DNA of 64,000 bases. Source: Mycolicibacterium fluoranthenivorans (GTDB lineage: Bacteria; Actinomycetota; Actinomycetes; Mycobacteriales; Mycobacteriaceae). Shown piece after piece: positions 1 through 64,000 of this stretch; position 1 is the first letter of the stretch; every line of letters begins with the position of its first letter. The notes beneath the pieces are model-generated. The model saw nothing but the letters and a program-made list of their open reading frames with translations, was not told the origin of the DNA and did no database searches. The stretch covers positions 2,914,001 to 2,978,000 of the forward strand of contig NZ_JAANOW010000001.1 in the NCBI RefSeq assembly GCF_011758805.1, read 5' to 3'. The translations under genes and the position numbers were made by a program.

Positions 1-752
1 TTCCCTTCGTCTCCAAGGCCACCGCCGTTCCGCTGGCCAAGGCGTGCGCACGGATCATGCTCGGTGCCACCATCGCCCAGCTGCGGGAGGAGGGGGTGCT
101 GGCCGCCACCGGTGACGGTGCCACCGTGTCCCCGCACGCGCCGATCGCGGTGAAGGAGGCCGTGCTGCCGTTCCACCGGTTCCGCAAAGCCGACGGTTCG
201 CAGGTGGACTCCCTGCTCGGGCCGGAGATGAAGTCCACCGGCGAGGTGATGGGTATCGACCGCGATTTCGGCACCGCGTTCGCCAAGAGCCAGACCGCCG
301 CCTACGGTTCGCTGCCCGCCACCGGCACGGTGTTCGTGTCGGTGGCCAACCGGGACAAGCGCTCGCTGGTGTTCCCGGTCAAGCGACTGGCCGATCTCGG
401 CTTCCGGGTGCTGGCCACCGAGGGCACCGCGGAGATGTTGCGCCGCAACGGGATTCCCTGCGAAGTGGTCCGCAAGAACTTCGAGGAGCCGGGGGAGGGG
501 CGTCCCGCCCTGTCCGCGGTCGACGCGATCCGCGCCGGCCAGGTGGACATGGTGATCAACACCCCCTACGGCAATTCGGGACCGCGTATCGACGGCTACG
601 AGATCCGGTCGGCGGCGGTGTCGGTGAACATCCCGTGCGTCACGACGGTGCAGGGCGCCTCGGCCGCCGTGCAGGGCATCGAGGCCGGCATCCGCGGTGA
701 TATCGGGGTGCGGTCGCTGCAGGAGCTGCACAGCCAGCTGGCCGAGAAATGA
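1..752 (+). CDS. carB: Carbamoyl-phosphate synthase large subunit, C-terminal part (5' end outside window)
   Basis: This is the C-terminal part of CarB, which makes carbamoyl phosphate from glutamine-derived ammonia, bicarbonate and 2 ATP for pyrimidine and arginine synthesis. The frame is open from the first base (first full codon at position 3) and begins with [19 protein letters not shown], typical of the end of the second ATP-grasp half. The final ~140 residues form the MGS-like allosteric domain ([13 protein letters not shown], then [18 protein letters not shown]). The stop overlaps the pyrF start as ATGA, so the two are translationally coupled in the usual pyr operon. Confidence 0.97.
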
Positions 753-1558
753 GCCCCTTCGGGGTGCGGCTGGCCGAGGCCGTCGCGGCGCGGGGCCCAC
801 TGTGCCCGGGCATCGATCCGCATCCCGAACTGCTCACCGCGTGGGGGTTACCCGTGAACGTGAGCGGCATCCGGGCGTTCAGTGACATCTGTGTCGAGGC
901 GTTCGCGGGATTCGCCATCGTCAAACCGCAGGTCGCGTTCTTCGAGGCCTACGGCGCGGCGGGGTTCTCGGTGCTGGAGGACACCATCGCCGGACTGCAG
1001 GCCGCGGGAGTGCTGGTGCTCGCCGATGCCAAACGCGGTGACATCGGCTCCACCATGGCCGCCTATGCGCAGGCCTGGGCCGGCGACTCGCCGCTGGCGG
1101 CGGACGCGGTGACGGCGTCGCCGTATCTCGGGTTCGAGTCGCTGCGTCCCCTGCTGGACACCGCCGCGGCCCATGGCAGGGGCGTGTTCGTGCTCGCCGC
1201 GACCTCCAACCCGGAGGGGGCCGGCGTGCAGCGCGCGACCGTGGCCGGGCGCACCGTCGCGCAGTCCATCGTCGACGCCGCCGGTACCGAGAATCGGGTG
1301 ACAGGCACCGGTTCGGTCGGGGTGGTGATCGGCGCAACGCTGACCGAGCTGCCCGACCTGACCGGGCTCGACGGCCCGGTGCTGGCGCCCGGGCTGGGGG
1401 CTCAGGGCGGCCGTCCGGAGGATCTCGGCAGGCTGGGTGCCAGGGTGCTGCCTGCGGTGTCGCGTGAGGTCCTGCGTGCGGGCCCGGACGTGGCGGCGGT
1501 GCGGGCGAGCGCGGAGCGGCTGCGCGACAGCGTGGCCCATCTGCGCTACTTGGCCTGA
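749..1558 (+). CDS. pyrF: Orotidine 5'-phosphate decarboxylase, type 2
   Basis: Decarboxylates OMP to UMP, the last step of de novo UMP synthesis. The 269-residue length and the active-site motif [17 protein letters not shown] (about residues 91-107; Lys and Asp are the catalytic pair) mark the longer type 2 PyrF family of actinobacteria rather than the E. coli form. The ATG lies inside the carB stop (ATGA overlap). PyrF ends the pyr operon here, because a 438-bp gap follows before mihF. Confidence 0.96.
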
Positions 1559-1996
1559 CGCGGCGCCCGCGGACCGCCGGTAACGGTTCGGGCACCGGCC
1601 GATCGCGGCACGGTCACGGCGGCCGGAATCCCGTCGGACCGCTCCGACACGCCGACACGCCGTGACCAGCAAGAATTTCTTATCTGACCGCCAGAAACGC
1701 TGGACCGGCGACGGCGTCGCCCGACCCCGGTGAACAGGAAAAGGCCCACCCGTAACGCAATAAGCCCTGGATATGCAGGTAGATCGCCTGCAGTGACGGT
1801 GGTCGCACCGTTGCGGGAGGCAGCTGCGGCGAACGTCGGGATCAGCCCGCGCGCGCCCTACACGCTGGTCTTTTGGCCCCATCAGCCGGGGGTGGGGTTA
1901 GCTTTCGTCAGGATGCGTGGGTACGGTCGTCGTCGCTGGCTGGTTACGTAATCCAGCCGTGATGAAACAACAGATGGCGAGAGACGGAGGAACCCC
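1559..1996. other. Intergenic region between pyrF and mihF
   Basis: 438 bp with no convincing gene. The open frames are GC-driven and lack start signals. A weak hairpin (TGCAGG, 7-nt loop, CCTGCA) lies at 1774-1792. A possible -10 TAGCTT is at 1899-1904, which would give mihF a long leader. The inverted repeat at 1938-1958 lies inside that leader. Confidence 0.5.
1938..1958. promoter_or_regulatory. Inverted repeat in the mihF leader
   Basis: Arms GGCTGG and CCAGCC flank a 9-base loop that itself contains the palindrome TTACGTAA. The element sits about 40 bp before the mihF start. It could be an operator or an mRNA hairpin; the sequence alone does not decide. Confidence 0.4.
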
Positions 1997-2314
1997 GTGG
2001 CCCTTCCCCAGTTGACCGACGAACAGCGCGCGGCAGCGTTGGAGAAGGCTGCTGCCGCACGTCGAGCGCGAGCCGAGTTGAAAGACCGGCTCAAGCGCGG
2101 CGGCACCAACCTCAAGCAGGTGCTTACCGACGCCGAGACCGATGAGGTCTTGGGCAAGATGAAGGTCTCCGCGTTGCTGGAGGCTTTGCCGAAGGTGGGC
2201 AAGGTCAAGGCTCAGGAGATCATGACCGAGCTGGAGATCGCCCCGACGCGCCGCCTGCGCGGCCTCGGCGATCGTCAGCGCAAGGCCCTTCTGGAGAAGT
2301 TCGACTTCTCCTGA
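1997..2314 (+). CDS. mihF: Mycobacterial integration host factor (mIHF)
   Basis: Small nucleoid-associated DNA-binding protein of actinobacteria, required for phage L5 integration and important in chromosome organisation. The GTG at 1997 has a GGAGG 7 bases upstream and gives the 105-residue form ([19 protein letters not shown]). A longer product is excluded because an in-frame stop lies at about 1950. A basic helical N-terminus is followed by a helix-two-turn-helix-like core ([17 protein letters not shown]) and the conserved end [20 protein letters not shown]. gmk starts 19 bp downstream, as in other mycobacteria. Confidence 0.96.
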
Positions 2315-2333
2315 ACACGGACCTGACGAACAA

Positions 2334-2912
2334 ATGAAGAATGGTGGGGGGTCGGGCAGCGCCGCTGTCGTGGTGCTGTCCGGCCCATCCGCCGTCGGGA
2401 AGTCCACGGTGGTGCGCTGTCTGCGCGACCGGATTCCCGACCTGTATTTCAGTGTGTCGGTCACGACACGCGCGCCGCGACCCGGTGAGGTCGACGGTGT
2501 TGACTACCGCTTTGTCACGACCGAGCAGTTCCAGAATCTGATAGACGACGGCGAGCTGCTTGAGTGGGCCGAAATCCACGGCGGATTGCACCGCTCGGGG
2601 ACACCCGCAGCACCCGTGCGTGAGGCCACCAAGGCTGGTGTGCCGGTGCTGATCGAGGTCGATCTGGCCGGTGCCCGTGCCGTGAAGGCCGCGATGCCCG
2701 AGGTCACCACCGTGTTCCTCGCGCCGCCCAGCTGGGAGGCGCTGGAGGAACGGCTGATCGGCCGGGGCACCGAGAGTCCCGAGGTGCAGGCCAGGCGGTT
2801 GGCCACGGCACGAGCCGAACTGGCCGCCCAGAAGGACTTCGATGTGGTGGTCGTCAACAGTCAATTGGAGTCGGCCTGCGCGGAATTGGTATCCTTGCTG
2901 GTGGCCCACTAA
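2334..2912 (+). CDS. gmk: Guanylate kinase
   Basis: Phosphorylates GMP to GDP with ATP. The P-loop GPSAVGKST is at about residues 16-24. It is followed by the GMP-binding segment [19 protein letters not shown] and by the lid and C-terminal helices. The length (192 aa) is normal for a bacterial Gmk. No strong Shine-Dalgarno is visible, so an adjacent alternative start cannot be excluded. Confidence 0.96.
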
Positions 2913-2983
2913 CCGGACCGTGCCCAGACACGTTCCCAGGTCGTCACACAGACACCAACTGCATCTTCTCTAGCACTTAAATC

Positions 2984-3000
2984 TCAGGACTCAGTCCTGA
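2984..3000. promoter_or_regulatory. Perfect 17-bp palindrome upstream of rpoZ
   Basis: TCAGGACT-C-AGTCCTGA, eight-base perfect arms around one base, ending 21 bp before the rpoZ start. A -10-like TTAAAT at 2977-2982 would place the transcription start within the palindrome. The site could therefore be a repressor operator at +1 or a 5'-end mRNA hairpin (6-bp stem, 5-nt loop). Its half-sites resemble DosR half-sites, but the spacing is one base, not two. Confidence 0.55.
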
Positions 3001-3312
<312 letters not shown>

Positions 3313-3333
3313 CTCACGGCGGCGGCGCGAGAC

Positions 3334-4575
3334 ATGACCGACCGCAAGCGCATCGTCGTCGGCGTCGCCGGCGGTATCGCCGCCTATAAGGCGTGCACGG
3401 TCGTCCGCCAGCTGACCGAGGCCGGGCATTCCGTTCGCGTCGTCCCCACCCAGTCGGCTCTCAAATTCGTCGGTGCCGCCACCTTCGAGGCATTGTCGGG
3501 CAACCCGGTGCACACCGGCGTCTTCGAGAACGTCGACGAGGTACCGCACGTCCGCATCGGCCAGGAGGCCGATCTGGTGGTGGTGGCCCCGGCCACCGCC
3601 GACCTGCTGGCCCGCGCGGTCGCCGGCCGCGCGGATGACCTGCTCACCGCGACCCTGCTGACCGCGCGCTGTCCGGTGTTGTTCGCCCCGGCCATGCACA
3701 CCGAGATGTGGTATCACCCCGCCACCGTGGACAACGTGGCCACGCTGCGCAGGCGGGGCAACGTCGTGCTCGAGCCCGCCTCCGGCCGGCTCACCGGCGC
3801 CGACACCGGTCCGGGCCGGCTGCCCGAGGCCGAAGAGATCACCACCCTGGCCGGCCTGCTCCTGGAGCGCGCCGATGCCCTGCCCTATGACCTGGCGGGG
3901 GTCAAGGCACTGGTGACTGCCGGCGGCACCCGTGAGCCGCTGGACCCGGTCCGGTTCATCGGCAACCGCAGCTCCGGGAAACAGGGCTACGCGATGGCCC
4001 GGGTGCTGGCCCAGCGGGGCGCCGACGTCACCCTCATCGCCGGGAACACCACGGGTCTCATCGATCCGGCCAGTGTGCACGTGGTTCACATCGGCTCAGC
4101 CAGTCAGTTGCGTGACGCGGTGTCCAAACACGCCCCGGACGCCGGCGTCCTGGTGATGGCAGCGGCCGTCGCGGATTTCCGGCCGGCGCAGGTGGCGACC
4201 GCCAAGATCAAGAAGGGCGGCGCCGGCGAGCCCAGCTCCATCGACCTGGTGCGCAACGATGACGTCCTGGCCGGCGCGGTGGCGGCCCGCACCGAAGGTC
4301 AACTGCCGAATATGCGGGCCATCGTCGGGTTCGCGGCCGAGACCGGCGATGCCAACGGTGATGTGCTGTTCCATGCCCGCACCAAACTGAAGCGCAAGGG
4401 CTGCGATCTGCTCGTGGTCAACGCCGTCGGCGACGGTAAGGCCTTCGAGGTGGACGACAACACCGGCTGGCTGCTGGCCGCCGACGGCACCGAGTCGGCC
4501 CTGCCGCACGGGTCGAAGACTTTGATGGCCAGCCGTATCGTGGACGCGATCGGTGCGTTCCTGAAGACGGAGTGA
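3334..4575 (+). CDS. coaBC: Bifunctional phosphopantothenoylcysteine decarboxylase / phosphopantothenate-cysteine ligase
   Basis: Makes 4'-phosphopantetheine from 4'-phosphopantothenate and cysteine in CoA synthesis. The N-terminal FMN-dependent CoaC half (residues 1-~185) shows GVAGGIAAYKA, the catalytic His in VPHVRIG and the substrate-binding PAMHTEMW. The CTP-dependent CoaB half starts near VKALVTAGGTREPLDPVRFIGN and contains the Asn/Lys segments of the ligase (AKIKKGG, GFAAETGD). The length, 413 aa, is typical. Confidence 0.96.
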   Translation: MTDRKRIVVGVAGGIAAYKACTVVRQLTEAGHSVRVVPTQSALKFVGAATFEALSGNPVHTGVFENVDEVPHVRIGQEADLVVVAPATADLLARAVAGRADDLLTATLLTARCPVLFAPAMHTEMWYHPATVDNVATLRRRGNVVLEPASGRLTGADTGPGRLPEAEEITTLAGLLLERADALPYDLAGVKALVTAGGTREPLDPVRFIGNRSSGKQGYAMARVLAQRGADVTLIAGNTTGLIDPASVHVVHIGSASQLRDAVSKHAPDAGVLVMAAAVADFRPAQVATAKIKKGGAGEPSSIDLVRNDDVLAGAVAARTEGQLPNMRAIVGFAAETGDANGDVLFHARTKLKRKGCDLLVVNAVGDGKAFEVDDNTGWLLAADGTESALPHGSKTLMASRIVDAIGAFLKTE

Positions 4576-4649
4576 TCCCGCTGGCATCAACCTGCGGGTA
4601 AGGCTTGCGTCGGCCCGGGGGGTGCGGGTTGGCTGCCAGTGAGCGTGTA

Positions 4650-4655
4650 TACGAT
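4650..4655 (+). promoter_or_regulatory. Candidate -10 box of the metK promoter
   Basis: TACGAT fits the mycobacterial TANNNT -10 consensus and would place the transcript start about 25 bases before the metK GTG, leaving room for the GGAGG at 4674-4678. No clear -35 is seen. No SAM riboswitch fold was recognised in the 110-bp leader region. Confidence 0.4.
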
Positions 4656-4686
4656 TCGACTACCTAACTACTTGGAGGATGACACT

Positions 4687-5895
<1,209 letters not shown>

Positions 5896-5904
5896 CGGTC
5901 ACCC

Positions 5905-5936
5905 GCCCGAGCCGTCACGTAGGTGATGGCTCGGGC
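5905..5936. terminator. Bidirectional hairpin terminator between metK and the pyruvate-kinase-like gene
   Basis: A 14-bp stem (GCCCGAGCCGTCAC pairing with GTGATGGCTCGGGC, one G-U) closes on a GTAG loop. It lies 9 bp after the metK stop and overlaps the last codons of the convergent gene. There is no clear U tract, which is common for mycobacterial terminators. Confidence 0.65.
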
Positions 5937-7846
5937 TGCCACGAGTGCAGGGACGGCAATAGGGCTGTCTTCTTGTAGTGATGGTCCGCCATGCGTTTCA
6001 GGATGTCGTCGAGGACACCGACGGCGTCCTCGATGTGCGGTCCCTTGTTCAACATCACGCACTCCGCGCGTTCGCTCATCGCGGCGTCGCTGATCTCGGC
6101 TCGGGACGGATTGCCGGTTCTGGCGAGTTGTTCGAGGACCTGGGTCGCCCAGATCACGGGCAGGTGCGCCGCTTCGCACAACCACAGAATCTCCTCCTGC
6201 AATTCGGCGAGGCGTTCATAGCCACACTCCACGGCCAGATCGCCCCGCGCGATCATCACCCCGACGCGCGGGTGCCGCATGAGGGTGAGCAGCAGTTGCG
6301 GTAGGTGCTCGAACGCCTGGCGGGTCTCGACCTTGAGCACCACCCCCAGTGATCGGCCGCCGAGGCGTGCCAGCTCATCGAGTAGCTGTGCGATATCGGA
6401 AGGTTCACGCGCGAAGGACATCTCGACCAGATCGGCCAGCTCCACCACGGCCGCCAGGTCCGCGATGTCCTTGTCGGTCAGTGCCGGGATTGCGAGTTCG
6501 ATGCCGGGTACGTTCACCCCCTTACCGGCGCGCAGACGCGATCCGCCGTCGGCGGCGTGCTCGATCTGCAGACGCAGTACTTCAGGCCCGGTGTCGACGA
6601 TCCTGCCCCGTATCCGGCCGTCGTCGAGGTGCACCGTCTGTCCGACGCACGCGCGGTCGAACAGTTCGGGCAGTGTGCAGCCGATCCGGGGAATCCCGCC
6701 GTCCAGGACAGGCGCGGGCGAGCAATCCTTGGTCAGTTCGAGGATGTCACCGCGATGCAGGACCAGGCTCTGCTCGATCGGGGGAATATCACCCAGCGGC
6801 GTGGCATCCTGGTCACCCTCGACCTGCAGCATCGTTGCGGCGCCGAGGTAGGTGGTCCGCTCGACGGTGGCGACGAATCCCTCAGGTGCGCTTGCCGATT
6901 GGCCCACGGCGCTGAGCACCATCCGGCGCTTGGCGCCGCGGGTGTCCCTCAGGTGCACGATGTCCCCGTCGTGGCGGCGGGTGAGCCACTGTTCGCTCAC
7001 CGGTAGTGACACCATGCCCGGCTCCGGTGGTGCGGTGGGGGATTCGGCTGCGGTCAACCATGCCCTCGCTACGCCGACGATCTGACCGAGGGCGTTCTTG
7101 GCGGGCTTCAGCTTCACCACCCGCGGTCCCGGCTCAAGCGGGCCGGTCCGCAACTTGGGGCCACCCAGGTCCATGGCGATCATGCATGTCCGGCCGGTGC
7201 TCGCGGCCGCCTGAGCGACGTGCTGCGCCATGGCGCGCCACGCCGTCGCATCGTCGTGCGCGCAGTTGATACGTGCCACATTCATGCCCTGCTCGACCAA
7301 GCTGCGCACCAGGCGGGCGTCGGTCGCCGCCGCCGACGGCAGCGTGACCATGATCCGGGTGGTGCGATCGGCTGGGTCGGGTCCGAGCAACTCCCGCGTT
7401 CGCTGCTGCAACAGTTCCGGGCCCTGGTTGATCGGCACCCCACCCATGATCGGCTGATGCCACACGTCGTCGAGCGTGGCGCAGATCGCCGCCCTGACCA
7501 AGTGCAGGGTGGCCTCGACATGTGGTTCGCTACGGCCCAGCGACGACAGTCCGAACGACGACAGCCGGGCCTGCAGCTCGCGCAGATCGCATTGCCGTAT
7601 CGCCCAGTACTGCACCATGTTTCGGGCACTGGACTGGTACTGCGGCGCCACGTCCGCGAGCCAGTGCGACCATGTCGACTCGGCCTCGGGTAACCGTCGC
7701 AACAGGGCGTCCACGTCGTCGCGGATCTCAAGCAACTGCTGCCGGGCGTACTCGGCGTCGCTCTGCGTCTGCGGCACGGGGTCATCGCCGACCGTGATGG
7801 CCACTATCGGCTGCCTGATATGGGTGCGGGGTTCGGTGGTGGGCAT
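5915..7846 (-). CDS. Pyruvate-kinase-like protein with N-terminal extension and no C-terminal regulatory domain
   Basis: The 643-residue protein contains the pyruvate kinase barrel: start of the A domain at RIMVTLPSAAATDARLVRSL (from about 164), NVARINCAHDD, AMDLGGPKLRTG (about 225), the Mg/phosphate-binding MIARGDLAVECGYERL (about 533) and MLNKGPHIEDAVGVLDDIL near the end. Two things are unusual. About 160 extra N-terminal residues, helical and without recognised domain, precede the barrel. The protein also stops after the A domain, so the usual C-terminal effector domain is missing. The region between the first barrel strands and GDLAVE is enlarged (long B domain). It overlaps the upstream gene by 43 nt and is probably co-transcribed with it. 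Whether it makes pyruvate is an inference. Confidence 0.8.
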   Translation of the reverse strand: MPTTEPRTHIRQPIVAITVGDDPVPQTQSDAEYARQQLLEIRDDVDALLRRLPEAESTWSHWLADVAPQYQSSARNMVQYWAIRQCDLRELQARLSSFGLSSLGRSEPHVEATLHLVRAAICATLDDVWHQPIMGGVPINQGPELLQQRTRELLGPDPADRTTRIMVTLPSAAATDARLVRSLVEQGMNVARINCAHDDATAWRAMAQHVAQAAASTGRTCMIAMDLGGPKLRTGPLEPGPRVVKLKPAKNALGQIVGVARAWLTAAESPTAPPEPGMVSLPVSEQWLTRRHDGDIVHLRDTRGAKRRMVLSAVGQSASAPEGFVATVERTTYLGAATMLQVEGDQDATPLGDIPPIEQSLVLHRGDILELTKDCSPAPVLDGGIPRIGCTLPELFDRACVGQTVHLDDGRIRGRIVDTGPEVLRLQIEHAADGGSRLRAGKGVNVPGIELAIPALTDKDIADLAAVVELADLVEMSFAREPSDIAQLLDELARLGGRSLGVVLKVETRQAFEHLPQLLLTLMRHPRVGVMIARGDLAVECGYERLAELQEEILWLCEAAHLPVIWATQVLEQLARTGNPSRAEISDAAMSERAECVMLNKGPHIEDAVGVLDDILKRMADHHYKKTALLPSLHSWQPEPSPT

Positions 7847-8421
7847 GCTTCGGCGTCATCCTTGATCTGTTGCAGCGTGGCTCGCAGGATGTGGGCCACG
7901 AATGGGCGGATGAACCACCAGTACCGCAGGAAGCGGCGGCGTGAGCCGGGGTCGGTGGTGGACGTGCGGCACTCGTAACTCAACAACGAGGCCGACTCGC
8001 CGTACGGGCGCACCGACAGGTTCGCCGCGATCTTCCCCCAACCCGATTCGGCGAAGCTGCGGAACTCCTCCGGGGTAACCGGATGCCATTCGATGACGGG
8101 TTGCCAGAATCTTCCCACCGCACCGAAGGCGAACTCGCGGTCCGGCTGCACGCCGAGCACCAGCCATCCCGGTAGCGCCATGTCCTCAAGTACCAAGCGG
8201 GGCAACGGTGCAGGGCTGCGCCCCTGCCATCGGGCGGGCAGCCCGCGAATCCAGAACGACAGTGTGAGCACGGGCGTGCGCACGGTGAGCAGGTCCAACT
8301 TCCGAACGGCGGTGAAGGTGGTTCCCGGATCCGCCTCTACCACCGTGTGTTCGGCGATCACGACGTCATAGGTGGGCATCGCTGATTCGATCAACATTCG
8401 ATGGATGTCGGCAGCGGCCAC
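7804..8421 (-). CDS. Hypothetical protein, possibly SRPBCC-like
   Basis: Function not recognised. About 205 residues, soluble, with alternating beta segments (PTYDVVIAEHTVVEADPGTTF, TPVLTLSFWIRGL, EFRSFAESGWGKIAANLSVRPYG) and a final amphipathic helix (FLRYWWFIRPFVAHILRATL). This pattern recalls helix-grip/SRPBCC proteins, a weak inference. The GTG at 8421 is chosen because a -10-like GATGAT ends 6 bases upstream and a DosR-like box is centred 43 bp upstream, suggesting a leaderless start. ATGs at 8397 and 8379 are alternatives. The 3' end overlaps the pyruvate-kinase-like gene. Confidence 0.65.
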   Translation of the reverse strand: MAAADIHRMLIESAMPTYDVVIAEHTVVEADPGTTFTAVRKLDLLTVRTPVLTLSFWIRGLPARWQGRSPAPLPRLVLEDMALPGWLVLGVQPDREFAFGAVGRFWQPVIEWHPVTPEEFRSFAESGWGKIAANLSVRPYGESASLLSYECRTSTTDPGSRRRFLRYWWFIRPFVAHILRATLQQIKDDAEACPPPNPAPISGSR

Positions 8422-8454
8422 GCCGTAATCATCGACCGAGCCTGCCGGGCACAC

Positions 8455-8474
8455 CTAGGGTCCAAAGTCCCGAC
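8455..8474 (-). promoter_or_regulatory. DosR-like box for the minus-strand operon
   Basis: On the minus strand the core reads GGGACTTTGGACCC, close to the DosR consensus TTSGGGACTWWAGTCCCSAA: left half perfect, right half GACCC instead of GTCCC. Its centre is 43-44 bp from the GTG at 8421, the usual position for an activating DosR site relative to +1. Confidence 0.6.
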
Positions 8475-8519
8475 GTCGGGTGTTCTGCGTCACGTACTCG
8501 AGCCATGCGCTTTGCTGAT

Positions 8520-8533
8520 CCCGGGTACCCGGG
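8520..8533. promoter_or_regulatory. Perfect 14-bp palindrome CCCGGGTACCCGGG
   Basis: Lies midway between the two DosR-like boxes in the 255-bp divergent promoter region. It may be a regulator site or a chance GC-rich palindrome. Confidence 0.35.
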
Positions 8534-8623
8534 CAGCGGGCCCCCTATCGGCGAATAATGTTCAGGGACAAGTGGTTTGCCGTTCACCTGTAGTTCAGGA
8601 AAGCGCGTGGGAGAACGGCCGCC

Positions 8624-8643
8624 TTAGGGACTTTGGACCATAG
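8624..8643 (+). promoter_or_regulatory. DosR-like box for the plus-strand gene
   Basis: Core GGGACTTTGGACCA with TT at the conserved outer position; the left half-site GGGACT is perfect and the right half is weak. It is centred 43-44 bp before the ATG at 8677, which is preceded by a -10-like CATGCT ending 7 bases upstream. This matches the geometry of the minus-strand box. Confidence 0.55.
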
Positions 8644-8676
8644 ACTCGGTAATCCTCCTCATTCATGCTTTTGCGC

Positions 8677-9300
8677 ATGAATGACACACTGCCCCGGTTA
8701 CGGCTGACGGGAAGACGAGCTCCGTCCGAACACATCGACGGCGCGTGGTGGCCGACATCGAAACGATTGGCAGACGAGCTTCCCGCCCTGATGGCCGCGG
8801 TGAGCGACGTCATGCCGCACATCGCCATGGTGGGTTACCGCCGCGACGGATGGATCGCGCCGCCGAGTCTCACGCTCGACGGCGCGCACCCGGTGGAGTT
8901 GTTGGAGTTCGTCAGCAGCGAGCCACCCACGGTGATTCTGATCGGCGAGGATGGTCACCACCTGACTTTGCGCATCATCGATCCCGACACCGACGAGGGT
9001 CAGGCGCAGCGGTCGCTGGCCGAAATCCCGCGACGGACCGCGGATATCGCGCCGGCGGGCGGAGTACATGCACGCTCGGTCCACGAGGTGGCGAAGAAAC
9101 TGGCCGAACACGAGGGCCGTAACGACCCCGCGCGTGACGCCCAGATCCTGCAATGGTGCCAAGATGCCGCCGTCCAGTTCGACGAGGCCCGCATCCAGAC
9201 GTTCGTGCCCATTCTGGTCGAGCACATCGTCAACAATCGGATCCACCACGAACACCACTCAGCGACGGTATCGATGGATCAACCGGCCGCCACGGAGTGA
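8677..9300 (+). CDS. DUF5994-like protein
   Basis: The N-terminal half (LPRLRLTGRRAPSEHIDGAWWPTSKRLADELPALM, W at about residue 24) matches the DUF5994 family, common in mycobacteria and of unknown function. The C-terminal part holds a short helical region (RIQTFVPILVEHIVNNRIHHE) like small three-helix-bundle modules. The ATG at 8677 is preferred over 8665 because it fits a leaderless transcript behind the DosR-like box. It is divergent from the hypothetical/pyruvate-kinase-like operon, so both would respond together. Confidence 0.7.
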   Translation: MNDTLPRLRLTGRRAPSEHIDGAWWPTSKRLADELPALMAAVSDVMPHIAMVGYRRDGWIAPPSLTLDGAHPVELLEFVSSEPPTVILIGEDGHHLTLRIIDPDTDEGQAQRSLAEIPRRTADIAPAGGVHARSVHEVAKKLAEHEGRNDPARDAQILQWCQDAAVQFDEARIQTFVPILVEHIVNNRIHHEHHSATVSMDQPAATE

Positions 9301-9330
9301 CCCGGTCCCATAGCCGCCCGGCGCACTCGG

Positions 9331-9987
9331 TTAGATCGCGGCCCGCATGGCAGCGACGACATCGTCGGTCCAGACCACCCCATGGGCGAGAAAGGCGTAG
9401 TTGATCAGAGCTGCCTGATAGCCATCCCCCCACTCGGGGTGGCGCGGGCCGGCGACGGCATCGCGAATGACGTAAACCTCGAAGCCTTGTTCGAGCAGAT
9501 CGCGCAGGTGCGATTCGACGCACATATTCGCGAGCATGCCGCCCAGCAGAACTTTGTTGATTCGGCGTTTCCGCAACTGCAGCACCAGGTCGTTGGTCTG
9601 CGAACCGAATACCTTGTGCGGGCTGACGACGACCGTGGCCGGGTCGTTGATATAGGGCTTGAACTCCTCGAGCCAGTCCGCTCCAGAGCCGGGGAGCCCG
9701 TCCAAGTTCAGGGGTCCCGGCCGGTCGAAGGTGCCGGTGCGTAGTTCGTCGGCCTCCAGTGAGCCGTTGAAAAGCCAGCGGTGATCGGTGGGATAGAAGT
9801 AGTGCGGTGAGATGAACATCCCGAACGACGCGGCCTGCGCGGCTTGGAAGATGGCGAGCATGTGCGCGACGGTGTTGTTCTCGGTGACGCTGGCGCCGGT
9901 GGCCGCCCAGTTGATCCCGGTGGGGCTCAACACGTCGTTCTGCGGGTCGATGAACACCACGGCGGTGTCGCTTCGGTTCCAGTCCAT
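9331..9987 (-). CDS. Cysteine hydrolase (isochorismatase-like fold)
   Basis: 218 residues of the isochorismatase-like hydrolase superfamily. The catalytic triad pattern is visible: Asp in AVVFIDPQNDVLSP (near residue 14), Lys in VVVSPHKVFGSQTNDL, and the nucleophile Cys in LLGGMLANMCVESHLRDLLEQGFEVYVI (near 137). These enzymes hydrolyse amides or vinyl ethers; the substrate cannot be told. The ATG at 9987 has AGAGG 8 bases upstream, whereas the longer frame to 10101 has no ribosome site. It follows the oxidoreductase gene by 119 bp on the same strand. Confidence 0.88.
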   Translation of the reverse strand: MDWNRSDTAVVFIDPQNDVLSPTGINWAATGASVTENNTVAHMLAIFQAAQAASFGMFISPHYFYPTDHRWLFNGSLEADELRTGTFDRPGPLNLDGLPGSGADWLEEFKPYINDPATVVVSPHKVFGSQTNDLVLQLRKRRINKVLLGGMLANMCVESHLRDLLEQGFEVYVIRDAVAGPRHPEWGDGYQAALINYAFLAHGVVWTDDVVAAMRAAI

Positions 9988-10106
9988 CTGCAATGCCTCT
10001 TTTCTGGTTGGCGGGCGAGTTCGGGCGGATGTCTCGTCGATGATTGCGCCGTTGGCGGCCGTGCGAGGTACCTGCCGGCTGGTAGGCGTGGTACGCCGCA
10101 AGATGG

Positions 10107-11093
10107 CTAGGCGTGCGGCTGCACCACCACTTTGCCTGTGGCAGAGCCGTTCTCGACGACCTGATAGGCATCGTTGACCTCGCCTAGTGCGAAGGTCGCC
10201 GAATGTAGCCGAGGGACCAATCGTCGCGCGTCGGCCAGTGCGGCGGCTTGGGCCACGATGTGCCCGTGGTGTTCGCGACCCTCACCGGTCAGTAGTGGAA
10301 GCAAGGTGAACACGCCGGAGTAGGTGGCTCCGCGGAAGGATAGGGGTGCCAGACTGTGTGTGCCCCAACCCAATGCGCTGACGACGTGTCCGGTGTAGCG
10401 CTTGACCGCGGTGAAGGAGGCGTCGAGGGTGGCGCCGCCGACGTTGTCGACGACGATGTCGAAGCCCTCCCCGCCGGTGTGTTCGTCGACGTAGTCGTCG
10501 ACGGTACTTGCCGTGTAGTCGATGGGAGTCGCGCCGACCCGGCGGATCACCTCCTGGCTGGCGGGCCCCCCGGTAGCGAACACCTGCGCGCCGCGGGCGA
10601 GGGCGAGCTGCACCGCGAGGTACCCCACCCCGCCGGCGCCGCCGTGAATCAGCACCTGGTGGCCCGCAGCGACACCGGCACGGTCGACGAGCCCTTCCCA
10701 GGAGGTGATGAAGCCCAGCGGAATCGCCGCGGCCTGCTCCATCGACAGCGCTGTGGGCTTATGGGCGATCAACCGCGCGTCGACCGTGGCCAGCTCGGCC
10801 AGTGAGCCCGCCACGCCGCCGACTCCGCCGGTCATGCCGAATACCTGATCGCCGACGCCGAAGTGATCGACCTCTGCCCCTACCGCCTCCACCGTCCCGG
10901 CCATATCGATGCCGAGAACGGCCGGTGGAGCCATCTTCGCGTGCGCCGCCGCGCCTCGGCGGATCTTGGTGTCGAGCGGGTTCACCCCGCTTGCCGCGAC
11001 CCGCACCAGGACTTCACCGGGACCGGGTGCCGGATCGGGGATCTCGCTGATCTGCAGCGGGGCGTTGTAAGCGGTCAGGACTGCAGCGCGCAT
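10107..11093 (-). CDS. NADP-dependent quinone oxidoreductase-like MDR protein
   Basis: 328-residue zinc-free medium-chain dehydrogenase/reductase. N-terminal GroES-like domain MRAAVLTAYNAPLQISEIPDPAPGPGEVLVRV, then the Rossmann motif VLIHGGAGGVGYLAVQLA near residue 148 and IDYTASTVDDYV later. It lacks the structural-zinc cysteine cluster of alcohol dehydrogenases. GAGGAG lies just before the ATG at 11093. A perfect palindrome at 11173-11184 lies 80-91 bp upstream. Confidence 0.9.
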   Translation of the reverse strand: MRAAVLTAYNAPLQISEIPDPAPGPGEVLVRVAASGVNPLDTKIRRGAAAHAKMAPPAVLGIDMAGTVEAVGAEVDHFGVGDQVFGMTGGVGGVAGSLAELATVDARLIAHKPTALSMEQAAAIPLGFITSWEGLVDRAGVAAGHQVLIHGGAGGVGYLAVQLALARGAQVFATGGPASQEVIRRVGATPIDYTASTVDDYVDEHTGGEGFDIVVDNVGGATLDASFTAVKRYTGHVVSALGWGTHSLAPLSFRGATYSGVFTLLPLLTGEGREHHGHIVAQAAALADARRLVPRLHSATFALGEVNDAYQVVENGSATGKVVVQPHA

Positions 11094-11172
11094 GACTTCT
11101 CCTCGGACTCAGCCTTAATCTTCACCCCAGCAGTGGATACACCGCCGGCTGGGTCTCATGATGGTGCCCCTT

Positions 11173-11184
11173 TCTCACGTGAGA
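11173..11184. promoter_or_regulatory. Perfect 12-bp palindrome TCTCACGTGAGA
   Basis: Located in the 96-bp gap before the oxidoreductase gene, 6 bp from the end of the upstream pseudogene. Its position and symmetry suit a TetR-type or similar operator, but no regulator gene is adjacent. Confidence 0.35.
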
Positions 11185-11189
11185 GTGGT

Positions 11190-11560
11190 CTAGTCGAAGA
11201 TGAGGACGAGTCGGCTACGGAAGCCACCCTTTTCGAGTGCACGGTGCACCGCGGCGGCATTCGCGGCGGGCAAGGTCTGCACCACCCGCAGCGTGATCTG
11301 ACCCTGCTCGGCCAGCACGCGGAGGCCGTCGAGCTTGTCGGTTGCGTGGGTGTAGTCGGGCACCCACACGTCGCGGATCGTGATGCCGCGTTCGGGATGC
11401 AGGTCGGAGGTGCCGCGCTCGCCGGGACGACGAACGACCGCGAGCTGACCGTCGTCGATCAGTGTGGGCAACACCTCGTCGCCCTGTATGGCCGCGTCGA
11501 CGACGGCGAGGTATTCGGCGTAGGCGCCACCGGAGTCGACTGGACAATTGAGCACAGCGC
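11190..11560 (-). pseudogene. Remnant of an NADP-dependent oxidoreductase (MDR family)
   Basis: The last ~120 codons read as oxidoreductase sequence: GGAYAEYLAVVDAAI, normally near residue 95-110 of the family, runs directly into GQLAVVRRPGERGTS and the family's C-terminal end AAAVHRALEKGGFRSRLVLIFD. The N-terminus and the whole nucleotide-binding domain are missing, so this is a remnant with a 5' truncation and an internal deletion. The frame stays open upstream only because it runs out of frame through the esterase gene. The upstream boundary is approximate. Confidence 0.7.
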
Positions 11561-11583
11561 AACCGCGCGTGTTCGTGATCCGC

Positions 11584-12543
11584 CTACCCGTGCAGCGCCG
11601 CCCGCAGGGCGGTGAGCCCGCGCTCGGTGGCCTCGGTCGCCGCGGGAGAGGCCAACGCCAGGCTGACGTACCCGTGCACCATCGTCGGTTCATTGCTGTG
11701 CTGCACGGAAACCCCAGCGGCGGTGAGCAGTTCGGCGTATCTGCCGCCGTCGTCGCGCAGCGGGTCATGCCCGGCGGTGCCGATGAACGCCGGTGGCAGG
11801 TCGGCCAGCGATGCGGCGTTGGCCGGCGCCACGTCGGTGGGCAGCGCGGCCGGATCGTCGAGATCGACCCCCGGCAGATACCAACTCAGGAACGCGTCGC
11901 TGACCGCCTGGTTGAGGATGTAGGCGTCGGCGTTCTCGAGGAAGGACGGGGCGCTGCGGTCACCCACGGCGACCGGGTACCACAGCAGCTGGAACACCAG
12001 CGGTGGCCCGCCGGCGTCGCGGGCCCGCAGCGCCATCACGGCCGAGAAGTTGCCACCCGCGGAGTCGCCGGCCACCGCGATGCGGGCCGGGTCACCGCCG
12101 AGTTCGGCGGCGTGCTCGCCCACCCACCGCAGTGCCGCCCAGGCATCTTCGACACCCGCCGGGAACGGATGTTCCGGTGCCAGCCGGTAGTCGACCGAGA
12201 CGACGATGGCCTCGGCGCCGACCGCATGGGCCCTGGCCACGTGGTCGTGGGTGTCCAGGTCACCGATCGCCCAGCCGCCGCCGTGGTAGTACACGACCAC
12301 CGGCAGATCGTCGTGCTGCTCCACCGGCGGCCAGTAGATCCGCACCGGGATATCGGTGAGCTCCCCGTATCCGACGGTGCGTTCCTCGATCCGCAGCTGC
12401 GGTAGCAGTGCCGACGGCGGTTTCACCGCGCGCAGCCGTTCGCGGGCCAGCTCCACCCCGTCCTCCTGGGTGAACTCCAGGGGCACGGCATCGAGCAGGG
12501 CCTTCAGGTTCGGATCGACATCGGGCCTCGTCGTGGACGTCAT
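11584..12543 (-). CDS. lipH: HSL-family esterase/lipase (LipH-like)
   Basis: 319-residue alpha/beta hydrolase of the hormone-sensitive lipase group. The oxyanion-hole motif HGGGW is near residue 86, nucleophile elbow GDSAGG near 160, catalytic Asp in GHDPLRDD near 258 and His in VHGY near 289. The order lipH-lipI-YhhN-priA matches Rv1399c-Rv1402 of M. tuberculosis, which supports the symbol. It starts 3 bp after the lipI stop and forms an operon with it. Natural substrate unknown; short-chain esters are typical for the family. Confidence 0.88.
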   Translation of the reverse strand: MTSTTRPDVDPNLKALLDAVPLEFTQEDGVELARERLRAVKPPSALLPQLRIEERTVGYGELTDIPVRIYWPPVEQHDDLPVVVYYHGGGWAIGDLDTHDHVARAHAVGAEAIVVSVDYRLAPEHPFPAGVEDAWAALRWVGEHAAELGGDPARIAVAGDSAGGNFSAVMALRARDAGGPPLVFQLLWYPVAVGDRSAPSFLENADAYILNQAVSDAFLSWYLPGVDLDDPAALPTDVAPANAASLADLPPAFIGTAGHDPLRDDGGRYAELLTAAGVSVQHSNEPTMVHGYVSLALASPAATEATERGLTALRAALHG

Positions 12544-12546
12544 ACG

Positions 12547-13527
12547 TCAGGCTAACGCGGCCCGCAGCGCGGCCAACCCGCGGTCGACGGCGTCGGTCGC
12601 GGCCGGCACCACCCCGTGATAGCCGAGGTAACCGTGCACCAGGGTCTGGGCGTGGTGGACCTCGGCGGGCACACCCGCGGACTCCAGCAGTTCGCCGTAG
12701 CGCACACCGTCGTCGCGCAGCGGGTCGTAGCCCGCGACCGCGATATAGGCGGGTGCCACCCCGGCCAGGGATTCGGCGCGGGCCGGGACCAGCGTGGCCG
12801 GTGGGTTGCGCAGGTCGGTGTCGCCGGCGTACAGCAGGGAGAACCCGCCGATATCCCCCCGGCCCAGGATCGGGGCGTCGGCGTTCTCGCTGAACGAGGG
12901 GAGTGAGGTGTCCCAGGTGGTGGCCGGGTACCACAGCAGCTGCAACCGCAACGGGATGCCGGCGTCGCGGGCCAGCAGCGCCACCACGGCCGCCAGGTTG
13001 CCGCCGGCCGAATCACCGGCCACGGCAAGGCGTTCCGGATCGGCCCCGAGCTCACCGGCGTGGGCGGCCACCCATTGCGTCACCGCCCAGACATCGTCGA
13101 CGGCGGCCGGATACGGATGCTCGGGGGCCAGCCGGTAGTCCACCGACACCACCACCGCACCGGCGGCGACGGCGTGTTCGCGTGCGGTGCCGTCGTAGCT
13201 GTCCAGGTCGCCGATCACCCAGCCGCCGCCGTGGAAGAAGAGGGTCACCGGCGGGCGGGAGCGGAGCGACTCGGGGATCGACACCGGCGGGCGGGACCCG
13301 GACTCTGTTGCCCCGGTGGTGTCAGGCCAGTAGATCCGGACCGGCACGTCCGCGATGATGCGGTCCTCGGTCCGCAGGTCCGGGTGCACCGGGCGGCGCG
13401 GCAGCGCCCGGAACCGTTCCCGGGCCGCCTCCGGACCACCGTCCATCGTCAATTGGAACGGCACCGCTTCCAGTACCTTTTCCAGAATGGCGTCCAGGGC
13501 GGGTCTTTCGGTACCGGATTCAGGCAT
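12547..13527 (-). CDS. lipI: HSL-family esterase/lipase (LipI-like)
   Basis: 326 residues, paralogue of the next gene: [33 protein letters not shown] nucleophile elbow, GYDPLRDDG and LVHGYLG. Compared with lipH it has an extra Pro/Ser-rich stretch just before HGGGW ([22 protein letters not shown] region). At DNA level this stretch is a degenerate dispersed repeat between two 15-bp direct repeats. A -10-like TACGGT ends 6 bases upstream of the ATG, indicating a leaderless transcript whose promoter lies inside the divergent YhhN gene. Confidence 0.88.
13246..13296 (+). repeat. Direct repeat pair flanking a degenerate dispersed element inside lipI
   Basis: CACCGGCGGGCGGGA occurs at 13246-13260 and 13282-13296, exactly 36 bp (12 codons) apart. 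The first copy overlaps the start of GAGCGGAGCGAC (13259-13270), which matches GAGCGAAGCGAC of the repeat in ribE and downstream of gap at 11 of 12 positions. The reading frame of lipI is kept. Confidence 0.6.
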
Positions 13528-14224
13528 GGCAACACCGTACGCAGCGCGCGCGACCCGGCTGCTGTGGGTGCTGGCGCTGGTCGCGGGTGCGGGCTACGGC
13601 GTCTTTCTCGTGACGGTGGCGGCCCGGGTCCCCGCGGGCGCCGAACTGACCGGACAGTTCGCGCTACAACCCGCGGTCAAGGCCGGTGCGGCCGTGCTGC
13701 TCGCGGCGGCGGCACTGTGGCATCCGGTCACCCGGGAGCGGCGCTGGCTGGTGCCGGCGCTGGGCTTCTCCGCGGCCGGGGACTTCCTGTTGGCACTGCC
13801 GTGGTGGCCGCCGTCGTTCGTGCTGGGCCTGGCGGCCTTCCTGCTGGCTCACCTGTGCTTCCTGACCGCGTTGTACCCCTTGGCGCGGCGCAGTCCGGTG
13901 CGCCTGGCGGCCGCCGGGGCGGTGCTCGTCGCATGCGTGGCACTGCTGGTGTGGTTCTGGCCGAGTCTGCTCGCGCAGGGGATGGCGGCACCCGTGGTGG
14001 TCTATATCGGTGTGCTGGGCGCGATGGTGTGTGCCGCGCTGCTGGCCCGGCTGCCGACGCCGTGGACGGCGCTGGGTGCGGTGTGCTTCGCGGTGTCCGA
14101 CGGGATGATCGGGATCAGCAAGTTCGTGCTGGGGTCCGAACAACTGGCGGTGCCGATCTGGTGGGCCTACTGCGCGTCGCTGTTGTTGATCACCGCCGGC
14201 TTCTTCTTCGGCCGCGAGCGGTGA
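13526..14224 (+). CDS. YhhN family integral membrane protein
   Basis: 232 residues with about eight hydrophobic segments. The YhhN/TMEM86 pattern is visible: [15 protein letters not shown] near residue 78, then [18 protein letters not shown], and near the end [16 protein letters not shown]. Eukaryotic TMEM86 relatives are lysoplasmalogenases; activity here is not established. The ATG shares bases with the divergent lipI ATG (CATG), so there is no intergenic promoter space. The equivalent in M. tuberculosis is Rv1401. Confidence 0.85.
13534..13539 (-). promoter_or_regulatory. Leaderless -10 box of lipI
   Basis: TACGGT on the minus strand, ending 6 bases before the lipI ATG; it lies within the first codons of the YhhN gene. 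Confidence 0.5.
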
Positions 14225-16209
14225 TACCCGCCGAGCACGAACCGATCGCCCGGGTGCTGCCGATGCTGTCGGTACCGCACCTGGATCGCGAGTTCGACTA
14301 TCTGGTGCCCGCCGACCAGTCCGATGACGCCCAGCCCGGGGTCCGGGTCCGGGTGCGTTTCCATGGTCGGCTGGTGGACGCTTTTGTTCTCGAAAGACGC
14401 TCGGACACCGACCATTCCGGGAAGCTCGGTTGGCTGGACCGGGTGGTCTCGGCCGAACCGGTGCTGACCCCTGAGGTGCGGCGGCTGGTCGACGCGGTGG
14501 CCGCCCGCTACGCCGGCACCCGGGCCGATGTGCTGCGGCTGGCCGTGCCGCCGCGGCACGCCCGGGCCGAGAAGCAGGTCACCGCCGAGCTGCCGCCGCT
14601 GGCCGAGCGGGTCATCGACGAATCCGCCTGGGAGGCGTACGGGCGCGGCGGACAGTTCCTGGCCGCGATCCGGGAGGGCCGCGCCGCGCGTGCGGTGTGG
14701 CAGGCGCTGCCGGGGGAGAAGTGGGCGCAGCGGCTCGCCGAGGCGGCCGCGGCGGCGGTGCAGGGCGGGCGCGGTGCGCTCATCGTGGTACCGGATCAGC
14801 GCGATGTCGACGCGGTGCACACCGCTGCCCTCGAACTGCTGGCCGAACCCGAGGTGGTCGCGCTGTCCGCGGGGCTCGGCCCGTCGCAACGGTACCGCCG
14901 CTGGCTTTCGGTGCTGCGCGGTCAGGCCCGGCTGGTGATCGGCACCCGCAGTGCGGTGTTCGCCCCGGTCGCCGACCTCGGCCTGGTGGCGATCTGGGAC
15001 GACGGGGACGACACCCTGTCCGAACCGCGGGCCCCGTACCCGCACGCCCGTGAGGTGGCCATGCTGCGCGCACATCAACTGCGCTGCGCGGCGCTGCTCG
15101 GCGGCTATGCCAGAACGGCCGAGGCGCACGCCCTGGTACGCAGCCGCTGGGCCCATGACCTGGTGGCCACCCGGACGGTGGTGCGGGCCCGGGCACCGCG
15201 GGTGGTCGCGGTCGACGACAGTGCATTCGACCAGGAGCGCGATCCCGCGGCGCGCACCGCGCGGGTCCCGTCGATGGCGCTGCGGGCGGCCCGCACGGCG
15301 CTGGCGGCCGGCCATCCGGTGCTGGTGCAGGTGCCGCGCCGCGGGTACATCCCGGCACTGGCCTGCGCCCGGTGCCGCACCGTGGCCCGCTGCCGGCACT
15401 GCACCGGGCCGATGTCACTGCCCGACCGCGACGCCCACGGTGCGGTGTGCCGCTGGTGTGCCCGCACCGAACTGTCGCTGCGGTGCGTCAGTTGCGGGTC
15501 GGATGCGGTGCGCGCCGTCGTGGTCGGGGCCCGCCGTACCGCCGAGGAACTGGGCCGCGCGCTGCCCGGGTCGGTGGTCATCACCTCCGGCGGCGATGCG
15601 GTGCTGTCCACGGTGCGCGAGGGCCCCGCCGTCGTCGTCGCCACACCGGGCGCCGAGCCCATCGCCCCGGGTGGCTACGGGGCCGCGCTGTTGCTGGACG
15701 GCTGGGCGCTGCTGGGCCGCCAGGATCTGCGCGCGGCCGAGGACGCCCTGCGCCGCTGGATGGCCGCGTCCGCCCTGGTGCGCAGCCGCGCCGACGGCGG
15801 CATGGTGGCCGTCATCGCCGAGTCGGTGATTCCGACCGTGCAATCACTGATCCGCTGGGATCCCTTGGGCCATGCCGAAACCGAGCTCGAGGCGCGCACC
15901 GAGGTGGGGCTGCCGCCGGCCGTGCATCTCGCGGTGCTCGACGGGACCCCCGACGCCGTCGCCGCGCTGCTGGACGCCACCACGCTGCCCGCCGGCGCCG
16001 AACCGCTCGGACCGGTGGATCTGCCGCCGGGGGCCCGCCGCCCGCCCGGTGTCGCGGTGGACAGTCCGATCAGCCGGATGCTGGTGCGGGTGCCCCGTGA
16101 CACCGGACTGGAACTCGCTGCCGCCCTGCGCAAGGCGATCAACACGATGTCTGCCCGCCACGATCAGCAGCCGGTGCGGGTGCAGATCGACCCGCTGCAC
16201 ATCGGGTGA
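14221..16209 (+). CDS. priA: PriA-like primosomal protein, helicase motifs degenerate
   Basis: 662 residues aligned in layout with PriA: N-terminal DNA-binding domain ([20 protein letters not shown]), a helicase-like core and the zinc-binding cysteine block [13 protein letters not shown]...[18 protein letters not shown] (about 380-425). The Walker A motif of E. coli PriA is absent (the region reads [20 protein letters not shown]) and the DEEH box reads DDGD, so ATP-driven unwinding is unlikely, as is typical for actinobacterial PriA. The GTG at 14221 overlaps the YhhN stop (GTGA). The open frame continues upstream without homology. Confidence 0.9.
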
Positions 16210-16251
16210 TCACCGGAGGACGGCCTACTGCCGCATGCGTGCTGGTCACCG

Positions 16252-17292
16252 TCAGGCGCCGTAGCGCAACCAGATGGGCAGGCACGCGTCGAGTTGTTCG
16301 ATGAACTTCTCCAGACCGACCCGGTGTTCACCGAATCCGGTGGGGTCCACCCGGTAACCCGGAAAGGCGATACCGATACCGAACAGTCCCGGCGCGATGA
16401 TGCCGTTGGACGCGTTGTGTTGCAGCGGTCCCCACTGCGGCGCGTCGATCCGCCGAGGCTCGAACCCCACGGTGTAGACCACCTGATCGCAGCGGCCCAA
16501 CAACTCGTCGAACCGCGGGTCGCCGACGTGGCAACGCTCCAGTCGCTCGGGCAGCTGCCCGTCGAGATTCTCCCGGGCCCATTGGGCCGCATGGCCTTTC
16601 AACCCGGTGTCGTCGAACAGTGTCCAGTCGCCGAACTCGACGGCGTACCGGAGGGGATGCTGGTAGAAGTTGACGATCTTGGCCACCGGTTGGCGCAACA
16701 GATTGGGCAACACCAGCATGGTCGAATGCGATGAGCCGAACACCGCGACCGTCGCACCCTCGAGCGGCTCTGCGCCCAGCTTGTGCACGTCCACGGCCAC
16801 CTCGAGCGGAATCTCCCGGACGCCTGGGTAATCCAGGCTGCGCGCGTCGGACCCGATGGCCAGCACCACATTGTCCGAGGTGAGGACCGACCCCTCGGTG
16901 TGCACCGCCCAGCGCCGCTGATGTAACTCCAGGCGGGTGGCGGTGGCCTTGACGGTGACGACCCGCTCGGCCAGCCGGCCGGTGATCCACTGCAGCGGCT
17001 CGGCGACGGCGCCGAGCGAACACGTCTGTCGCGGATCGAATCCCCGGATCGCGAAATCGGGGCCCTGCCGGAACTGGAATGCCGAGCTGGCTTCCAAGAA
17101 GTGCGTGAAGCCACTCACCCGGGTGTTGCTCGAGACGACGGACCATTTGACCCCGAAATCGCCGACGGCGAATTCCGGGTCCACCCAGGCGATTTCGTCA
17201 GGTGCAATACCGCTGTCGATCAGGCGGCCAACCGTGGCGATCCCGGCCGGTCCGGCTCCGATGACCGTCCACCGGAAGTGCGTCGGATGCAT
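16252..17292 (-). CDS. FAD/NAD(P)-binding oxidoreductase, substrate unknown
   Basis: 346 residues with an N-terminal dinucleotide-binding motif VIGAGPAGIATVG (about 9-21) and a second nucleotide-binding site VAVFGSSHSTMLVL near 190, the two-dinucleotide-domain layout of flavoprotein monooxygenases and pyridine nucleotide oxidoreductases. A central WSVVSSNTRVSGF and a late DQVVYTVGFEPRRID fit that family. The ATG at 17292 has AAGGAGCC upstream; the open frame beyond it is non-coding. The upstream neighbour on the same strand is a LysR regulator. Confidence 0.8.
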   Translation of the reverse strand: MHPTHFRWTVIGAGPAGIATVGRLIDSGIAPDEIAWVDPEFAVGDFGVKWSVVSSNTRVSGFTHFLEASSAFQFRQGPDFAIRGFDPRQTCSLGAVAEPLQWITGRLAERVVTVKATATRLELHQRRWAVHTEGSVLTSDNVVLAIGSDARSLDYPGVREIPLEVAVDVHKLGAEPLEGATVAVFGSSHSTMLVLPNLLRQPVAKIVNFYQHPLRYAVEFGDWTLFDDTGLKGHAAQWARENLDGQLPERLERCHVGDPRFDELLGRCDQVVYTVGFEPRRIDAPQWGPLQHNASNGIIAPGLFGIGIAFPGYRVDPTGFGEHRVGLEKFIEQLDACLPIWLRYGA

Positions 17293-17418
17293 GATTGTGG
17301 CTCCTTCGATGCGAAGTCGGCGACTGCACTGCCGTGCTGGTCGCGTGGTGCCGTCGAGCACCACGTCTTCATCCTCGGATCGCGCAGCGGCCGGCGGTAC
17401 CGGCGCCGGCCTTGTGGA

Positions 17419-17439
17419 CCCACAAATGACGTTTGTGGG
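17419..17439. terminator. Perfect 8-bp stem hairpin after the LysR gene
   Basis: CCCACAAA-TGACG-TTTGTGGG lies 11 bp past the LysR stop, in the 157-bp gap before the FAD gene. It may end the LysR transcript. A further half-site TTGTGG just upstream (17412-17417) leaves an operator role possible. Confidence 0.45.
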
Positions 17440-17449
17440 ACGACCGGAC

Positions 17450-18388
17450 TCAGGTCTGCATGGTGCCGATATGGCCGAGGAGATCGCGAACCGCACCGGC
17501 CGGGGGCGTGCGTCCACCGATCCAGATGGCCCGAAGGTCCCGGCGCAGATCCAGCTCGGGGATGGACACCTCACGTAGCCGTCCGAAGGCGAGATCGTCG
17601 GCCACCGTGAGCCGGCTCATCACCGCGGGTACCTGGCTGGCCAGTACCGCCGCGCGAACGGCAGCCGCCGAGGACAGCTCCATCAGGGGAGTCACCTGGT
17701 CGGTGGGGTCGTAGCCGGCCCGCTGAAAGGCCGCGATGAGCGAGTCCCGGGTGCCCGATCCCGCCTCACGGCAGATCAGCGGGGTCTGCGCCAGCTCGGT
17801 CGGGGTGATCGCCCGGGTCCGCCGAGCCCATGTGTGGCCGGCGGCGACCACGACCACCAGCTCATCGCGGGCGACCACCCGGGTGCGCACTCCGGAGGGC
17901 ACGGCGGGACTCTCGACGAACCCGACGTCGGCCGCGCCCCCGGTGACATCGGCGATGGCGTGATCGCTGTTGGTGGCGGTCAACGTCACCTCGGGAGCGG
18001 GTGCCCCGCTTCGTACCGCCGCGGCGCGCAGTGACACCAGCCAGCGCGGCAGCAACTGCTCGGCGACCGTCTGGCTGGCTGAGATCTTGATACGGCTACG
18101 GGACTCCGCGCGCAGCGAAGCCAATCCGGCATCCACGTGCGCGGCGACGTCGAGCAGTTGACGGGCCCATTCGGCCACGACCACACCGGGTGGCGTCAGC
18201 TGTGAACCACGCGGTGTGCGGACCGCGAGCTTCACACCGGTCTGCGCCTCCATCGACGCCAGCCGGGCCGACACGGCCTGCTGGGTCAACCCGATCTTGC
18301 GGGCCGCCGCGCCGAGGCTGCCCGTTTCGGCGATGGCCACCAGAACCTCGAATTCGGCGAGGTTTGGCATGCGCGAACTCAAAGCCAT
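17450..18388 (-). CDS. LysR-family transcriptional regulator
   Basis: N-terminal winged helix-turn-helix (LAEFEVLVAIAETGSLGAAARKIGLTQQAVSARLASMEAQTGVKL) followed by the two-lobed substrate-binding domain (TLTATNSDHAIADVTGGAADVGFVES, LVVVVAAGHTWA, LICREAGSGTRDSLIAAF). The ATG at 18388 gives 312 residues. The frame could begin at a GTG at 18454, but that codon lies inside a perfect inverted repeat that looks like an operator, and the extra residues are not LysR-like. ATG 18370 is also possible. It is divergent from two small exported-peptide genes, its likely targets along with itself. Confidence 0.88.
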   Translation of the reverse strand: MALSSRMPNLAEFEVLVAIAETGSLGAAARKIGLTQQAVSARLASMEAQTGVKLAVRTPRGSQLTPPGVVVAEWARQLLDVAAHVDAGLASLRAESRSRIKISASQTVAEQLLPRWLVSLRAAAVRSGAPAPEVTLTATNSDHAIADVTGGAADVGFVESPAVPSGVRTRVVARDELVVVVAAGHTWARRTRAITPTELAQTPLICREAGSGTRDSLIAAFQRAGYDPTDQVTPLMELSSAAAVRAAVLASQVPAVMSRLTVADDLAFGRLREVSIPELDLRRDLRAIWIGGRTPPAGAVRDLLGHIGTMQT

Positions 18389-18450
18389 GCACTCGATGAA
18401 AGCACAAGGCGCGACACCGCGGATGGATGAGCTCGCATCGGCGCGGTCAG

Positions 18451-18469
18451 TCACAACCAGAGGTTGTGA
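18451..18469. promoter_or_regulatory. Perfect inverted repeat, likely LysR operator
   Basis: TCACAACC-AGA-GGTTGTGA lies between the LysR gene and the divergent small-peptide genes. It has dyad symmetry, though not the classic T-N11-A core exactly. Its location in the shared regulatory region supports an autoregulatory operator. Confidence 0.55.
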
Positions 18470-18558
18470 ACCGACAGGGACCGGACCACTACTGCGGCCC
18501 TCGATATCGGCGAATCGTGAATATCGCTACCGCACAACCGATATAGGAGGAACCAGAG

Positions 18559-18765
18559 ATGATTCGCAGTAAGAAGGCAACGATGGCAATGCTGGCACCC
18601 GTGGCCGCGGCCGTGGCGATCGCGCTCGCACCCGCCGGCGGCGTGGGAGTCGATCCCGGTACGACATACGGCACCAACCCGACCACCTCCACCGTGCCCA
18701 CCTACCAGGTGGACAACCAGGACGAGGTGGATACCTCCGGCGGATTCGTCGATCAGGCGTTCTGA
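18559..18765 (+). CDS. Small exported peptide 1
   Basis: 68 residues, no recognised family. A lysine-containing N-terminus and hydrophobic Ala/Val stretch (MAMLAPVAAAVAIALAPAGG) form a signal peptide; the mature part of about 40 residues is acidic and Thr/Asp/Gly-rich, without cysteine. AGGAGG stands 8 bases before the ATG, so translation is likely efficient. It forms a pair with the next gene and lies divergent from the LysR regulator. Confidence 0.7.
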   Translation: MIRSKKATMAMLAPVAAAVAIALAPAGGVGVDPGTTYGTNPTTSTVPTYQVDNQDEVDTSGGFVDQAF

Positions 18766-18815
18766 GTACCGCTCACCCCAGACCCGCAACCACACCACTC
18801 GAACAAAGGAACATC

Positions 18816-19019
18816 ATGAAGATCACGTACATCGGAGTACTCGTCATGACCGCCGCAGCGGTGATGATCGGCGTCGCACCTGCGGCCGACGCGGAAGTGG
18901 ACGTGACCCAGCACGTCGGGCACGCGGAGATCGTCGCGACGCCGGGGCCGGCCGCCGACCATGCGGCCCAGCTCCAGCAGCCTTTCGGCGGCGCACCGTT
19001 TCTGGTATTCCACCACTGA
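18816..19019 (+). CDS. Small exported peptide 2
   Basis: 67 residues, no recognised family. Signal peptide MKITYIGVLVMTAAAVMIGVAP with a likely cleavage site after PAADA; the mature ~43 residues contain several His (VTQHVGHAEIV, FLVFHH at the end). AAAGGAAC precedes the ATG. It is 50 bp downstream of peptide 1 and similar in plan, suggesting a common role at the cell surface. Confidence 0.7.
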   Translation: MKITYIGVLVMTAAAVMIGVAPAADAEVDVTQHVGHAEIVATPGPAADHAAQLQQPFGGAPFLVFHH

Positions 19020-19116
19020 CTCGGCCGGTACCCGGCTGCGCCGGTCGGGCCGGCTGTATGGGCAAAACGGCGCACGCCACATAAGGTAGGGCACAGCCAA
19101 TGCACAGGAGGTGGGT

Positions 19117-20928
19117 ATGGGGCGACTGTTCCGATGGTCGATCCTGTTGGTGCTCATCACGTTTGGCTTCCTGTGGCCGGTGATCTTCAGCGGCGGCGCG
19201 GGCTCCGCGACCACCGTCGACGACCCGGTGGAGATCGCCGACTACACCGCCTCCTACACGGTGGACGCCGCCGGCCGGCTCGATGCGGTGGAGACCATCA
19301 CCGGCGAGTTCCCCAGTGGCCGGCACGGCATCTTCCGCTACTGGGACGTCGCCAACCCCAACAGCCCCCGGGTGCGCCAGGTGCCGCAGATCGAGTCGAT
19401 CCTGATGGACGGCGAGCCCGCGCCGTACCGGATGCTGTGGGAGGACGGCGAGCGGTTCCGGGTGGCCAAGATCGGCTCGCCGGACGTCACCCTGGACTGG
19501 GGCAGGCATGTTTTCGAGATCCGCTACCACATCGACGGGGTTCTGGACCCGGGAAAGGTGGGCGCGGACAAGCGTTTCGCGTCGACGACCGGCCGAGCCC
19601 TGGCCGAGACCGCCTTTTACTGGAACGTGATCGCGCCGTCCTGGAACAACATCATCCACCGGGTGAACATCACGGTGACGCTGCCGGCGAATGTCGTCGG
19701 TGCCCAGTGCTCGGTGGGCTTCGGTGCCGGCCGCGAGTGCACCGATCTGACGGTGCGCGGTGACACGGTGACGCTGCGGGCCACCGGATTGCAGCCCCGC
19801 ACCCCGGTCACCCTGCGTGCCGGTATCGACATGCCCACCCCGGCGCGCACCCAACTGCTGTGGCCCTACCAGTACGACCGGGTGCTCGGGCAGTCGCCGG
19901 TCCGCGTGGTCGTGCTGATCGGGTTGTCGGTGCTCGCCGGTGCGGCCGCGGTGTGGGCCCACCGCACCACGGTGGAGCCCGCGCCGGGATTTCCGCTGCA
20001 GTACGCGCCCCCGCCCGGCCTGGGGCCGGTGCAGTGCGAGTACATCCGCACCGAGGCCGTCCCGAAAGACGGTCTGACGGCGACGCTGTTCTATCTGGCC
20101 GAGCGCAAGCTGGTGGATCTGCGCCAGGTCAACGAGAAGCAGTGGAACGTGACCGGTATCGCCAAGCCCGCCGATTGGGCCGACGTGGACCAGGTCAGCG
20201 TGGCGGTCGGTTCGGCGCTCAAAGTCATCGGGCAGGGCACCGAGTTCGAGGCCAAGAAGACGGCGACGGCGGGTAAGAAGCTCAGCAAGGCCAAGACCGA
20301 TATGGCCGAAGCCGTCCGCGAATGGGCGACCGAGGACGGTCTGGTGGTCGCACGCCGGAAGGAACTGTGGGTACGCGCGGCCAACGCGGTCGCGGCGATC
20401 CTGATGGTGTGTGGTTTCTTCCGGTGGGGTTTCCCGATCACGCTGTGGGCGTTGCCGTTCGTGGTGTTCTTCCTGCTGTCGGTGCGTTCGTGGTCCGCCG
20501 GTGTCGGCACCCGGCGCACCGAGGCCGGGCGTCAACTGTGGTCGCAGGCCGGTGGCTTTCACCGCCTGCTGGCCACGGACTCGGCCGAGACCCGTTTCGA
20601 CTTTGCGGCCCGCAAGGATCTCTACACCGCCTACGTGCCGTTCGCGGTGGCCGCCGGAGTCGCGGCGCTGTGGGCGCAGAAGTATCAGACGGCGACGGGA
20701 GCGGTTGCCCCGCAGCCGGATTGGTATCACTCGTCGTCGAATTCGACGCGTGACTCGGCATCGTTCTCCGGCTCATCTGGACCGAATTTCGACAGTTTCG
20801 AATCGGCGTTGTCGTCGTCGATCGGTGCGTACACCGCATCGCAGTCATCGTCCTCCTCGAGTGGCAGCAGTAGCAGCAGCTCCAGCGGGGGTGGCGGCGG
20901 CGGTGGCGGTGGAGGAGGCTCGTGGTGA
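19117..20928 (+). CDS. DUF2207 membrane protein with Ser/Gly-rich tail
   Basis: 603 residues. An N-terminal membrane segment (WSILLVLITFGFLWPVIF), a large extracytoplasmic beta-rich region (TASYTVDAAGRLDAVETITGEFPSGRHGIFRYWDV), another membrane segment near 268-285 (VVLIGLSVLAGAAAVWA), further segments near 425-455 and a Ser- then Gly-rich tail ending in GSW. This is the DUF2207 plan. It has AGGAG before the ATG at 19117 and a TAAGGT -10 candidate at 19082-19087. It is followed 7 bp later by a LemA gene, a pairing seen in many bacteria; function unknown. Confidence 0.85.
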   Translation: MGRLFRWSILLVLITFGFLWPVIFSGGAGSATTVDDPVEIADYTASYTVDAAGRLDAVETITGEFPSGRHGIFRYWDVANPNSPRVRQVPQIESILMDGEPAPYRMLWEDGERFRVAKIGSPDVTLDWGRHVFEIRYHIDGVLDPGKVGADKRFASTTGRALAETAFYWNVIAPSWNNIIHRVNITVTLPANVVGAQCSVGFGAGRECTDLTVRGDTVTLRATGLQPRTPVTLRAGIDMPTPARTQLLWPYQYDRVLGQSPVRVVVLIGLSVLAGAAAVWAHRTTVEPAPGFPLQYAPPPGLGPVQCEYIRTEAVPKDGLTATLFYLAERKLVDLRQVNEKQWNVTGIAKPADWADVDQVSVAVGSALKVIGQGTEFEAKKTATAGKKLSKAKTDMAEAVREWATEDGLVVARRKELWVRAANAVAAILMVCGFFRWGFPITLWALPFVVFFLLSVRSWSAGVGTRRTEAGRQLWSQAGGFHRLLATDSAETRFDFAARKDLYTAYVPFAVAAGVAALWAQKYQTATGAVAPQPDWYHSSSNSTRDSASFSGSSGPNFDSFESALSSSIGAYTASQSSSSSSGSSSSSSSGGGGGGGGGGGSW

Positions 20929-20935
20929 GGAAAAC

Positions 20936-21472
20936 ATGGTGAGATTCCTGCTGATCTTGGTGCTGCTGCTCGCGGTGGCGGTGCTGATCGGATTCGTGAC
21001 GGGTTACAACAAGCTGCGCGGTGCGGATATCCGGGTGGCCGAGGCGCTGTCCGGTATCGATGTCGAGCTGACCCGGCGGGCCGCCCTGATCCCCAGCCTG
21101 GTGCACACCGTCGGGTCGTTCGCCGCCCATGAGAAGGCGATCCTCGACCACGTGACGGATGCGCGCGCCGAACTGACCGCGGCCACCACCGGAACCTCGG
21201 TGACCCAGCGCAGCGCCGCCGAGCGGCACCTGGACGACGCGGTCGGTCAGGTGCTCGCGCTCGGGCAGAGTTACCCGCAGCTCAACTCGTCGAGCAATTT
21301 CCTGGATCTGCAGCGCAATCTCACCGACACCGAGAACAAGCTGGCCTTCGCCCGGCAGTACTACAACGATGCGGTGGCCACCGTGAATCGGCTGATCGCC
21401 ACCATGCCGTGGATGTTCGTCGCGCCGCTGGCCGGGGTGAGCGAGCGGGAGTTCTATCAGGCGCCGCGCTAG
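20936..21472 (+). CDS. LemA family protein
   Basis: 178 residues: one N-terminal membrane helix (FLLILVLLLAVAVLIGFVTGY) followed by the LemA helical bundle with YNKLRG, the SGIDVELTRRAALIPSLVHTVGSFAAHEKAIL core and the hallmark end LQRNLTDTENKLAFARQYYNDAVATVNRL. The long open frame upstream overlaps DUF2207 out of frame, so the ATG at 20936 is the start. Probably translated with the DUF2207 gene and likely to act with it in the envelope. Confidence 0.9.
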   Translation: MVRFLLILVLLLAVAVLIGFVTGYNKLRGADIRVAEALSGIDVELTRRAALIPSLVHTVGSFAAHEKAILDHVTDARAELTAATTGTSVTQRSAAERHLDDAVGQVLALGQSYPQLNSSSNFLDLQRNLTDTENKLAFARQYYNDAVATVNRLIATMPWMFVAPLAGVSEREFYQAPR

Positions 21473-21479
21473 CGGGCCC

Positions 21480-21485
21480 TAGACT
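21480..21485 (+). promoter_or_regulatory. Leaderless -10 box of fmt
   Basis: TAGACT ending 6 bases before the GTG start of fmt. Starts the fmt-rsmB unit. Confidence 0.5.
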
Positions 21486-21491
21486 GTCTCG

Positions 21492-22427
21492 GTGCGTCTC
21501 GTCTTCGCCGGTACTCCGGAACCCGCGCTACCGTCGCTGCGGAAGCTCATCGACTCACCTCGTCATGAGGTGGTCGCCGTGCTGACCCGCCCGGATGCGG
21601 CGGCCGGGCGGCGCGGTACCCCGGCACCGTCGCCGGTGGCGCAGCTGGCGGCCGAACACGGTATCCCCGTCCTGAAACCGGCCAAGCCCAACACCGGTGA
21701 ATTCGTATCGGAGCTGGCCGAATTCGCGCCGGAGGCGTGTGCGGTCGTGGCCTACGGTGCCCTGCTGCGCGACGAACTGCTCGCGGTGCCCACCCACGGC
21801 TGGATCAATCTGCACTTCTCGCTGCTTCCGGCCTGGCGCGGCGCCGCGCCGGTACAGGCCGCGATCGCCGCCGGTGACACGGTGACCGGGGCCACCACGT
21901 TCCTGATCGAACCGGCGCTGGATTCCGGACCGGTGTACGGGGTGGTGACCGAGACCATCCGGCCGACCGATACGGCGGGCGACCTGCTCGACCGTCTCGC
22001 CGTCTCCGGCGCTGGCCTGCTGGAAGCCACCATGGACGGGATCGCCGACGCCACGCTGGTGCCCAAGCCGCAGCCGGCTGACGGAATCACCGTGGCGCCC
22101 AAGATCACCGTCGAAGAGGCCCGGGTGCGCTGGGAGCTACCGGCCCACGCCGTGGACCGCCGGATCCGGGCCGTGACACCCAACCCGGGCGCCTGGACCA
22201 CGATCGGGGACACCCGGCTCAAGGTCGGGCCGGTGACCGTGGACCAGGACCGACAGGGTGAGCCCCTCGCCCCCGGACAGTTCGAGGTGGGCCGCCGCGA
22301 TGTGTGGGTTGGCAGCGGATCACATGCATTGCGGCTCAGCTGGATTCAGCCGCCCGGAAAGAAACCGATGAAGGCTGCTGACTGGGCACGCGGTGCTCGG
22401 CTCGACGAGGAGACGCGCGCACAATGA
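21492..22427 (+). CDS. fmt: Methionyl-tRNA formyltransferase
   Basis: Formylates Met-tRNAfMet using 10-formyl-THF. N-terminal [20 protein letters not shown], the catalytic block [19 protein letters not shown] (Asn/His/Asp region near residues 105-125) and [20 protein letters not shown], then the C-terminal OB-fold tRNA-binding domain. 311 aa, normal length. The GTG start is supported by a leaderless -10. The stop overlaps rsmB (ATGA). Confidence 0.96.
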
Positions 22428-23824
22428 GCCGGTACCACGACCAGAACAAGCCCAAGCAACGCAAGGGTCCGCCGCGCAAGCCGCTGGACGCGGCCCGGCG
22501 GGCCGCCTTCGATGTGCTGCGCGCGGTCAGCGAACGCGACGCGTACGCCAACCTCGCCCTGCCGGCCCTGCTGCGCGAGCGCGGGCTCACCGGCCGTGAC
22601 GCGGCGTTCGCCACCGAACTCACCTACGGCACGTGCCGGACCCGCGGCCTGCTCGACGCCGTGATCGTCGCCGCGGCCGGTCGGCCGGTCGACCAGATCG
22701 ACCCGGTGCTGCTGGATCTGCTGCGCCTGGGTACCTATCAGCTGCTGCGCACCCGGGTTGACGCGCATGCTGCGCTGGACACCACCGTCGATCAGGCCGG
22801 CATCGAATTCGACACGGCGCGAGCCGGTTTCGTCAACGGTGTGCTGCGCACCATCTCCGAACGCGATGAGCAGTCCTGGTTGGCCGAGATCGCCCCGCCG
22901 GCGGCGTCGGATCCGGTGGGCCACGCCGCCCTGGTGCACGCCCATCCCCGCTGGGTGGCCCAGGCGTTCGTCGATGCGCTCGGCGCCGACGCCGGGGAAT
23001 TGGACGAGTTGCTGGCCAGTGACGATGCGCGACCCGTCGTGCACCTGGCGGCCCGGCCCGGGATGCTCACCGCCGCCGAGTTGGCGGCTCAGGTGGGCGG
23101 CACCGTGGGCCGGTACTCGCCGTACGCGGTGTATCTGACCGGCGGCGACCCGGGTGAGCTGACGGCGCTGCGCGACCGCGCCGCCCAGGTTCAGGACGAG
23201 GGCTCACAGCTGGTGGCCCGCGCGCTGACCCTGGCCCCGCTGGAGGGCGAGGACGGCGGTCGCTGGCTGGATCTGTGTTCCGGGCCCGGCGGTAAGACGG
23301 CACTGCTCGCGGCGCTCGCGGGCGACCATGCCACGGTGACGGCGGTCGAACCCACGCCGCACCGCGCCGAGCTGGTCGAGCACAACACCGTCGGCCTGGG
23401 CGTGCGCGTGCTGCGCGTCGACGGCCGCGAATCCGGGCTGGAACCCGGCAGCTTCGACCGCGTGCTGGTGGATGCACCATGCACCGGGCTGGGCGCGCTG
23501 CGGCGCCGGCCCGAGGCGAGGTGGCGCCGTCAACCCGGGGATGTGCCCGCGTTGGGCAAGCTGCAGAAGGAACTGCTGGCCGCGGCGATCACCTTGACCC
23601 GTCCGGGCGGGGTGGTGCTGTACGCCACCTGCTCACCGCACCTGGCCGAAACGGTGGGCGTGGTCGCCGACGCACTGCGCCGCCGGCCCGTGCAGGCGCT
23701 GGACACCCGCGAACTGTTCGAAGGGGTGGACCGCCTGGGCGACGGGCCGTACGTACAGCTGTGGCCGCACCGGCACGGCACCGACGCGATGTTCGCGGCT
23801 GCGTTGCGGGTGAACGAATCCTGA
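22424..23824 (+). CDS. rsmB: 16S rRNA m5C methyltransferase RsmB/Fmu
   Basis: 466 residues. N-terminal NusB-like RNA-binding domain ([29 protein letters not shown]) and C-terminal SAM-dependent methyltransferase with [17 protein letters not shown] near residue 285, [19 protein letters not shown] near 350 and the nucleophile/acid-base cysteine segment VLYATCSPH. Methylates C967-type cytosine of 16S rRNA in the family. Translationally coupled to fmt. Confidence 0.94.
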
Positions 23825-23828
23825 CCAG

Positions 23829-23834
23829 TACGCT
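23829..23834 (+). promoter_or_regulatory. Leaderless -10 box of rpe
   Basis: TACGCT ending 7 bases before the rpe ATG at 23842, in the gap after rsmB. Confidence 0.5.
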
Positions 23835-23841
23835 AACCGGC

Positions 23842-24549
23842 ATGGCAGGCCCATCTCCCGTCGCGTCGCTCGCCCCAGCCCCGCTCATCGCGCCGTCCAT
23901 TCTGTCCGCCGATTTCGCCCGGCTGGCCGACGAAGTCGCCGCGGTGGCCGGTGCGGACTGGCTGCACGTCGACGTGATGGACAACCATTTCGTCCCGAAC
24001 CTGACGCTGGGCCTTCCCGTGGTGGAGAGCCTGCTCAAGGTGACCGATATCCCGATGGACTGCCATCTGATGATCGACAACCCCGAGCGCTGGGCCCCGC
24101 CCTACGCCGAGGCGGGTGCCTATAACGTCACCTTCCACGCCGAGGCGACCGACAATCCGGTCGCGGTGGCCCGCGATATCCGCGCGGCGGGTGCGAAGGC
24201 CGGACTGAGCGTGAAGCCGGGCACCCCGATCGACCCCTACCTGGAGATCCTGCGCGATTTCGACACGCTGCTGGTCATGTCGGTGGAACCGGGCTTCGGT
24301 GGACAGAGCTTCATCCCCGAGGTACTGACCAAGGTCGGCATCGTGCGCCGTCTCGTGGATGCCGGGGAGCTGCGGATCGTGGTGGAGATCGACGGCGGGA
24401 TCAACGCCGACACCATCGAGGCCGCCGCCGAGGCGGGTGTGGACTGTTTCGTGGCCGGTTCGGCGGTGTACAACGCCGACGATCCCGCGGAGGCGGTGCG
24501 GCGGTTGCGCGCCCAGGCGGCAGCGGCGTCGGGTCATCTGACCCTATGA
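23842..24549 (+). CDS. rpe: Ribulose-phosphate 3-epimerase
   Basis: Interconverts ribulose 5-phosphate and xylulose 5-phosphate. TIM-barrel motifs: [34 protein letters not shown] (metal His and catalytic Asp), [12 protein letters not shown] and [31 protein letters not shown]. 235 aa from the ATG at 23842; the upstream open frame runs out of phase through rsmB. Stop overlaps ribD (ATGA). Confidence 0.96.
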
Positions 24550-25553
24550 CGTTCGGGGCCGTCATGCGCCAGGCCATCGAGTGCTCCGAGCAGGTGAAGG
24601 GGAACACGTACCCGAATCCTCCAGTGGGCGCGGTGATCCTGGACGCAGACGGGCAGGTGGCCGGTATCGGTGCCACCGAACCGCCAGGCGGTGCGCACGC
24701 GGAGGTGGTGGCGCTGCGGGGAGCGGGGGAGCGCGCCCGCGGCGGTACCGCGGTGGTCACCCTCGAGCCGTGCAACCACCACGGGCGAACCCCGCCGTGC
24801 GTGGACGCTCTGCTGGCCTCCGGTGTGGCCCGGGTGGTGTACTCGGTCGGCGATCCCAACCCCGAGGCGGCCGGTGGTGCCCAGCGCCTCGGTGCGGCCG
24901 GTGTCGAGGTCGTCGGCGGTGTGCACGAGGCCGAGGTCGCCGCCGGCCCGCTGCGTGAGTGGCTGCACAAGCAACGCACCGGAATGCCGCACGTGACATG
25001 GAAATTCGCGACGAGCGTGGACGGGCGCAGTGCGGCCGCCGACGGCAGCAGCCAATGGATCACCAGTGCGGCCGCGCGACTGGATGTGCACCGGCACCGC
25101 GCGGCGGTGGACGCCATCGTGGTGGGCACCGGCACCGTGTACATCGACGATCCGACCCTCACCGCACGGCTGCCCGACGGCACCCTGGCCGAGAACCAGC
25201 CGCTGCGTGTGGTGGTCGGCGAGCGTGAGATCTCACCGGAAGCCAATGTGCTCAACGATGATTCGCACACCATGGTGATCCGGACCCGTGATCCCCACGA
25301 GGTCATGCGGGCATTATCGGACCGGACCGCGGTGCTGGTGGAGGGCGGACCGACGCTGGCGGGGGCGTTCCTGCGGGCCGGGGTGATCGACCGGATCCTG
25401 GCCTATGTGGCGCCGATCCTGCTGGGTGGACCGATCACCGCCGTCGACGATGTCGGCGTGCTCAGCATCGCGGGGGCCCAGCGCTGGCGGTTCGACGGCG
25501 TCGACACGATCGGTCCCGACGTACGACTGAGCCTGGTTCCCCGGGGTTCCTGA
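24546..25553 (+). CDS. ribD: Riboflavin biosynthesis deaminase/reductase RibD
   Basis: Two-step enzyme of riboflavin synthesis. The N-terminal deaminase shows the zinc site [10 protein letters not shown] (His, catalytic Glu) and [19 protein letters not shown] (two Cys). The reductase domain starts near [23 protein letters not shown] and ends [22 protein letters not shown]. 335 aa. Coupled to rpe by ATGA; the other rib genes lie 2.7 to 10 kb downstream. Confidence 0.95.
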
Positions 25554-25679
25554 CGTTCGCCGTGTGAGTGACGGCACAGTTGCCGGGTCGCGGCCCCCGT
25601 GAAAATCGGCACGCCGGTACAATTTTGGCAAAGCACTGTCATCGCCGAGACGCGCAGAGTGTGAACAAGGACGGAGACC

Positions 25680-25829
25680 ATGACTGCCCTGCAGGACTGG
25701 CTCGGTATCGCCCCATGGGCCCAGCGCAGCGTGCGGTCATTCGTTTCGGGCGCGCTCCGTGCCACCACGCCGGCAGCGCCGCCGCGCCACAAGCCCAAGG
25801 CCATGCGGCGCGGCGTCGAGCGCTGCTGA
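25680..25829 (+). CDS. Possible 49-residue basic protein
   Basis: Short frame with a GGAGA site before its ATG, in the ribD-P55 gap. Translation starts MTALQDWLGIAPWAQRSV and ends in a Pro/Lys/Arg-rich tail. It stops one base before the convergent P55 gene's stop. No family recognised; it may be non-coding. Confidence 0.35.
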   Translation: MTALQDWLGIAPWAQRSVRSFVSGALRATTPAAPPRHKPKAMRRGVERC

Positions 25830-25830
25830 C

Positions 25831-27420
25831 CTACTTGGCGTGCCGCGGCGCGTCGGCCACCGGTTCGCTTGATTCCGAACCGGTTTCGACCTGATCGGCA
25901 TGCTCGTTGCGGCCACTGACGAAAAGTGCGAACGCCGCACCCACCACACACACGACCGCGGTGATCAGGAAGATGCTGGCGTACTGCATGGTGTACGCCT
26001 CTCTGGTCGCCTGTCCCAGGCGCGCGCCCTGCGCGATGAGGATGCCGCCGGGCGTATCGGCTTTCGGCGCCGGCAACGCGGCCAGTCGCTCCTGCAGGTA
26101 CTGGTTGAACTTGTAGAGGCCCCAGGCGCTCAGCGCGGCGATGCCGATGAGCATGCCGATCATCCGGGCGACAACCACTGCAGCCGAAGCGATCCCGTGT
26201 TCGGCGGCGGGCACCACTCGCAGGGTTGCCGAGGTCAGCGGACCGATCACCAGACCGAGTCCGAGGCCGGCCAATGCGAGATCGGTGCCGAATGTCGGGA
26301 GCGCGACGAAGCCCAGATCATGATGTGCGGACAGCACATTGGTGTCCCAGTGTGACACCAGCCAATAGGCGAACGCGGCGATGACCAGACCCACGAACCC
26401 CACCGAGCGGTCGCCGATCCGGGTGGCCACCCAGCCGCCGATCAGGGCGCCGATGGGCAGGGCGCCGAGGAACCACAGCAGCAGGAACACCGCTTCGTCC
26501 TGGCTCTTGCCCAGCACGCCCTGGCCGAACAGTTCGACGTTAACGAGGGTGACCATCAGGGCGGCGCCGGCGCACAACGAGGCACCGAGGGCGGCCAGGA
26601 ACGGGCGGAAGTGCACTCCCGCCGGTTCGATCAGCCGGGTCTTGGCGAACTTCTCCCAGACGAAGAAGCCGACGGCCACCGCCAGGGCGGCGATCAGGAC
26701 GGGCGGCCCGTAGCTGGGCAGCACCTGCTTGCCGTCGGGGGACTGGTTGTACATACCGACGACGGCGAGGCCCAGCGCGACGGCCAGCAGCACGCCGCCG
26801 ACCACGTCGATCTTCTCGGGCTCTTTGCTGCGGTCCCGCGCCGGCAGGCTGAAATGGATCAGCACCATCGCGATGAGGACCAGGGGCACGTTGATCCAGA
26901 ACACATCGCGCCACGTGCTCAGCGCCCACACCACGGCCAGACCGTAGAGCGGACCGAGCACGCTGCCCAGTTCCTGGGCGGCGCCGATCCCGCCGAGCAC
27001 GGTGGCCCGGTTACGGGCCGACCACAGATCGGCGGCCAGGGCGAGGGTCACCGGCAACAGTGCGCCGCTGGCGGTGCCCTGGATGACACGGCCGATGACC
27101 AGCATGGTCAGGTCGGTGGACAGCGCGGTGACCACCGACCCGACGGCGAAGCCGATCAGACTGGCCTGTAGCAGCAGCTTGCGGCCGAACCGGTCCGAGG
27201 CCCGGCCCAGCAGCGGCATCGCGGCGATATAGCCCAACAGGTACCCGGTGATGATCGGGGTGACCTGCTGGATCTGGTTCAGCGGGATGCCGATACCCGC
27301 GGGTGGGGCCGCCATGATGTCGCGGATCACCGCGATGACGACGTAGGTGTCGAGCGCTCCGAGCAGAACCGCCAAGCCGCCCGCGCCGATCGCGAGGCTG
27401 CGGTTGGTGCGGGCCGGCAT
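25831..27420 (-). CDS. MFS transporter, P55 (Rv1410c) type
   Basis: 529-residue major facilitator with about 14 membrane segments. The loop 2-3 motif [14 protein letters not shown] and the motif C-like [15 protein letters not shown] fit the DHA2 drug-transporter group. It follows lprG with a TGATG stop-start overlap, the conserved lprG-P55 operon of mycobacteria, in which the pair exports triacylglycerides and affects drug tolerance and cell-wall lipid content. The C-terminus has a charged cytosolic tail ([20 protein letters not shown]). Confidence 0.93.
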
Positions 27421-28145
27421 CAGGCGGCGGGTTTGTCGACGGTGACGGTCTTACCCCAGTCCGACAGCGTCATCTGAATGCTCTTGCCCTCGGCGATGTC
27501 GAACTTGACCTGCTGCAGCTGGTGGTCGCCGTCCTCGCGGATCCAGGCGGTGCCGGGGATCGGTCCGGTGACCTTCAGTGCCGGTGCGATCTTGTTCATG
27601 GCGTCCGCGGGCACGGTCCCGGTGATCTTCACGGCGTCGGCGCCGTTGACCGACTCACGGCCCTCGGCCTTGGCATCGGCAAAGGTGCTCAGGATGTTGG
27701 CCAGCCCGTTCTCCGGGCTCAGGATCGTCGAGATGTCGTAGATGTCGGCGGCGGGCCCGAAGTTCTCCATCGCGCCACCGGCGGTGATGGCCCCGTACAG
27801 GTTGCCGTCGGAGACCACGAACTTGACGTCGGACAGCTTCTGGCCGAGGAACATGATGTCGGCCTTGCCCTGCGCGGCGACCGCGGGCTTGAGGGTCATG
27901 TCACCGGTGAGGATGGTGATCGGGAGTGACTTGATGTCCCCGGTCGTCGTCAGCACCACGTGCGCACTCGTCTGGGCGCGGGTGGTGTCGGCGGACTGCT
28001 TCAGCAGCGTCGTGGCGTCGGGGAGTGGCGCGTTGTTGGCCTTCGGTGAGGACGAGCACCCGACGAGTCCCAGCGCGGCCAGGACTACGGCCAGGAAGGG
28101 GATCAGGAAACGGAAATGGCTGGCACGGCGTTGGCGCGTCTGCAT
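27420..28145 (-). CDS. lprG: Lipoprotein LprG
   Basis: 241-residue exported lipoprotein. Signal peptide ending in the lipobox LVGC (about residues 29-32), then the LppX/LprA/LprG fold with [48 protein letters not shown], which closely resembles M. tuberculosis LprG. It binds triacylated lipids and works with P55. The ATG at 28145 is preferred over 28154 because a TACGAT -10 ends 7 bases before it and overlaps the earlier ATG, so the transcript would be leaderless. Confidence 0.93.
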
Positions 28146-28152
28146 ACCCAGC

Positions 28153-28158
28153 ATCGTA
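28153..28158 (-). promoter_or_regulatory. Leaderless -10 box of lprG-P55
   Basis: TACGAT on the minus strand, ending 7 bases before the lprG ATG; the first candidate ATG (28154) falls within it. Confidence 0.5.
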
Positions 28159-28203
28159 TAGGTGCGGCCGGGACGGCCCGGTTCTACACCGATCGCACCC
28201 CAC

Positions 28204-28209
28204 TAACCT
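28204..28209 (+). promoter_or_regulatory. Leaderless -10 box of ribE
   Basis: TAACCT ending 7 bases before the ribE ATG, in the 71-bp divergent region shared with lprG. No FMN riboswitch can fit in this space. Confidence 0.5.
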
Positions 28210-28216
28210 GGTACCC

Positions 28217-28831
28217 ATGTTCACCGGAATCGTCGAGGAACTCGGCGAGATCATCGATATCGACAATCTCACCGATTCGGCTCGTCTGGTCATCAAGGGG
28301 CCGGTCGTCACCTCCGATGCTGGTCACGGTGACTCGATCGCCGTCAACGGGGTGTGCCTGACCGTGGTGGAGGTGCGGCCCGACGGTGCGTTCACCGCCG
28401 ATGTGATGGCCGAGACCCTGAACCGGTCGAGCCTGGGCGCCATCGGTGTCGGAAGTCACGTGAACCTGGAGCGCGCCGCCGCCGTCAACAGCCGCCTCGG
28501 CGGCCATATCGTGCAGGGCCATGTCGACGGCACCGGCCGGGTGATCTCACGATCGCCGTCCGAGCACTGGGAGGTGGTGCGTATCGCACTGCCGTCCGAA
28601 CTGTCCCGGTATGTGGTGGAGAAGGGCTCCATCACGGTCGACGGAATCTCGTTGACGGTGTCGGGTCTGGGGACCGGGGCGAGCGAAGCGACGGGGGACT
28701 GGTTCGAGGTGTCGCTCATCCCCACCACGTTGGCATTGACCACGCTCGGCAGAGCGGCCGTGGGCACCCCGGTGAATCTCGAAGTCGACGTCATCGCGAA
28801 GTACGTCGAAAGGCTGATGTCGGCCCGATAG
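28217..28831 (+). CDS. ribE: Riboflavin synthase alpha chain
   Basis: Dismutates two 6,7-dimethyl-8-ribityllumazine to riboflavin. 204 residues with two lumazine-binding repeats: MFTGIVEELGEI ... GDSIAVNGVCLTV and GGHIVQGHVDGTG ... GSITVDGISLTV. Start by homology at ATG 28217, supported by a leaderless -10. Odd feature: the second repeat contains GTGASEATGDW before FEVSLIPTT, encoded by a 21-bp sequence found again after gap, so a short repeat seems to have entered the coding sequence in frame. Confidence 0.95.
   Translation: MFTGIVEELGEIIDIDNLTDSARLVIKGPVVTSDAGHGDSIAVNGVCLTVVEVRPDGAFTADVMAETLNRSSLGAIGVGSHVNLERAAAVNSRLGGHIVQGHVDGTGRVISRSPSEHWEVVRIALPSELSRYVVEKGSITVDGISLTVSGLGTGASEATGDWFEVSLIPTTLALTTLGRAAVGTPVNLEVDVIAKYVERLMSAR
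28675..28695 (+). repeat. Dispersed 21-bp repeat, copy inside ribE
   Basis: Contains GGGGCGAGCGAAGCGACGGG preceded by C; identical to 53401-53421. GGGGAC occurs on both sides (28669-28674 and 28694-28699). Confidence 0.75.
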
Positions 28832-29046
28832 CGGTGCGCACGTCTCATTGCTGGTTTACACACAGTCGTCACTTCAGCAACAAGAACGTGTTGCAGGACG
28901 GGGTGCCGCGACGCCACACATATTTTTCTCAGGAAAAGCTGACTTTGTATTGACGCTCGTGTTAACTTTCCCGGCAGTCAATTAAGAACCCGCTGGGTAT
29001 GCCGCTGTCGAGGCGACATCACGGTGGGCGGCCGGAAGGAACACGG
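28832..29046. other. AT-richer gap before the large repeat protein
   Basis: 215 bp, clearly lower in GC than its neighbours between about 28855 and 28990. It holds a weak hairpin (GCAACA-AGAACG-TGTTGC, 28877-28894), a -35-like TTGACG at 28950-28955 and A/T-rich stretches that suit a promoter. No gene seen. Confidence 0.45.
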
Positions 29047-32000
29047 GTGGCGACACATCGCAAGCGTTCAGCGAAGACGAGGAAGCGTGCTAGCGAGTTC
29101 GCAGTCGCTGCATTTCTCGGACTTTCCGTCGCAGCCGCCGCTCCCGCGATCGCCTCCGCGGACACCGGCGACGCCAAGGCCCCCAGCGGGGATTCCCCGT
29201 CGGGCACGACCGGCGCGTCGACCGGCACCGGCTCGACGACCGGCACCACCGGCACAGGTTCGACGACCAGTACCGGCACCGGTTCCACGACGGAGGAGAC
29301 CACCGGAAGTACGGGCACCACCGGTGGCAGCACGGGTGGCAGCACGACCACCGGCTCGACCACCACCGGCACCACCAAAGAGGAGACGACCACCAGCGGG
29401 TCGACCGGCTCCTCGACCACGACGTCCACCAACGGTGGGCCGACGACCACGGTGAGCAGTTCCGGCGGCGCGCACACCTCGACGTCGGGGACCTCGACCT
29501 CCTCGTCGAGCACCTCCAGCTCCTCGACGTCCTCGACCGGCACCTCGACCCCCAGCACGGGCACCTCGACCCCCAGCACAGGCGAAACCCCTGAGGTCCC
29601 CGCAACCACAGGAACGACGGGCACGGGGACCAGCACGACGGAAACCTCCACCGTCGAGACACCGGTCGTCACGACCCCCGTCGTCGAGACGCCCACAGTT
29701 CCCAAGTCGGACACCACACCGGGGGTGGCCGCGCCGGTGGTGGCCGAGGTCGAATCCGGCTCCGGCACCTCGGCCGCCAAGACCTCGTTGTTCAGCGCCG
29801 CCGCCACGCCGGTCTCGGGTGCGGTGGCCGCCTCGTCGCTGGCCGACCTCGTGCCGGCGCCACCGGATATCCCGGCCTTCCGGCCGTTCGCCGCCTTCAT
29901 CGAGCAGTTCGCGAAGGCCGTTGACAAGTTCTTCCCGGCCTACCCGGACAACCCGATCCTGGCCCCGTCGCAGGTCGCCGCCGGTTACGTGGTCACGCTG
30001 CAAACCCTGCTGCAGGCGACCCTGTTCAACGGCGCACCGACGCCGTTGACCGTGCCGGTCTACCTGTTCCTGGCCGCGGCCTACACGCGCTACGAGCGGC
30101 TGGCCACCAACCACCTGCCCGGCACCCCGATCATCTCCGCCGGTCCGCTGCCGGGCACGTACAAGCTCACCAGCACCGATCCCGACGGCGATCCGCTGAT
30201 CTACACGGTCGGTGTCAACCAGCAGCCCAGCGAGGGACTCATCGTGATGGGTCTGGACGGCACGTTCACCTATGTGCCGTCACCGAGCGGTCTGGTCAAC
30301 GGCGCGGACGTCACGTTCAAGGTGACCATCAACGACGGCCTCGGCGCCCTGGCACATCCGATCGCGCCCGACGGTAACGACGTCGAGTACGAAGTGAGTT
30401 TCCACTACGACGGCAGCCCGATCCTCGGCAACCAGGCCCCGGTCTTCGACACCGCGCCGAGCATCACCAACACCAACCACACCACCGGTGTGCTGACCGG
30501 CACGTTCCAGGCGCACGACCCCGACGGGGACGCGCTCAGCTTCACGGGGCTCGGGGTGCTGGGCACCGTCGACGTCGCCGAGACGCCGGACGAAAACGGT
30601 TGGTACACGTTCACCTACACGCCGTACCTCCCGCACGCCGCAGCCGGCCTGAACCTCACCGACCTGGTGACCATCACGGCCTGGGATCCGGGTCTGCTCT
30701 CGGCGTCGAAAACCTTCACGGTCAACCTGGCCAACGATGTGAACCAGGTCCCCGTCGCGAGCTATGAGAACACCGGCAGCAGCACGGTTCTCGGCACGGT
30801 GACCGGCAAGATCAACGTCGATTCCGACGACGACATCGTGCACTCCTACTCGCCGATAGCGATCACCACCAGCAAGGGCACCGTCGTCGTCAGCGCACTG
30901 ACCGGTGACTACACCTACTTCGCGAGCGCGGACGCCCGTGCCGCCGCCAGCGTGGTGGGCGCCTCGGATGCCGCCAAGACCGATTCCTTCACCATCACCG
31001 TCGACGATCTGCACGGCGGGACCACCGATGTGCTGGTCACGGTCACCATCCCGACCACGAATCTGGCCCCGGTGTTCGACAGCACCCCGACCATCACCAA
31101 CTCCAACACCGACACCGGAGTGCTGACCGGCACGTTCAAGGCGCATGATCCCAACGGTGACTCGCTGACCTTCACCGGTGCCGGACTTCTCGGCTCGGTA
31201 CACGTCGATACGACACCGGCCGCCGACGGCACCTACACGTTCACCTACACGCCGTACACCCCGCGTCTGTCGTCCGGGTTGACCGATCTGGTCACGCTCA
31301 CGGCGTCGGATGGCAACGTGCTCTCCTTCGACACCACGACCTTCCAGGTTCACCTGGCGACCGTGGTGAACCACGCGCCGTTCGGTGGGGTGGCGTCCAA
31401 CATCATCGCCGACAGCAACGGCATCGTCCGCGGAAAGATCACCGGAGTTGTCGATGTCGACGGCGACTCATTCACTTACTCGATCACGGGCGCGACGGGT
31501 GCCGACACCTCCACCTCGTACACCGGCGCGGGCGGCATCGCCCATGTCGATTCCGACGGCAGCTACACCTACATCCCGAAACTCGGTGGATCGCTGGGCT
31601 ATTACGACTCGTTCAGCGTCACGGTCAGTGACGGTCACGGTGGCACCACCGATGTTCTGGTGGGCCTGGGCGCGATCATCGCTCCCACCCCGTCACTGGA
31701 CAACGTGAACATCACCAAGACCAACACCACCGCGGGTGTCACCACCGGCTCGGTGAGCCTGGGCTCGGCCTCGAACAACGCGCTGTTCACCAACTACACC
31801 GCCAGCGGCGCCGACTACGGCACCGTCACCTTCAACGGCACCAGTTACACCTACACGCGTACCGCAGTCGGACATGTCGGTGGCACCGATGACACCTTCG
31901 ACGTGATGGGCACGGCCTACGGTCTGCAGATCAAGGTCGGGACCGTCACGGTCACCCCGATCATCAGCAACGCCGCACCCACCGCGGGCACCACCACCAT

Positions 32001-34494
32001 CACCAGCTCCTCGGTGACCAACGTGCTCGGCGTGTACTGGCAGTCGAGCAACGGCAAGGTGACCCCCGCCGACGCCGATGGCGATGCCGTCTCGGTCCTG
32101 GGTGGGGTGTTGGGCAGCCAGTTGATCGGCACGAGTAACGGTGGCACGGTGACGTTCCGGGACGACGGCACCTTCACCTACACGATCGGCAAGACCTACG
32201 GCTATTACCACGGTGCGTCGGCTGACGGGGCGACGGGTAACGCGCTCAACGACACCTTCAACGTCACCGTCACCGACAGCTTCGGCGCCCACAGCACCCT
32301 TACCATCTCGATCCCCATCGAGCAGCTCAACAGCGCCCCGTCGGCGAGCGTGCCGACCAAGAACAACTCGACCGATGCCCTGGGCGTCGTGCGCGGCACG
32401 CTGAACGGTTCCGATGACGATGACGACTCGCTGACCTACACCCTGGTCGGTGCGACCAACGGGTCGGTGAAGGGCAGCAACGGCGGCATCATCACGGTGT
32501 CGGGCAGCTCGTACACCTACATTCCGACGGCGGGTAAGACGACCGATACGTTCCAGGTGCTCGTCGCCGACGGGCACGGCGGCACGTCGACCGCGACGGT
32601 CAGCCTCAGTGGCCTGTCCACCCCGTCCCCGGTCACCCTCACCAACCCGTCCTCCGGTGTGCAGAACGTCACGCTGAACGTGCCGGGGGCCGATGCCAGC
32701 CTGCTGACCTTCAGTGTCGGAAGCCAGGGCACCAAGGGCACCGTCGTCCGCAATGCCGACGGCACCTACACCTACACCCGCACCGCGGGGCTGGGTCATA
32801 CCGTCACCCCGGCGGACTCGTTCACCATCGTCGGCACCACCGCCGACGGTAAGACGGTGACGATCGCGACCGTCAATGTGGCACCGTCGATTCCGAACAG
32901 TGCGCCGACGGCCAACGGCGTGACGGTCAGCACGTCGTCGTTGAACACGGTGGATATCGGTATCAACCGGCAGCAGACCACCACGGGCACCATCAACGCG
33001 ACCGATGCCGACGGGGACGCCGTCACCTTCGCGGGGGGCACGTACGGCACCGCCAACGGTGGGTCGGTGACCGTCTCCTCGGATGGCACGTTCACCTACA
33101 CCTCACCGAAGAAGCTCAAGAACACGATCTTCGGTGGCGAGGATTCCTACTGGCACAACGCGGCGGTGCCGGGTGCCCCCGGTGACACGTTCACGATCGC
33201 AGCGAGCGATCAGTTCGGCGGCTCGAACACGTTGAGCTTCTCCATCCCGATCGAGAAGCTCAACAGCACGCCGGATTCGAGTGTGTCGGTGGGCGGCAAG
33301 AACACCGACGCACTGGGGGTGGTGCGTGGCACCATCAGCGGTTCCGATGACGACAGCGACTCGCTGACCTACTCGCTGGTCGGTGCGACCAACGGGTCGG
33401 TGAAGGGCAGCAACGGCGGCATCGTCCAGATCAACGGCAGCTCGTTCACCTACGTCCCGACGGCGGGTAAGACGACGGATACGTTCCAGGTGCTCGTCGA
33501 TGACGGCCACGGCGGCACGTCGACGGCGACCGTCAGCCTCAGCGGGCTCAGCACGCCCTCGCCCGCCACGGTGACCAATACCTCGACCGGTGTGACCCAG
33601 GTGACGCTGAACGTTCCGGCCAACGACTCGTCGCTGCTGACGTTCACGGTCGGCAGCCAGGGTGCGAAGGGGTCGGTGGTCAAGAACGCCGACGGCACGT
33701 TCACCTACACCCGCACGGTGACCGGTCACACCCAGACCCCGGACGACTCGTTCACCATCACGGCCACCGACGCCTCGGGTAAATCGGTGACCATCGCGAC
33801 GGTGAGCGTCGCGCCGACGGTGTCCAACGCCAACCCGGCGGGCAGCACCACGACCATCACCAGCACGGGCCTCGATGACAACCGGGTGCTGGGGCTCGGC
33901 ACCTTGAAGCAGACCACCACGGGCACGCTGACGGCGACCGACTCCGACAGCGACGCGGTCACCTACACGTCGGGGTCGTTCTCGACGACCAATGGCGGCA
34001 CCGTGGTGATCAACTCCAACGGCACGTTCTCCTACACGATCGACAAGTCGTACTCGTACTACCACGGTGCGGCGAAGATCGGTGCCTCGGGCACTGCTGT
34101 CGCGGACTCCTTCTCGGCGACGGTCAACGACGCGTTCGGTGGCAGCACCACGTACTCGGTGTCGGTGTCGATCTATGCGGTCAACAGTGCACCCACGATG
34201 GGTGGCGGCGTCCGGTGGTACGGCAGCAACCTGCTCGGCACATATACCTCGTGGACCAGTGTTTCCGGAAGCGATGACGACGGCGATTCGCTGACCTATG
34301 TCGTCACGCAGCCGACGAATGGCACCGTGAGTTACAACGGGTCGACCATTACCACCAACAACACCAAGAACGGTCAGACCTTCACCATCACGGCATACGA
34401 CGGCTACTACGTCGTCGGGGCCAACGGTGCGGTCACCAGCACGCCGTCCTCCAGCGGTCCGCGCACGTTCACCATGGATCAGCGCAGCGTGTAG
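29047..34494 (+). CDS. Large exported Ser/Thr-rich protein with tandem cadherin/VCBS-like repeats
   Basis: 1815 residues from the GTG at 29047 (GGAAGGA 8 bases upstream). A Lys/Arg-rich N-terminus and hydrophobic stretch (EFAVAAFLGLSVAAAAPAIASA) form a signal peptide. Residues ~40-240 are Ser/Thr/Gly low-complexity, then an Ala/Pro-rich helical segment (PDIPAFRPFAAFIEQFAKAVDKFFP). From ~360 to the end run about ten repeats of ~100 residues, each with an Asp-rich likely calcium site (DPDGD, DSDDD, DPNGD, DVDGD, DADGD, DDDSD, DDDGD) and a GTFTYVP-type strand. No C-terminal membrane anchor or sorting motif is visible. An adhesin or surface/biofilm role is inferred. It lies between ribE and ribBA, interrupting the riboflavin cluster. 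Confidence 0.85.
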   Translation: MATHRKRSAKTRKRASEFAVAAFLGLSVAAAAPAIASADTGDAKAPSGDSPSGTTGASTGTGSTTGTTGTGSTTSTGTGSTTEETTGSTGTTGGSTGGSTTTGSTTTGTTKEETTTSGSTGSSTTTSTNGGPTTTVSSSGGAHTSTSGTSTSSSSTSSSSTSSTGTSTPSTGTSTPSTGETPEVPATTGTTGTGTSTTETSTVETPVVTTPVVETPTVPKSDTTPGVAAPVVAEVESGSGTSAAKTSLFSAAATPVSGAVAASSLADLVPAPPDIPAFRPFAAFIEQFAKAVDKFFPAYPDNPILAPSQVAAGYVVTLQTLLQATLFNGAPTPLTVPVYLFLAAAYTRYERLATNHLPGTPIISAGPLPGTYKLTSTDPDGDPLIYTVGVNQQPSEGLIVMGLDGTFTYVPSPSGLVNGADVTFKVTINDGLGALAHPIAPDGNDVEYEVSFHYDGSPILGNQAPVFDTAPSITNTNHTTGVLTGTFQAHDPDGDALSFTGLGVLGTVDVAETPDENGWYTFTYTPYLPHAAAGLNLTDLVTITAWDPGLLSASKTFTVNLANDVNQVPVASYENTGSSTVLGTVTGKINVDSDDDIVHSYSPIAITTSKGTVVVSALTGDYTYFASADARAAASVVGASDAAKTDSFTITVDDLHGGTTDVLVTVTIPTTNLAPVFDSTPTITNSNTDTGVLTGTFKAHDPNGDSLTFTGAGLLGSVHVDTTPAADGTYTFTYTPYTPRLSSGLTDLVTLTASDGNVLSFDTTTFQVHLATVVNHAPFGGVASNIIADSNGIVRGKITGVVDVDGDSFTYSITGATGADTSTSYTGAGGIAHVDSDGSYTYIPKLGGSLGYYDSFSVTVSDGHGGTTDVLVGLGAIIAPTPSLDNVNITKTNTTAGVTTGSVSLGSASNNALFTNYTASGADYGTVTFNGTSYTYTRTAVGHVGGTDDTFDVMGTAYGLQIKVGTVTVTPIISNAAPTAGTTTITSSSVTNVLGVYWQSSNGKVTPADADGDAVSVLGGVLGSQLIGTSNGGTVTFRDDGTFTYTIGKTYGYYHGASADGATGNALNDTFNVTVTDSFGAHSTLTISIPIEQLNSAPSASVPTKNNSTDALGVVRGTLNGSDDDDDSLTYTLVGATNGSVKGSNGGIITVSGSSYTYIPTAGKTTDTFQVLVADGHGGTSTATVSLSGLSTPSPVTLTNPSSGVQNVTLNVPGADASLLTFSVGSQGTKGTVVRNADGTYTYTRTAGLGHTVTPADSFTIVGTTADGKTVTIATVNVAPSIPNSAPTANGVTVSTSSLNTVDIGINRQQTTTGTINATDADGDAVTFAGGTYGTANGGSVTVSSDGTFTYTSPKKLKNTIFGGEDSYWHNAAVPGAPGDTFTIAASDQFGGSNTLSFSIPIEKLNSTPDSSVSVGGKNTDALGVVRGTISGSDDDSDSLTYSLVGATNGSVKGSNGGIVQINGSSFTYVPTAGKTTDTFQVLVDDGHGGTSTATVSLSGLSTPSPATVTNTSTGVTQVTLNVPANDSSLLTFTVGSQGAKGSVVKNADGTFTYTRTVTGHTQTPDDSFTITATDASGKSVTIATVSVAPTVSNANPAGSTTTITSTGLDDNRVLGLGTLKQTTTGTLTATDSDSDAVTYTSGSFSTTNGGTVVINSNGTFSYTIDKSYSYYHGAAKIGASGTAVADSFSATVNDAFGGSTTYSVSVSIYAVNSAPTMGGGVRWYGSNLLGTYTSWTSVSGSDDDGDSLTYVVTQPTNGTVSYNGSTITTNNTKNGQTFTITAYDGYYVVGANGAVTSTPSSSGPRTFTMDQRSV
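29539..29580 (+). repeat. 21-bp tandem repeat in the Ser/Thr linker
   Basis: Two copies of GGCACCTCGACCCCCAGCAC plus one variable base, encoding TSTPSTG twice; part of a longer low-complexity tract (about 29180-29700). Confidence 0.7.
32330..33720 (+). repeat. Internal 933-bp near-tandem duplication in the repeat protein
   Basis: The segment around 32440-32600 (GATNGSVKGSNGG then SYTYIPTAGKTTDTFQVLV) recurs about 933 bp (311 codons) later around 33373-33533 with long nearly identical nucleotide stretches. Flanking repeat sequence is also similar at protein level. This suggests a recent duplication of a three-repeat block. Confidence 0.75.
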
Positions 34495-34511
34495 CCGTAC
34501 ACGACACGTTG

Positions 34512-34546
34512 ATGCCCGCCGGCGCACCCAGTGCACCGGCGGGCAT
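34512..34546 (+). terminator. Strong hairpin terminator after the repeat protein
   Basis: Perfect 11-bp stem ATGCCCGCCGG / CCGGCGGGCAT with an inner GCAC-CCA-GTGC stem, 17 bp after the stop, followed by TAAACG. Confidence 0.8.
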
Positions 34547-34609
34547 TAAACGTCCTAGGGCGGTGGTTCATACTGAGGTGGAAATGCGAACGCGAGAAGG
34601 TGGCACCAG

Positions 34610-36819
<2,210 letters not shown>

Positions 36820-36845
<26 letters not shown>

Positions 36846-37281
36846 CCTCGTCGAGCTCCCCGGCACCGCTCACGACGAAGCCCAGACTGTCGTAGACGGC
36901 GCGCGCCCGGGCATTGTCGACGTTCACCCGCAGCGTGACGTGGCGCACCCGCTGGGTGCGGGCCCAGCGCACCGCTTCGGCGACCAGGGTCCGGCCCAGG
37001 CCCTGGCCGCGCGCCGCCGGGTCCAGCCACAGCGAGTAGAGGTAGACCGCCTCGGAGCCCTGCCGCTGGGCGCCGATGAGACCGACCGGGTGGTGGTCCA
37101 CCACCACGGCGAACTGGGCGTGCGCGCGCAGGCGCCGCCGCCACTGGGCGGCGGTGAACGTCGATTCCTGACGGAACTGGGGATCGTCGGAGCCCAGCGA
37201 GTCGGTGAGCGCGCGCAGGCGCACACCCGCGAAGGCGCGCCAATCGGTCTCGGTCAACCGGGCCACCCGTGCCTCACCCAT
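36820..37281 (-). CDS. GNAT N-acetyltransferase
   Basis: 153 residues with the GNAT fold: VARLTETDWRAFAGVRLRALTDSLG, the acetyl-CoA binding motif LWLDPAARGQGLGRTLVAEAVRWA (R/Q-x-x-G-x-G/A, near residues 85-108) and LRVNVDNARARAVYDSLGF. Substrate unknown. The ATG at 37281 is preferred; a GTG slightly upstream is possible. It overlaps the PH-domain gene tail to tail and has no counterpart at this place in M. tuberculosis. Confidence 0.85.
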
Positions 37282-37341
37282 GCGTGTGCCTGTCCCGCCG
37301 TCGCGCCTCACGCCGTCCAGTATCGCCGCTGATCGCTGCGG

Positions 37342-37347
37342 TAGTAT
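37342..37347 (+). promoter_or_regulatory. Candidate -10 box of the murL-murD2 operon
   Basis: TAGTAT, a good TANNNT match, 4 and 10 bases before two in-frame ATGs (37352, 37358). It suggests a leaderless or near-leaderless transcript for the whole unit. Confidence 0.5.
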
Positions 37348-37351
37348 CGGC

Positions 37352-38083
37352 ATGTCGATGACTACTCTGGAGTTCGTATCAACCTCGGCTGACGGCCTAT
37401 CCGAAAGCGCCACCCCGCTCGTCTCGGCAGCTGCGCTCATCACGGGTCCGGGAACCCACCCCACGGTCACCCTTCCGGTGGTGCCCGGCCGCCCGCCCGA
37501 CACCGAAGCCGTCTGGCACTGGCTCGCCGAACCCGCGGATTTCTTCGGTATCGAAATGCCCGCCGTCGCGCACTTGCGGCGTGCCCTCACCGATTTCACC
37601 GACGAACTGCAGCGCAGGCACGGTCCGCTGACCGCCGCCGTCACCGTCGCGGTCGTGGATGCCCACTTCGTCGTCAGTGGCACGCCCATCGTCCCGGTCC
37701 GCACCGAGCCCGTGCACCTGGCGCGGTGCTCGATGCCACCCCCCATGCCCTCCTGGCGACAGATGGCCGCCCGCACCACCAGCCGCGCCGCGCAGCTGCG
37801 CACCGAGCGTGAGCTCGCCGGTTCCGGTCACGCCGACGCGGTACCCACCGATTCCGGCCACGTCGCAGTGCCGCTGCTGGGCGCGCTGGTGTGCGATACG
37901 CCCGGCGGCCGCGTGGGTCTCGGCGCCGCCCGGCTGGGCCGGCTGCGCGCCGCCGGACTGCTCGACACGTCGACGACACTCACCGACGCGTCGCTGGAGC
38001 TGGCCGCGGTGACGCGGGCGTGGTGGGTGTCCCCGCGATACGAGACCCACCCTGTCGCCTCGATCGGGGAGCTTCGATGGTGA
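37352..38083 (+). CDS. Lysine-free protein upstream of murL, distantly like a fold-type IV PLP protein
   Basis: 243 residues, not recognised with confidence. It contains no lysine at all, remarkable for this length. The C-terminal half (PSWRQMAARTTSRAAQLRTERELAGSGHADAVPTD..., later LGALVCDTPGGRVGLG) resembles the layout of class IV aminotransferases around their catalytic-lysine KT-x-N strand and TEG/SNLF segment, with Arg in place of Lys; this is a weak inference. If correct, it would be a pseudoenzyme or a binding protein. It overlaps murL by 7 nt, so it is likely to act with MurL/MurD2. ATG 37358 may be the true start. Confidence 0.65.
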   Translation: MSMTTLEFVSTSADGLSESATPLVSAAALITGPGTHPTVTLPVVPGRPPDTEAVWHWLAEPADFFGIEMPAVAHLRRALTDFTDELQRRHGPLTAAVTVAVVDAHFVVSGTPIVPVRTEPVHLARCSMPPPMPSWRQMAARTTSRAAQLRTERELAGSGHADAVPTDSGHVAVPLLGALVCDTPGGRVGLGAARLGRLRAAGLLDTSTTLTDASLELAAVTRAWWVSPRYETHPVASIGELRW

Positions 38084-39414
38084 GCACATTCCGCCCGGAA
38101 TCCTTCGACGCCCTGGTGATCGAGGGCTACGACGTCGGTGCCGGCGGCGTGCTGAATCTGCACTACACCCTGCGCGGCCCGGATCCGGTCCGCTTCACCG
38201 AGGTGATCGACTTCGGCGCCGGTCTGGCGGGCGCGGCACCGCATCCGAAGCTGACCGGGCTGCTCGCCTTGACCTGCTCGCTGAGTTACTACAAGGCCGC
38301 CGCCCCACCCAGGATCGAAATCGCTTTTCCAACAAGCGAATTCGAGAAGCAGTATCTTCGGAACCTGGTCGAGGGCGGGCTGGGTGAATTCGCCTATCGC
38401 AACGAGTTGCCGGGAGCGCTGAGCCCGGAGATCATCGGACCGGACGCTGAAGGCACCGCGGCCGCCGAGGACGTGGCGGACGCCTGGGATCCGGGGGGCA
38501 CGCCGCTGGTACCGGTAGGCGGCGGCAAGGACTCGGTGGTCAGTATCGAGGCGTTCCGCCGCCATGGGGTGAAGCCGGTCCTGTTCAGCGTCAACAGGTA
38601 TGACCCCATCGACCGCTGTATCGAGGTCAGCGGGCTGGACAGCGTGCACGTCCGGCGCCGAATCGACCGTGCGCTGATCGAGGCCAACGCCAACGGCGCC
38701 CACAACGGCCACGTCCCCGTCACGGCCATCAACAGTGTGATCGGTCTGATCGTGGCCGACGCCAACGGTTTCGGGCCGGTGGTGCTGTCCAATGAACGGT
38801 CCTCCAACGTGGGCAACATCGAGTGGCTGGGCCGCGATATCAACCACCAGTGGTCCAAGAGCATCGCCTACGAGACGCTGCTGCGGGACACGCTGTCGCA
38901 TTACGGGCTGAACCCGGACAGGTACTTCTCGCTGCTGCGTGGGCTCTCCGAGTCCGAGATCGCCGACCGGTTCGCCACCTGCACCGAGTATTTCGATGTC
39001 TTCACCAGTTGCAACCGGCTGTTCGCCCTGGATCCGGCGCGCCGGGCCACCTCGTGGTGCGGGCACTGCCCGAAATGTCAGTTCGTCTTCGTGCTGCTGG
39101 CACCCCGGCTGGGGCGGGCCCGTCTGGAGGAGATCTTCGGCGCCGACCTGTTCGACGACGCCGCCCAGTACGACGGGTTCGCCGATATCCTCGGTCTCGG
39201 CGTGCACAAGCCGTTCGAATGCGTGGGGGAGTACTACGAGGCCGCCGAATCGATGCTGGCCGTGCTCGACGACGACAGCTGGGGCGGGTTGACCCTTGTC
39301 GACCGATTCGCCGCGCGCCGCACCGAATTGGAGACCGTTGCGGCCGTCGAGGCGGACCCGACGCCCGTCGAACACCATGTGCCGGCGCGCTATGCGAAGC
39401 TGCTCGATGACTGA
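38077..39414 (+). CDS. murL: UDP-MurNAc-L-Ala-L-Glu epimerase (MurL)
   Basis: 445 residues resembling MurL, which uses ATP to convert the terminal L-Glu of UDP-MurNAc-L-Ala-L-Glu to D-Glu (pathway described in Xanthomonas). Visible features are a PP-loop-like VPVGGGKDSVVSIEAF (GGGKDS at 148-153) followed by VKPVLFSVN, the segment VVLSNERSSNVGN near 235-247 and a zinc-type cluster WCGHCPKC (Cys 328, 331, 334). GGGGAG precedes the ATG. The gene overlaps the upstream gene by 7 nt and murD2 by 8 nt, and the partner ligase next door strengthens the call. Confidence 0.85.
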   Translation: MVSTFRPESFDALVIEGYDVGAGGVLNLHYTLRGPDPVRFTEVIDFGAGLAGAAPHPKLTGLLALTCSLSYYKAAAPPRIEIAFPTSEFEKQYLRNLVEGGLGEFAYRNELPGALSPEIIGPDAEGTAAAEDVADAWDPGGTPLVPVGGGKDSVVSIEAFRRHGVKPVLFSVNRYDPIDRCIEVSGLDSVHVRRRIDRALIEANANGAHNGHVPVTAINSVIGLIVADANGFGPVVLSNERSSNVGNIEWLGRDINHQWSKSIAYETLLRDTLSHYGLNPDRYFSLLRGLSESEIADRFATCTEYFDVFTSCNRLFALDPARRATSWCGHCPKCQFVFVLLAPRLGRARLEEIFGADLFDDAAQYDGFADILGLGVHKPFECVGEYYEAAESMLAVLDDDSWGGLTLVDRFAARRTELETVAAVEADPTPVEHHVPARYAKLLDD

Positions 39415-40705
39415 TCTGACGGGTCGCGTCGTCGGTATCTGGGGGCTCGGCAAAGAAGGCCTGTCCATGGCCCGCACCGCCGCCGCGCACGGGGCCGCCC
39501 GCATCGTCGCGGTGGACGACCGCGCCGGTGAGCCGGTCGACACCGGTGTCGCCGGGTTGTCCGTGCACTACGGTGCGGAGTCCGTACCGCTGCTGAGCGA
39601 GACCGATATCGTGTTCGTCAGCCCCGGTGTGCCCTGGCGGAATCCGTTGTTCGAAGAGCTGCGGCGCACCGGTCCGCCGGTATCGAGTGCGGCCGACTGG
39701 TACCTGGCCGCGCACGGTGCGCGCACCATCGGCGTCACCGGGACCAAGGGTAAGAGCACCACGGCGGCGTTCCTGGCGCATCTGCTCGCCGGACTCGGGG
39801 TGCCGGCCGTGGCGGCGGGCAATATCGGCACCCCGCTGTCGGATCTGACGGCGCCGGACCGGGCACCGCACGACGCGCAGTGGGTGGTCGCCGAACTGTC
39901 CAGCCAGCAGTGCGCGCTGCTGCGCACGTCGCCCGCGGTGGCGGTGATCACCAACCTGTACCAGGACCATCTGGACTTTCACGGCGACATCCCGAGCTAT
40001 TACGCCGCCAAGGCGTGCATCTTCGAGCACGGGGCCCGGGTGCTGATCACCACACCGGAGGTGGTGGCGGCGCTGGACCGGGTCGGGATCACCGACCTGC
40101 CGCCGGTGCGGTTGGTGCACCCCAGCGAGGTGCGGGTTCCGCGGTCCGGCGGCGTGATGTCCTATGAACACAATGTCGCCAACGCGGCACTGGCCGCACT
40201 GGCCGCCGCCGAGGTGCTCGGGCGACCGGTCACCGACGCCGAGATCGATCACGCCGCGGGCACCTTCGCCGGTCTTCCGCACCGGCTGCAGACGGTGCGC
40301 ACCACCGGCGGGACCCGGTGGGTGGACGACACGCTGGCGACCACCGGTGAAAGCGTGGTCGCCGCACTGCGCGCCATGCCGGCCGGGGCGGCGGTGGCCC
40401 TGATCGTCGGCGGGATGGACCGCGGGCTCGACTACCAGGGTCTCGATGACTACCTGTGCAGCGGCGCGCGCCGGGTGACGCTGATCCAGGGGCCGTCCAA
40501 CGGCGCGCTGATCGGGACCCGGTTCGCGCAGGAGCATGCCGATCGCACGCACCGGGTGGACAGCCTGCAGGCGGCCGTCGGCACGGCCGCCGGGCTTGCC
40601 GATATCGACGTCGTGCTGCTGTCACCCGGCGCGGCCAGCTACGACACCTACCGCAACTACGAAGCCAAGGCCGCAGCATTCTGCGGCTACATCGACACGC
40701 TCTAA
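39407..40705 (+). CDS. murD2: UDP-MurNAc-L-alanine--L-glutamate ligase (MurD2)
   Basis: 432-residue Mur ligase. N-terminal Rossmann-like domain (VVGIWGLGKEGLSMARTAAAHG), ATP-binding GVTGTKGKSTTAAFLAHLL (GTKGKST 112-118), AELSSQQ, NLYQDHLDFHG and the C-terminal domain PHRLQTV...WVDDTLATTGES...GGMDRGLDY...LLSPGAASYDTYRNYEAKAAAF. Ordinary D-Glu-adding MurD has NDSKATN and SPACASFDQF-type sequences at the last two sites; here they are DDTLATTGES and SPGAASYDTY, as expected for the L-Glu-adding MurD2 class. The partner MurL directly upstream supports this. Confidence 0.87.
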   Translation: MTDLTGRVVGIWGLGKEGLSMARTAAAHGAARIVAVDDRAGEPVDTGVAGLSVHYGAESVPLLSETDIVFVSPGVPWRNPLFEELRRTGPPVSSAADWYLAAHGARTIGVTGTKGKSTTAAFLAHLLAGLGVPAVAAGNIGTPLSDLTAPDRAPHDAQWVVAELSSQQCALLRTSPAVAVITNLYQDHLDFHGDIPSYYAAKACIFEHGARVLITTPEVVAALDRVGITDLPPVRLVHPSEVRVPRSGGVMSYEHNVANAALAALAAAEVLGRPVTDAEIDHAAGTFAGLPHRLQTVRTTGGTRWVDDTLATTGESVVAALRAMPAGAAVALIVGGMDRGLDYQGLDDYLCSGARRVTLIQGPSNGALIGTRFAQEHADRTHRVDSLQAAVGTAAGLADIDVVLLSPGAASYDTYRNYEAKAAAFCGYIDTL

Positions 40706-40708
40706 CCT
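40703..40708 (+). promoter_or_regulatory. Leaderless -10 box of uvrC
   Basis: TAACCT, overlapping the murD2 stop and ending 6 bases before the uvrC GTG. Confidence 0.5.
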
Positions 40709-40714
40709 GGACCC

Positions 40715-42733
40715 GTGCCCGATCCAGCGACGTACCGGCCTGCGCCGGGTTCCATTCCGGTGGAACCCGGGGTCTACCGATTCCGGGATCCGCACGGCCG
40801 GGTGATCTACGTCGGCAAGGCCAAGAGCCTGCGCAGCCGGCTGAACTCGTATTTCGCCGATATCGCCGGGCTGGCGCCACGCACCCGGCAGATGGTGATG
40901 ACGGCGGGCAGCGTCGAGTGGACCGTGGTGTCCACCGAGGTCGAAGCGCTGCAGCTGGAATACAACTGGATCAAGGAGTTCGACCCGCGGTTCAACATCC
41001 GCTACCGGGACGACAAGTCCTACCCGGTGCTGGCGGTCACCCTCAACGAGGAGTATCCGCGGCTGTTCGTCTACCGCGGCCCGCGTCGCAAGGGCGTGCG
41101 TTACTTCGGCCCGTACTCACATGCGTGGGCCATCCGCGAGACCGTGGATCTGCTCACCCGGGTTTTTCCGGCCCGAACGTGTTCGTCGGGAGTGTTCAAG
41201 CGGCACAACCAGATCGACCGGCCGTGCCTGCTGGGCTACATCGACAAATGCTCGGCGCCGTGCGTCGGTCGGGTGAGCGCCGAACAGCACCGGCAGATCG
41301 TGCTGGACTTCTGCGATTTCCTGTCCGGTAAGACCGACCGGCTGGTGCGCGATATGGAGCGGCAGATGACCGCCGCGGCAGAGGATCTCGATTTCGAGCG
41401 GGCGGCACGGCTGCGCGATGACATCGGTGCGCTCAAACGCGCGCTGGAGAAGCAGACGGTGGTGTTCGGTGACGGTACCGACGCCGACGTGGTGGCCTTC
41501 GCCGCCGACGACCTGGAAGCGGCGGTGCAGGTGTTCCATGTGCGTGGTGGCCGGGTCCGCGGCCAGCGCGGCTGGGTGGTCGAGAAGACAGGTGAACCCG
41601 GGCAGTCCGGTGAGGGATACCTCGTCGAGCAGTTCCTCACCCAGTTCTACGGCGATCAGGCCGAGCTCAGCGCCGACGGCACCGGCAATCAGGACGAGAC
41701 CACCAACCCGGTGCCCAAACAGGTTCTGGTGCCGGTGCTTCCGGACAACGCCGACGAACTCGCCGACTGGCTCTCGGGTCTGCGTGGATCACGGGTGGCG
41801 CTGCGGGTCCCGGTGCGCGGTGCCAAGTTGGCGCTCGCGGAGACCGTGGGCCGCAATGCGAGAGAGGCGCTGACCCAACACAAGCTCAAACGTGCCGGCG
41901 ACTTCAACGCGAGATCGGAAGCCCTGCAGAGCATTCAGGATGCGCTGGAGCTGTCCGACGCGCCGCTACGCATCGAGTGCGTGGATATCAGCCACGTCCA
42001 GGGCACCGATGTGGTGGCCTCGCTGGTGGTGTTCGAGGACGGGCTGCCGCGCAAATCGGATTACCGGCACTATGCGATCCGGGAGGCGGCGGGCGGGGGC
42101 CGTTCCGATGATGTGGCCTCCATCGCCGAGGTGACCCGGCGCCGGTTCGCCCGGCACGTCGCCGACGCCGACCGGCCGATGGTGGCCGAGGGCAAGTCGC
42201 GCAAATTCGCCTACCCGCCCAACCTCTACGTCGTCGACGGTGGCGCACCCCAGGTCAACGCCGCCGCCACCGTGCTCGACGAGCTCGGCATCACCGATGT
42301 CGCCGTGATCGGGCTGGCCAAACGGCTCGAAGAGGTGTGGGTGCCGTTCCAGGACGACCCGGTGATCTTCCCGCGCAGCAGCGAAGGGCTGTATCTGTTG
42401 CAGCGCATCCGTGATGAGGCCCACAGGTTCGCCATCACGTTCCACCGCAGCAAACGGTCCAAGCGGATGACGGCGTCGGCACTGGACTCGGTGCCCGGTC
42501 TGGGTGAGCACCGGCGCAAAGCACTGGTCACCCACTTCGGGTCCGTGTCGCGGCTGTCGGCGGCCAGCATCGAGGACATCACCGCGGTGCCCGGAATCGG
42601 GCTGGCCACCGCGCGCGCCGTACTCGACGCCCTCGGCGAGGGTGCCGCGGGGTCGGGAGCAGCCGATTCCGACACGCCAGCGGCAGTTTTCGACAATGAT
42701 CGAACCGACCAAGATCAACAGGCATCGGGGTGA
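40715..42733 (+). CDS. uvrC: Excinuclease ABC subunit C
   Basis: Makes both incisions in nucleotide excision repair. 672 residues: GIY-YIG domain ([30 protein letters not shown], residues 14-45), UVR motif ([27 protein letters not shown] near 210-235), RNase H-like domain ([34 protein letters not shown]) and two HhH motifs ([34 protein letters not shown]). Stop overlaps rapZ as GTGA. Confidence 0.96.
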
Positions 42734-43620
42734 CTGAGCAATATATGAGTGACGAATCTGGTATCGAGGTCGTCCTCGTCACCGGGCTCTCCGGTGCGGG
42801 ACGCGGTACCACCGCCAAGGTGCTCGAGGATCTCGGTTGGTATGTGGCCGACAACCTGCCGCCGGAACTGATCGCCAGAATGGTCGATCTGGGGCTGGAC
42901 GCCGGATCGCGGATCACCCGGCTGGCCGTCGTGATGGATGTCCGGTCGAAGGGATTCACCGGCGACCTGGACTCGGTGCGTACCGAACTGGGCACCCGGG
43001 GTATCGCACCGCGGGTGTTGTTCATGGATGCCTCCGATGAGACGCTGGTGCGCCGCTACGAACAGAACCGGCGCAGTCACCCGCTTCAGGGAAACCAGAC
43101 CCTGGCCGAGGGCATCACCGCCGAGCGGACGATGCTGGCGTCGGTACGGGCGGTCGCCGACCTGGTGATCGACACCTCGACACTGGCGGTGCCGGCCCTG
43201 CGGGAGAGCATCGAACGCGCCTTCGGTGAGGAGACCGTCGCGCACACCAGCATCACCGTGGAGTCGTTCGGCTACAAGTACGGCCTGCCCATGGATGCCG
43301 ATACCGTGATGGACGTCCGGTTCATCCCGAACCCGCACTGGGTGGACGAATTGCGCCCCCACACCGGCCAGCACCCGGCGGTACGGGACTACGTGCTGGG
43401 CCAAGAAGGCGCCGCGGAGTTCCTGGACACCTACCATCGGCTGCTGGGAGTGGTGATCGACGGTTATCGCCGGGAGGGAAAGCGCTATATGACGGTGGCC
43501 ATCGGCTGCACCGGCGGCAAGCACCGAAGCGTGGCGATCGCCGAGGCCCTGGCCGGCCGGCTGCAGGGCGGTGAGCAGTTGACGGTGCGGGTGCTGCACC
43601 GCGATCTGGGGCGCGAATGA
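42730..43620 (+). CDS. rapZ: RapZ/YvcJ family nucleotide-binding protein
   Basis: 296 residues: P-loop [28 protein letters not shown] near residues 16-43, second nucleotide motif [10 protein letters not shown], and C-terminal [18 protein letters not shown]. Binds nucleotides; in E. coli RapZ controls GlmS-related RNAs, but the actinobacterial role is unknown. The GTG at 42730 overlaps uvrC; the ATG at 42745 ([12 protein letters not shown]) is an alternative. Conserved uvrC-rapZ-yvcK-whiA cluster. Confidence 0.93.
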
Positions 43621-44675
43621 CAGCCCGTGTGGTGGCTCTCGGTGGCGGGCACGGTCTGTATGCCACCCTGTCCGCGGCCCGTCGGCTGACCCCGCACGTC
43701 ACCGCGGTGGTCACCGTCGCCGACGACGGTGGATCCTCGGGCCGGCTGCGCAGCGAACTGGATGTCGTGCCCCCCGGTGATCTGCGAATGGCGTTGGCGG
43801 CGTTGGCTTCTGACAGCCCGCACGGCCGGCTGTGGGCGACCATCCTGCAGCACCGGTTCGGTGGCAGCGGTGCGCTGGCAGGTCATCCGATCGGCAATCT
43901 GATGCTGGCGGGCCTCAACGAGGTGCTCACCGATCCGGTGACCGCCCTGGACGAACTCGGCAAGATCCTCGGCCTCAAGGGCCGGGTCCTGCCGATGTGC
44001 CCGATCGCCCTGCAGATCGAGGCCGATGTCGCCGGACTGGAGACCGATCCGCGGATGTTCCGGGTGATCAGGGGCCAGGTGGCCGTCGCCACCACGGTGG
44101 GCAAGGTGCGCCGGGTGCGGCTGTTGCCCGGTGACCCGCCGGCCACGCATCAGGCGGTGGACGCGATCATGGCCGCCGACCTCGTCGTGCTCGGCCCCGG
44201 GTCGTGGTTCACGAGTGTGATCCCGCACGTCCTGGTACCGCAGCTGGCCGCCGCCTTGCAGGCCACCACCGCCCGGCGGGCCCTGGTGCTCAACCTGGCG
44301 GCCGAACCGGGGGAGACGGCCGGATTCTCGGCTGAGCGGCACATCCATGTGCTGGCCCAGCATGCGCCCGGGTTCACCGTGGACGAGATCATCGTCGACG
44401 CGGCGAGGGTGCCCAGTGACCGGGAGCGCGAGCAGTTGGTGCGCACGGCCGCCCTGCTCGGTGCGGACGTGGAGTTTGCCGACGTGTCCCGGCCTGGTAC
44501 ACAGTTACATGACCCATCGATGCTGGCCGCCGCATTGGAGCGGGTCCGGCTGCGCGGCAGGGCATCACGTCCTGATGACAGCGATTCCACCGCTCCCCAC
44601 CCGGCCCGGCCGGTCGGGGGAGCAGAGGGGCAATCGACGGTGAATGTATCGAGGGGTGACGATTCGTGGCGATGA
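43617..44675 (+). CDS. yvcK: YvcK/CuvA family protein
   Basis: 352 residues: [63 protein letters not shown] and [20 protein letters not shown], all typical of the UDP-sugar-binding YvcK family. In M. tuberculosis CuvA is needed for normal cell shape and growth on some carbon sources. Overlaps rapZ (ATGA) and whiA. Confidence 0.93.
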
Positions 44676-45649
44676 CCGCTGAGGTGAAGGACGAACTGAG
44701 CCGGCTGGTCGTGAATTCGGTGAGTGCACGCCGGGCCGAGGTCTCCTCGCTGCTGCGCTTCGCCGGTGGACTGCACATCGTGGCCGGCCGGGTGGTGGTC
44801 GAAGCCGAGGTGGATCTGGGCATCATCGCGCGCCGGCTGCGCAAGGACATCTACGACCTGTACGGCTACAACGCGGTGGTGCATGTGTTGTCGGCCAGCG
44901 GGATCCGCAAGAGCACCCGCTACGTGGTGCGGGTCGCCAAGGACGGCGAAGCCCTGGCCAGGCAGACCGGACTGCTCGACCTCCGGGGCAGACCGGTGCG
45001 CGGACTGCCCGCCCAGGTGGTCGGCGGCAGCGTCAACGACGCCGAAGCCGCCTGGCGCGGTGCGTTTCTGGCGCACGGTTCGCTCACCGAGCCGGGCCGG
45101 TCCTCGGCGCTGGAGGTCAGCTGCCCGGGTCCGGAGGCTGCGCTGGCGCTCGTCGGTGCGGCACGGCGGCTCGGGGTCAGCGCGAAGGCCCGCGAGGTCC
45201 GCGGGAGCGACCGGGTGGTGGTCCGCGACGGCGAGGCGATCGGGGCCCTGCTGACCCGGATGGGCGCCCAGGACACCCGGTTGACGTGGGAGGAGCGCCG
45301 GATGCGGCGCGAAGTCCGCGCCACCGCCAACCGGCTGGCCAATTTCGACGATGCCAACCTGCGTCGCTCGGCGCGCGCGGCGGTCGCCGCGGCCGCCAGG
45401 GTCGAGCGTGCCCTGCACATCCTGGGCGACACGGTGCCCGATCATCTGGCGCAGGCCGGCCGGTTGCGGGTCGAGCATCGGCAGGCATCGCTGGAGGAAC
45501 TGGGCCGGCTGGCCGAGCCGCCGATGACCAAGGATGCGGTTGCGGGCCGGATCCGGCGGCTGCTCTCGATGGCCGACCGCAAGGCCAAGCAGGACGGTAT
45601 CCCCGATACGGAGTCGGCGGTGACGCCGGACCTGCTCGACGACGCCTAG
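44666..45649 (+). CDS. whiA: WhiA sporulation/division regulator
   Basis: 327 residues: N-terminal LAGLIDADG homing-endonuclease-like domain ([42 protein letters not shown]) and C-terminal DNA-binding domain ([32 protein letters not shown]). Homologues regulate cell division and sporulation genes. GTG at 44666 or ATG at 44672 ([12 protein letters not shown]) could be the start. Convergent with the next gene, with only 3 bp between the stops. Confidence 0.95.
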
Positions 45650-45652
45650 CGG

Positions 45653-47143
45653 CTAGCTCGACGCTTTCACCGCGGCGTGCTTGCCGCGGACGTGCTTGGT
45701 GCTCGGCTTCGCGGTGGTGGTCTTCGTGGACTTGGTCGTCTTCGTCGAGGAGTCCTGGGAGACAGCATTTTTCGTCGATGTCGCGGGTGTCGCCGAAGTC
45801 GCGGGTGACGCCGGGGCCGAGGTGACGGCCGTGGCGGTCGCCGCCTTGACCGTGGCCGTCTTGGGTTTGGTGGCTGCGGAATGCGGTGTGAGCATCTTCT
45901 TGATGCGGGCGGCCAGCGCCGCGATGGCGTGGTGCAGGGCGCCGGCCAACGTGGTGACGGTCCGGCCGGGCGCGGTGAGGACGGGGGCGGTGATCGGGTG
46001 CGCGGCGATCCAGGACTTGATGGTCGCGACGGCGGCCCGCGGTGTCCAGTTGCTGCCGAAGACTCCGTAGTTCCCGCCGGAGTACGAGGAGTCGATGAGC
46101 GAGAACAGGAATGACGGACCCACGCCGGACAGGGTGGACCAGGTGGTCAGGAAATCCTGGATCAGCGTGGCCTGATTGGTCTGGCTGGCGGCGCTGCCGG
46201 AGGTGGCCGTGCTGCTGGTGGTCACCGGTGCCCCGTATTCGGTCGCCCAGATCAACTTGAGCGCATCGCCGTTGGCGTTCATCAGTTTGCGCAGAGCTTC
46301 CAGTTCCTGCAGCGGCGAGTTCGCGACCGATGCGCCGGCGGAGAACAGGCTGTCGGCGTACGGGTGAAACGCCAGGGCATCGAAGAACCCAGCGGCGCCG
46401 GCGGCGTACATCTGCTTGAGGAACGTCACCGGGTTCTCGGTCAGCGACCCGATCGTGACGCCCGCTCCCAGAACGCCGCCCAGCACCGTCGCGGTCGGAT
46501 CGACGGACTTGATGGCGGTGTAGGCGGCTTTCAGTAGCGCGGTGTAGGCCGCGGCGTCGGGCTTCGGCGACCACCCGGCGAACCAGTTCGGCTCGTTCCA
46601 GACCTCGTAGGCCGAGATCTTGGCGTTCCCGTTGTTGGCGGTGGCGCCGTAGCGGCTGGCCAGCGCTTTGACGAAGGTGGCGTAGTCGGCGTCCGAGGTG
46701 GGCGCGCCGTTGGGGATGAGACCACCGTTGGTGGTGGCCCACGGTGGTGTGCTCGTGACGGATGCGTCGACGGCGATGCCGTAGGACGCGGCCGTGTTGA
46801 GCAGCTGGTCGGCCGCCGACCAGTTGTAACTGCCTTTCGCGGGCTCCATCTGACGCCAGGGCAGGTACACCCGGATCTGGGTGACCCCCAGCGATTGGAG
46901 CTGCTGCATCGCGGTGCTCAGTTGGTCCTTGGACATGAAGTACAGATCGGATTCGGCGATACCCGTCGTGGTCGAGGACGAGTCGATGGTGGCGGAGAGC
47001 TCGACCGCCGCAGCTGCCAGCCGCGGCGCGGTCGGCTGCGGCGCGGGGTGCAGACTCACCGACGCGCCCAGGACGGCGGTCGCGAGCAACGGAACCGAAA
47101 CTGCATGGAACCTGGAAACGACGCGGCTGTGCTGGTGGGACAT
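45653..47143 (-). CDS. Exported glycoside hydrolase (clan GH-A) with basic Lys/Thr tail
   Basis: 496 residues. A signal peptide (HAVSVPLLATAVLGASVSLHPAP) precedes a TIM-barrel glycosidase: LGVTQIRVYLPWRQMEPAKGSYNW, acid/base Glu in ISAYEVWNEPNWFAGW (about residue 183), HPYADSLF, and nucleophile Glu in LIWATEYGAP (about 301). This is the GH5/GH39-like pattern; the substrate is unknown. From about residue 400 the protein becomes Ala/Thr/Lys-rich and ends in a strongly basic tail (KTATVKAATAT, STKTTKSTKTTTAKPSTKH), which could bind acidic polymers in the envelope. The ATG at 47143 gives the signal peptide; the longer frame adds a non-conserved stretch. Confidence 0.85.
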   Translation of the reverse strand: MSHQHSRVVSRFHAVSVPLLATAVLGASVSLHPAPQPTAPRLAAAAVELSATIDSSSTTTGIAESDLYFMSKDQLSTAMQQLQSLGVTQIRVYLPWRQMEPAKGSYNWSAADQLLNTAASYGIAVDASVTSTPPWATTNGGLIPNGAPTSDADYATFVKALASRYGATANNGNAKISAYEVWNEPNWFAGWSPKPDAAAYTALLKAAYTAIKSVDPTATVLGGVLGAGVTIGSLTENPVTFLKQMYAAGAAGFFDALAFHPYADSLFSAGASVANSPLQELEALRKLMNANGDALKLIWATEYGAPVTTSSTATSGSAASQTNQATLIQDFLTTWSTLSGVGPSFLFSLIDSSYSGGNYGVFGSNWTPRAAVATIKSWIAAHPITAPVLTAPGRTVTTLAGALHHAIAALAARIKKMLTPHSAATKPKTATVKAATATAVTSAPASPATSATPATSTKNAVSQDSSTKTTKSTKTTTAKPSTKHVRGKHAAVKASS

Positions 47144-47793
47144 GACCGACCCCCGATGTTGGGCGAACAAGGCTGGCCGAGTGGACCGAGTGGACTGTAA
47201 CTCCGGGTTTTCGCGTCTTATCGGCATCCATTGTCGCCACGGGCCAGCGAACTACTTCAGGTACCACGGACGGTCTCGGCAATTGGTGGTTCGGCGTCGT
47301 CCTGGCGAATATCAGAACCGGTCCGCAGTATTCTTTTCGATTTCAAGAGCTATGCGTGAAAACCAGTTCAGGACCATTCGCGTGGCCGGAAAGAGATTTG
47401 CGGGATCGGAGGTAAATGTGGTGTCAGGCAATCTGATATTGATGGCGCGATGGCACCGCCAGAATCTTCTCAGAAATCCGGACAGCGATCACCGGAAAAT
47501 ACACGAAGATGCGCTATGGCGGAAAATCGTGAGCGACCCTCAGGGGGCGTCGCGAGCAGCACTTTGTGGCCCGTGCTGACATTCGTGGCAATGGCGCTGT
47601 CGCGGCATCCAGATGTCAAGGGACGACACCTCGCGGACAGCGGATTATGCGCGAATACACAGGCCGCAGACAGCAATGACGGTCACGATCGCCGCCGCCG
47701 CGTGGCGGGTTTCGTGGTCCGCCGCGACGGTGTCGGCGTTGTACTGTGTGGCGACAAACTGGACGTCCACACCATGAAGAGGCGACGGTCGCG
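47144..47793. other. Long gap between the glycosidase and the ABC exporter, no gene seen
   Basis: 650 bp divergent intergenic region. The central part (about 47280-47560) is less GC-rich than the surroundings and its frames lack ribosome sites or mycobacterial codon use. A -10-like TACTGT at 47742-47747 would start the ABC exporter transcript about 40 bases before its ATG. It may be decayed sequence or contain an unrecognised RNA. Confidence 0.4.
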
Positions 47794-49569
47794 ATGAGAC
47801 TGATCCTTGAGCTGATCCGCCCCTACCGGTGGCTGGTCGCCGGCATCTTCGGTGTGCTGCTGATTCAGATCGTGATGGGTCTGGCCGCGCCCTGGCCGCT
47901 GAAGGTGGTGCTCGACAGTGTGGTCGGCGACCACCCGCTGCCGGGCTGGCTGCACGGGCTGCTGCAGCCCCTGCTCGGTGGCGAGGGCCGGATGCACATC
48001 GCCGGCCTGGCCGCCATCATGGTCATCGTCATCGCGGTCATCGCCGCCCTGGCCACCTACGCCGCGAACTACCTGACCGAGACCGTCGGCCAGCGCATCG
48101 GCAACGATCTGCGTACCCGGGCTTACCACCATCTGCAGCAGCTGTCGCTGAACTACTTCGACACCCACCGCGTCGGGCCGATCCTGAGCACGCTCACCGA
48201 TGACGTCGACACCATCCAGGATTTCGCGTCGGCCTCCACGCTCGGTATCGCGACCGATCTGCTGACCATCCTCGGCATGCTGGTCGTGATGCTGTGGCTG
48301 CAGTGGGATTTCACCCTCGTCGCGCTCGCGGTGGCGCCACTGCTGCTGCTGTTCGTCTCCCGGATTCGCAAGGCCGTGAAGGCGGCCACCCACGAGGTGC
48401 GCCGCCGCGAATCCGATATCGTCGCGGTCGCCGAGGAAGGCCTGCAGTCCATCCGCGTGGTCAAGGCGTTCGACCGGGAGGACCTCCAGGAGCGCCAGCT
48501 CGCCCTGGCCGGCCAACAGGCGGTGGACGCGGCCCTGAACGCCCGGCGGGTGAAATCGGTGGTGTCACCGATCGTCGCCGTCGTCGTGTCCGCCTGCACC
48601 GCACTGGTGTTGTGGCGCGGCTCGGCACTCATCCTCGCCGGGGCGATGACGGCGGGCACCCTGACCGTCTTCATCTCCTATCTGGTGTCGTTCTTCAAAC
48701 CGGTTCAGGACCTCGCGAAGCTCACCAACACCATCGCGATGGCCTCGGTCGGGGTCGACCGGGTCAATGAACTGCTGACCGCCGAGACCACGGTGGAGGA
48801 GAAGCCGGACGCCGTCGAACCGTCCCATATCAAGGGCGCCATCGCCTTCGAGCGGGTGGCGTTCAGCTACAACGCCGAAACCCCGGTGCTGCGTGATGTC
48901 ACTTTCGAGGTGGCGCCGGGCCAACTGGTGGGCGTCGTCGGACACACCGGCAGCGGGAAGTCCAGTCTGGTCAGCCTGATTCCCCGGTTCTACGACCCGA
49001 GCGTGGGCACCGTCCGGATCGACGGGGTGGACCTGCGTGACTACAAACTGCACGAACTGCGCCGCCAGATCGCCTACGTGCTGCAGGACACGGTGTTGTT
49101 CCGCGGGACGATCCGCGACAACATCGCCTTCGGCCGGCCCGACGCCGATCACGACGAGATCGTCGAGATGGCCAAACTGGCCAATGCCCACGAATTCATC
49201 TCCGAGATGCCGCAGGGCTATGACAGTGCGGTGGGGGATCGGGGACTGACCCTGTCCGGCGGACAGCGTCAGCGCATCGGCATCGCCCGCGCGCTGATCC
49301 GCGACAGTCCGATCCTCATCCTCGACGAACCGACCGCGGCGCTGGACACCGAGTCCGAGCACCTGGTGATGTCGGCGCTGCAGCGTTTGATGAAGGATCG
49401 TACGGTGATCACGATCGCTCACCGGCTCAGCACCATTCGCGATGCGGACAAGATCGTCGTGCTGGAAGAGGGCCGTGTGGTCGAAGAGGGCACGCACAAT
49501 GACCTGCTCACCGCCGGTGGCAGATACGCCGACTTGCACCGCATCCAATTCAAGGACGACACACCGTGA
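47794..49569 (+). CDS. ABC exporter, fused membrane and ATPase domains
   Basis: 591 residues: six membrane helices in the first ~310 (LVAGIFGVLLIQIVMGLAAPWPL, IAGLAAIMVIVIAVIAAL, ATDLLTILGMLVVMLWL, VALAVAPLLLLFV and others), then an ATP-binding domain with Walker A GHTGSGKSS near 385, Q-loop YVLQDTVLFRGT, signature LSGGQRQRIGIARAL near 487, Walker B ILILDEPTAALD and H-loop TIAHRLSTI. This is a type IV exporter (MsbA/lipid or peptide group) half-transporter. Cargo unknown. The stop overlaps the PLD-like gene (GTGA). Confidence 0.92.
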   Translation: MRLILELIRPYRWLVAGIFGVLLIQIVMGLAAPWPLKVVLDSVVGDHPLPGWLHGLLQPLLGGEGRMHIAGLAAIMVIVIAVIAALATYAANYLTETVGQRIGNDLRTRAYHHLQQLSLNYFDTHRVGPILSTLTDDVDTIQDFASASTLGIATDLLTILGMLVVMLWLQWDFTLVALAVAPLLLLFVSRIRKAVKAATHEVRRRESDIVAVAEEGLQSIRVVKAFDREDLQERQLALAGQQAVDAALNARRVKSVVSPIVAVVVSACTALVLWRGSALILAGAMTAGTLTVFISYLVSFFKPVQDLAKLTNTIAMASVGVDRVNELLTAETTVEEKPDAVEPSHIKGAIAFERVAFSYNAETPVLRDVTFEVAPGQLVGVVGHTGSGKSSLVSLIPRFYDPSVGTVRIDGVDLRDYKLHELRRQIAYVLQDTVLFRGTIRDNIAFGRPDADHDEIVEMAKLANAHEFISEMPQGYDSAVGDRGLTLSGGQRQRIGIARALIRDSPILILDEPTAALDTESEHLVMSALQRLMKDRTVITIAHRLSTIRDADKIVVLEEGRVVEEGTHNDLLTAGGRYADLHRIQFKDDTP

Positions 49570-50564
49570 CGCGTTCGCTGATCATCCTGCCCGACGACTC
49601 CGCGAAGCCGGTGCTCGACGCGATCCACGCGGCCACCAAGTCGGTGCGCATCAAGATGTTCGCCTTCAGCCACCGGCCGCTGTTGGAGGCGGTGGTGGCC
49701 GCGCACCGGCGCGGTGTGGACGTGAAGGTGATGCTCAATCCCGAACGGCGCGACGGCGAAACCGACAACGACGCCGCTCGGGAGATGTTGCAGCAGTTCG
49801 GGATCGAGGTACGCGAGAGCAACCCCGCCTTCGACCTGACGCACGAGAAATCGATGGTCGTCGACGATGAGCACGCCTTCGTCGAGTCGCTGAACTGGAC
49901 CGAGGAGAACTTCACCCTCACCCGCGACTACGCCGTCGTCACGCCCAGCGCCTACGAGGTCGCCGAGATCATCGACTGCTTCGAAGCCGACTGGGCACGC
50001 GAGGATTTCGATCCCGGCACCGGCGCCCACCTGATCTGGTGCCCGTCTAACGGCAGGCATCGGATCGCCGACTTCATCGACCAGGCCAAGCACACCCTGT
50101 TCCTGCAGAACGAGCGCTACCAGGACCCGGTGATCATCGAGCGTCTCGTCCGGGCCGCGCACCGCGGGGTGAAGGTGCACGTCATGGCGCGCGCGGCACA
50201 TCATCTCAAGGACGGCAAGCTCGTCGAGGGGGTCAGCGGTATGCGCATCCTCGACGATGTCGGCATCAAGATCCACCGGCTCAAACACATGAAACTGCAC
50301 GCCAAGATGATTCTCGCCGACCACGAGCGGGCGGTCGTCGGCTCGATCAACTTCTCACCGGGCAGCTTCGACCACCGTCGCGAGCTGGCGATCGAGGTGA
50401 CCGACCACGAGATCACCCAGCGGTTGAACGAAGTGGCCCATCACGATTGGAAGCACTCCGAGCGGATGGACCTGTCCGATGCCGGATTGATCGCCGACCT
50501 CACCGGCCGGGGCCGGGACCCGCGCGACATCAACCAGCTCGCCCTGCACGAGCCGGACGCCTGA
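49566..50564 (+). CDS. Phospholipase D-like protein with two HKD motifs
   Basis: 332 residues with two HxKxxxxD motifs: LTHEKSMVVDDEHAFVESLNWT near residue 92 and KLHAKMILADHERAVVGSINFSPGSFDHRRELAIE near 243, the catalytic pattern of the PLD superfamily (phospholipases, cardiolipin synthases, nucleases). No signal peptide or membrane helix is seen, so it is probably cytoplasmic. Coupled to the ABC exporter by GTGA, suggesting a joint role, perhaps in lipid handling (inference). Confidence 0.88.
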   Translation: MTRSLIILPDDSAKPVLDAIHAATKSVRIKMFAFSHRPLLEAVVAAHRRGVDVKVMLNPERRDGETDNDAAREMLQQFGIEVRESNPAFDLTHEKSMVVDDEHAFVESLNWTEENFTLTRDYAVVTPSAYEVAEIIDCFEADWAREDFDPGTGAHLIWCPSNGRHRIADFIDQAKHTLFLQNERYQDPVIIERLVRAAHRGVKVHVMARAAHHLKDGKLVEGVSGMRILDDVGIKIHRLKHMKLHAKMILADHERAVVGSINFSPGSFDHRRELAIEVTDHEITQRLNEVAHHDWKHSERMDLSDAGLIADLTGRGRDPRDINQLALHEPDA

Positions 50565-50568
50565 CCCC

Positions 50569-52260
50569 TCAGGTCAACAGCAACCACCCGACGCCGAATG
50601 CGGCGGCCAGCGACGCCACCGTCAGCGGGATGCCGAACCGCACGAACGTCGCCGTCGTATACCCGCCCGGGCGCATCACCATCAGATTCGACTGATGGCT
50701 GAACGGGTTCAGGAACGTGAACGAGATACAGGTGCCGACCAGGATCAGCAACAGCGCGGGGTCCAGGCCCGTACTGGCCGCGATCGTCAGCACGACGGGG
50801 GTCAGGATCGCCGCGGCGGCGGCATTGGTGACGATATTCGTCACACACGTGGTGCCCAGCGCGAGCACCAGCACCACCAGCGCCGTATTGGATCCCGACA
50901 GGGCGATGATCGCCGACGAAATATGGTCGCCCAGACCGCTTCTCACCACGATCGTGCCCAGCCCGATGGAGCCGGCGATGATGGCCAGGATGTTCCAGTT
51001 GAGCGCACGCACCGCGGAGTGCGGGGTGAGCACCCCGGTGAGCACCATCATCGCCGCGCCCGCGACAGCGGCGATCTCGATGGGCGCCAACCCGAAGGAA
51101 CCGCTCACGATCACCGCGACCAGGATCGCCAGGGCGATCCATGTCTTGCCGGTCTGCGGTGCTTTGTCGGTGGCCTTCTGCCACAGCGCCACCAGTGGAT
51201 GACGGTCCAGGGTGCGCACCGATGCCGCGGTCACCAGGCACAGTCCGCCCGGCCGCGCGGGGGCCCGGCTGAGCCGCTCGTCGGTCTGGGCGGCGATCAC
51301 CACGATGGCGGTGCCCTCACCGACCTCGTCGACGTCCTCCTCGAGGTCGCGCACCGTCTTGTGCTCTTCGTTGGTGGCCACCGCGACCAGGTACAGCGGT
51401 TGCGGTGACTGGTGGAAACGCGGGCTGCCCCACAGCATCCGAACCCCGGCCTCGGTGGCCCGGTAGAGCATGATGTCGTCGGTCTCCAGGACGGCATCGC
51501 CGTCGATGCGCTGCCCCTGGCGCCGGATACCGAGAAGTGCGTACTCCGCCGTGGTGTGGATCCCCAGCGCCGCGGCGGTGCGGCCGACGGCGTTGGCGCC
51601 GGCGGCCAGCGGGATCTCGGCGCGCCAGGACAGGTCCGGTGTCTCGGCGGGCGCCTCGCCGCGCAGCATCAGCGGTGCGGTCACCAGCAGGACCACCCAA
51701 CCCACCAGCGCCACCGGTACCGCGATCGGCACGAACGAGAACATCGACAGGTGCACGCCCGCGGGCTCGGCCAGTGCGGCGATCAGCAGGTTCGAACTGG
51801 TGCCGATCAGCGTGGCCGAACCTGCCAGCGTGGTGGCGTGTGCGATCGGCAGCAGTACCCCGCGGGCAGGGACTCCGGACCGCTGCTGCAGCTCGGCGGC
51901 GGCCGGGATGAGCATCGCGACGATCGGCGTGGTGTTGATCAGGGCGGAGACGAACCCGACCGGGGGAATGAGCCGGCGCAGCGCCTGACCGGCCGAGCGG
52001 ACGCCGTCGAGCAGTCGATACGTCACCCGTGACACCACCCCGGTGTGCAGCACACCCTTGGCGATCACCAGCATCGCGGCCACGGTGATGACACCGGCGT
52101 TGCTCAGTCCGGCGAACAGCTCAGCGGGAGTGGCGATCCCGAGCAGGCCCGCGGCGACCAGCGCGCAGATGAGCGCCAGCACCGCCGGGGTGCGTCCGGT
52201 CGTCATCGCCACCAGGGTGAGAACGACGATGACCGCCGCGACGAGTGCCATGTAGGGCAT
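50569..52260 (-). CDS. SLC13/DASS-type transporter with TrkA-C domains
   Basis: 563 residues, about 11 membrane helices. The halves carry the DASS-like hairpin motifs SALINTTPIVAMLIPAA and ATTLAGSATLIGTSSNLL, repeated as VTNIVTNAAAAAILTPVV and SFTFLNPFSHQSNLMV. A cytosolic middle part (PLAAGANAVGRTAAALGIHTTAEYALLGIRRQG and LSRAPARPGGLCLVTA) looks like RCK_C/TrkA-C ligand-binding modules. Members take up dicarboxylates or sulfate; the substrate is not clear. Convergent with the PLD gene (4 bp between stops), divergent from gap. Confidence 0.88.
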   Translation of the reverse strand: MPYMALVAAVIVVLTLVAMTTGRTPAVLALICALVAAGLLGIATPAELFAGLSNAGVITVAAMLVIAKGVLHTGVVSRVTYRLLDGVRSAGQALRRLIPPVGFVSALINTTPIVAMLIPAAAELQQRSGVPARGVLLPIAHATTLAGSATLIGTSSNLLIAALAEPAGVHLSMFSFVPIAVPVALVGWVVLLVTAPLMLRGEAPAETPDLSWRAEIPLAAGANAVGRTAAALGIHTTAEYALLGIRRQGQRIDGDAVLETDDIMLYRATEAGVRMLWGSPRFHQSPQPLYLVAVATNEEHKTVRDLEEDVDEVGEGTAIVVIAAQTDERLSRAPARPGGLCLVTAASVRTLDRHPLVALWQKATDKAPQTGKTWIALAILVAVIVSGSFGLAPIEIAAVAGAAMMVLTGVLTPHSAVRALNWNILAIIAGSIGLGTIVVRSGLGDHISSAIIALSGSNTALVVLVLALGTTCVTNIVTNAAAAAILTPVVLTIAASTGLDPALLLILVGTCISFTFLNPFSHQSNLMVMRPGGYTTATFVRFGIPLTVASLAAAFGVGWLLLT

Positions 52261-52263
52261 TAT

Positions 52264-52277
52264 CGGGACCAGTCCCG
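52264..52277. promoter_or_regulatory. Inverted repeat between the transporter and gap
   Basis: CGGGAC-CA-GTCCCG, three bases from the transporter start and about 100 bp before gap. Half-sites resemble DosR half-sites but with shorter spacing. Possible operator for the divergent promoters. Confidence 0.4.
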
Positions 52278-52319
52278 GCCGTGTCCTGACCAGCCCGCAC
52301 GCGGGCGAAGCAGCACTAC

Positions 52320-53399
<1,080 letters not shown>

Positions 53400-53400
53400 T

Positions 53401-53421
53401 CGGGGCGAGCGAAGCGACGGG
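53401..53421 (+). repeat. Dispersed 21-bp repeat, copy between gap and pgk
   Basis: Contains GGGGCGAGCGAAGCGACGGG, starting 2 bp after the gap stop. Identical to the copy inside ribE (28675-28695). Confidence 0.75.
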
Positions 53422-53432
53422 ATAGAGACACA

Positions 53433-54653
53433 GTGGTTGCCACGCTTTCTGATCTGCTCAAAGAGGGTGTCGAAGGTCGGGGCGTCCTGGTGCGCTCCGA
53501 CCTGAACGTCCCCCTCGACGACAACGGGGTCATCACCGATCCGGGGCGCATCATCGCCTCGGTGCCGACGCTGAAGGCACTGGCCGACGCCGGCGCCAAG
53601 GTGGTCGTGACCGCGCACCTGGGTCGCCCGAAGGGTGCGCCGGAGGCGAAGTTCTCGCTGGCCCCGGTGGCCGCGGCGCTGGGGGAGCGGCTGGGCCGCC
53701 ACGTCCAGCTCGCCGGCGATGTGGTCGGTTCTGACGCCCTGGCGCGTGCCGAAGGTTTGACCGACGGTGACGTGCTGCTGCTGGAGAACATCCGCTTCGA
53801 CGCGCGGGAGACCAGCAAGGACGACGCCGAGCGGCTCGCGCTGGCCAAGGCCCTGGCCGGCCTGGTCGAGGGTGCCGACGGCACGCCGGGGGCGTTCGTC
53901 TCCGACGGTTTCGGTGTGGTGCACCGCAAGCAGGCCTCCGTGTACGACGTCGCGACCTTGCTGCCGCATTACGCGGGCACGCTGGTGGCCACCGAGGTCA
54001 AGGTGCTGCAGCAGCTGACCAGCGCAGGCGAGCGGCCCTATGCGGTGGTGCTCGGTGGTTCCAAGGTGTCCGACAAGCTCGCGGTCATCGAGAACCTCGC
54101 CACCAAGGCCGACAGCATCGTCATCGGTGGCGGCATGTGCTACACCTTCCTTGCCGCGCAGGGGCTTTCGGTGGGCAACTCGCTGTGCCAGGTCGAGATG
54201 TTGGATACCTGTAGGGACCTGCTCGAAAAATACGGTGATGTGATCCACCTGCCGGTGGACATCGAGGTGGCCGACGGGTTCGCCGCGGACTCGCCGCACG
54301 AGACGGTGGCGGCCGACCAGATCCCGGAAGGCAAGATGGGCCTGGACATCGGCCCGGAGTCGGTGAAGCGGTTCACGGCGCTGCTGTCGAACGCCAAGAC
54401 GGTGTTCTGGAACGGCCCGATGGGTGTGTTCGAGTTCCCGGAGTTCGCCGCGGGCACCAAGGGGGTCGCCGAGGCGATCATCGGTGCCACCGCCAAGGGC
54501 GCGTTCAGCGTCGTCGGCGGCGGCGACTCGGCGGCCGCGGTGCGTCAGCTCGGCCTGCCCGAGGACGGTTTCTCGCACATCTCGACCGGCGGCGGCGCGT
54601 CGCTGGAATACCTCGAGGGCAAAACCCTGCCCGGCATCGATATCCTGAAATAG
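53433..54653 (+). CDS. pgk: Phosphoglycerate kinase
   Basis: 406 residues: [82 protein letters not shown] and the C-terminal [38 protein letters not shown]. Transfers phosphate from 1,3-bisphosphoglycerate to ADP. GTG start at 53433; lies 33 bp after gap. Confidence 0.97.
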
Positions 54654-54674
54654 AAGTACTGGAGTCGTAGAAAT

Positions 54675-55460
54675 ATGGCACGTAAGCCGCTGATCGCCGG
54701 CAACTGGAAGATGAACCTCAATCATTTCGAGGCCATCGCGCTGGTGCAGAAGATCGCCTTCGCCTTGCCGGACAAGTATTTCGACAAGGTGGATGTGACC
54801 GTCATCCCGCCGTTCACGGATCTGCGCAGTGTGCAGACCCTGGTCGACGGGGACAAGCTGCGGCTCACCTACGGTGCCCAGGACGTGTCCCAGCACGATT
54901 CCGGTGCCTACACCGGTGAGATCAGCGGTGCGTTCCTGGCCAAGCTGGGGGTCACCTTCGCCGTCGTCGGGCATTCGGAGCGGCGCACCTACCATGCCGA
55001 GTCCGACGAGGTGGTGGCCGCCAAGGCCAAGGCCGCACTCAAGCACGGGCTCACCCCGATCGTCTGTATCGGGGAACAGCTCGATGTGCGCGAGGCGGGC
55101 AACCACGTCGAGTTCAACGTGAACTCGTTGCGGGGCTCGCTGGCGGGGCTGTCGGCCGAGCAGATCAGCCAGGTGGTGATCGCCTACGAGCCCGTGTGGG
55201 CGATCGGCACCGGGCGGGTCGCCAGTGCCGCCGACGCGCAGGAAGTGTGCAAGGCCATCCGCGACGAGCTGGTGGCGCTGGCATCACCGGAGATCGCCGC
55301 CGGGGTGCGGGTGCTCTACGGCGGTTCGGTCAACGCCAAGAACGTCGGTGAGATCGTCGGCCAGCCCGATGTGGACGGTGCGCTGGTCGGTGGTGCGTCG
55401 CTGGACGGCGAGCAGTTCGCCACGCTGTCCGCGATTGCGGCGGGCGGGCCCCTGCCGTGA
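54675..55460 (+). CDS. tpiA: Triosephosphate isomerase
   Basis: 261 residues: [19 protein letters not shown] (catalytic Lys), [13 protein letters not shown] (catalytic His near 98), [16 protein letters not shown] (catalytic Glu near 172) and [15 protein letters not shown]. Follows pgk by 21 bp with CTGGAG upstream. Confidence 0.97.
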
Positions 55461-55472
55461 TTTCGGGCCCGG

Positions 55473-55478
55473 TAGGCT
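55473..55478 (+). promoter_or_regulatory. Leaderless -10 box of secG
   Basis: TAGGCT ending 7 bases before the secG ATG; gives secG its own promoter inside the glycolytic unit. Confidence 0.5.
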
Positions 55479-55485
55479 GACCGCC

Positions 55486-55722
55486 ATGGAACTCGCTCTG
55501 CAGATCACCCTCGTCGTCACCAGCGTTCTGGTGGTGCTGTTGGTGCTCCTGCATCGCGCCAAGGGTGGCGGCCTGTCGACCCTGTTCGGTGGCGGCGTGC
55601 AGTCGAGCCTCTCCGGCTCGACGGTGGTGGAGAAGAACCTCGACCGGCTGACCTATTTCATCGTCGGTATCTGGGTGGTGTCCATCATCGGGATGGCGCT
55701 GCGCATCAAGTACAACGTCTGA
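55486..55722 (+). CDS. secG: Preprotein translocase subunit SecG
   Basis: 78 residues with two membrane helices (LQITLVVTSVLVVLLVLLHRAK and LTYFIVGIWVVSIIGMALRI) separated by the typical Gly-rich GGGLSTLFGGGVQSSLSGSTVVEKNLDRLT loop. Part of the SecYEG channel. Located after tpiA as in other mycobacteria. Confidence 0.95.
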   Translation: MELALQITLVVTSVLVVLLVLLHRAKGGGLSTLFGGGVQSSLSGSTVVEKNLDRLTYFIVGIWVVSIIGMALRIKYNV

Positions 55723-55737
55723 CGGCTGGCTCCCTCG

Positions 55738-55773
55738 TCGTCTAGCTCGCTCGTCTAGCTCGCTCGTCTAGCT
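55738..55773. repeat. 13-bp tandem repeat at the end of the LysE gene
   Basis: TCGTCTAGCTCGC occurs twice in full and once partly. Each unit carries a stop codon (TAG on the minus strand); the first one met is the LysE stop. Confidence 0.7.
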
Positions 55774-56397
55774 TTCCGTGGCCAGGCGCACGCCGAAGCC
55801 CACCAGGACCAATCCGGTCAGGGTGTCCAGCCGGCGGCGTATCCGCGGGGTCTGCATCCAGCTCGCGATGGTGCCCGACGCAACCACCAAGCCCGCGCAG
55901 TAGCAGGCGGTCAGCACGATGAAGAGGCCGCCGAGGGCGAGCGTCGTCCAGCCGACCGGGTAGCCCGCCGGTACGAAGCCGGGCAGGAAGCTCACGAAGA
56001 ACACCCCGACCTTCGGGTTGAGGATGTCGGTGAGAAATCCGGACAGGAATCCGGGTCGCAGCAGGCCGAGCCCGGTGGTGTCCGGTCCGGTCGGCGGGCC
56101 CGCACGCTCCGCGGTGGTCCGCCGCAGCGAGCGCAACGACTGCACGCCCAGCCACACCAGATAGCAGGCGCCGGCGATCTTGAGCGCTTCGTAACCGACC
56201 TCGCTGGCCCGCAGCAGCGCCGCCAGCCCGAACGCCGCCGCGGCAACCCACACCGTCAGGCCGCACAGCACGCCCAGTGCCGTGAGCACCCCGCCCCTGG
56301 TGCCCCCGCGCACCATGCCGCGGACCACGACCAGGGTGTCCGGGCCCGGCAACAGCACCACGATCACCGCCGCGGCGGCGAAGGACATCACGTTCAT
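55768..56397 (-). CDS. LysE/RhtB family amino-acid exporter
   Basis: 209 residues with six membrane helices and the family motif VIVVLLPGPDTLVVVRGMVRGGTRGGVLTALGVLCGL near the start, plus LTDILNPKVGVFFVSFLPGFVPAG. Exports amino acids; substrate unknown. The ATG at 56397 (MNVMSFAAAA) gives the usual N-terminus; the long upstream frame is non-coding. Divergent from ppc; its stop codon lies in the 13-bp tandem repeat. Confidence 0.88.
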   Translation of the reverse strand: MNVMSFAAAAVIVVLLPGPDTLVVVRGMVRGGTRGGVLTALGVLCGLTVWVAAAAFGLAALLRASEVGYEALKIAGACYLVWLGVQSLRSLRRTTAERAGPPTGPDTTGLGLLRPGFLSGFLTDILNPKVGVFFVSFLPGFVPAGYPVGWTTLALGGLFIVLTACYCAGLVVASGTIASWMQTPRIRRRLDTLTGLVLVGFGVRLATES

Positions 56398-56463
56398 CAG
56401 CACCGGGTCAGCGTAGAACAGCGGTACCGCCAGTCTCGCCCTGCACAGGCACAGGCTGCCGTC

Positions 56464-56469
56464 GATAAT
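56464..56469 (+). promoter_or_regulatory. Candidate leaderless -10 box of ppc
   Basis: GATAAT ending 7 bases before the ppc ATG. Confidence 0.4.
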
Positions 56470-56476
56470 TGAGCAC

Positions 56477-59293
56477 ATGGCTGACAACGGACGCGTGGAA
56501 ACGGTGCTGGAACCGATCGGATCGGTGCGGCGGACCCACGTGGGCCGTGAGGCCACCGAACCGATGCGCGAAGACATCCGGCTGTTGGGCGCGATCCTCG
56601 GTGACACCGTCCGCGAGCAGCACGGCGATGTGGTGTTCGACCTGGTGGAGCGTGCCCGGGTCGGCGCGTTCCAGGTGCGCCGCTCCGAACTCGACCGGGC
56701 CGACCTGGCCGACCTGTTCGCCGGTGTCGACATCCACCTGGCGATTCCCGTCATCCGGGCCTTCACCCATTTCGCCCTGCTGGCCAATGTCGCCGAGGAC
56801 ATCCACCGCGAACGGCGCCGGGCCGTGCACGTCGCGGCGGGTGAGCCACCGCAGGACAGCAGTCTGGCCGCCACCTACCTCAAACTGGACGCCGCCGGCC
56901 TGGATGCCGAGCACGTCGCCGAGGCGCTGCGCGGTGCGCTGGTCTCCCCGGTGATCACCGCACACCCCACCGAGACGCGGCGCAGGACGGTGTTCGACAC
57001 CCAGCACCGGATCACCGAGCTGATGCGGCTGCGGGCGCAGGGGCACACCGCCACCGCGGACGGCCGCGATATCGAGACCGAACTGCGCAGGCATATCCTC
57101 ACGCTCTGGCAGACCGCGCTGATCCGCCTGTCACGGCTGAAGATCTCCGATGAGATCGAGACGGGGCTGCGCTACTACCAGTCGGCGTTCTTCGAGGTCA
57201 TCCCGCAGGTCAACGCCGAGGTGCGGACCGCGCTGGAAACCCTGTTCCCCGGGGCCGAGCTGCCGGCCGACCCCATCCTGCGGCCGGGCTCGTGGATCGG
57301 CGGCGACCGGGACGGCAACCCGAATGTCAACGCCGATATCGTGCGGCTGGCGACCGGGCGGGCCGCCTACACCGCGATCGCGCACTATTTCGACGAGCTC
57401 ACCGCGCTGGAACAGGAACTGTCCATGTCGGCGCGGCTGGTGCACGTCACCGACGGCCTGCTGGGGCTGATCTCGATGTGCACCGAACCGGCCCGCGCGG
57501 ACGAGCCGTACCGCCGGGCGCTGCGGGTCATTCACGCCCGTCTCACCGCGACCGCGGCGGCCATCCTGGACGAACAGCCGGAGGCGGTGCTCGATCTGGG
57601 TCTGGAACCGTATGTGACCCCGGCCGAACTGCTGGCCGATCTGGATATCGTCGACGCGTCGCTGCGGGCCAACGGAAGCGCAGTGCTGGCCGATGATCGA
57701 TTGGGCCGGTTGCGGGAAGCCGTGCGGGTCTTCGGTTTTCACCTGTCCGGGCTGGACATGCGGCAGAACTCCGAGGTGCACGAGGAGGTCGTCGCCGAAC
57801 TGCTGGCGTGGGCGGGCGTGCATCCCGATTACGCCTCGCTGCCGGAGGAGGAGCGGGTGGCGTTGCTGGCCGCCGAGATCGCCACTCGGCGGCCACTGAT
57901 CGGCGAGGGCGCCGAACTGTCCGAGCTGGCACGCAAGGAACTCGGGATCGTCGCGGCCGCGGCACGGGCGGTCAAGGTGTTCGGGCCGCAGGCGGTCCCC
58001 AACTACATCATCTCCATGTGCCAGTCCGTCTCCGATATGCTGGAGGCCGCGGTCCTGCTCAAAGAGGCTGGGCTGCTTGATGTTTCCGGTGATCAGCCGT
58101 ACGCCCCGGTCGGTGTCGTGCCGCTGTTCGAGACCATCGACGACCTGCAGCGCGGGGCGGCCATCCTGGAGTCGGTGCTCGCTCTGCCGGTATACCGCGC
58201 CATGGTGACCGCGCGCGACGAGCATCAGGAGATCATGCTCGGCTACTCGGACTCGAACAAGGACGGCGGCTATCTGGCGGCCAACTGGGCGCTGTACCGG
58301 GCCGAACTCGATCTGGTCGAATCGGCCAGTAAGACCGGAATCCGGTTGCGGCTCTTCCATGGTCGCGGCGGTACCGTCGGCCGCGGTGGTGGACCCAGCT
58401 ACGACGCGATCCTGGCCCAGCCGCCCGGGGCGGTGAAGGGTTCGTTGCGGCTCACCGAGCAGGGCGAGATCATCGCCGCCAAGTACGCCGAGCCCCGCAT
58501 CGCACACCGCAACCTGGAGACGCTGCTGGCGGCGACCCTCGAGTCGACGCTGCTCGACACCGAAGGGTTGGGCGGTCTGGCCGAAGACGCCTATGCGGTA
58601 CTCGACGACCTGGCTGCCCGCGCTCAGCGCGCGTACTCCGAATTGGTGCACGAGACACCGGGTTTCGTCGAGTACTTCAAAGCCTCCACACCGGTCAGCG
58701 AAATCGGGGCGCTCAACATCGGCAGCAGGCCCACCTCACGCAAGCCCACCACGGCCATCTCCGACCTGCGCGCCATCCCGTGGGTGCTGGCCTGGAGCCA
58801 GTCCAGGGTCATGCTGCCCGGCTGGTACGGCACCGGCACGGCGTTCGAGGAGTTCATCTCGGCCAACGGCCCGCAGGACGAAGCCGCCCGACTCGAGGTG
58901 CTACAGGACCTCTACGAGCGGTGGCCGTTCTTCCGGACCGTGCTGTCGAACATGGCACAGGTGCTGGCCAAGTCGGATATGGGCCTGGCGGCGCGGTATT
59001 CGGAGCTCGTCGGCGACGAGGAGCTGCGGGCGCGGGTGTTCGACAAGATCCTCGCCGAGCACGACCGGACCATCAGGATGCACCGGCTCATCACCGGCCA
59101 GGACGACCTGCTGGCCGACAACGCCGCGCTGGCCCGCTCGGTGTTCAACAGGTTCCCCTACCTGGAGCCGCTGAATCACCTGCAGGTGGAACTCCTGCGG
59201 CGCCACCGTGCCGGCGATACCGAGGAGCTGGTGCAGCGCGGCATCCTGCTCACCATGAGCGGGCTGGCCACCGCGCTGCGCAACTCCGGGTAG
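56477..59293 (+). CDS. ppc: Phosphoenolpyruvate carboxylase
   Basis: 938 residues. Anaplerotic carboxylation of PEP to oxaloacetate. Motifs: [15 protein letters not shown] (catalytic His near 163), [40 protein letters not shown] near 589 and [28 protein letters not shown] near 625, then [11 protein letters not shown] and the C-terminal NSG. This gene is present in M. leprae and fast growers at the same place between secG and pgl, and missing from M. tuberculosis. A short GGCCC-GAA-GGGCC hairpin (59293-59305) follows the stop. Confidence 0.96.
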
Positions 59294-59305
59294 GCCCGAA
59301 GGGCC
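59293..59305. terminator. Short hairpin between ppc and pgl
   Basis: GGCCC-GAA-GGGCC in the 23-bp gap between convergent stops; a weak bidirectional terminator candidate. Confidence 0.35.
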
Positions 59306-59316
59306 GGGCCCGCGGC

Positions 59317-60030
59317 TCAGAGCTTGGCAGCGGCCGCCGCGTCGAGCAGCCACACGGTCTTCTCCGTGCCGAGGGCGCCGGCGGCCGGGACGTCCACGGC
59401 AGCCGCGCCGCCGAGAGCGGCGGCCACGGCGTCGGCCTTCTCGGTACCCGCGACCACCAGCCACACCTCACGGGCCCGGGCGACGGCGGGCAGCGTCAAG
59501 GTGATCCGCCGGGGTGGGGGCTTGGGGGAGTCGGTCACCGCGACTACGAGACGGGTGGTCTCGCGCACCGCGTCGGTGTGGGGGAACAGCGAGTTGATAT
59601 GTCCCTCACCGCCCATGCCCAACAGGTGCACGTCGAATTCCGCGGGCAGCAGGGCTTCATAGGCGGCCGCCGCATCCTCGATGGCATCGCCGAACTCGCC
59701 GTCGCTGGCCGCGATCGCGTGCACGTTGGCCGACGGGATGTCGATGCTCTCCAGCAACGCCTCCCGGGCCTGCTTGAAGTTCCGGTCCTCGTCGGCGGCC
59801 GGCACGAAGCGTTCGTCACCCCAGTACAGCGTCACCTTGGACCAGTCGATATCGGTGCCGAACCCGACGACGTGGCGCAGCAGCTTGATCCCGACGGTCC
59901 CACCGGTCAGCACGATCGAGGCCTCGCCGCGGTTGGCGATCGCCGAGGTGATGGCGCCCACCAGCCGGGCGCCGGCCGCCGCGGCCAACTCGTCTGGGTC
60001 GAGGTAGGTCTCGATCACGCGCTCAGACAT
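59317..60030 (-). CDS. pgl: 6-phosphogluconolactonase
   Basis: Hydrolyses 6-phosphogluconolactone. 237 residues: [18 protein letters not shown] (phosphate-binding loop), [39 protein letters not shown], and [27 protein letters not shown] at 60030 overlaps the opcA stop by 8 nt. Last gene of the minus-strand tkt-tal-zwf-opcA-pgl operon. Confidence 0.95.
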
Positions 60031-60934
60031 AGTCCACCTTGTCGATTCCCTGCAGTGCTTCGAAGTAGATATCGTCGGCATCCAGCCGGCGCATGTCCTC
60101 GGCCAGGCAGTCGCGGGTCTCCCTGCGGGCCAACGGGATCTGTGCGTCCGGCCGCCCGGTGCGGGTCAGCGTCGCGGTGACGCCCTCCTGCGGGCGGCTC
60201 AGCACGATGGTCTCGCTCGCCCGGGTCAGTTCGACCTTCAGCTCGCCGACCGCGCGCGATACCGGGCAGTCCAGCCGGCCGGCCAGCCAGCCGGCCAGGA
60301 TGTCCAGGGCGGGTTCGTCCTTCAGCCCCGACACCAGCACCGAGGTGATGGGCTCGTACGGCGCCTGATCCAGCGTGGCGGCCAACAGCGCCCGCCAGTA
60401 GGTGATCCGGCTCCACGCCAGATCGGTGTCACCCGGGGAGTATCCGGCCAGCCTGCTCTTGATGCACGCCAGCGGATCGGCGCCGTTGGTGGCGTCGGTG
60501 ATCCGGCGGATCGCCAGTTTGCCCAGCGGATCCTCGGCCGGTTTGGCCGGCGCCAGGTCCGGCCACCAGGTCACCACGGGGGTGTCGGGCAACAGGAACG
60601 GTATCACCACGCTGCTGGCGTGATTGGCGAGCGGGCCCGAAAGGTGCAGCACGACAACCTCGTTGGCGCCGGCGTCGCGGCCCACCCGCAGCTGCGCGTC
60701 CAGCCGGGCCTCGGTCGTCAGCCGGTCGCCGGGGATGACGACGATGACGCGGCAGGGATGTTCGCGGCTGGCGGCGTTGGCCGCCTCGATCGACTCCTCC
60801 AGCAGCGACTCGCTGTCGGGCGCGACCACCAGCGTCAGCACCCGGCCGAGGGTGATCGCGCCACCCTCTTCGCGCAGTTCGACGATCTTCTTGTTGATGG
60901 CACCGGTATCGGTGTCCGGCAGATCCAGTATCAC
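60023..60934 (-). CDS. opcA: OpcA, glucose-6-phosphate dehydrogenase assembly protein
   Basis: 303 residues, the usual mycobacterial length, from the GTG at 60934 ([25 protein letters not shown]). Conserved stretches include [43 protein letters not shown] and [16 protein letters not shown]. Needed for active G6PDH assembly or regulation in actinobacteria and cyanobacteria. One base separates it from the zwf stop. Confidence 0.95.
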
Positions 60935-60935
60935 G

Positions 60936-62483
60936 CTAGGGACGCCTCCATTCGCGCCCGGTCCGGCGCAACATCTCGAACGCCGAATCGGGGCCCCACG
61001 TGCCGGACTCGTACGGATCCGGTTTGCCGTGGGTGGCCCAGTACTCCAGCGCGGGATCCAATATCTTCCAGGCCAATTCGACCTCGGCATTCACCGGGAA
61101 CAGCGACGGCTCACCCAGCAGCACGTCCAGGATCAGCCGTTCGTAGGCCTCCGGGGACTCCTCGGCGAAGGCCGAACCGTAGGAGAAGTCCATGCTGACA
61201 TCGCGGACCTCCATCAGGTGGCCGGGAACCTTGGACCCGAACCGCAGGGTGATGCCCTCGTCGGGCTGGACCCGGATCACCAGCGCGTTCTGGCCCAGCT
61301 CATCGGTCATGGTGTTGTCGAACGGCAGGTGCGGTGCCCGTTTGAACACCAGCGCGATCTCGGTGACCCTGCGGCCCAACCGCTTTCCGGTGCGCAGATA
61401 GAAGGGCACGCCGGCCCAGCGCCGGGTATCGACCTCCAGCGTGATGGCCGCAAACGTCTCGGTGGTCGAGGTCTTCGAGAAACCCTCCTCGTCGAGCAGG
61501 CCGACCACCTTCTGGCCACCCTGCCAACCTGCGGCGTACTGCCCCCGGGAGGTGGTCTCCTCCAGCGGTTCCACCAGCTTGGTCGCCGAGAGCACCTTGA
61601 TCTTCTCGGCCTGGAGTTCGGCGGGGGAGAAGCTCACCGGCTCCTCCAGCGCCGTCAGCGCCAGCAACTGCAGCAGGTGGTTCTGGATCACGTCACGGGC
61701 CGCGCCGACACCGTCGTAGTACCCGCCGCGCCCACCGAGGCCGATGTCCTCGGCCATGGTGATCTGCACGCTGTCGACGTAGTGCGAATTCCACACCGGT
61801 TCGAACAACTCGTTCGCGAAGCGCAGCGCCAGGATGTTCTGGACGGTCTCCTTGCCCAGGTAGTGGTCGATGCGGAACACCGACGACTCCGGGAACACGC
61901 TGTTGACCACGCCGTTGAGTTCCTCGGCGCTCTTGAGGTCATGCCCGAACGGCTTCTCGATGACGACCCGGCTCCAGCTGCCCTCCGGTTTGTCGGCCAG
62001 TCCGGACTTCGACAGCTGCTCGCAGACCTGGGGGAACGCCTTCGGTGGGATCGACAGGTAGAAGGCGTGATTACCGCTGGTACCGCGGTCGATGTCGAGT
62101 TGGTGCAGGGTGTCCTTCAGGCGCTCGAAGGAGGCCTCGTCGTCGAAGGTGCCCTGGACGAACCGGAAGCCTTCGGCGAGGCGGTCCCACACCTCCTGAC
62201 GGAACGGGGTGCGGGCGTGTTGTTTGACCGCGTCGTAGACGATCTTGCCGAAATCCTCGTCCGCCCAGTCGCGCCGGGCGAACCCGACCAGCGCGAAACT
62301 GGGCGGCAGCAGGCCGCGGTTGGCCAGGTCGTAGATGGCCGGCATCAGCTTCTTGCGGGCCAGGTCGCCCGTGACGCCGAAGATCACCACCGCACACGGC
62401 CCCGCGATGCGGGGCATGCGCTTGTCGCGCTTGTCCCGCAACGGGTTACGCCATGCGGCACCTGTGTCGGTGGCCATCGTCAT
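60936..62483 (-). CDS. zwf: Glucose-6-phosphate 1-dehydrogenase
   Basis: 515 residues: NADP motif [26 protein letters not shown] near residue 32, catalytic [22 protein letters not shown] near 205, and [29 protein letters not shown]. First step of the oxidative pentose phosphate pathway. The start ATGACGATG overlaps the tal stop; either ATG (62483 or 62477) may be used. Confidence 0.96.
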
Positions 62484-63595
62484 TTCTTCGCAGCGTCCAG
62501 CTGTCCCTGGGTGGCCTCGAGCAACTCGCCCCAGGCCTTCTCGAACTTGTCGACGCCCTCGTCCTCGAGCACCTTGAACACGTCGGGCAGATCGATGCCG
62601 ATGGCCGAGAGCTTGTCGAAGACCTCCTGCGCCGCCGCGGCGGTGCCCGAGATGGTGTCCCCGGTGACGACGCCGTGATCGGCGACGGCCTCAAGGGTCT
62701 TCTCCGGCATGGTGTTGACGGTGTTGGCGGCCACCAGCTCGGTGACGTAGAGGGTGTCGGAGTAATCCGGGTTCTTCACGCCGGTGGACGCCCACAGCGG
62801 ACGCTGCACCCGCGCACCGGATTCCTTGAGCGTGGCGAACCGCTCGCCACCGAACACCTCTTCGTAGGCGGCGTACGCCAACCGGGCGTTGGCCACCCCG
62901 GCCTGTCCGCGCAGTGCCAGCGCCGCCTCGGTGCCGATCTTCTCCAGCCGGGCGTCGATCTCGGTGTCCACCCGCGACACGAAGAACGAGGCCACCGAGT
63001 GGATCTTGGACAGATCATGGCCCGCTTCGGCGGCGGCCTCCAGGCCGGCCAGATACGCGTCGATGACCGCCCGGTGGCGTTCCACCGAGAAGATCAAGGT
63101 GACGTTGACCGAGATGCCCTCGGCGATCACCGCGGTGATGGCGGGCAGGCCGGCCAACGTCGCGGGGATCTTGATCAGCAGGTTGGGCCGGTCGACGATC
63201 TTCCACAGTTCGATGGCCTGCAGGATCGTCTTGTCGGTGTCGTGCGCGAGCCGCGGGTCGACCTCGATCGAGACACGGCCGTCGACGCCGCCGGAGGCCT
63301 CGTAGGCCTTGGCCAGCACGTCGCAGGCGTTGCGCACGTCGTCGGTGGTGACGGTGCGGATGGTGGCATCCACATCGGCGCCCCGCTCGGCGAGCTCTTT
63401 GACCTGCGCGTCGTAGGCGGTGCCCTTGGACAGCGCGGCCTGGAAGATCGACGGGTTGGTGGTGACACCCACCACGCTGCGGGTGTCGATCAGCTGCTGC
63501 AGGTTGCCGGTCTGCAGTCGCTCGCGGGACAGGTCGTCGAGCCATACGGAGACGCCAGCGGCGCTCAGCGCCGCGAGGTTCGGGTTCTGAGTCAT
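62480..63595 (-). CDS. tal: Transaldolase
   Basis: 371 residues: [41 protein letters not shown], Schiff-base Lys in [16 protein letters not shown] (about 141), [23 protein letters not shown] and [15 protein letters not shown]. The actinobacterial longer transaldolase group. The ATG at 63595 has AGAAAAGG upstream. It stands between tkt and zwf in the operon. Confidence 0.96.
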
Positions 63596-63642
63596 GGTTT
63601 GCCTTTTCTGTACTGGTCTAGTTGTCTTCGACCGCGGTGCGG

Positions 63643-64000
63643 TCAGTTGGCTAACGAGCGTTCCGCGGCGGCGACGACGGCCTCTGCGGTGAAGCCGAAC
63701 TCGCGGAACAGCGTCTTGTCGTCTGCGGACTCGCCGTAGTGTTCGATCGAGATGATCTCGCCGGTGTCGCCGACCAGTTTGTGCCACGGCTGGGCGATCC
63801 CCGCCTCCACCGCGACACGTGCCGACACGTCCGGCGGGAGCACCGAATCGCGGTACTCCTTGGGCTGCGACTCGAACCATTCCACGCACGGCATCGACAC
63901 CACGTAGGCGACGATGTCCTTGGCCGCCAACTGTTTCTGCGCCTCCACCGCGAGCTGCAACTCCGAACCCGTCGCGATCAGGAGCACGTCGGCATCGTCG
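63643..64000 (-). CDS. tkt: Transketolase, C-terminal end (5' part outside window)
   Basis: The frame stays open to the window edge: [108 protein letters not shown], the standard transketolase C-terminal domain. One odd point: HYGESAD where many homologues have FGASA. First gene of the pentose phosphate operon. Confidence 0.96.

What the first reader, a model, noticed from the sequence alone, without database searches (positions are those of the whole stretch)
37352..40705. MurL-MurD2 peptidoglycan route embedded in conserved riboflavin-uvrC synteny
Seen: three overlapping genes (7- and 8-nt overlaps) with one -10 candidate. The second has a PP-loop-like GGGKDS and WCGHCPKC; the third is a Mur ligase with GTKGKST but altered amino-acid-side motifs (DDTLATTGES, SPGAASYDTY). 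Known: MurD2 adds L-Glu to UDP-MurNAc-L-Ala and MurL then epimerises it to D-Glu, bypassing glutamate racemase and MurD (described in Xanthomonas). Inference: this mycobacterium has a second entry of D-Glu into the stem peptide, inserted between ribH/PH-domain gene and uvrC where M. tuberculosis has lprH/Rv1419.
Basis: partly seen in the sequence, partly recalled or inferred. Interest (0 to 1): 0.78.

Follow-up and report, generated by a model that had tools for sequence, protein, structure and literature searches.

The report
Mycobacterial MurL–MurD2 operon replacing MurI–MurD
About one mycobacterial species in nine seems to have discarded the two standard enzymes that build D-glutamate into the cell wall and to use a different pair, next to a third gene that looks like a dead transaminase, so an enzyme step thought universal in this genus is not.

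Summary
The three overlapping genes are real. Gene 2 is MurL-like (E 6e-97); gene 3 branches with MurL-linked MurD2 ligases, not canonical MurD. The "second entry of D-Glu" is not supported: no other entry was found. In 296 genomes of this genus MurL occurs in 32; MurI and canonical MurD were found in 0 of those 32, but in 263 and 261 of the other 264. In this genome both ancestral loci are closed (124 nt where murI, 156 nt where murD would be). A murD remnant of about 100 nt survives in 21 of 21 MurL+ genomes examined and holds a GACAC motif like the WhiA site at ftsW in Streptomyces. The first gene, in 38 of 38 mycobacterial MurL loci examined, has a fold-type-IV transaminase fold with Arg or His where the PLP lysine should be. 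MurL's predicted structure is closest to QatC of the QueC family. Caveat: two of the ligase's residues tied to L/D-Glu choice (D187, A410) are canonical-like, so L-Glu use rests mainly on the genomic swap and is unassayed. The pathway is known; my searches found no account of it in mycobacteria.

The parts
37342..37347 (+). TAGTAT, -10-like element of the operon; start codon 4 or 10 nt downstream, suggesting a leaderless or near-leaderless mRNA (inferred)
   Evidence: sequence; TAnnnT near a usable start in 32 of 32 upstream sequences reported, shuffle rate 0.24, script favoured such starts
37352..38083 (+). gene 1: 243-aa fold-type-IV aminotransferase-like protein lacking the PLP lysine (position 141 Arg; the window protein has no lysine)
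38077..39414 (+). [quoted passage not shown]
   Evidence: NF041275 E 6.3e-97, 324.9 bits, curated cut-off 700 not met; AF2 pLDDT 95.2
38518..38535 (+). PP-loop-like GGGKDS of MurL (residues 148-153)
   Evidence: G148 G149 G150 D152 S153 invariant in 40 aligned MurLs
39055..39078 (+). WCGHCPKC of MurL (residues 327-334); with Cys312 a four-Cys set
   Evidence: C312, C328, C331, C334 invariant in 40; metal binding is inferred
39407..40705 (+). gene 3: MurD2-type Mur ligase
   Evidence: TIGR01087 257.6 bits; nested in MurL-linked ligases in the tree
39965..39967 (+). Asp187 of gene 3 (E. coli MurD D182; X. oryzae MurD2 E197): canonical state
   Evidence: roles from PMC8788868, whose E. coli numbers leave out the first Met
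40334..40336 (+). Leu310 (E. coli MurD K319): state of the other MurL-linked ligases
40421..40423 (+). Arg339 (E. coli K348; X. oryzae MurD2 R358): MurD2 state
40634..40636 (+). Ala410 (E. coli A414; X. oryzae MurD2 P433): canonical state
36351..36845 (+). flank: bacterial PH-domain gene
   Evidence: PF10756 E 3.5e-27
36820..37290 (-). flank: GNAT acetyltransferase
   Evidence: PF00583 E 2.1e-19
40715..42733 (+). flank: uvrC, the gene on the other side of the insertion
   Evidence: Pfam UvrC domains

Best explanation
A three-gene operon (pseudo-transaminase, murL, murD2) sits between a GNAT gene and uvrC and is the only route by which this mycobacterium puts D-Glu into its stem peptide. MurD2 adds L-Glu to UDP-MurNAc(or MurNGlyc)-L-Ala; MurL, a PP-loop enzyme of the QueC/QatC type, adenylates the alpha-carboxylate of that L-Glu (ATP to AMP), inverts the carbon and hydrolyses the adenylate, giving the L-Ala-D-Glu product that MurE then uses. 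After the operon was acquired, murI and murD were lost; about 100 nt of murD stayed because they hold an ftsW control element. Gene 1 is a catalytically dead fold-type-IV protein kept as a dedicated partner. Shown here by sequence: operon, family placement, absence of murI and murD, murD relic, missing lysine. Known for relatives only: the two reactions. Inferred: L-Glu specificity of this MurD2, the adenylation step (proposed in PMC8788868 for X. oryzae), the role of gene 1 and of the relic.
Against: Gene 3 residues are mixed: Asp187 and Ala410 canonical, Arg339 and Leu310 as in MurL-linked ligases, in 39 of 39 mycobacterial rows (some species twice); in X. oryzae MurD2, E197D alone changed stereospecificity. 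The NF041275 cut-off (700) is not met, although the Micromonospora MurL also misses it (406.3). A class-IV transaminase with 123-142 bits to TIGR01121 (cut-off 277) is in 26 of 32 MurL+ and 1 of 10 MurL-free genomes, so another D-Glu source is not strictly excluded. Detection is not perfect: 1 MurL-free genome lacks an over-cut-off MurI and 3 lack canonical MurD. G. alkaliphila has the pair and a MurI over cut-off elsewhere; G. malaquae has MurD2 and canonical MurD. GACAC is a short, frequent motif, as PMC3781837 itself warns. No assay of a mycobacterial pair was found.
Confidence: 0.85

Rival explanations
1. Gene 3 in mycobacteria has reverted to D-Glu and simply replaces MurD, with free D-Glu from a transaminase or another racemase; MurL does something else, for example acting on another peptide.
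For: Asp187 and Ala410 are canonical-like; a class-IV transaminase is commoner in MurL+ genomes, 26 of 32 versus 1 of 10; PF01177 proteins other than TIGR00067 MurI occur in the MurL+ genomes.
Against: MurL and MurD2 are adjacent in 38 of 38 mycobacterial loci measured. 6 of 32 MurL+ genomes lack the transaminase; in G000 its closest solved relatives are branched-chain and (R)-amine transaminases and it neighbours permease-like and Alr-like ORFs (by eye). The PF01177 protein of G000 lies beside a permease-like ORF and is not matched by TIGR00067. The K319 lysine is lost and Arg339 kept; K319T alone let E. coli MurD accept L-Glu.
Confidence: 0.1
2. The operon is an accessory second route or serves a secondary metabolite, and MurI/MurD are present but diverged beyond detection.
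For: MurI is described as essential across almost all bacteria (PMC5038272, passages; MurD essentiality is recalled). Two Gordonia species keep part of the canonical pair.
Against: 0 of 32 MurL+ genomes carry either gene while 263 and 261 of 264 MurL-free ones do; both ancestral loci are closed in this genome, with a murD relic left in dcw.
Confidence: 0.04
3. Gene 1 is an active PLP enzyme of the pathway, for example a D-amino-acid transaminase.
For: Fold-type-IV structure and association with MurL in 38 of 38 mycobacterial loci examined.
Against: The lysine position is Arg or His in 58 of 58; 34 of 58 aligned members have no lysine at all.
Confidence: 0.05

Closest known systems
MurD2/MurL pathway of Xanthomonas oryzae, Micromonospora, Salinispora (PMC8788868)
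   Same: MurL-like and MurD2-like pair, adjacent; MurI not found
   Different: adds a dead transaminase-like first gene; the ligase has Asp187 and Ala410; present in some species of a genus whose other species keep MurI/MurD; murD relic left behind
Canonical MurI + MurD of other mycobacteria
   Different: both genes undetected in MurL+ species; gene 3 branches with MurL-linked ligases
QueC / QatC / Cap9 PP-loop enzymes
   Different: about 14% identity; no PADLOC hit and no convincing sequence-profile hit; the expected substrate is a nucleotide-linked peptide
Fold-type-IV transaminases (M. tuberculosis 6q1r, Curtobacterium CpuTA1 5k3w)
   Same: fold of gene 1
   Different: PLP lysine replaced by Arg/His

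Membership tests
MurL | match to MurL profile NF041275 | tested here: inconclusive
   E 6.3e-97, 324.9 bits; curated cut-off 700 not met, nor by Micromonospora sp. ATCC 39149 MurL (406.3)
MurL | adjacent MurD2 | tested here: met
   window; 38 of 38 mycobacterial loci measured
MurL | ATP-dependent one-way epimerase activity | not testable with these tools
   needs assay
MurD2 | branches with MurL-linked ligases apart from canonical MurD | tested here: met
   36-row tree, short search; SH-aLRT 92 for the MurL-linked side, 99 for Gordonia + mycobacteria; L031 and L012 are long branches
MurD2 | Arg at E. coli K348 position | tested here: met
   Arg339
MurD2 | Glu at E. coli D182 position (E197 of X. 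oryzae) | tested here: not met
   Asp187; other MurL-linked ligases with Asp: L012, L028, L029, L031, L060, L087
MurD2 | Pro at E. coli A414 position | tested here: not met
   Ala410; P433A did not change X. oryzae specificity
MurD2 | L-Glu ligase activity | not testable with these tools
   needs assay
Canonical MurD (TIGR01087) | score over cut-off | tested here: met
   257.6 > 211.95, but the MurL-linked ligase of Micromonospora also passes (285.8)
Canonical MurD | Lys at K319 and K348 positions | tested here: not met
   Leu310, Arg339; K348 is Arg in S. mutans MurD too
Canonical MurD | place in dcw between mraY and ftsW | tested here: not met
Class IV aminotransferase (gene 1) | fold | tested here: met
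Class IV aminotransferase (gene 1) | PLP lysine | tested here: not met
QueC family (MurL) | QueC-like PP-loop fold | tested here: met

The most novel reading that the evidence does not exclude
In one ancestral event a mycobacterial lineage swapped MurI and MurD for a pseudo-transaminase/MurL/MurD2 operon; the old murD was whittled down to a roughly 100-nt ftsW control element (WhiA-type GACAC) that had been embedded in its coding sequence; MurL is a QueC/QatC-type PP-loop enzyme that epimerises a peptide through its adenylate; and a dead fold-type-IV protein became an obligate partner of the pair.
Probability: 0.4. Interest if true: 0.82.

Novelty: new variant of a known kind. Interest (0 to 1): 0.72.

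Why it matters
MurI and MurD are treated as fixed parts of mycobacterial wall synthesis and as drug targets (MurI: PMC5038272, passages; MurD: recalled). Species within the genus that lack both and seem to live on an epimerase route give a natural experiment on D-Glu supply, on what else MurI does, and on how an essential pathway is exchanged. The conserved murD relic points to a control element of ftsW hidden inside the murD coding sequence. The QatC-like fold of MurL suggests what chemistry QatC-type enzymes can do.

Tried and rejected
Rejected: a second, parallel route. The PF01177 hit of this genome (207 bits) first looked like MurI; it is not matched by TIGR00067, lies beside a permease-like ORF, and looks like a hydantoin-type racemase (my reading). 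The murD-profile hit at G000:C2:884936 first looked like canonical murD but sits at the murC place of dcw (by position). Transaminase as D-Glu source: 0 of 42 genomes over the TIGR01121 cut-off, not fully excluded. PADLOC gave no hit for MurL. Sequence search of MurL against PDB chains gave nothing convincing. One origin of MurL+ was not proved: the uvrC tree (38 rows; 9 MurL+, 29 MurL-free; L022 and L164 not in it) needs 2 changes, bootstrap range 1-2, 46% of bootstrap trees with one; the shared relic segment favours one murD loss. The first relic test did not separate well: tblastn 28.5-43.9 bits against a control best of 34.7, and 77 of 900 crude shuffles had a blastn hit below E 0.01; it was replaced (more intact murD references, dinucleotide shuffles). 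Literature: no account of MurL in mycobacteria found in searches (open-licence library only; listings read; the 7 papers that hold MurL, Mycobacterium and glutamate racemase were not opened). Database names already label some mycobacterial copies as the epimerase and L-Glu ligase.
Full report
Observation. The three ORFs, overlaps and motifs are as described. Order in the window: ribA2, ribH, PH-domain gene, GNAT gene on the - strand, gene 1, MurL, MurD2, uvrC, rapZ, a further gene and whiA (PH, GNAT, uvrC and whiA by family search; rib genes and rapZ by reading). The order ribA2 to uvrC holds in 9 of 9 named mycobacterial loci (L019-L027; in L021 about 2 kb separate MurD2 from uvrC, in L022 the contig ends in uvrC), among them M. 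frederiksbergense, M. bacteremicum, M. hodleri and M. llatzerense.

Families. In NCBIfam gene 2 matches only MurL (6.3e-97; below its 700-bit cut-off, which the MurL of Micromonospora sp. ATCC 39149 also misses). Gene 3 matches TIGR01087 over cut-off, as that Micromonospora ligase does (285.8), while canonical mycobacterial MurD scores 456.9. In a 36-row tree (short search) rooted on MurC, gene 3 is nested in the MurL-linked ligases: Gordonia next, then a Propionibacteriaceae MAG, then Nocardioides/Microbacterium, then Micromonosporaceae; E. coli, mycobacterial and G. malaquae canonical MurD lie outside (SH-aLRT 92; two long branches flagged).

Swap. On one set of 296 same-genus genomes of at least 90% completeness: MurL in 32. 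TIGR00067 over cut-off in 263 of 296; the 33 without are the 32 MurL+ genomes (29 no match; G269, G302, G306 below cut-off) and one MurL-free genome, G270, with a weaker match. Canonical MurD at E<=1e-60 in 261 of 296; the 35 without are the 32 MurL+ genomes and G118, G206, G316 (partly read off by elimination from the printed list; five candidates were scored per genome). In one search the listed TIGR01087 hits over cut-off of the 32 MurL+ genomes are the MurL-linked ligases; that list was cut at low scores. The genomes are related, so these are not 32 independent events. G008, a MurL+ genome of 70% completeness, was not in the set.

Ancestral loci. In this genome dcw reads murE, murF, mraY, 156 nt, ftsW, murG, with no murD (L130); MurL-free G001 has murD there (genes named by position and reading). 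In 21 of 21 MurL+ genomes read, no murD lies between mraY and ftsW: gaps of 147-301 nt in 18; in 3 (G176, G224, G240) 1044-1195 nt with an ORF that in the one tested (G240) matches DUF5642. In every gap 62-120 nt match canonical murD, around codons 400-445 (blastn 54.5-102 bits; best of 840 dinucleotide shuffles 37.4). CGACACGC is in 20 of 21 gaps (shuffle rate 0.017), CGACACAC in the other, and CGACACGC in 14 of 14 intact murD genes. In Streptomyces WhiA binds GACAC at ftsW, taken there as a sign of an ftsW-specific promoter inside dcw (PMC3781837, passages). That WhiA binds here is inferred. At the murI locus, tblastn found murI in 0 of 14 MurL+ genomes and 2 of 2 controls; rhomboid was upstream in 13 of 14; in this genome 124 nt separate rhomboid from the metallo-hydrolase. 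In Gordonia alkaliphila and G. malaquae MurL-MurD2 sit between rhomboid-like and metallo-hydrolase-like ORFs, where mycobacteria have murI (ORFs named by eye; in L029 one more ORF lies before the hydrolase). G. alkaliphila still has a MurI elsewhere, G. malaquae a canonical MurD: mixed states.

Stereospecificity. In X. oryzae MurD2, E197 and R358 set the choice of L-Glu; E197D and R358K single mutants changed it and the double mutant switched it; K319T let E. coli MurD accept L-Glu (PMC8788868, parts 1 and 2 of 3 read). In 39 of 39 mycobacterial rows gene 3 has Asp187, Leu310, Arg339, Ala410 (some species twice): two residues as in MurL-linked ligases, two as in MurD. Sequence alone therefore does not settle L- against D-Glu; the absence of MurI does most of the work.

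Gene 1. No Pfam or NCBIfam match. AF2 model pLDDT 89.1; fold-type-IV transaminases are the best matches. A profile of 58 relatives aligns with CpuTA1 (1.6e-5) so that Arg141 faces a lysine, by family knowledge the PLP lysine; Arg in 56, His in 2 of 58; 34 of 58 lack lysine entirely. It was found upstream of MurL in 38 of 38 mycobacterial MurL loci examined (some species held twice; L018, a contig-end fragment of G008, was not counted; L016 of the same genome has it) and in no other MurL locus held.

Verdict. A known alternative pathway, in a host genus for which the searches showed no account of it, as an apparent full replacement, with an extra dead-enzyme partner, altered ligase residues and a retained piece of the lost gene.

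Noticed in passing
G000:C2 about 882066-882173 (L130:8567-8674), outside the window: about 100-nt relic of canonical murD between mraY and ftsW, same segment in 21 of 21 MurL+ genomes examined, with a conserved GACAC motif and TGTGA-type repeats.
   Followed up: yes
L028, L029: Gordonia MurL-MurD2 at the murI position, without gene 1; G. alkaliphila also has MurI elsewhere, G. malaquae also canonical MurD.
   Followed up: partly
L194, L196, L203: an ORF (DUF5642 by Pfam in L194, the one tested) stands between mraY and the murD relic in three MurL+ genomes.
   Followed up: partly
L181:4231-5250 (G000:C1): class-IV transaminase beside permease-like and Alr-like ORFs; a homologue is in 26 of 32 MurL+ but 1 of 10 MurL-free genomes searched.
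   Followed up: partly
window 44666-45649: whiA is the fourth gene downstream of the MurL operon, while a WhiA-type motif is in what is kept of murD; possibly coincidence.
   Followed up: no
G214 (L168): no rhomboid found upstream of the metallo-hydrolase at the former murI locus, suggesting rearrangement.
   Followed up: no
L032, L034, L038, L039, L063: MurL of several Micromonosporaceae without a MurD2 match in the stretch held.
   Followed up: no
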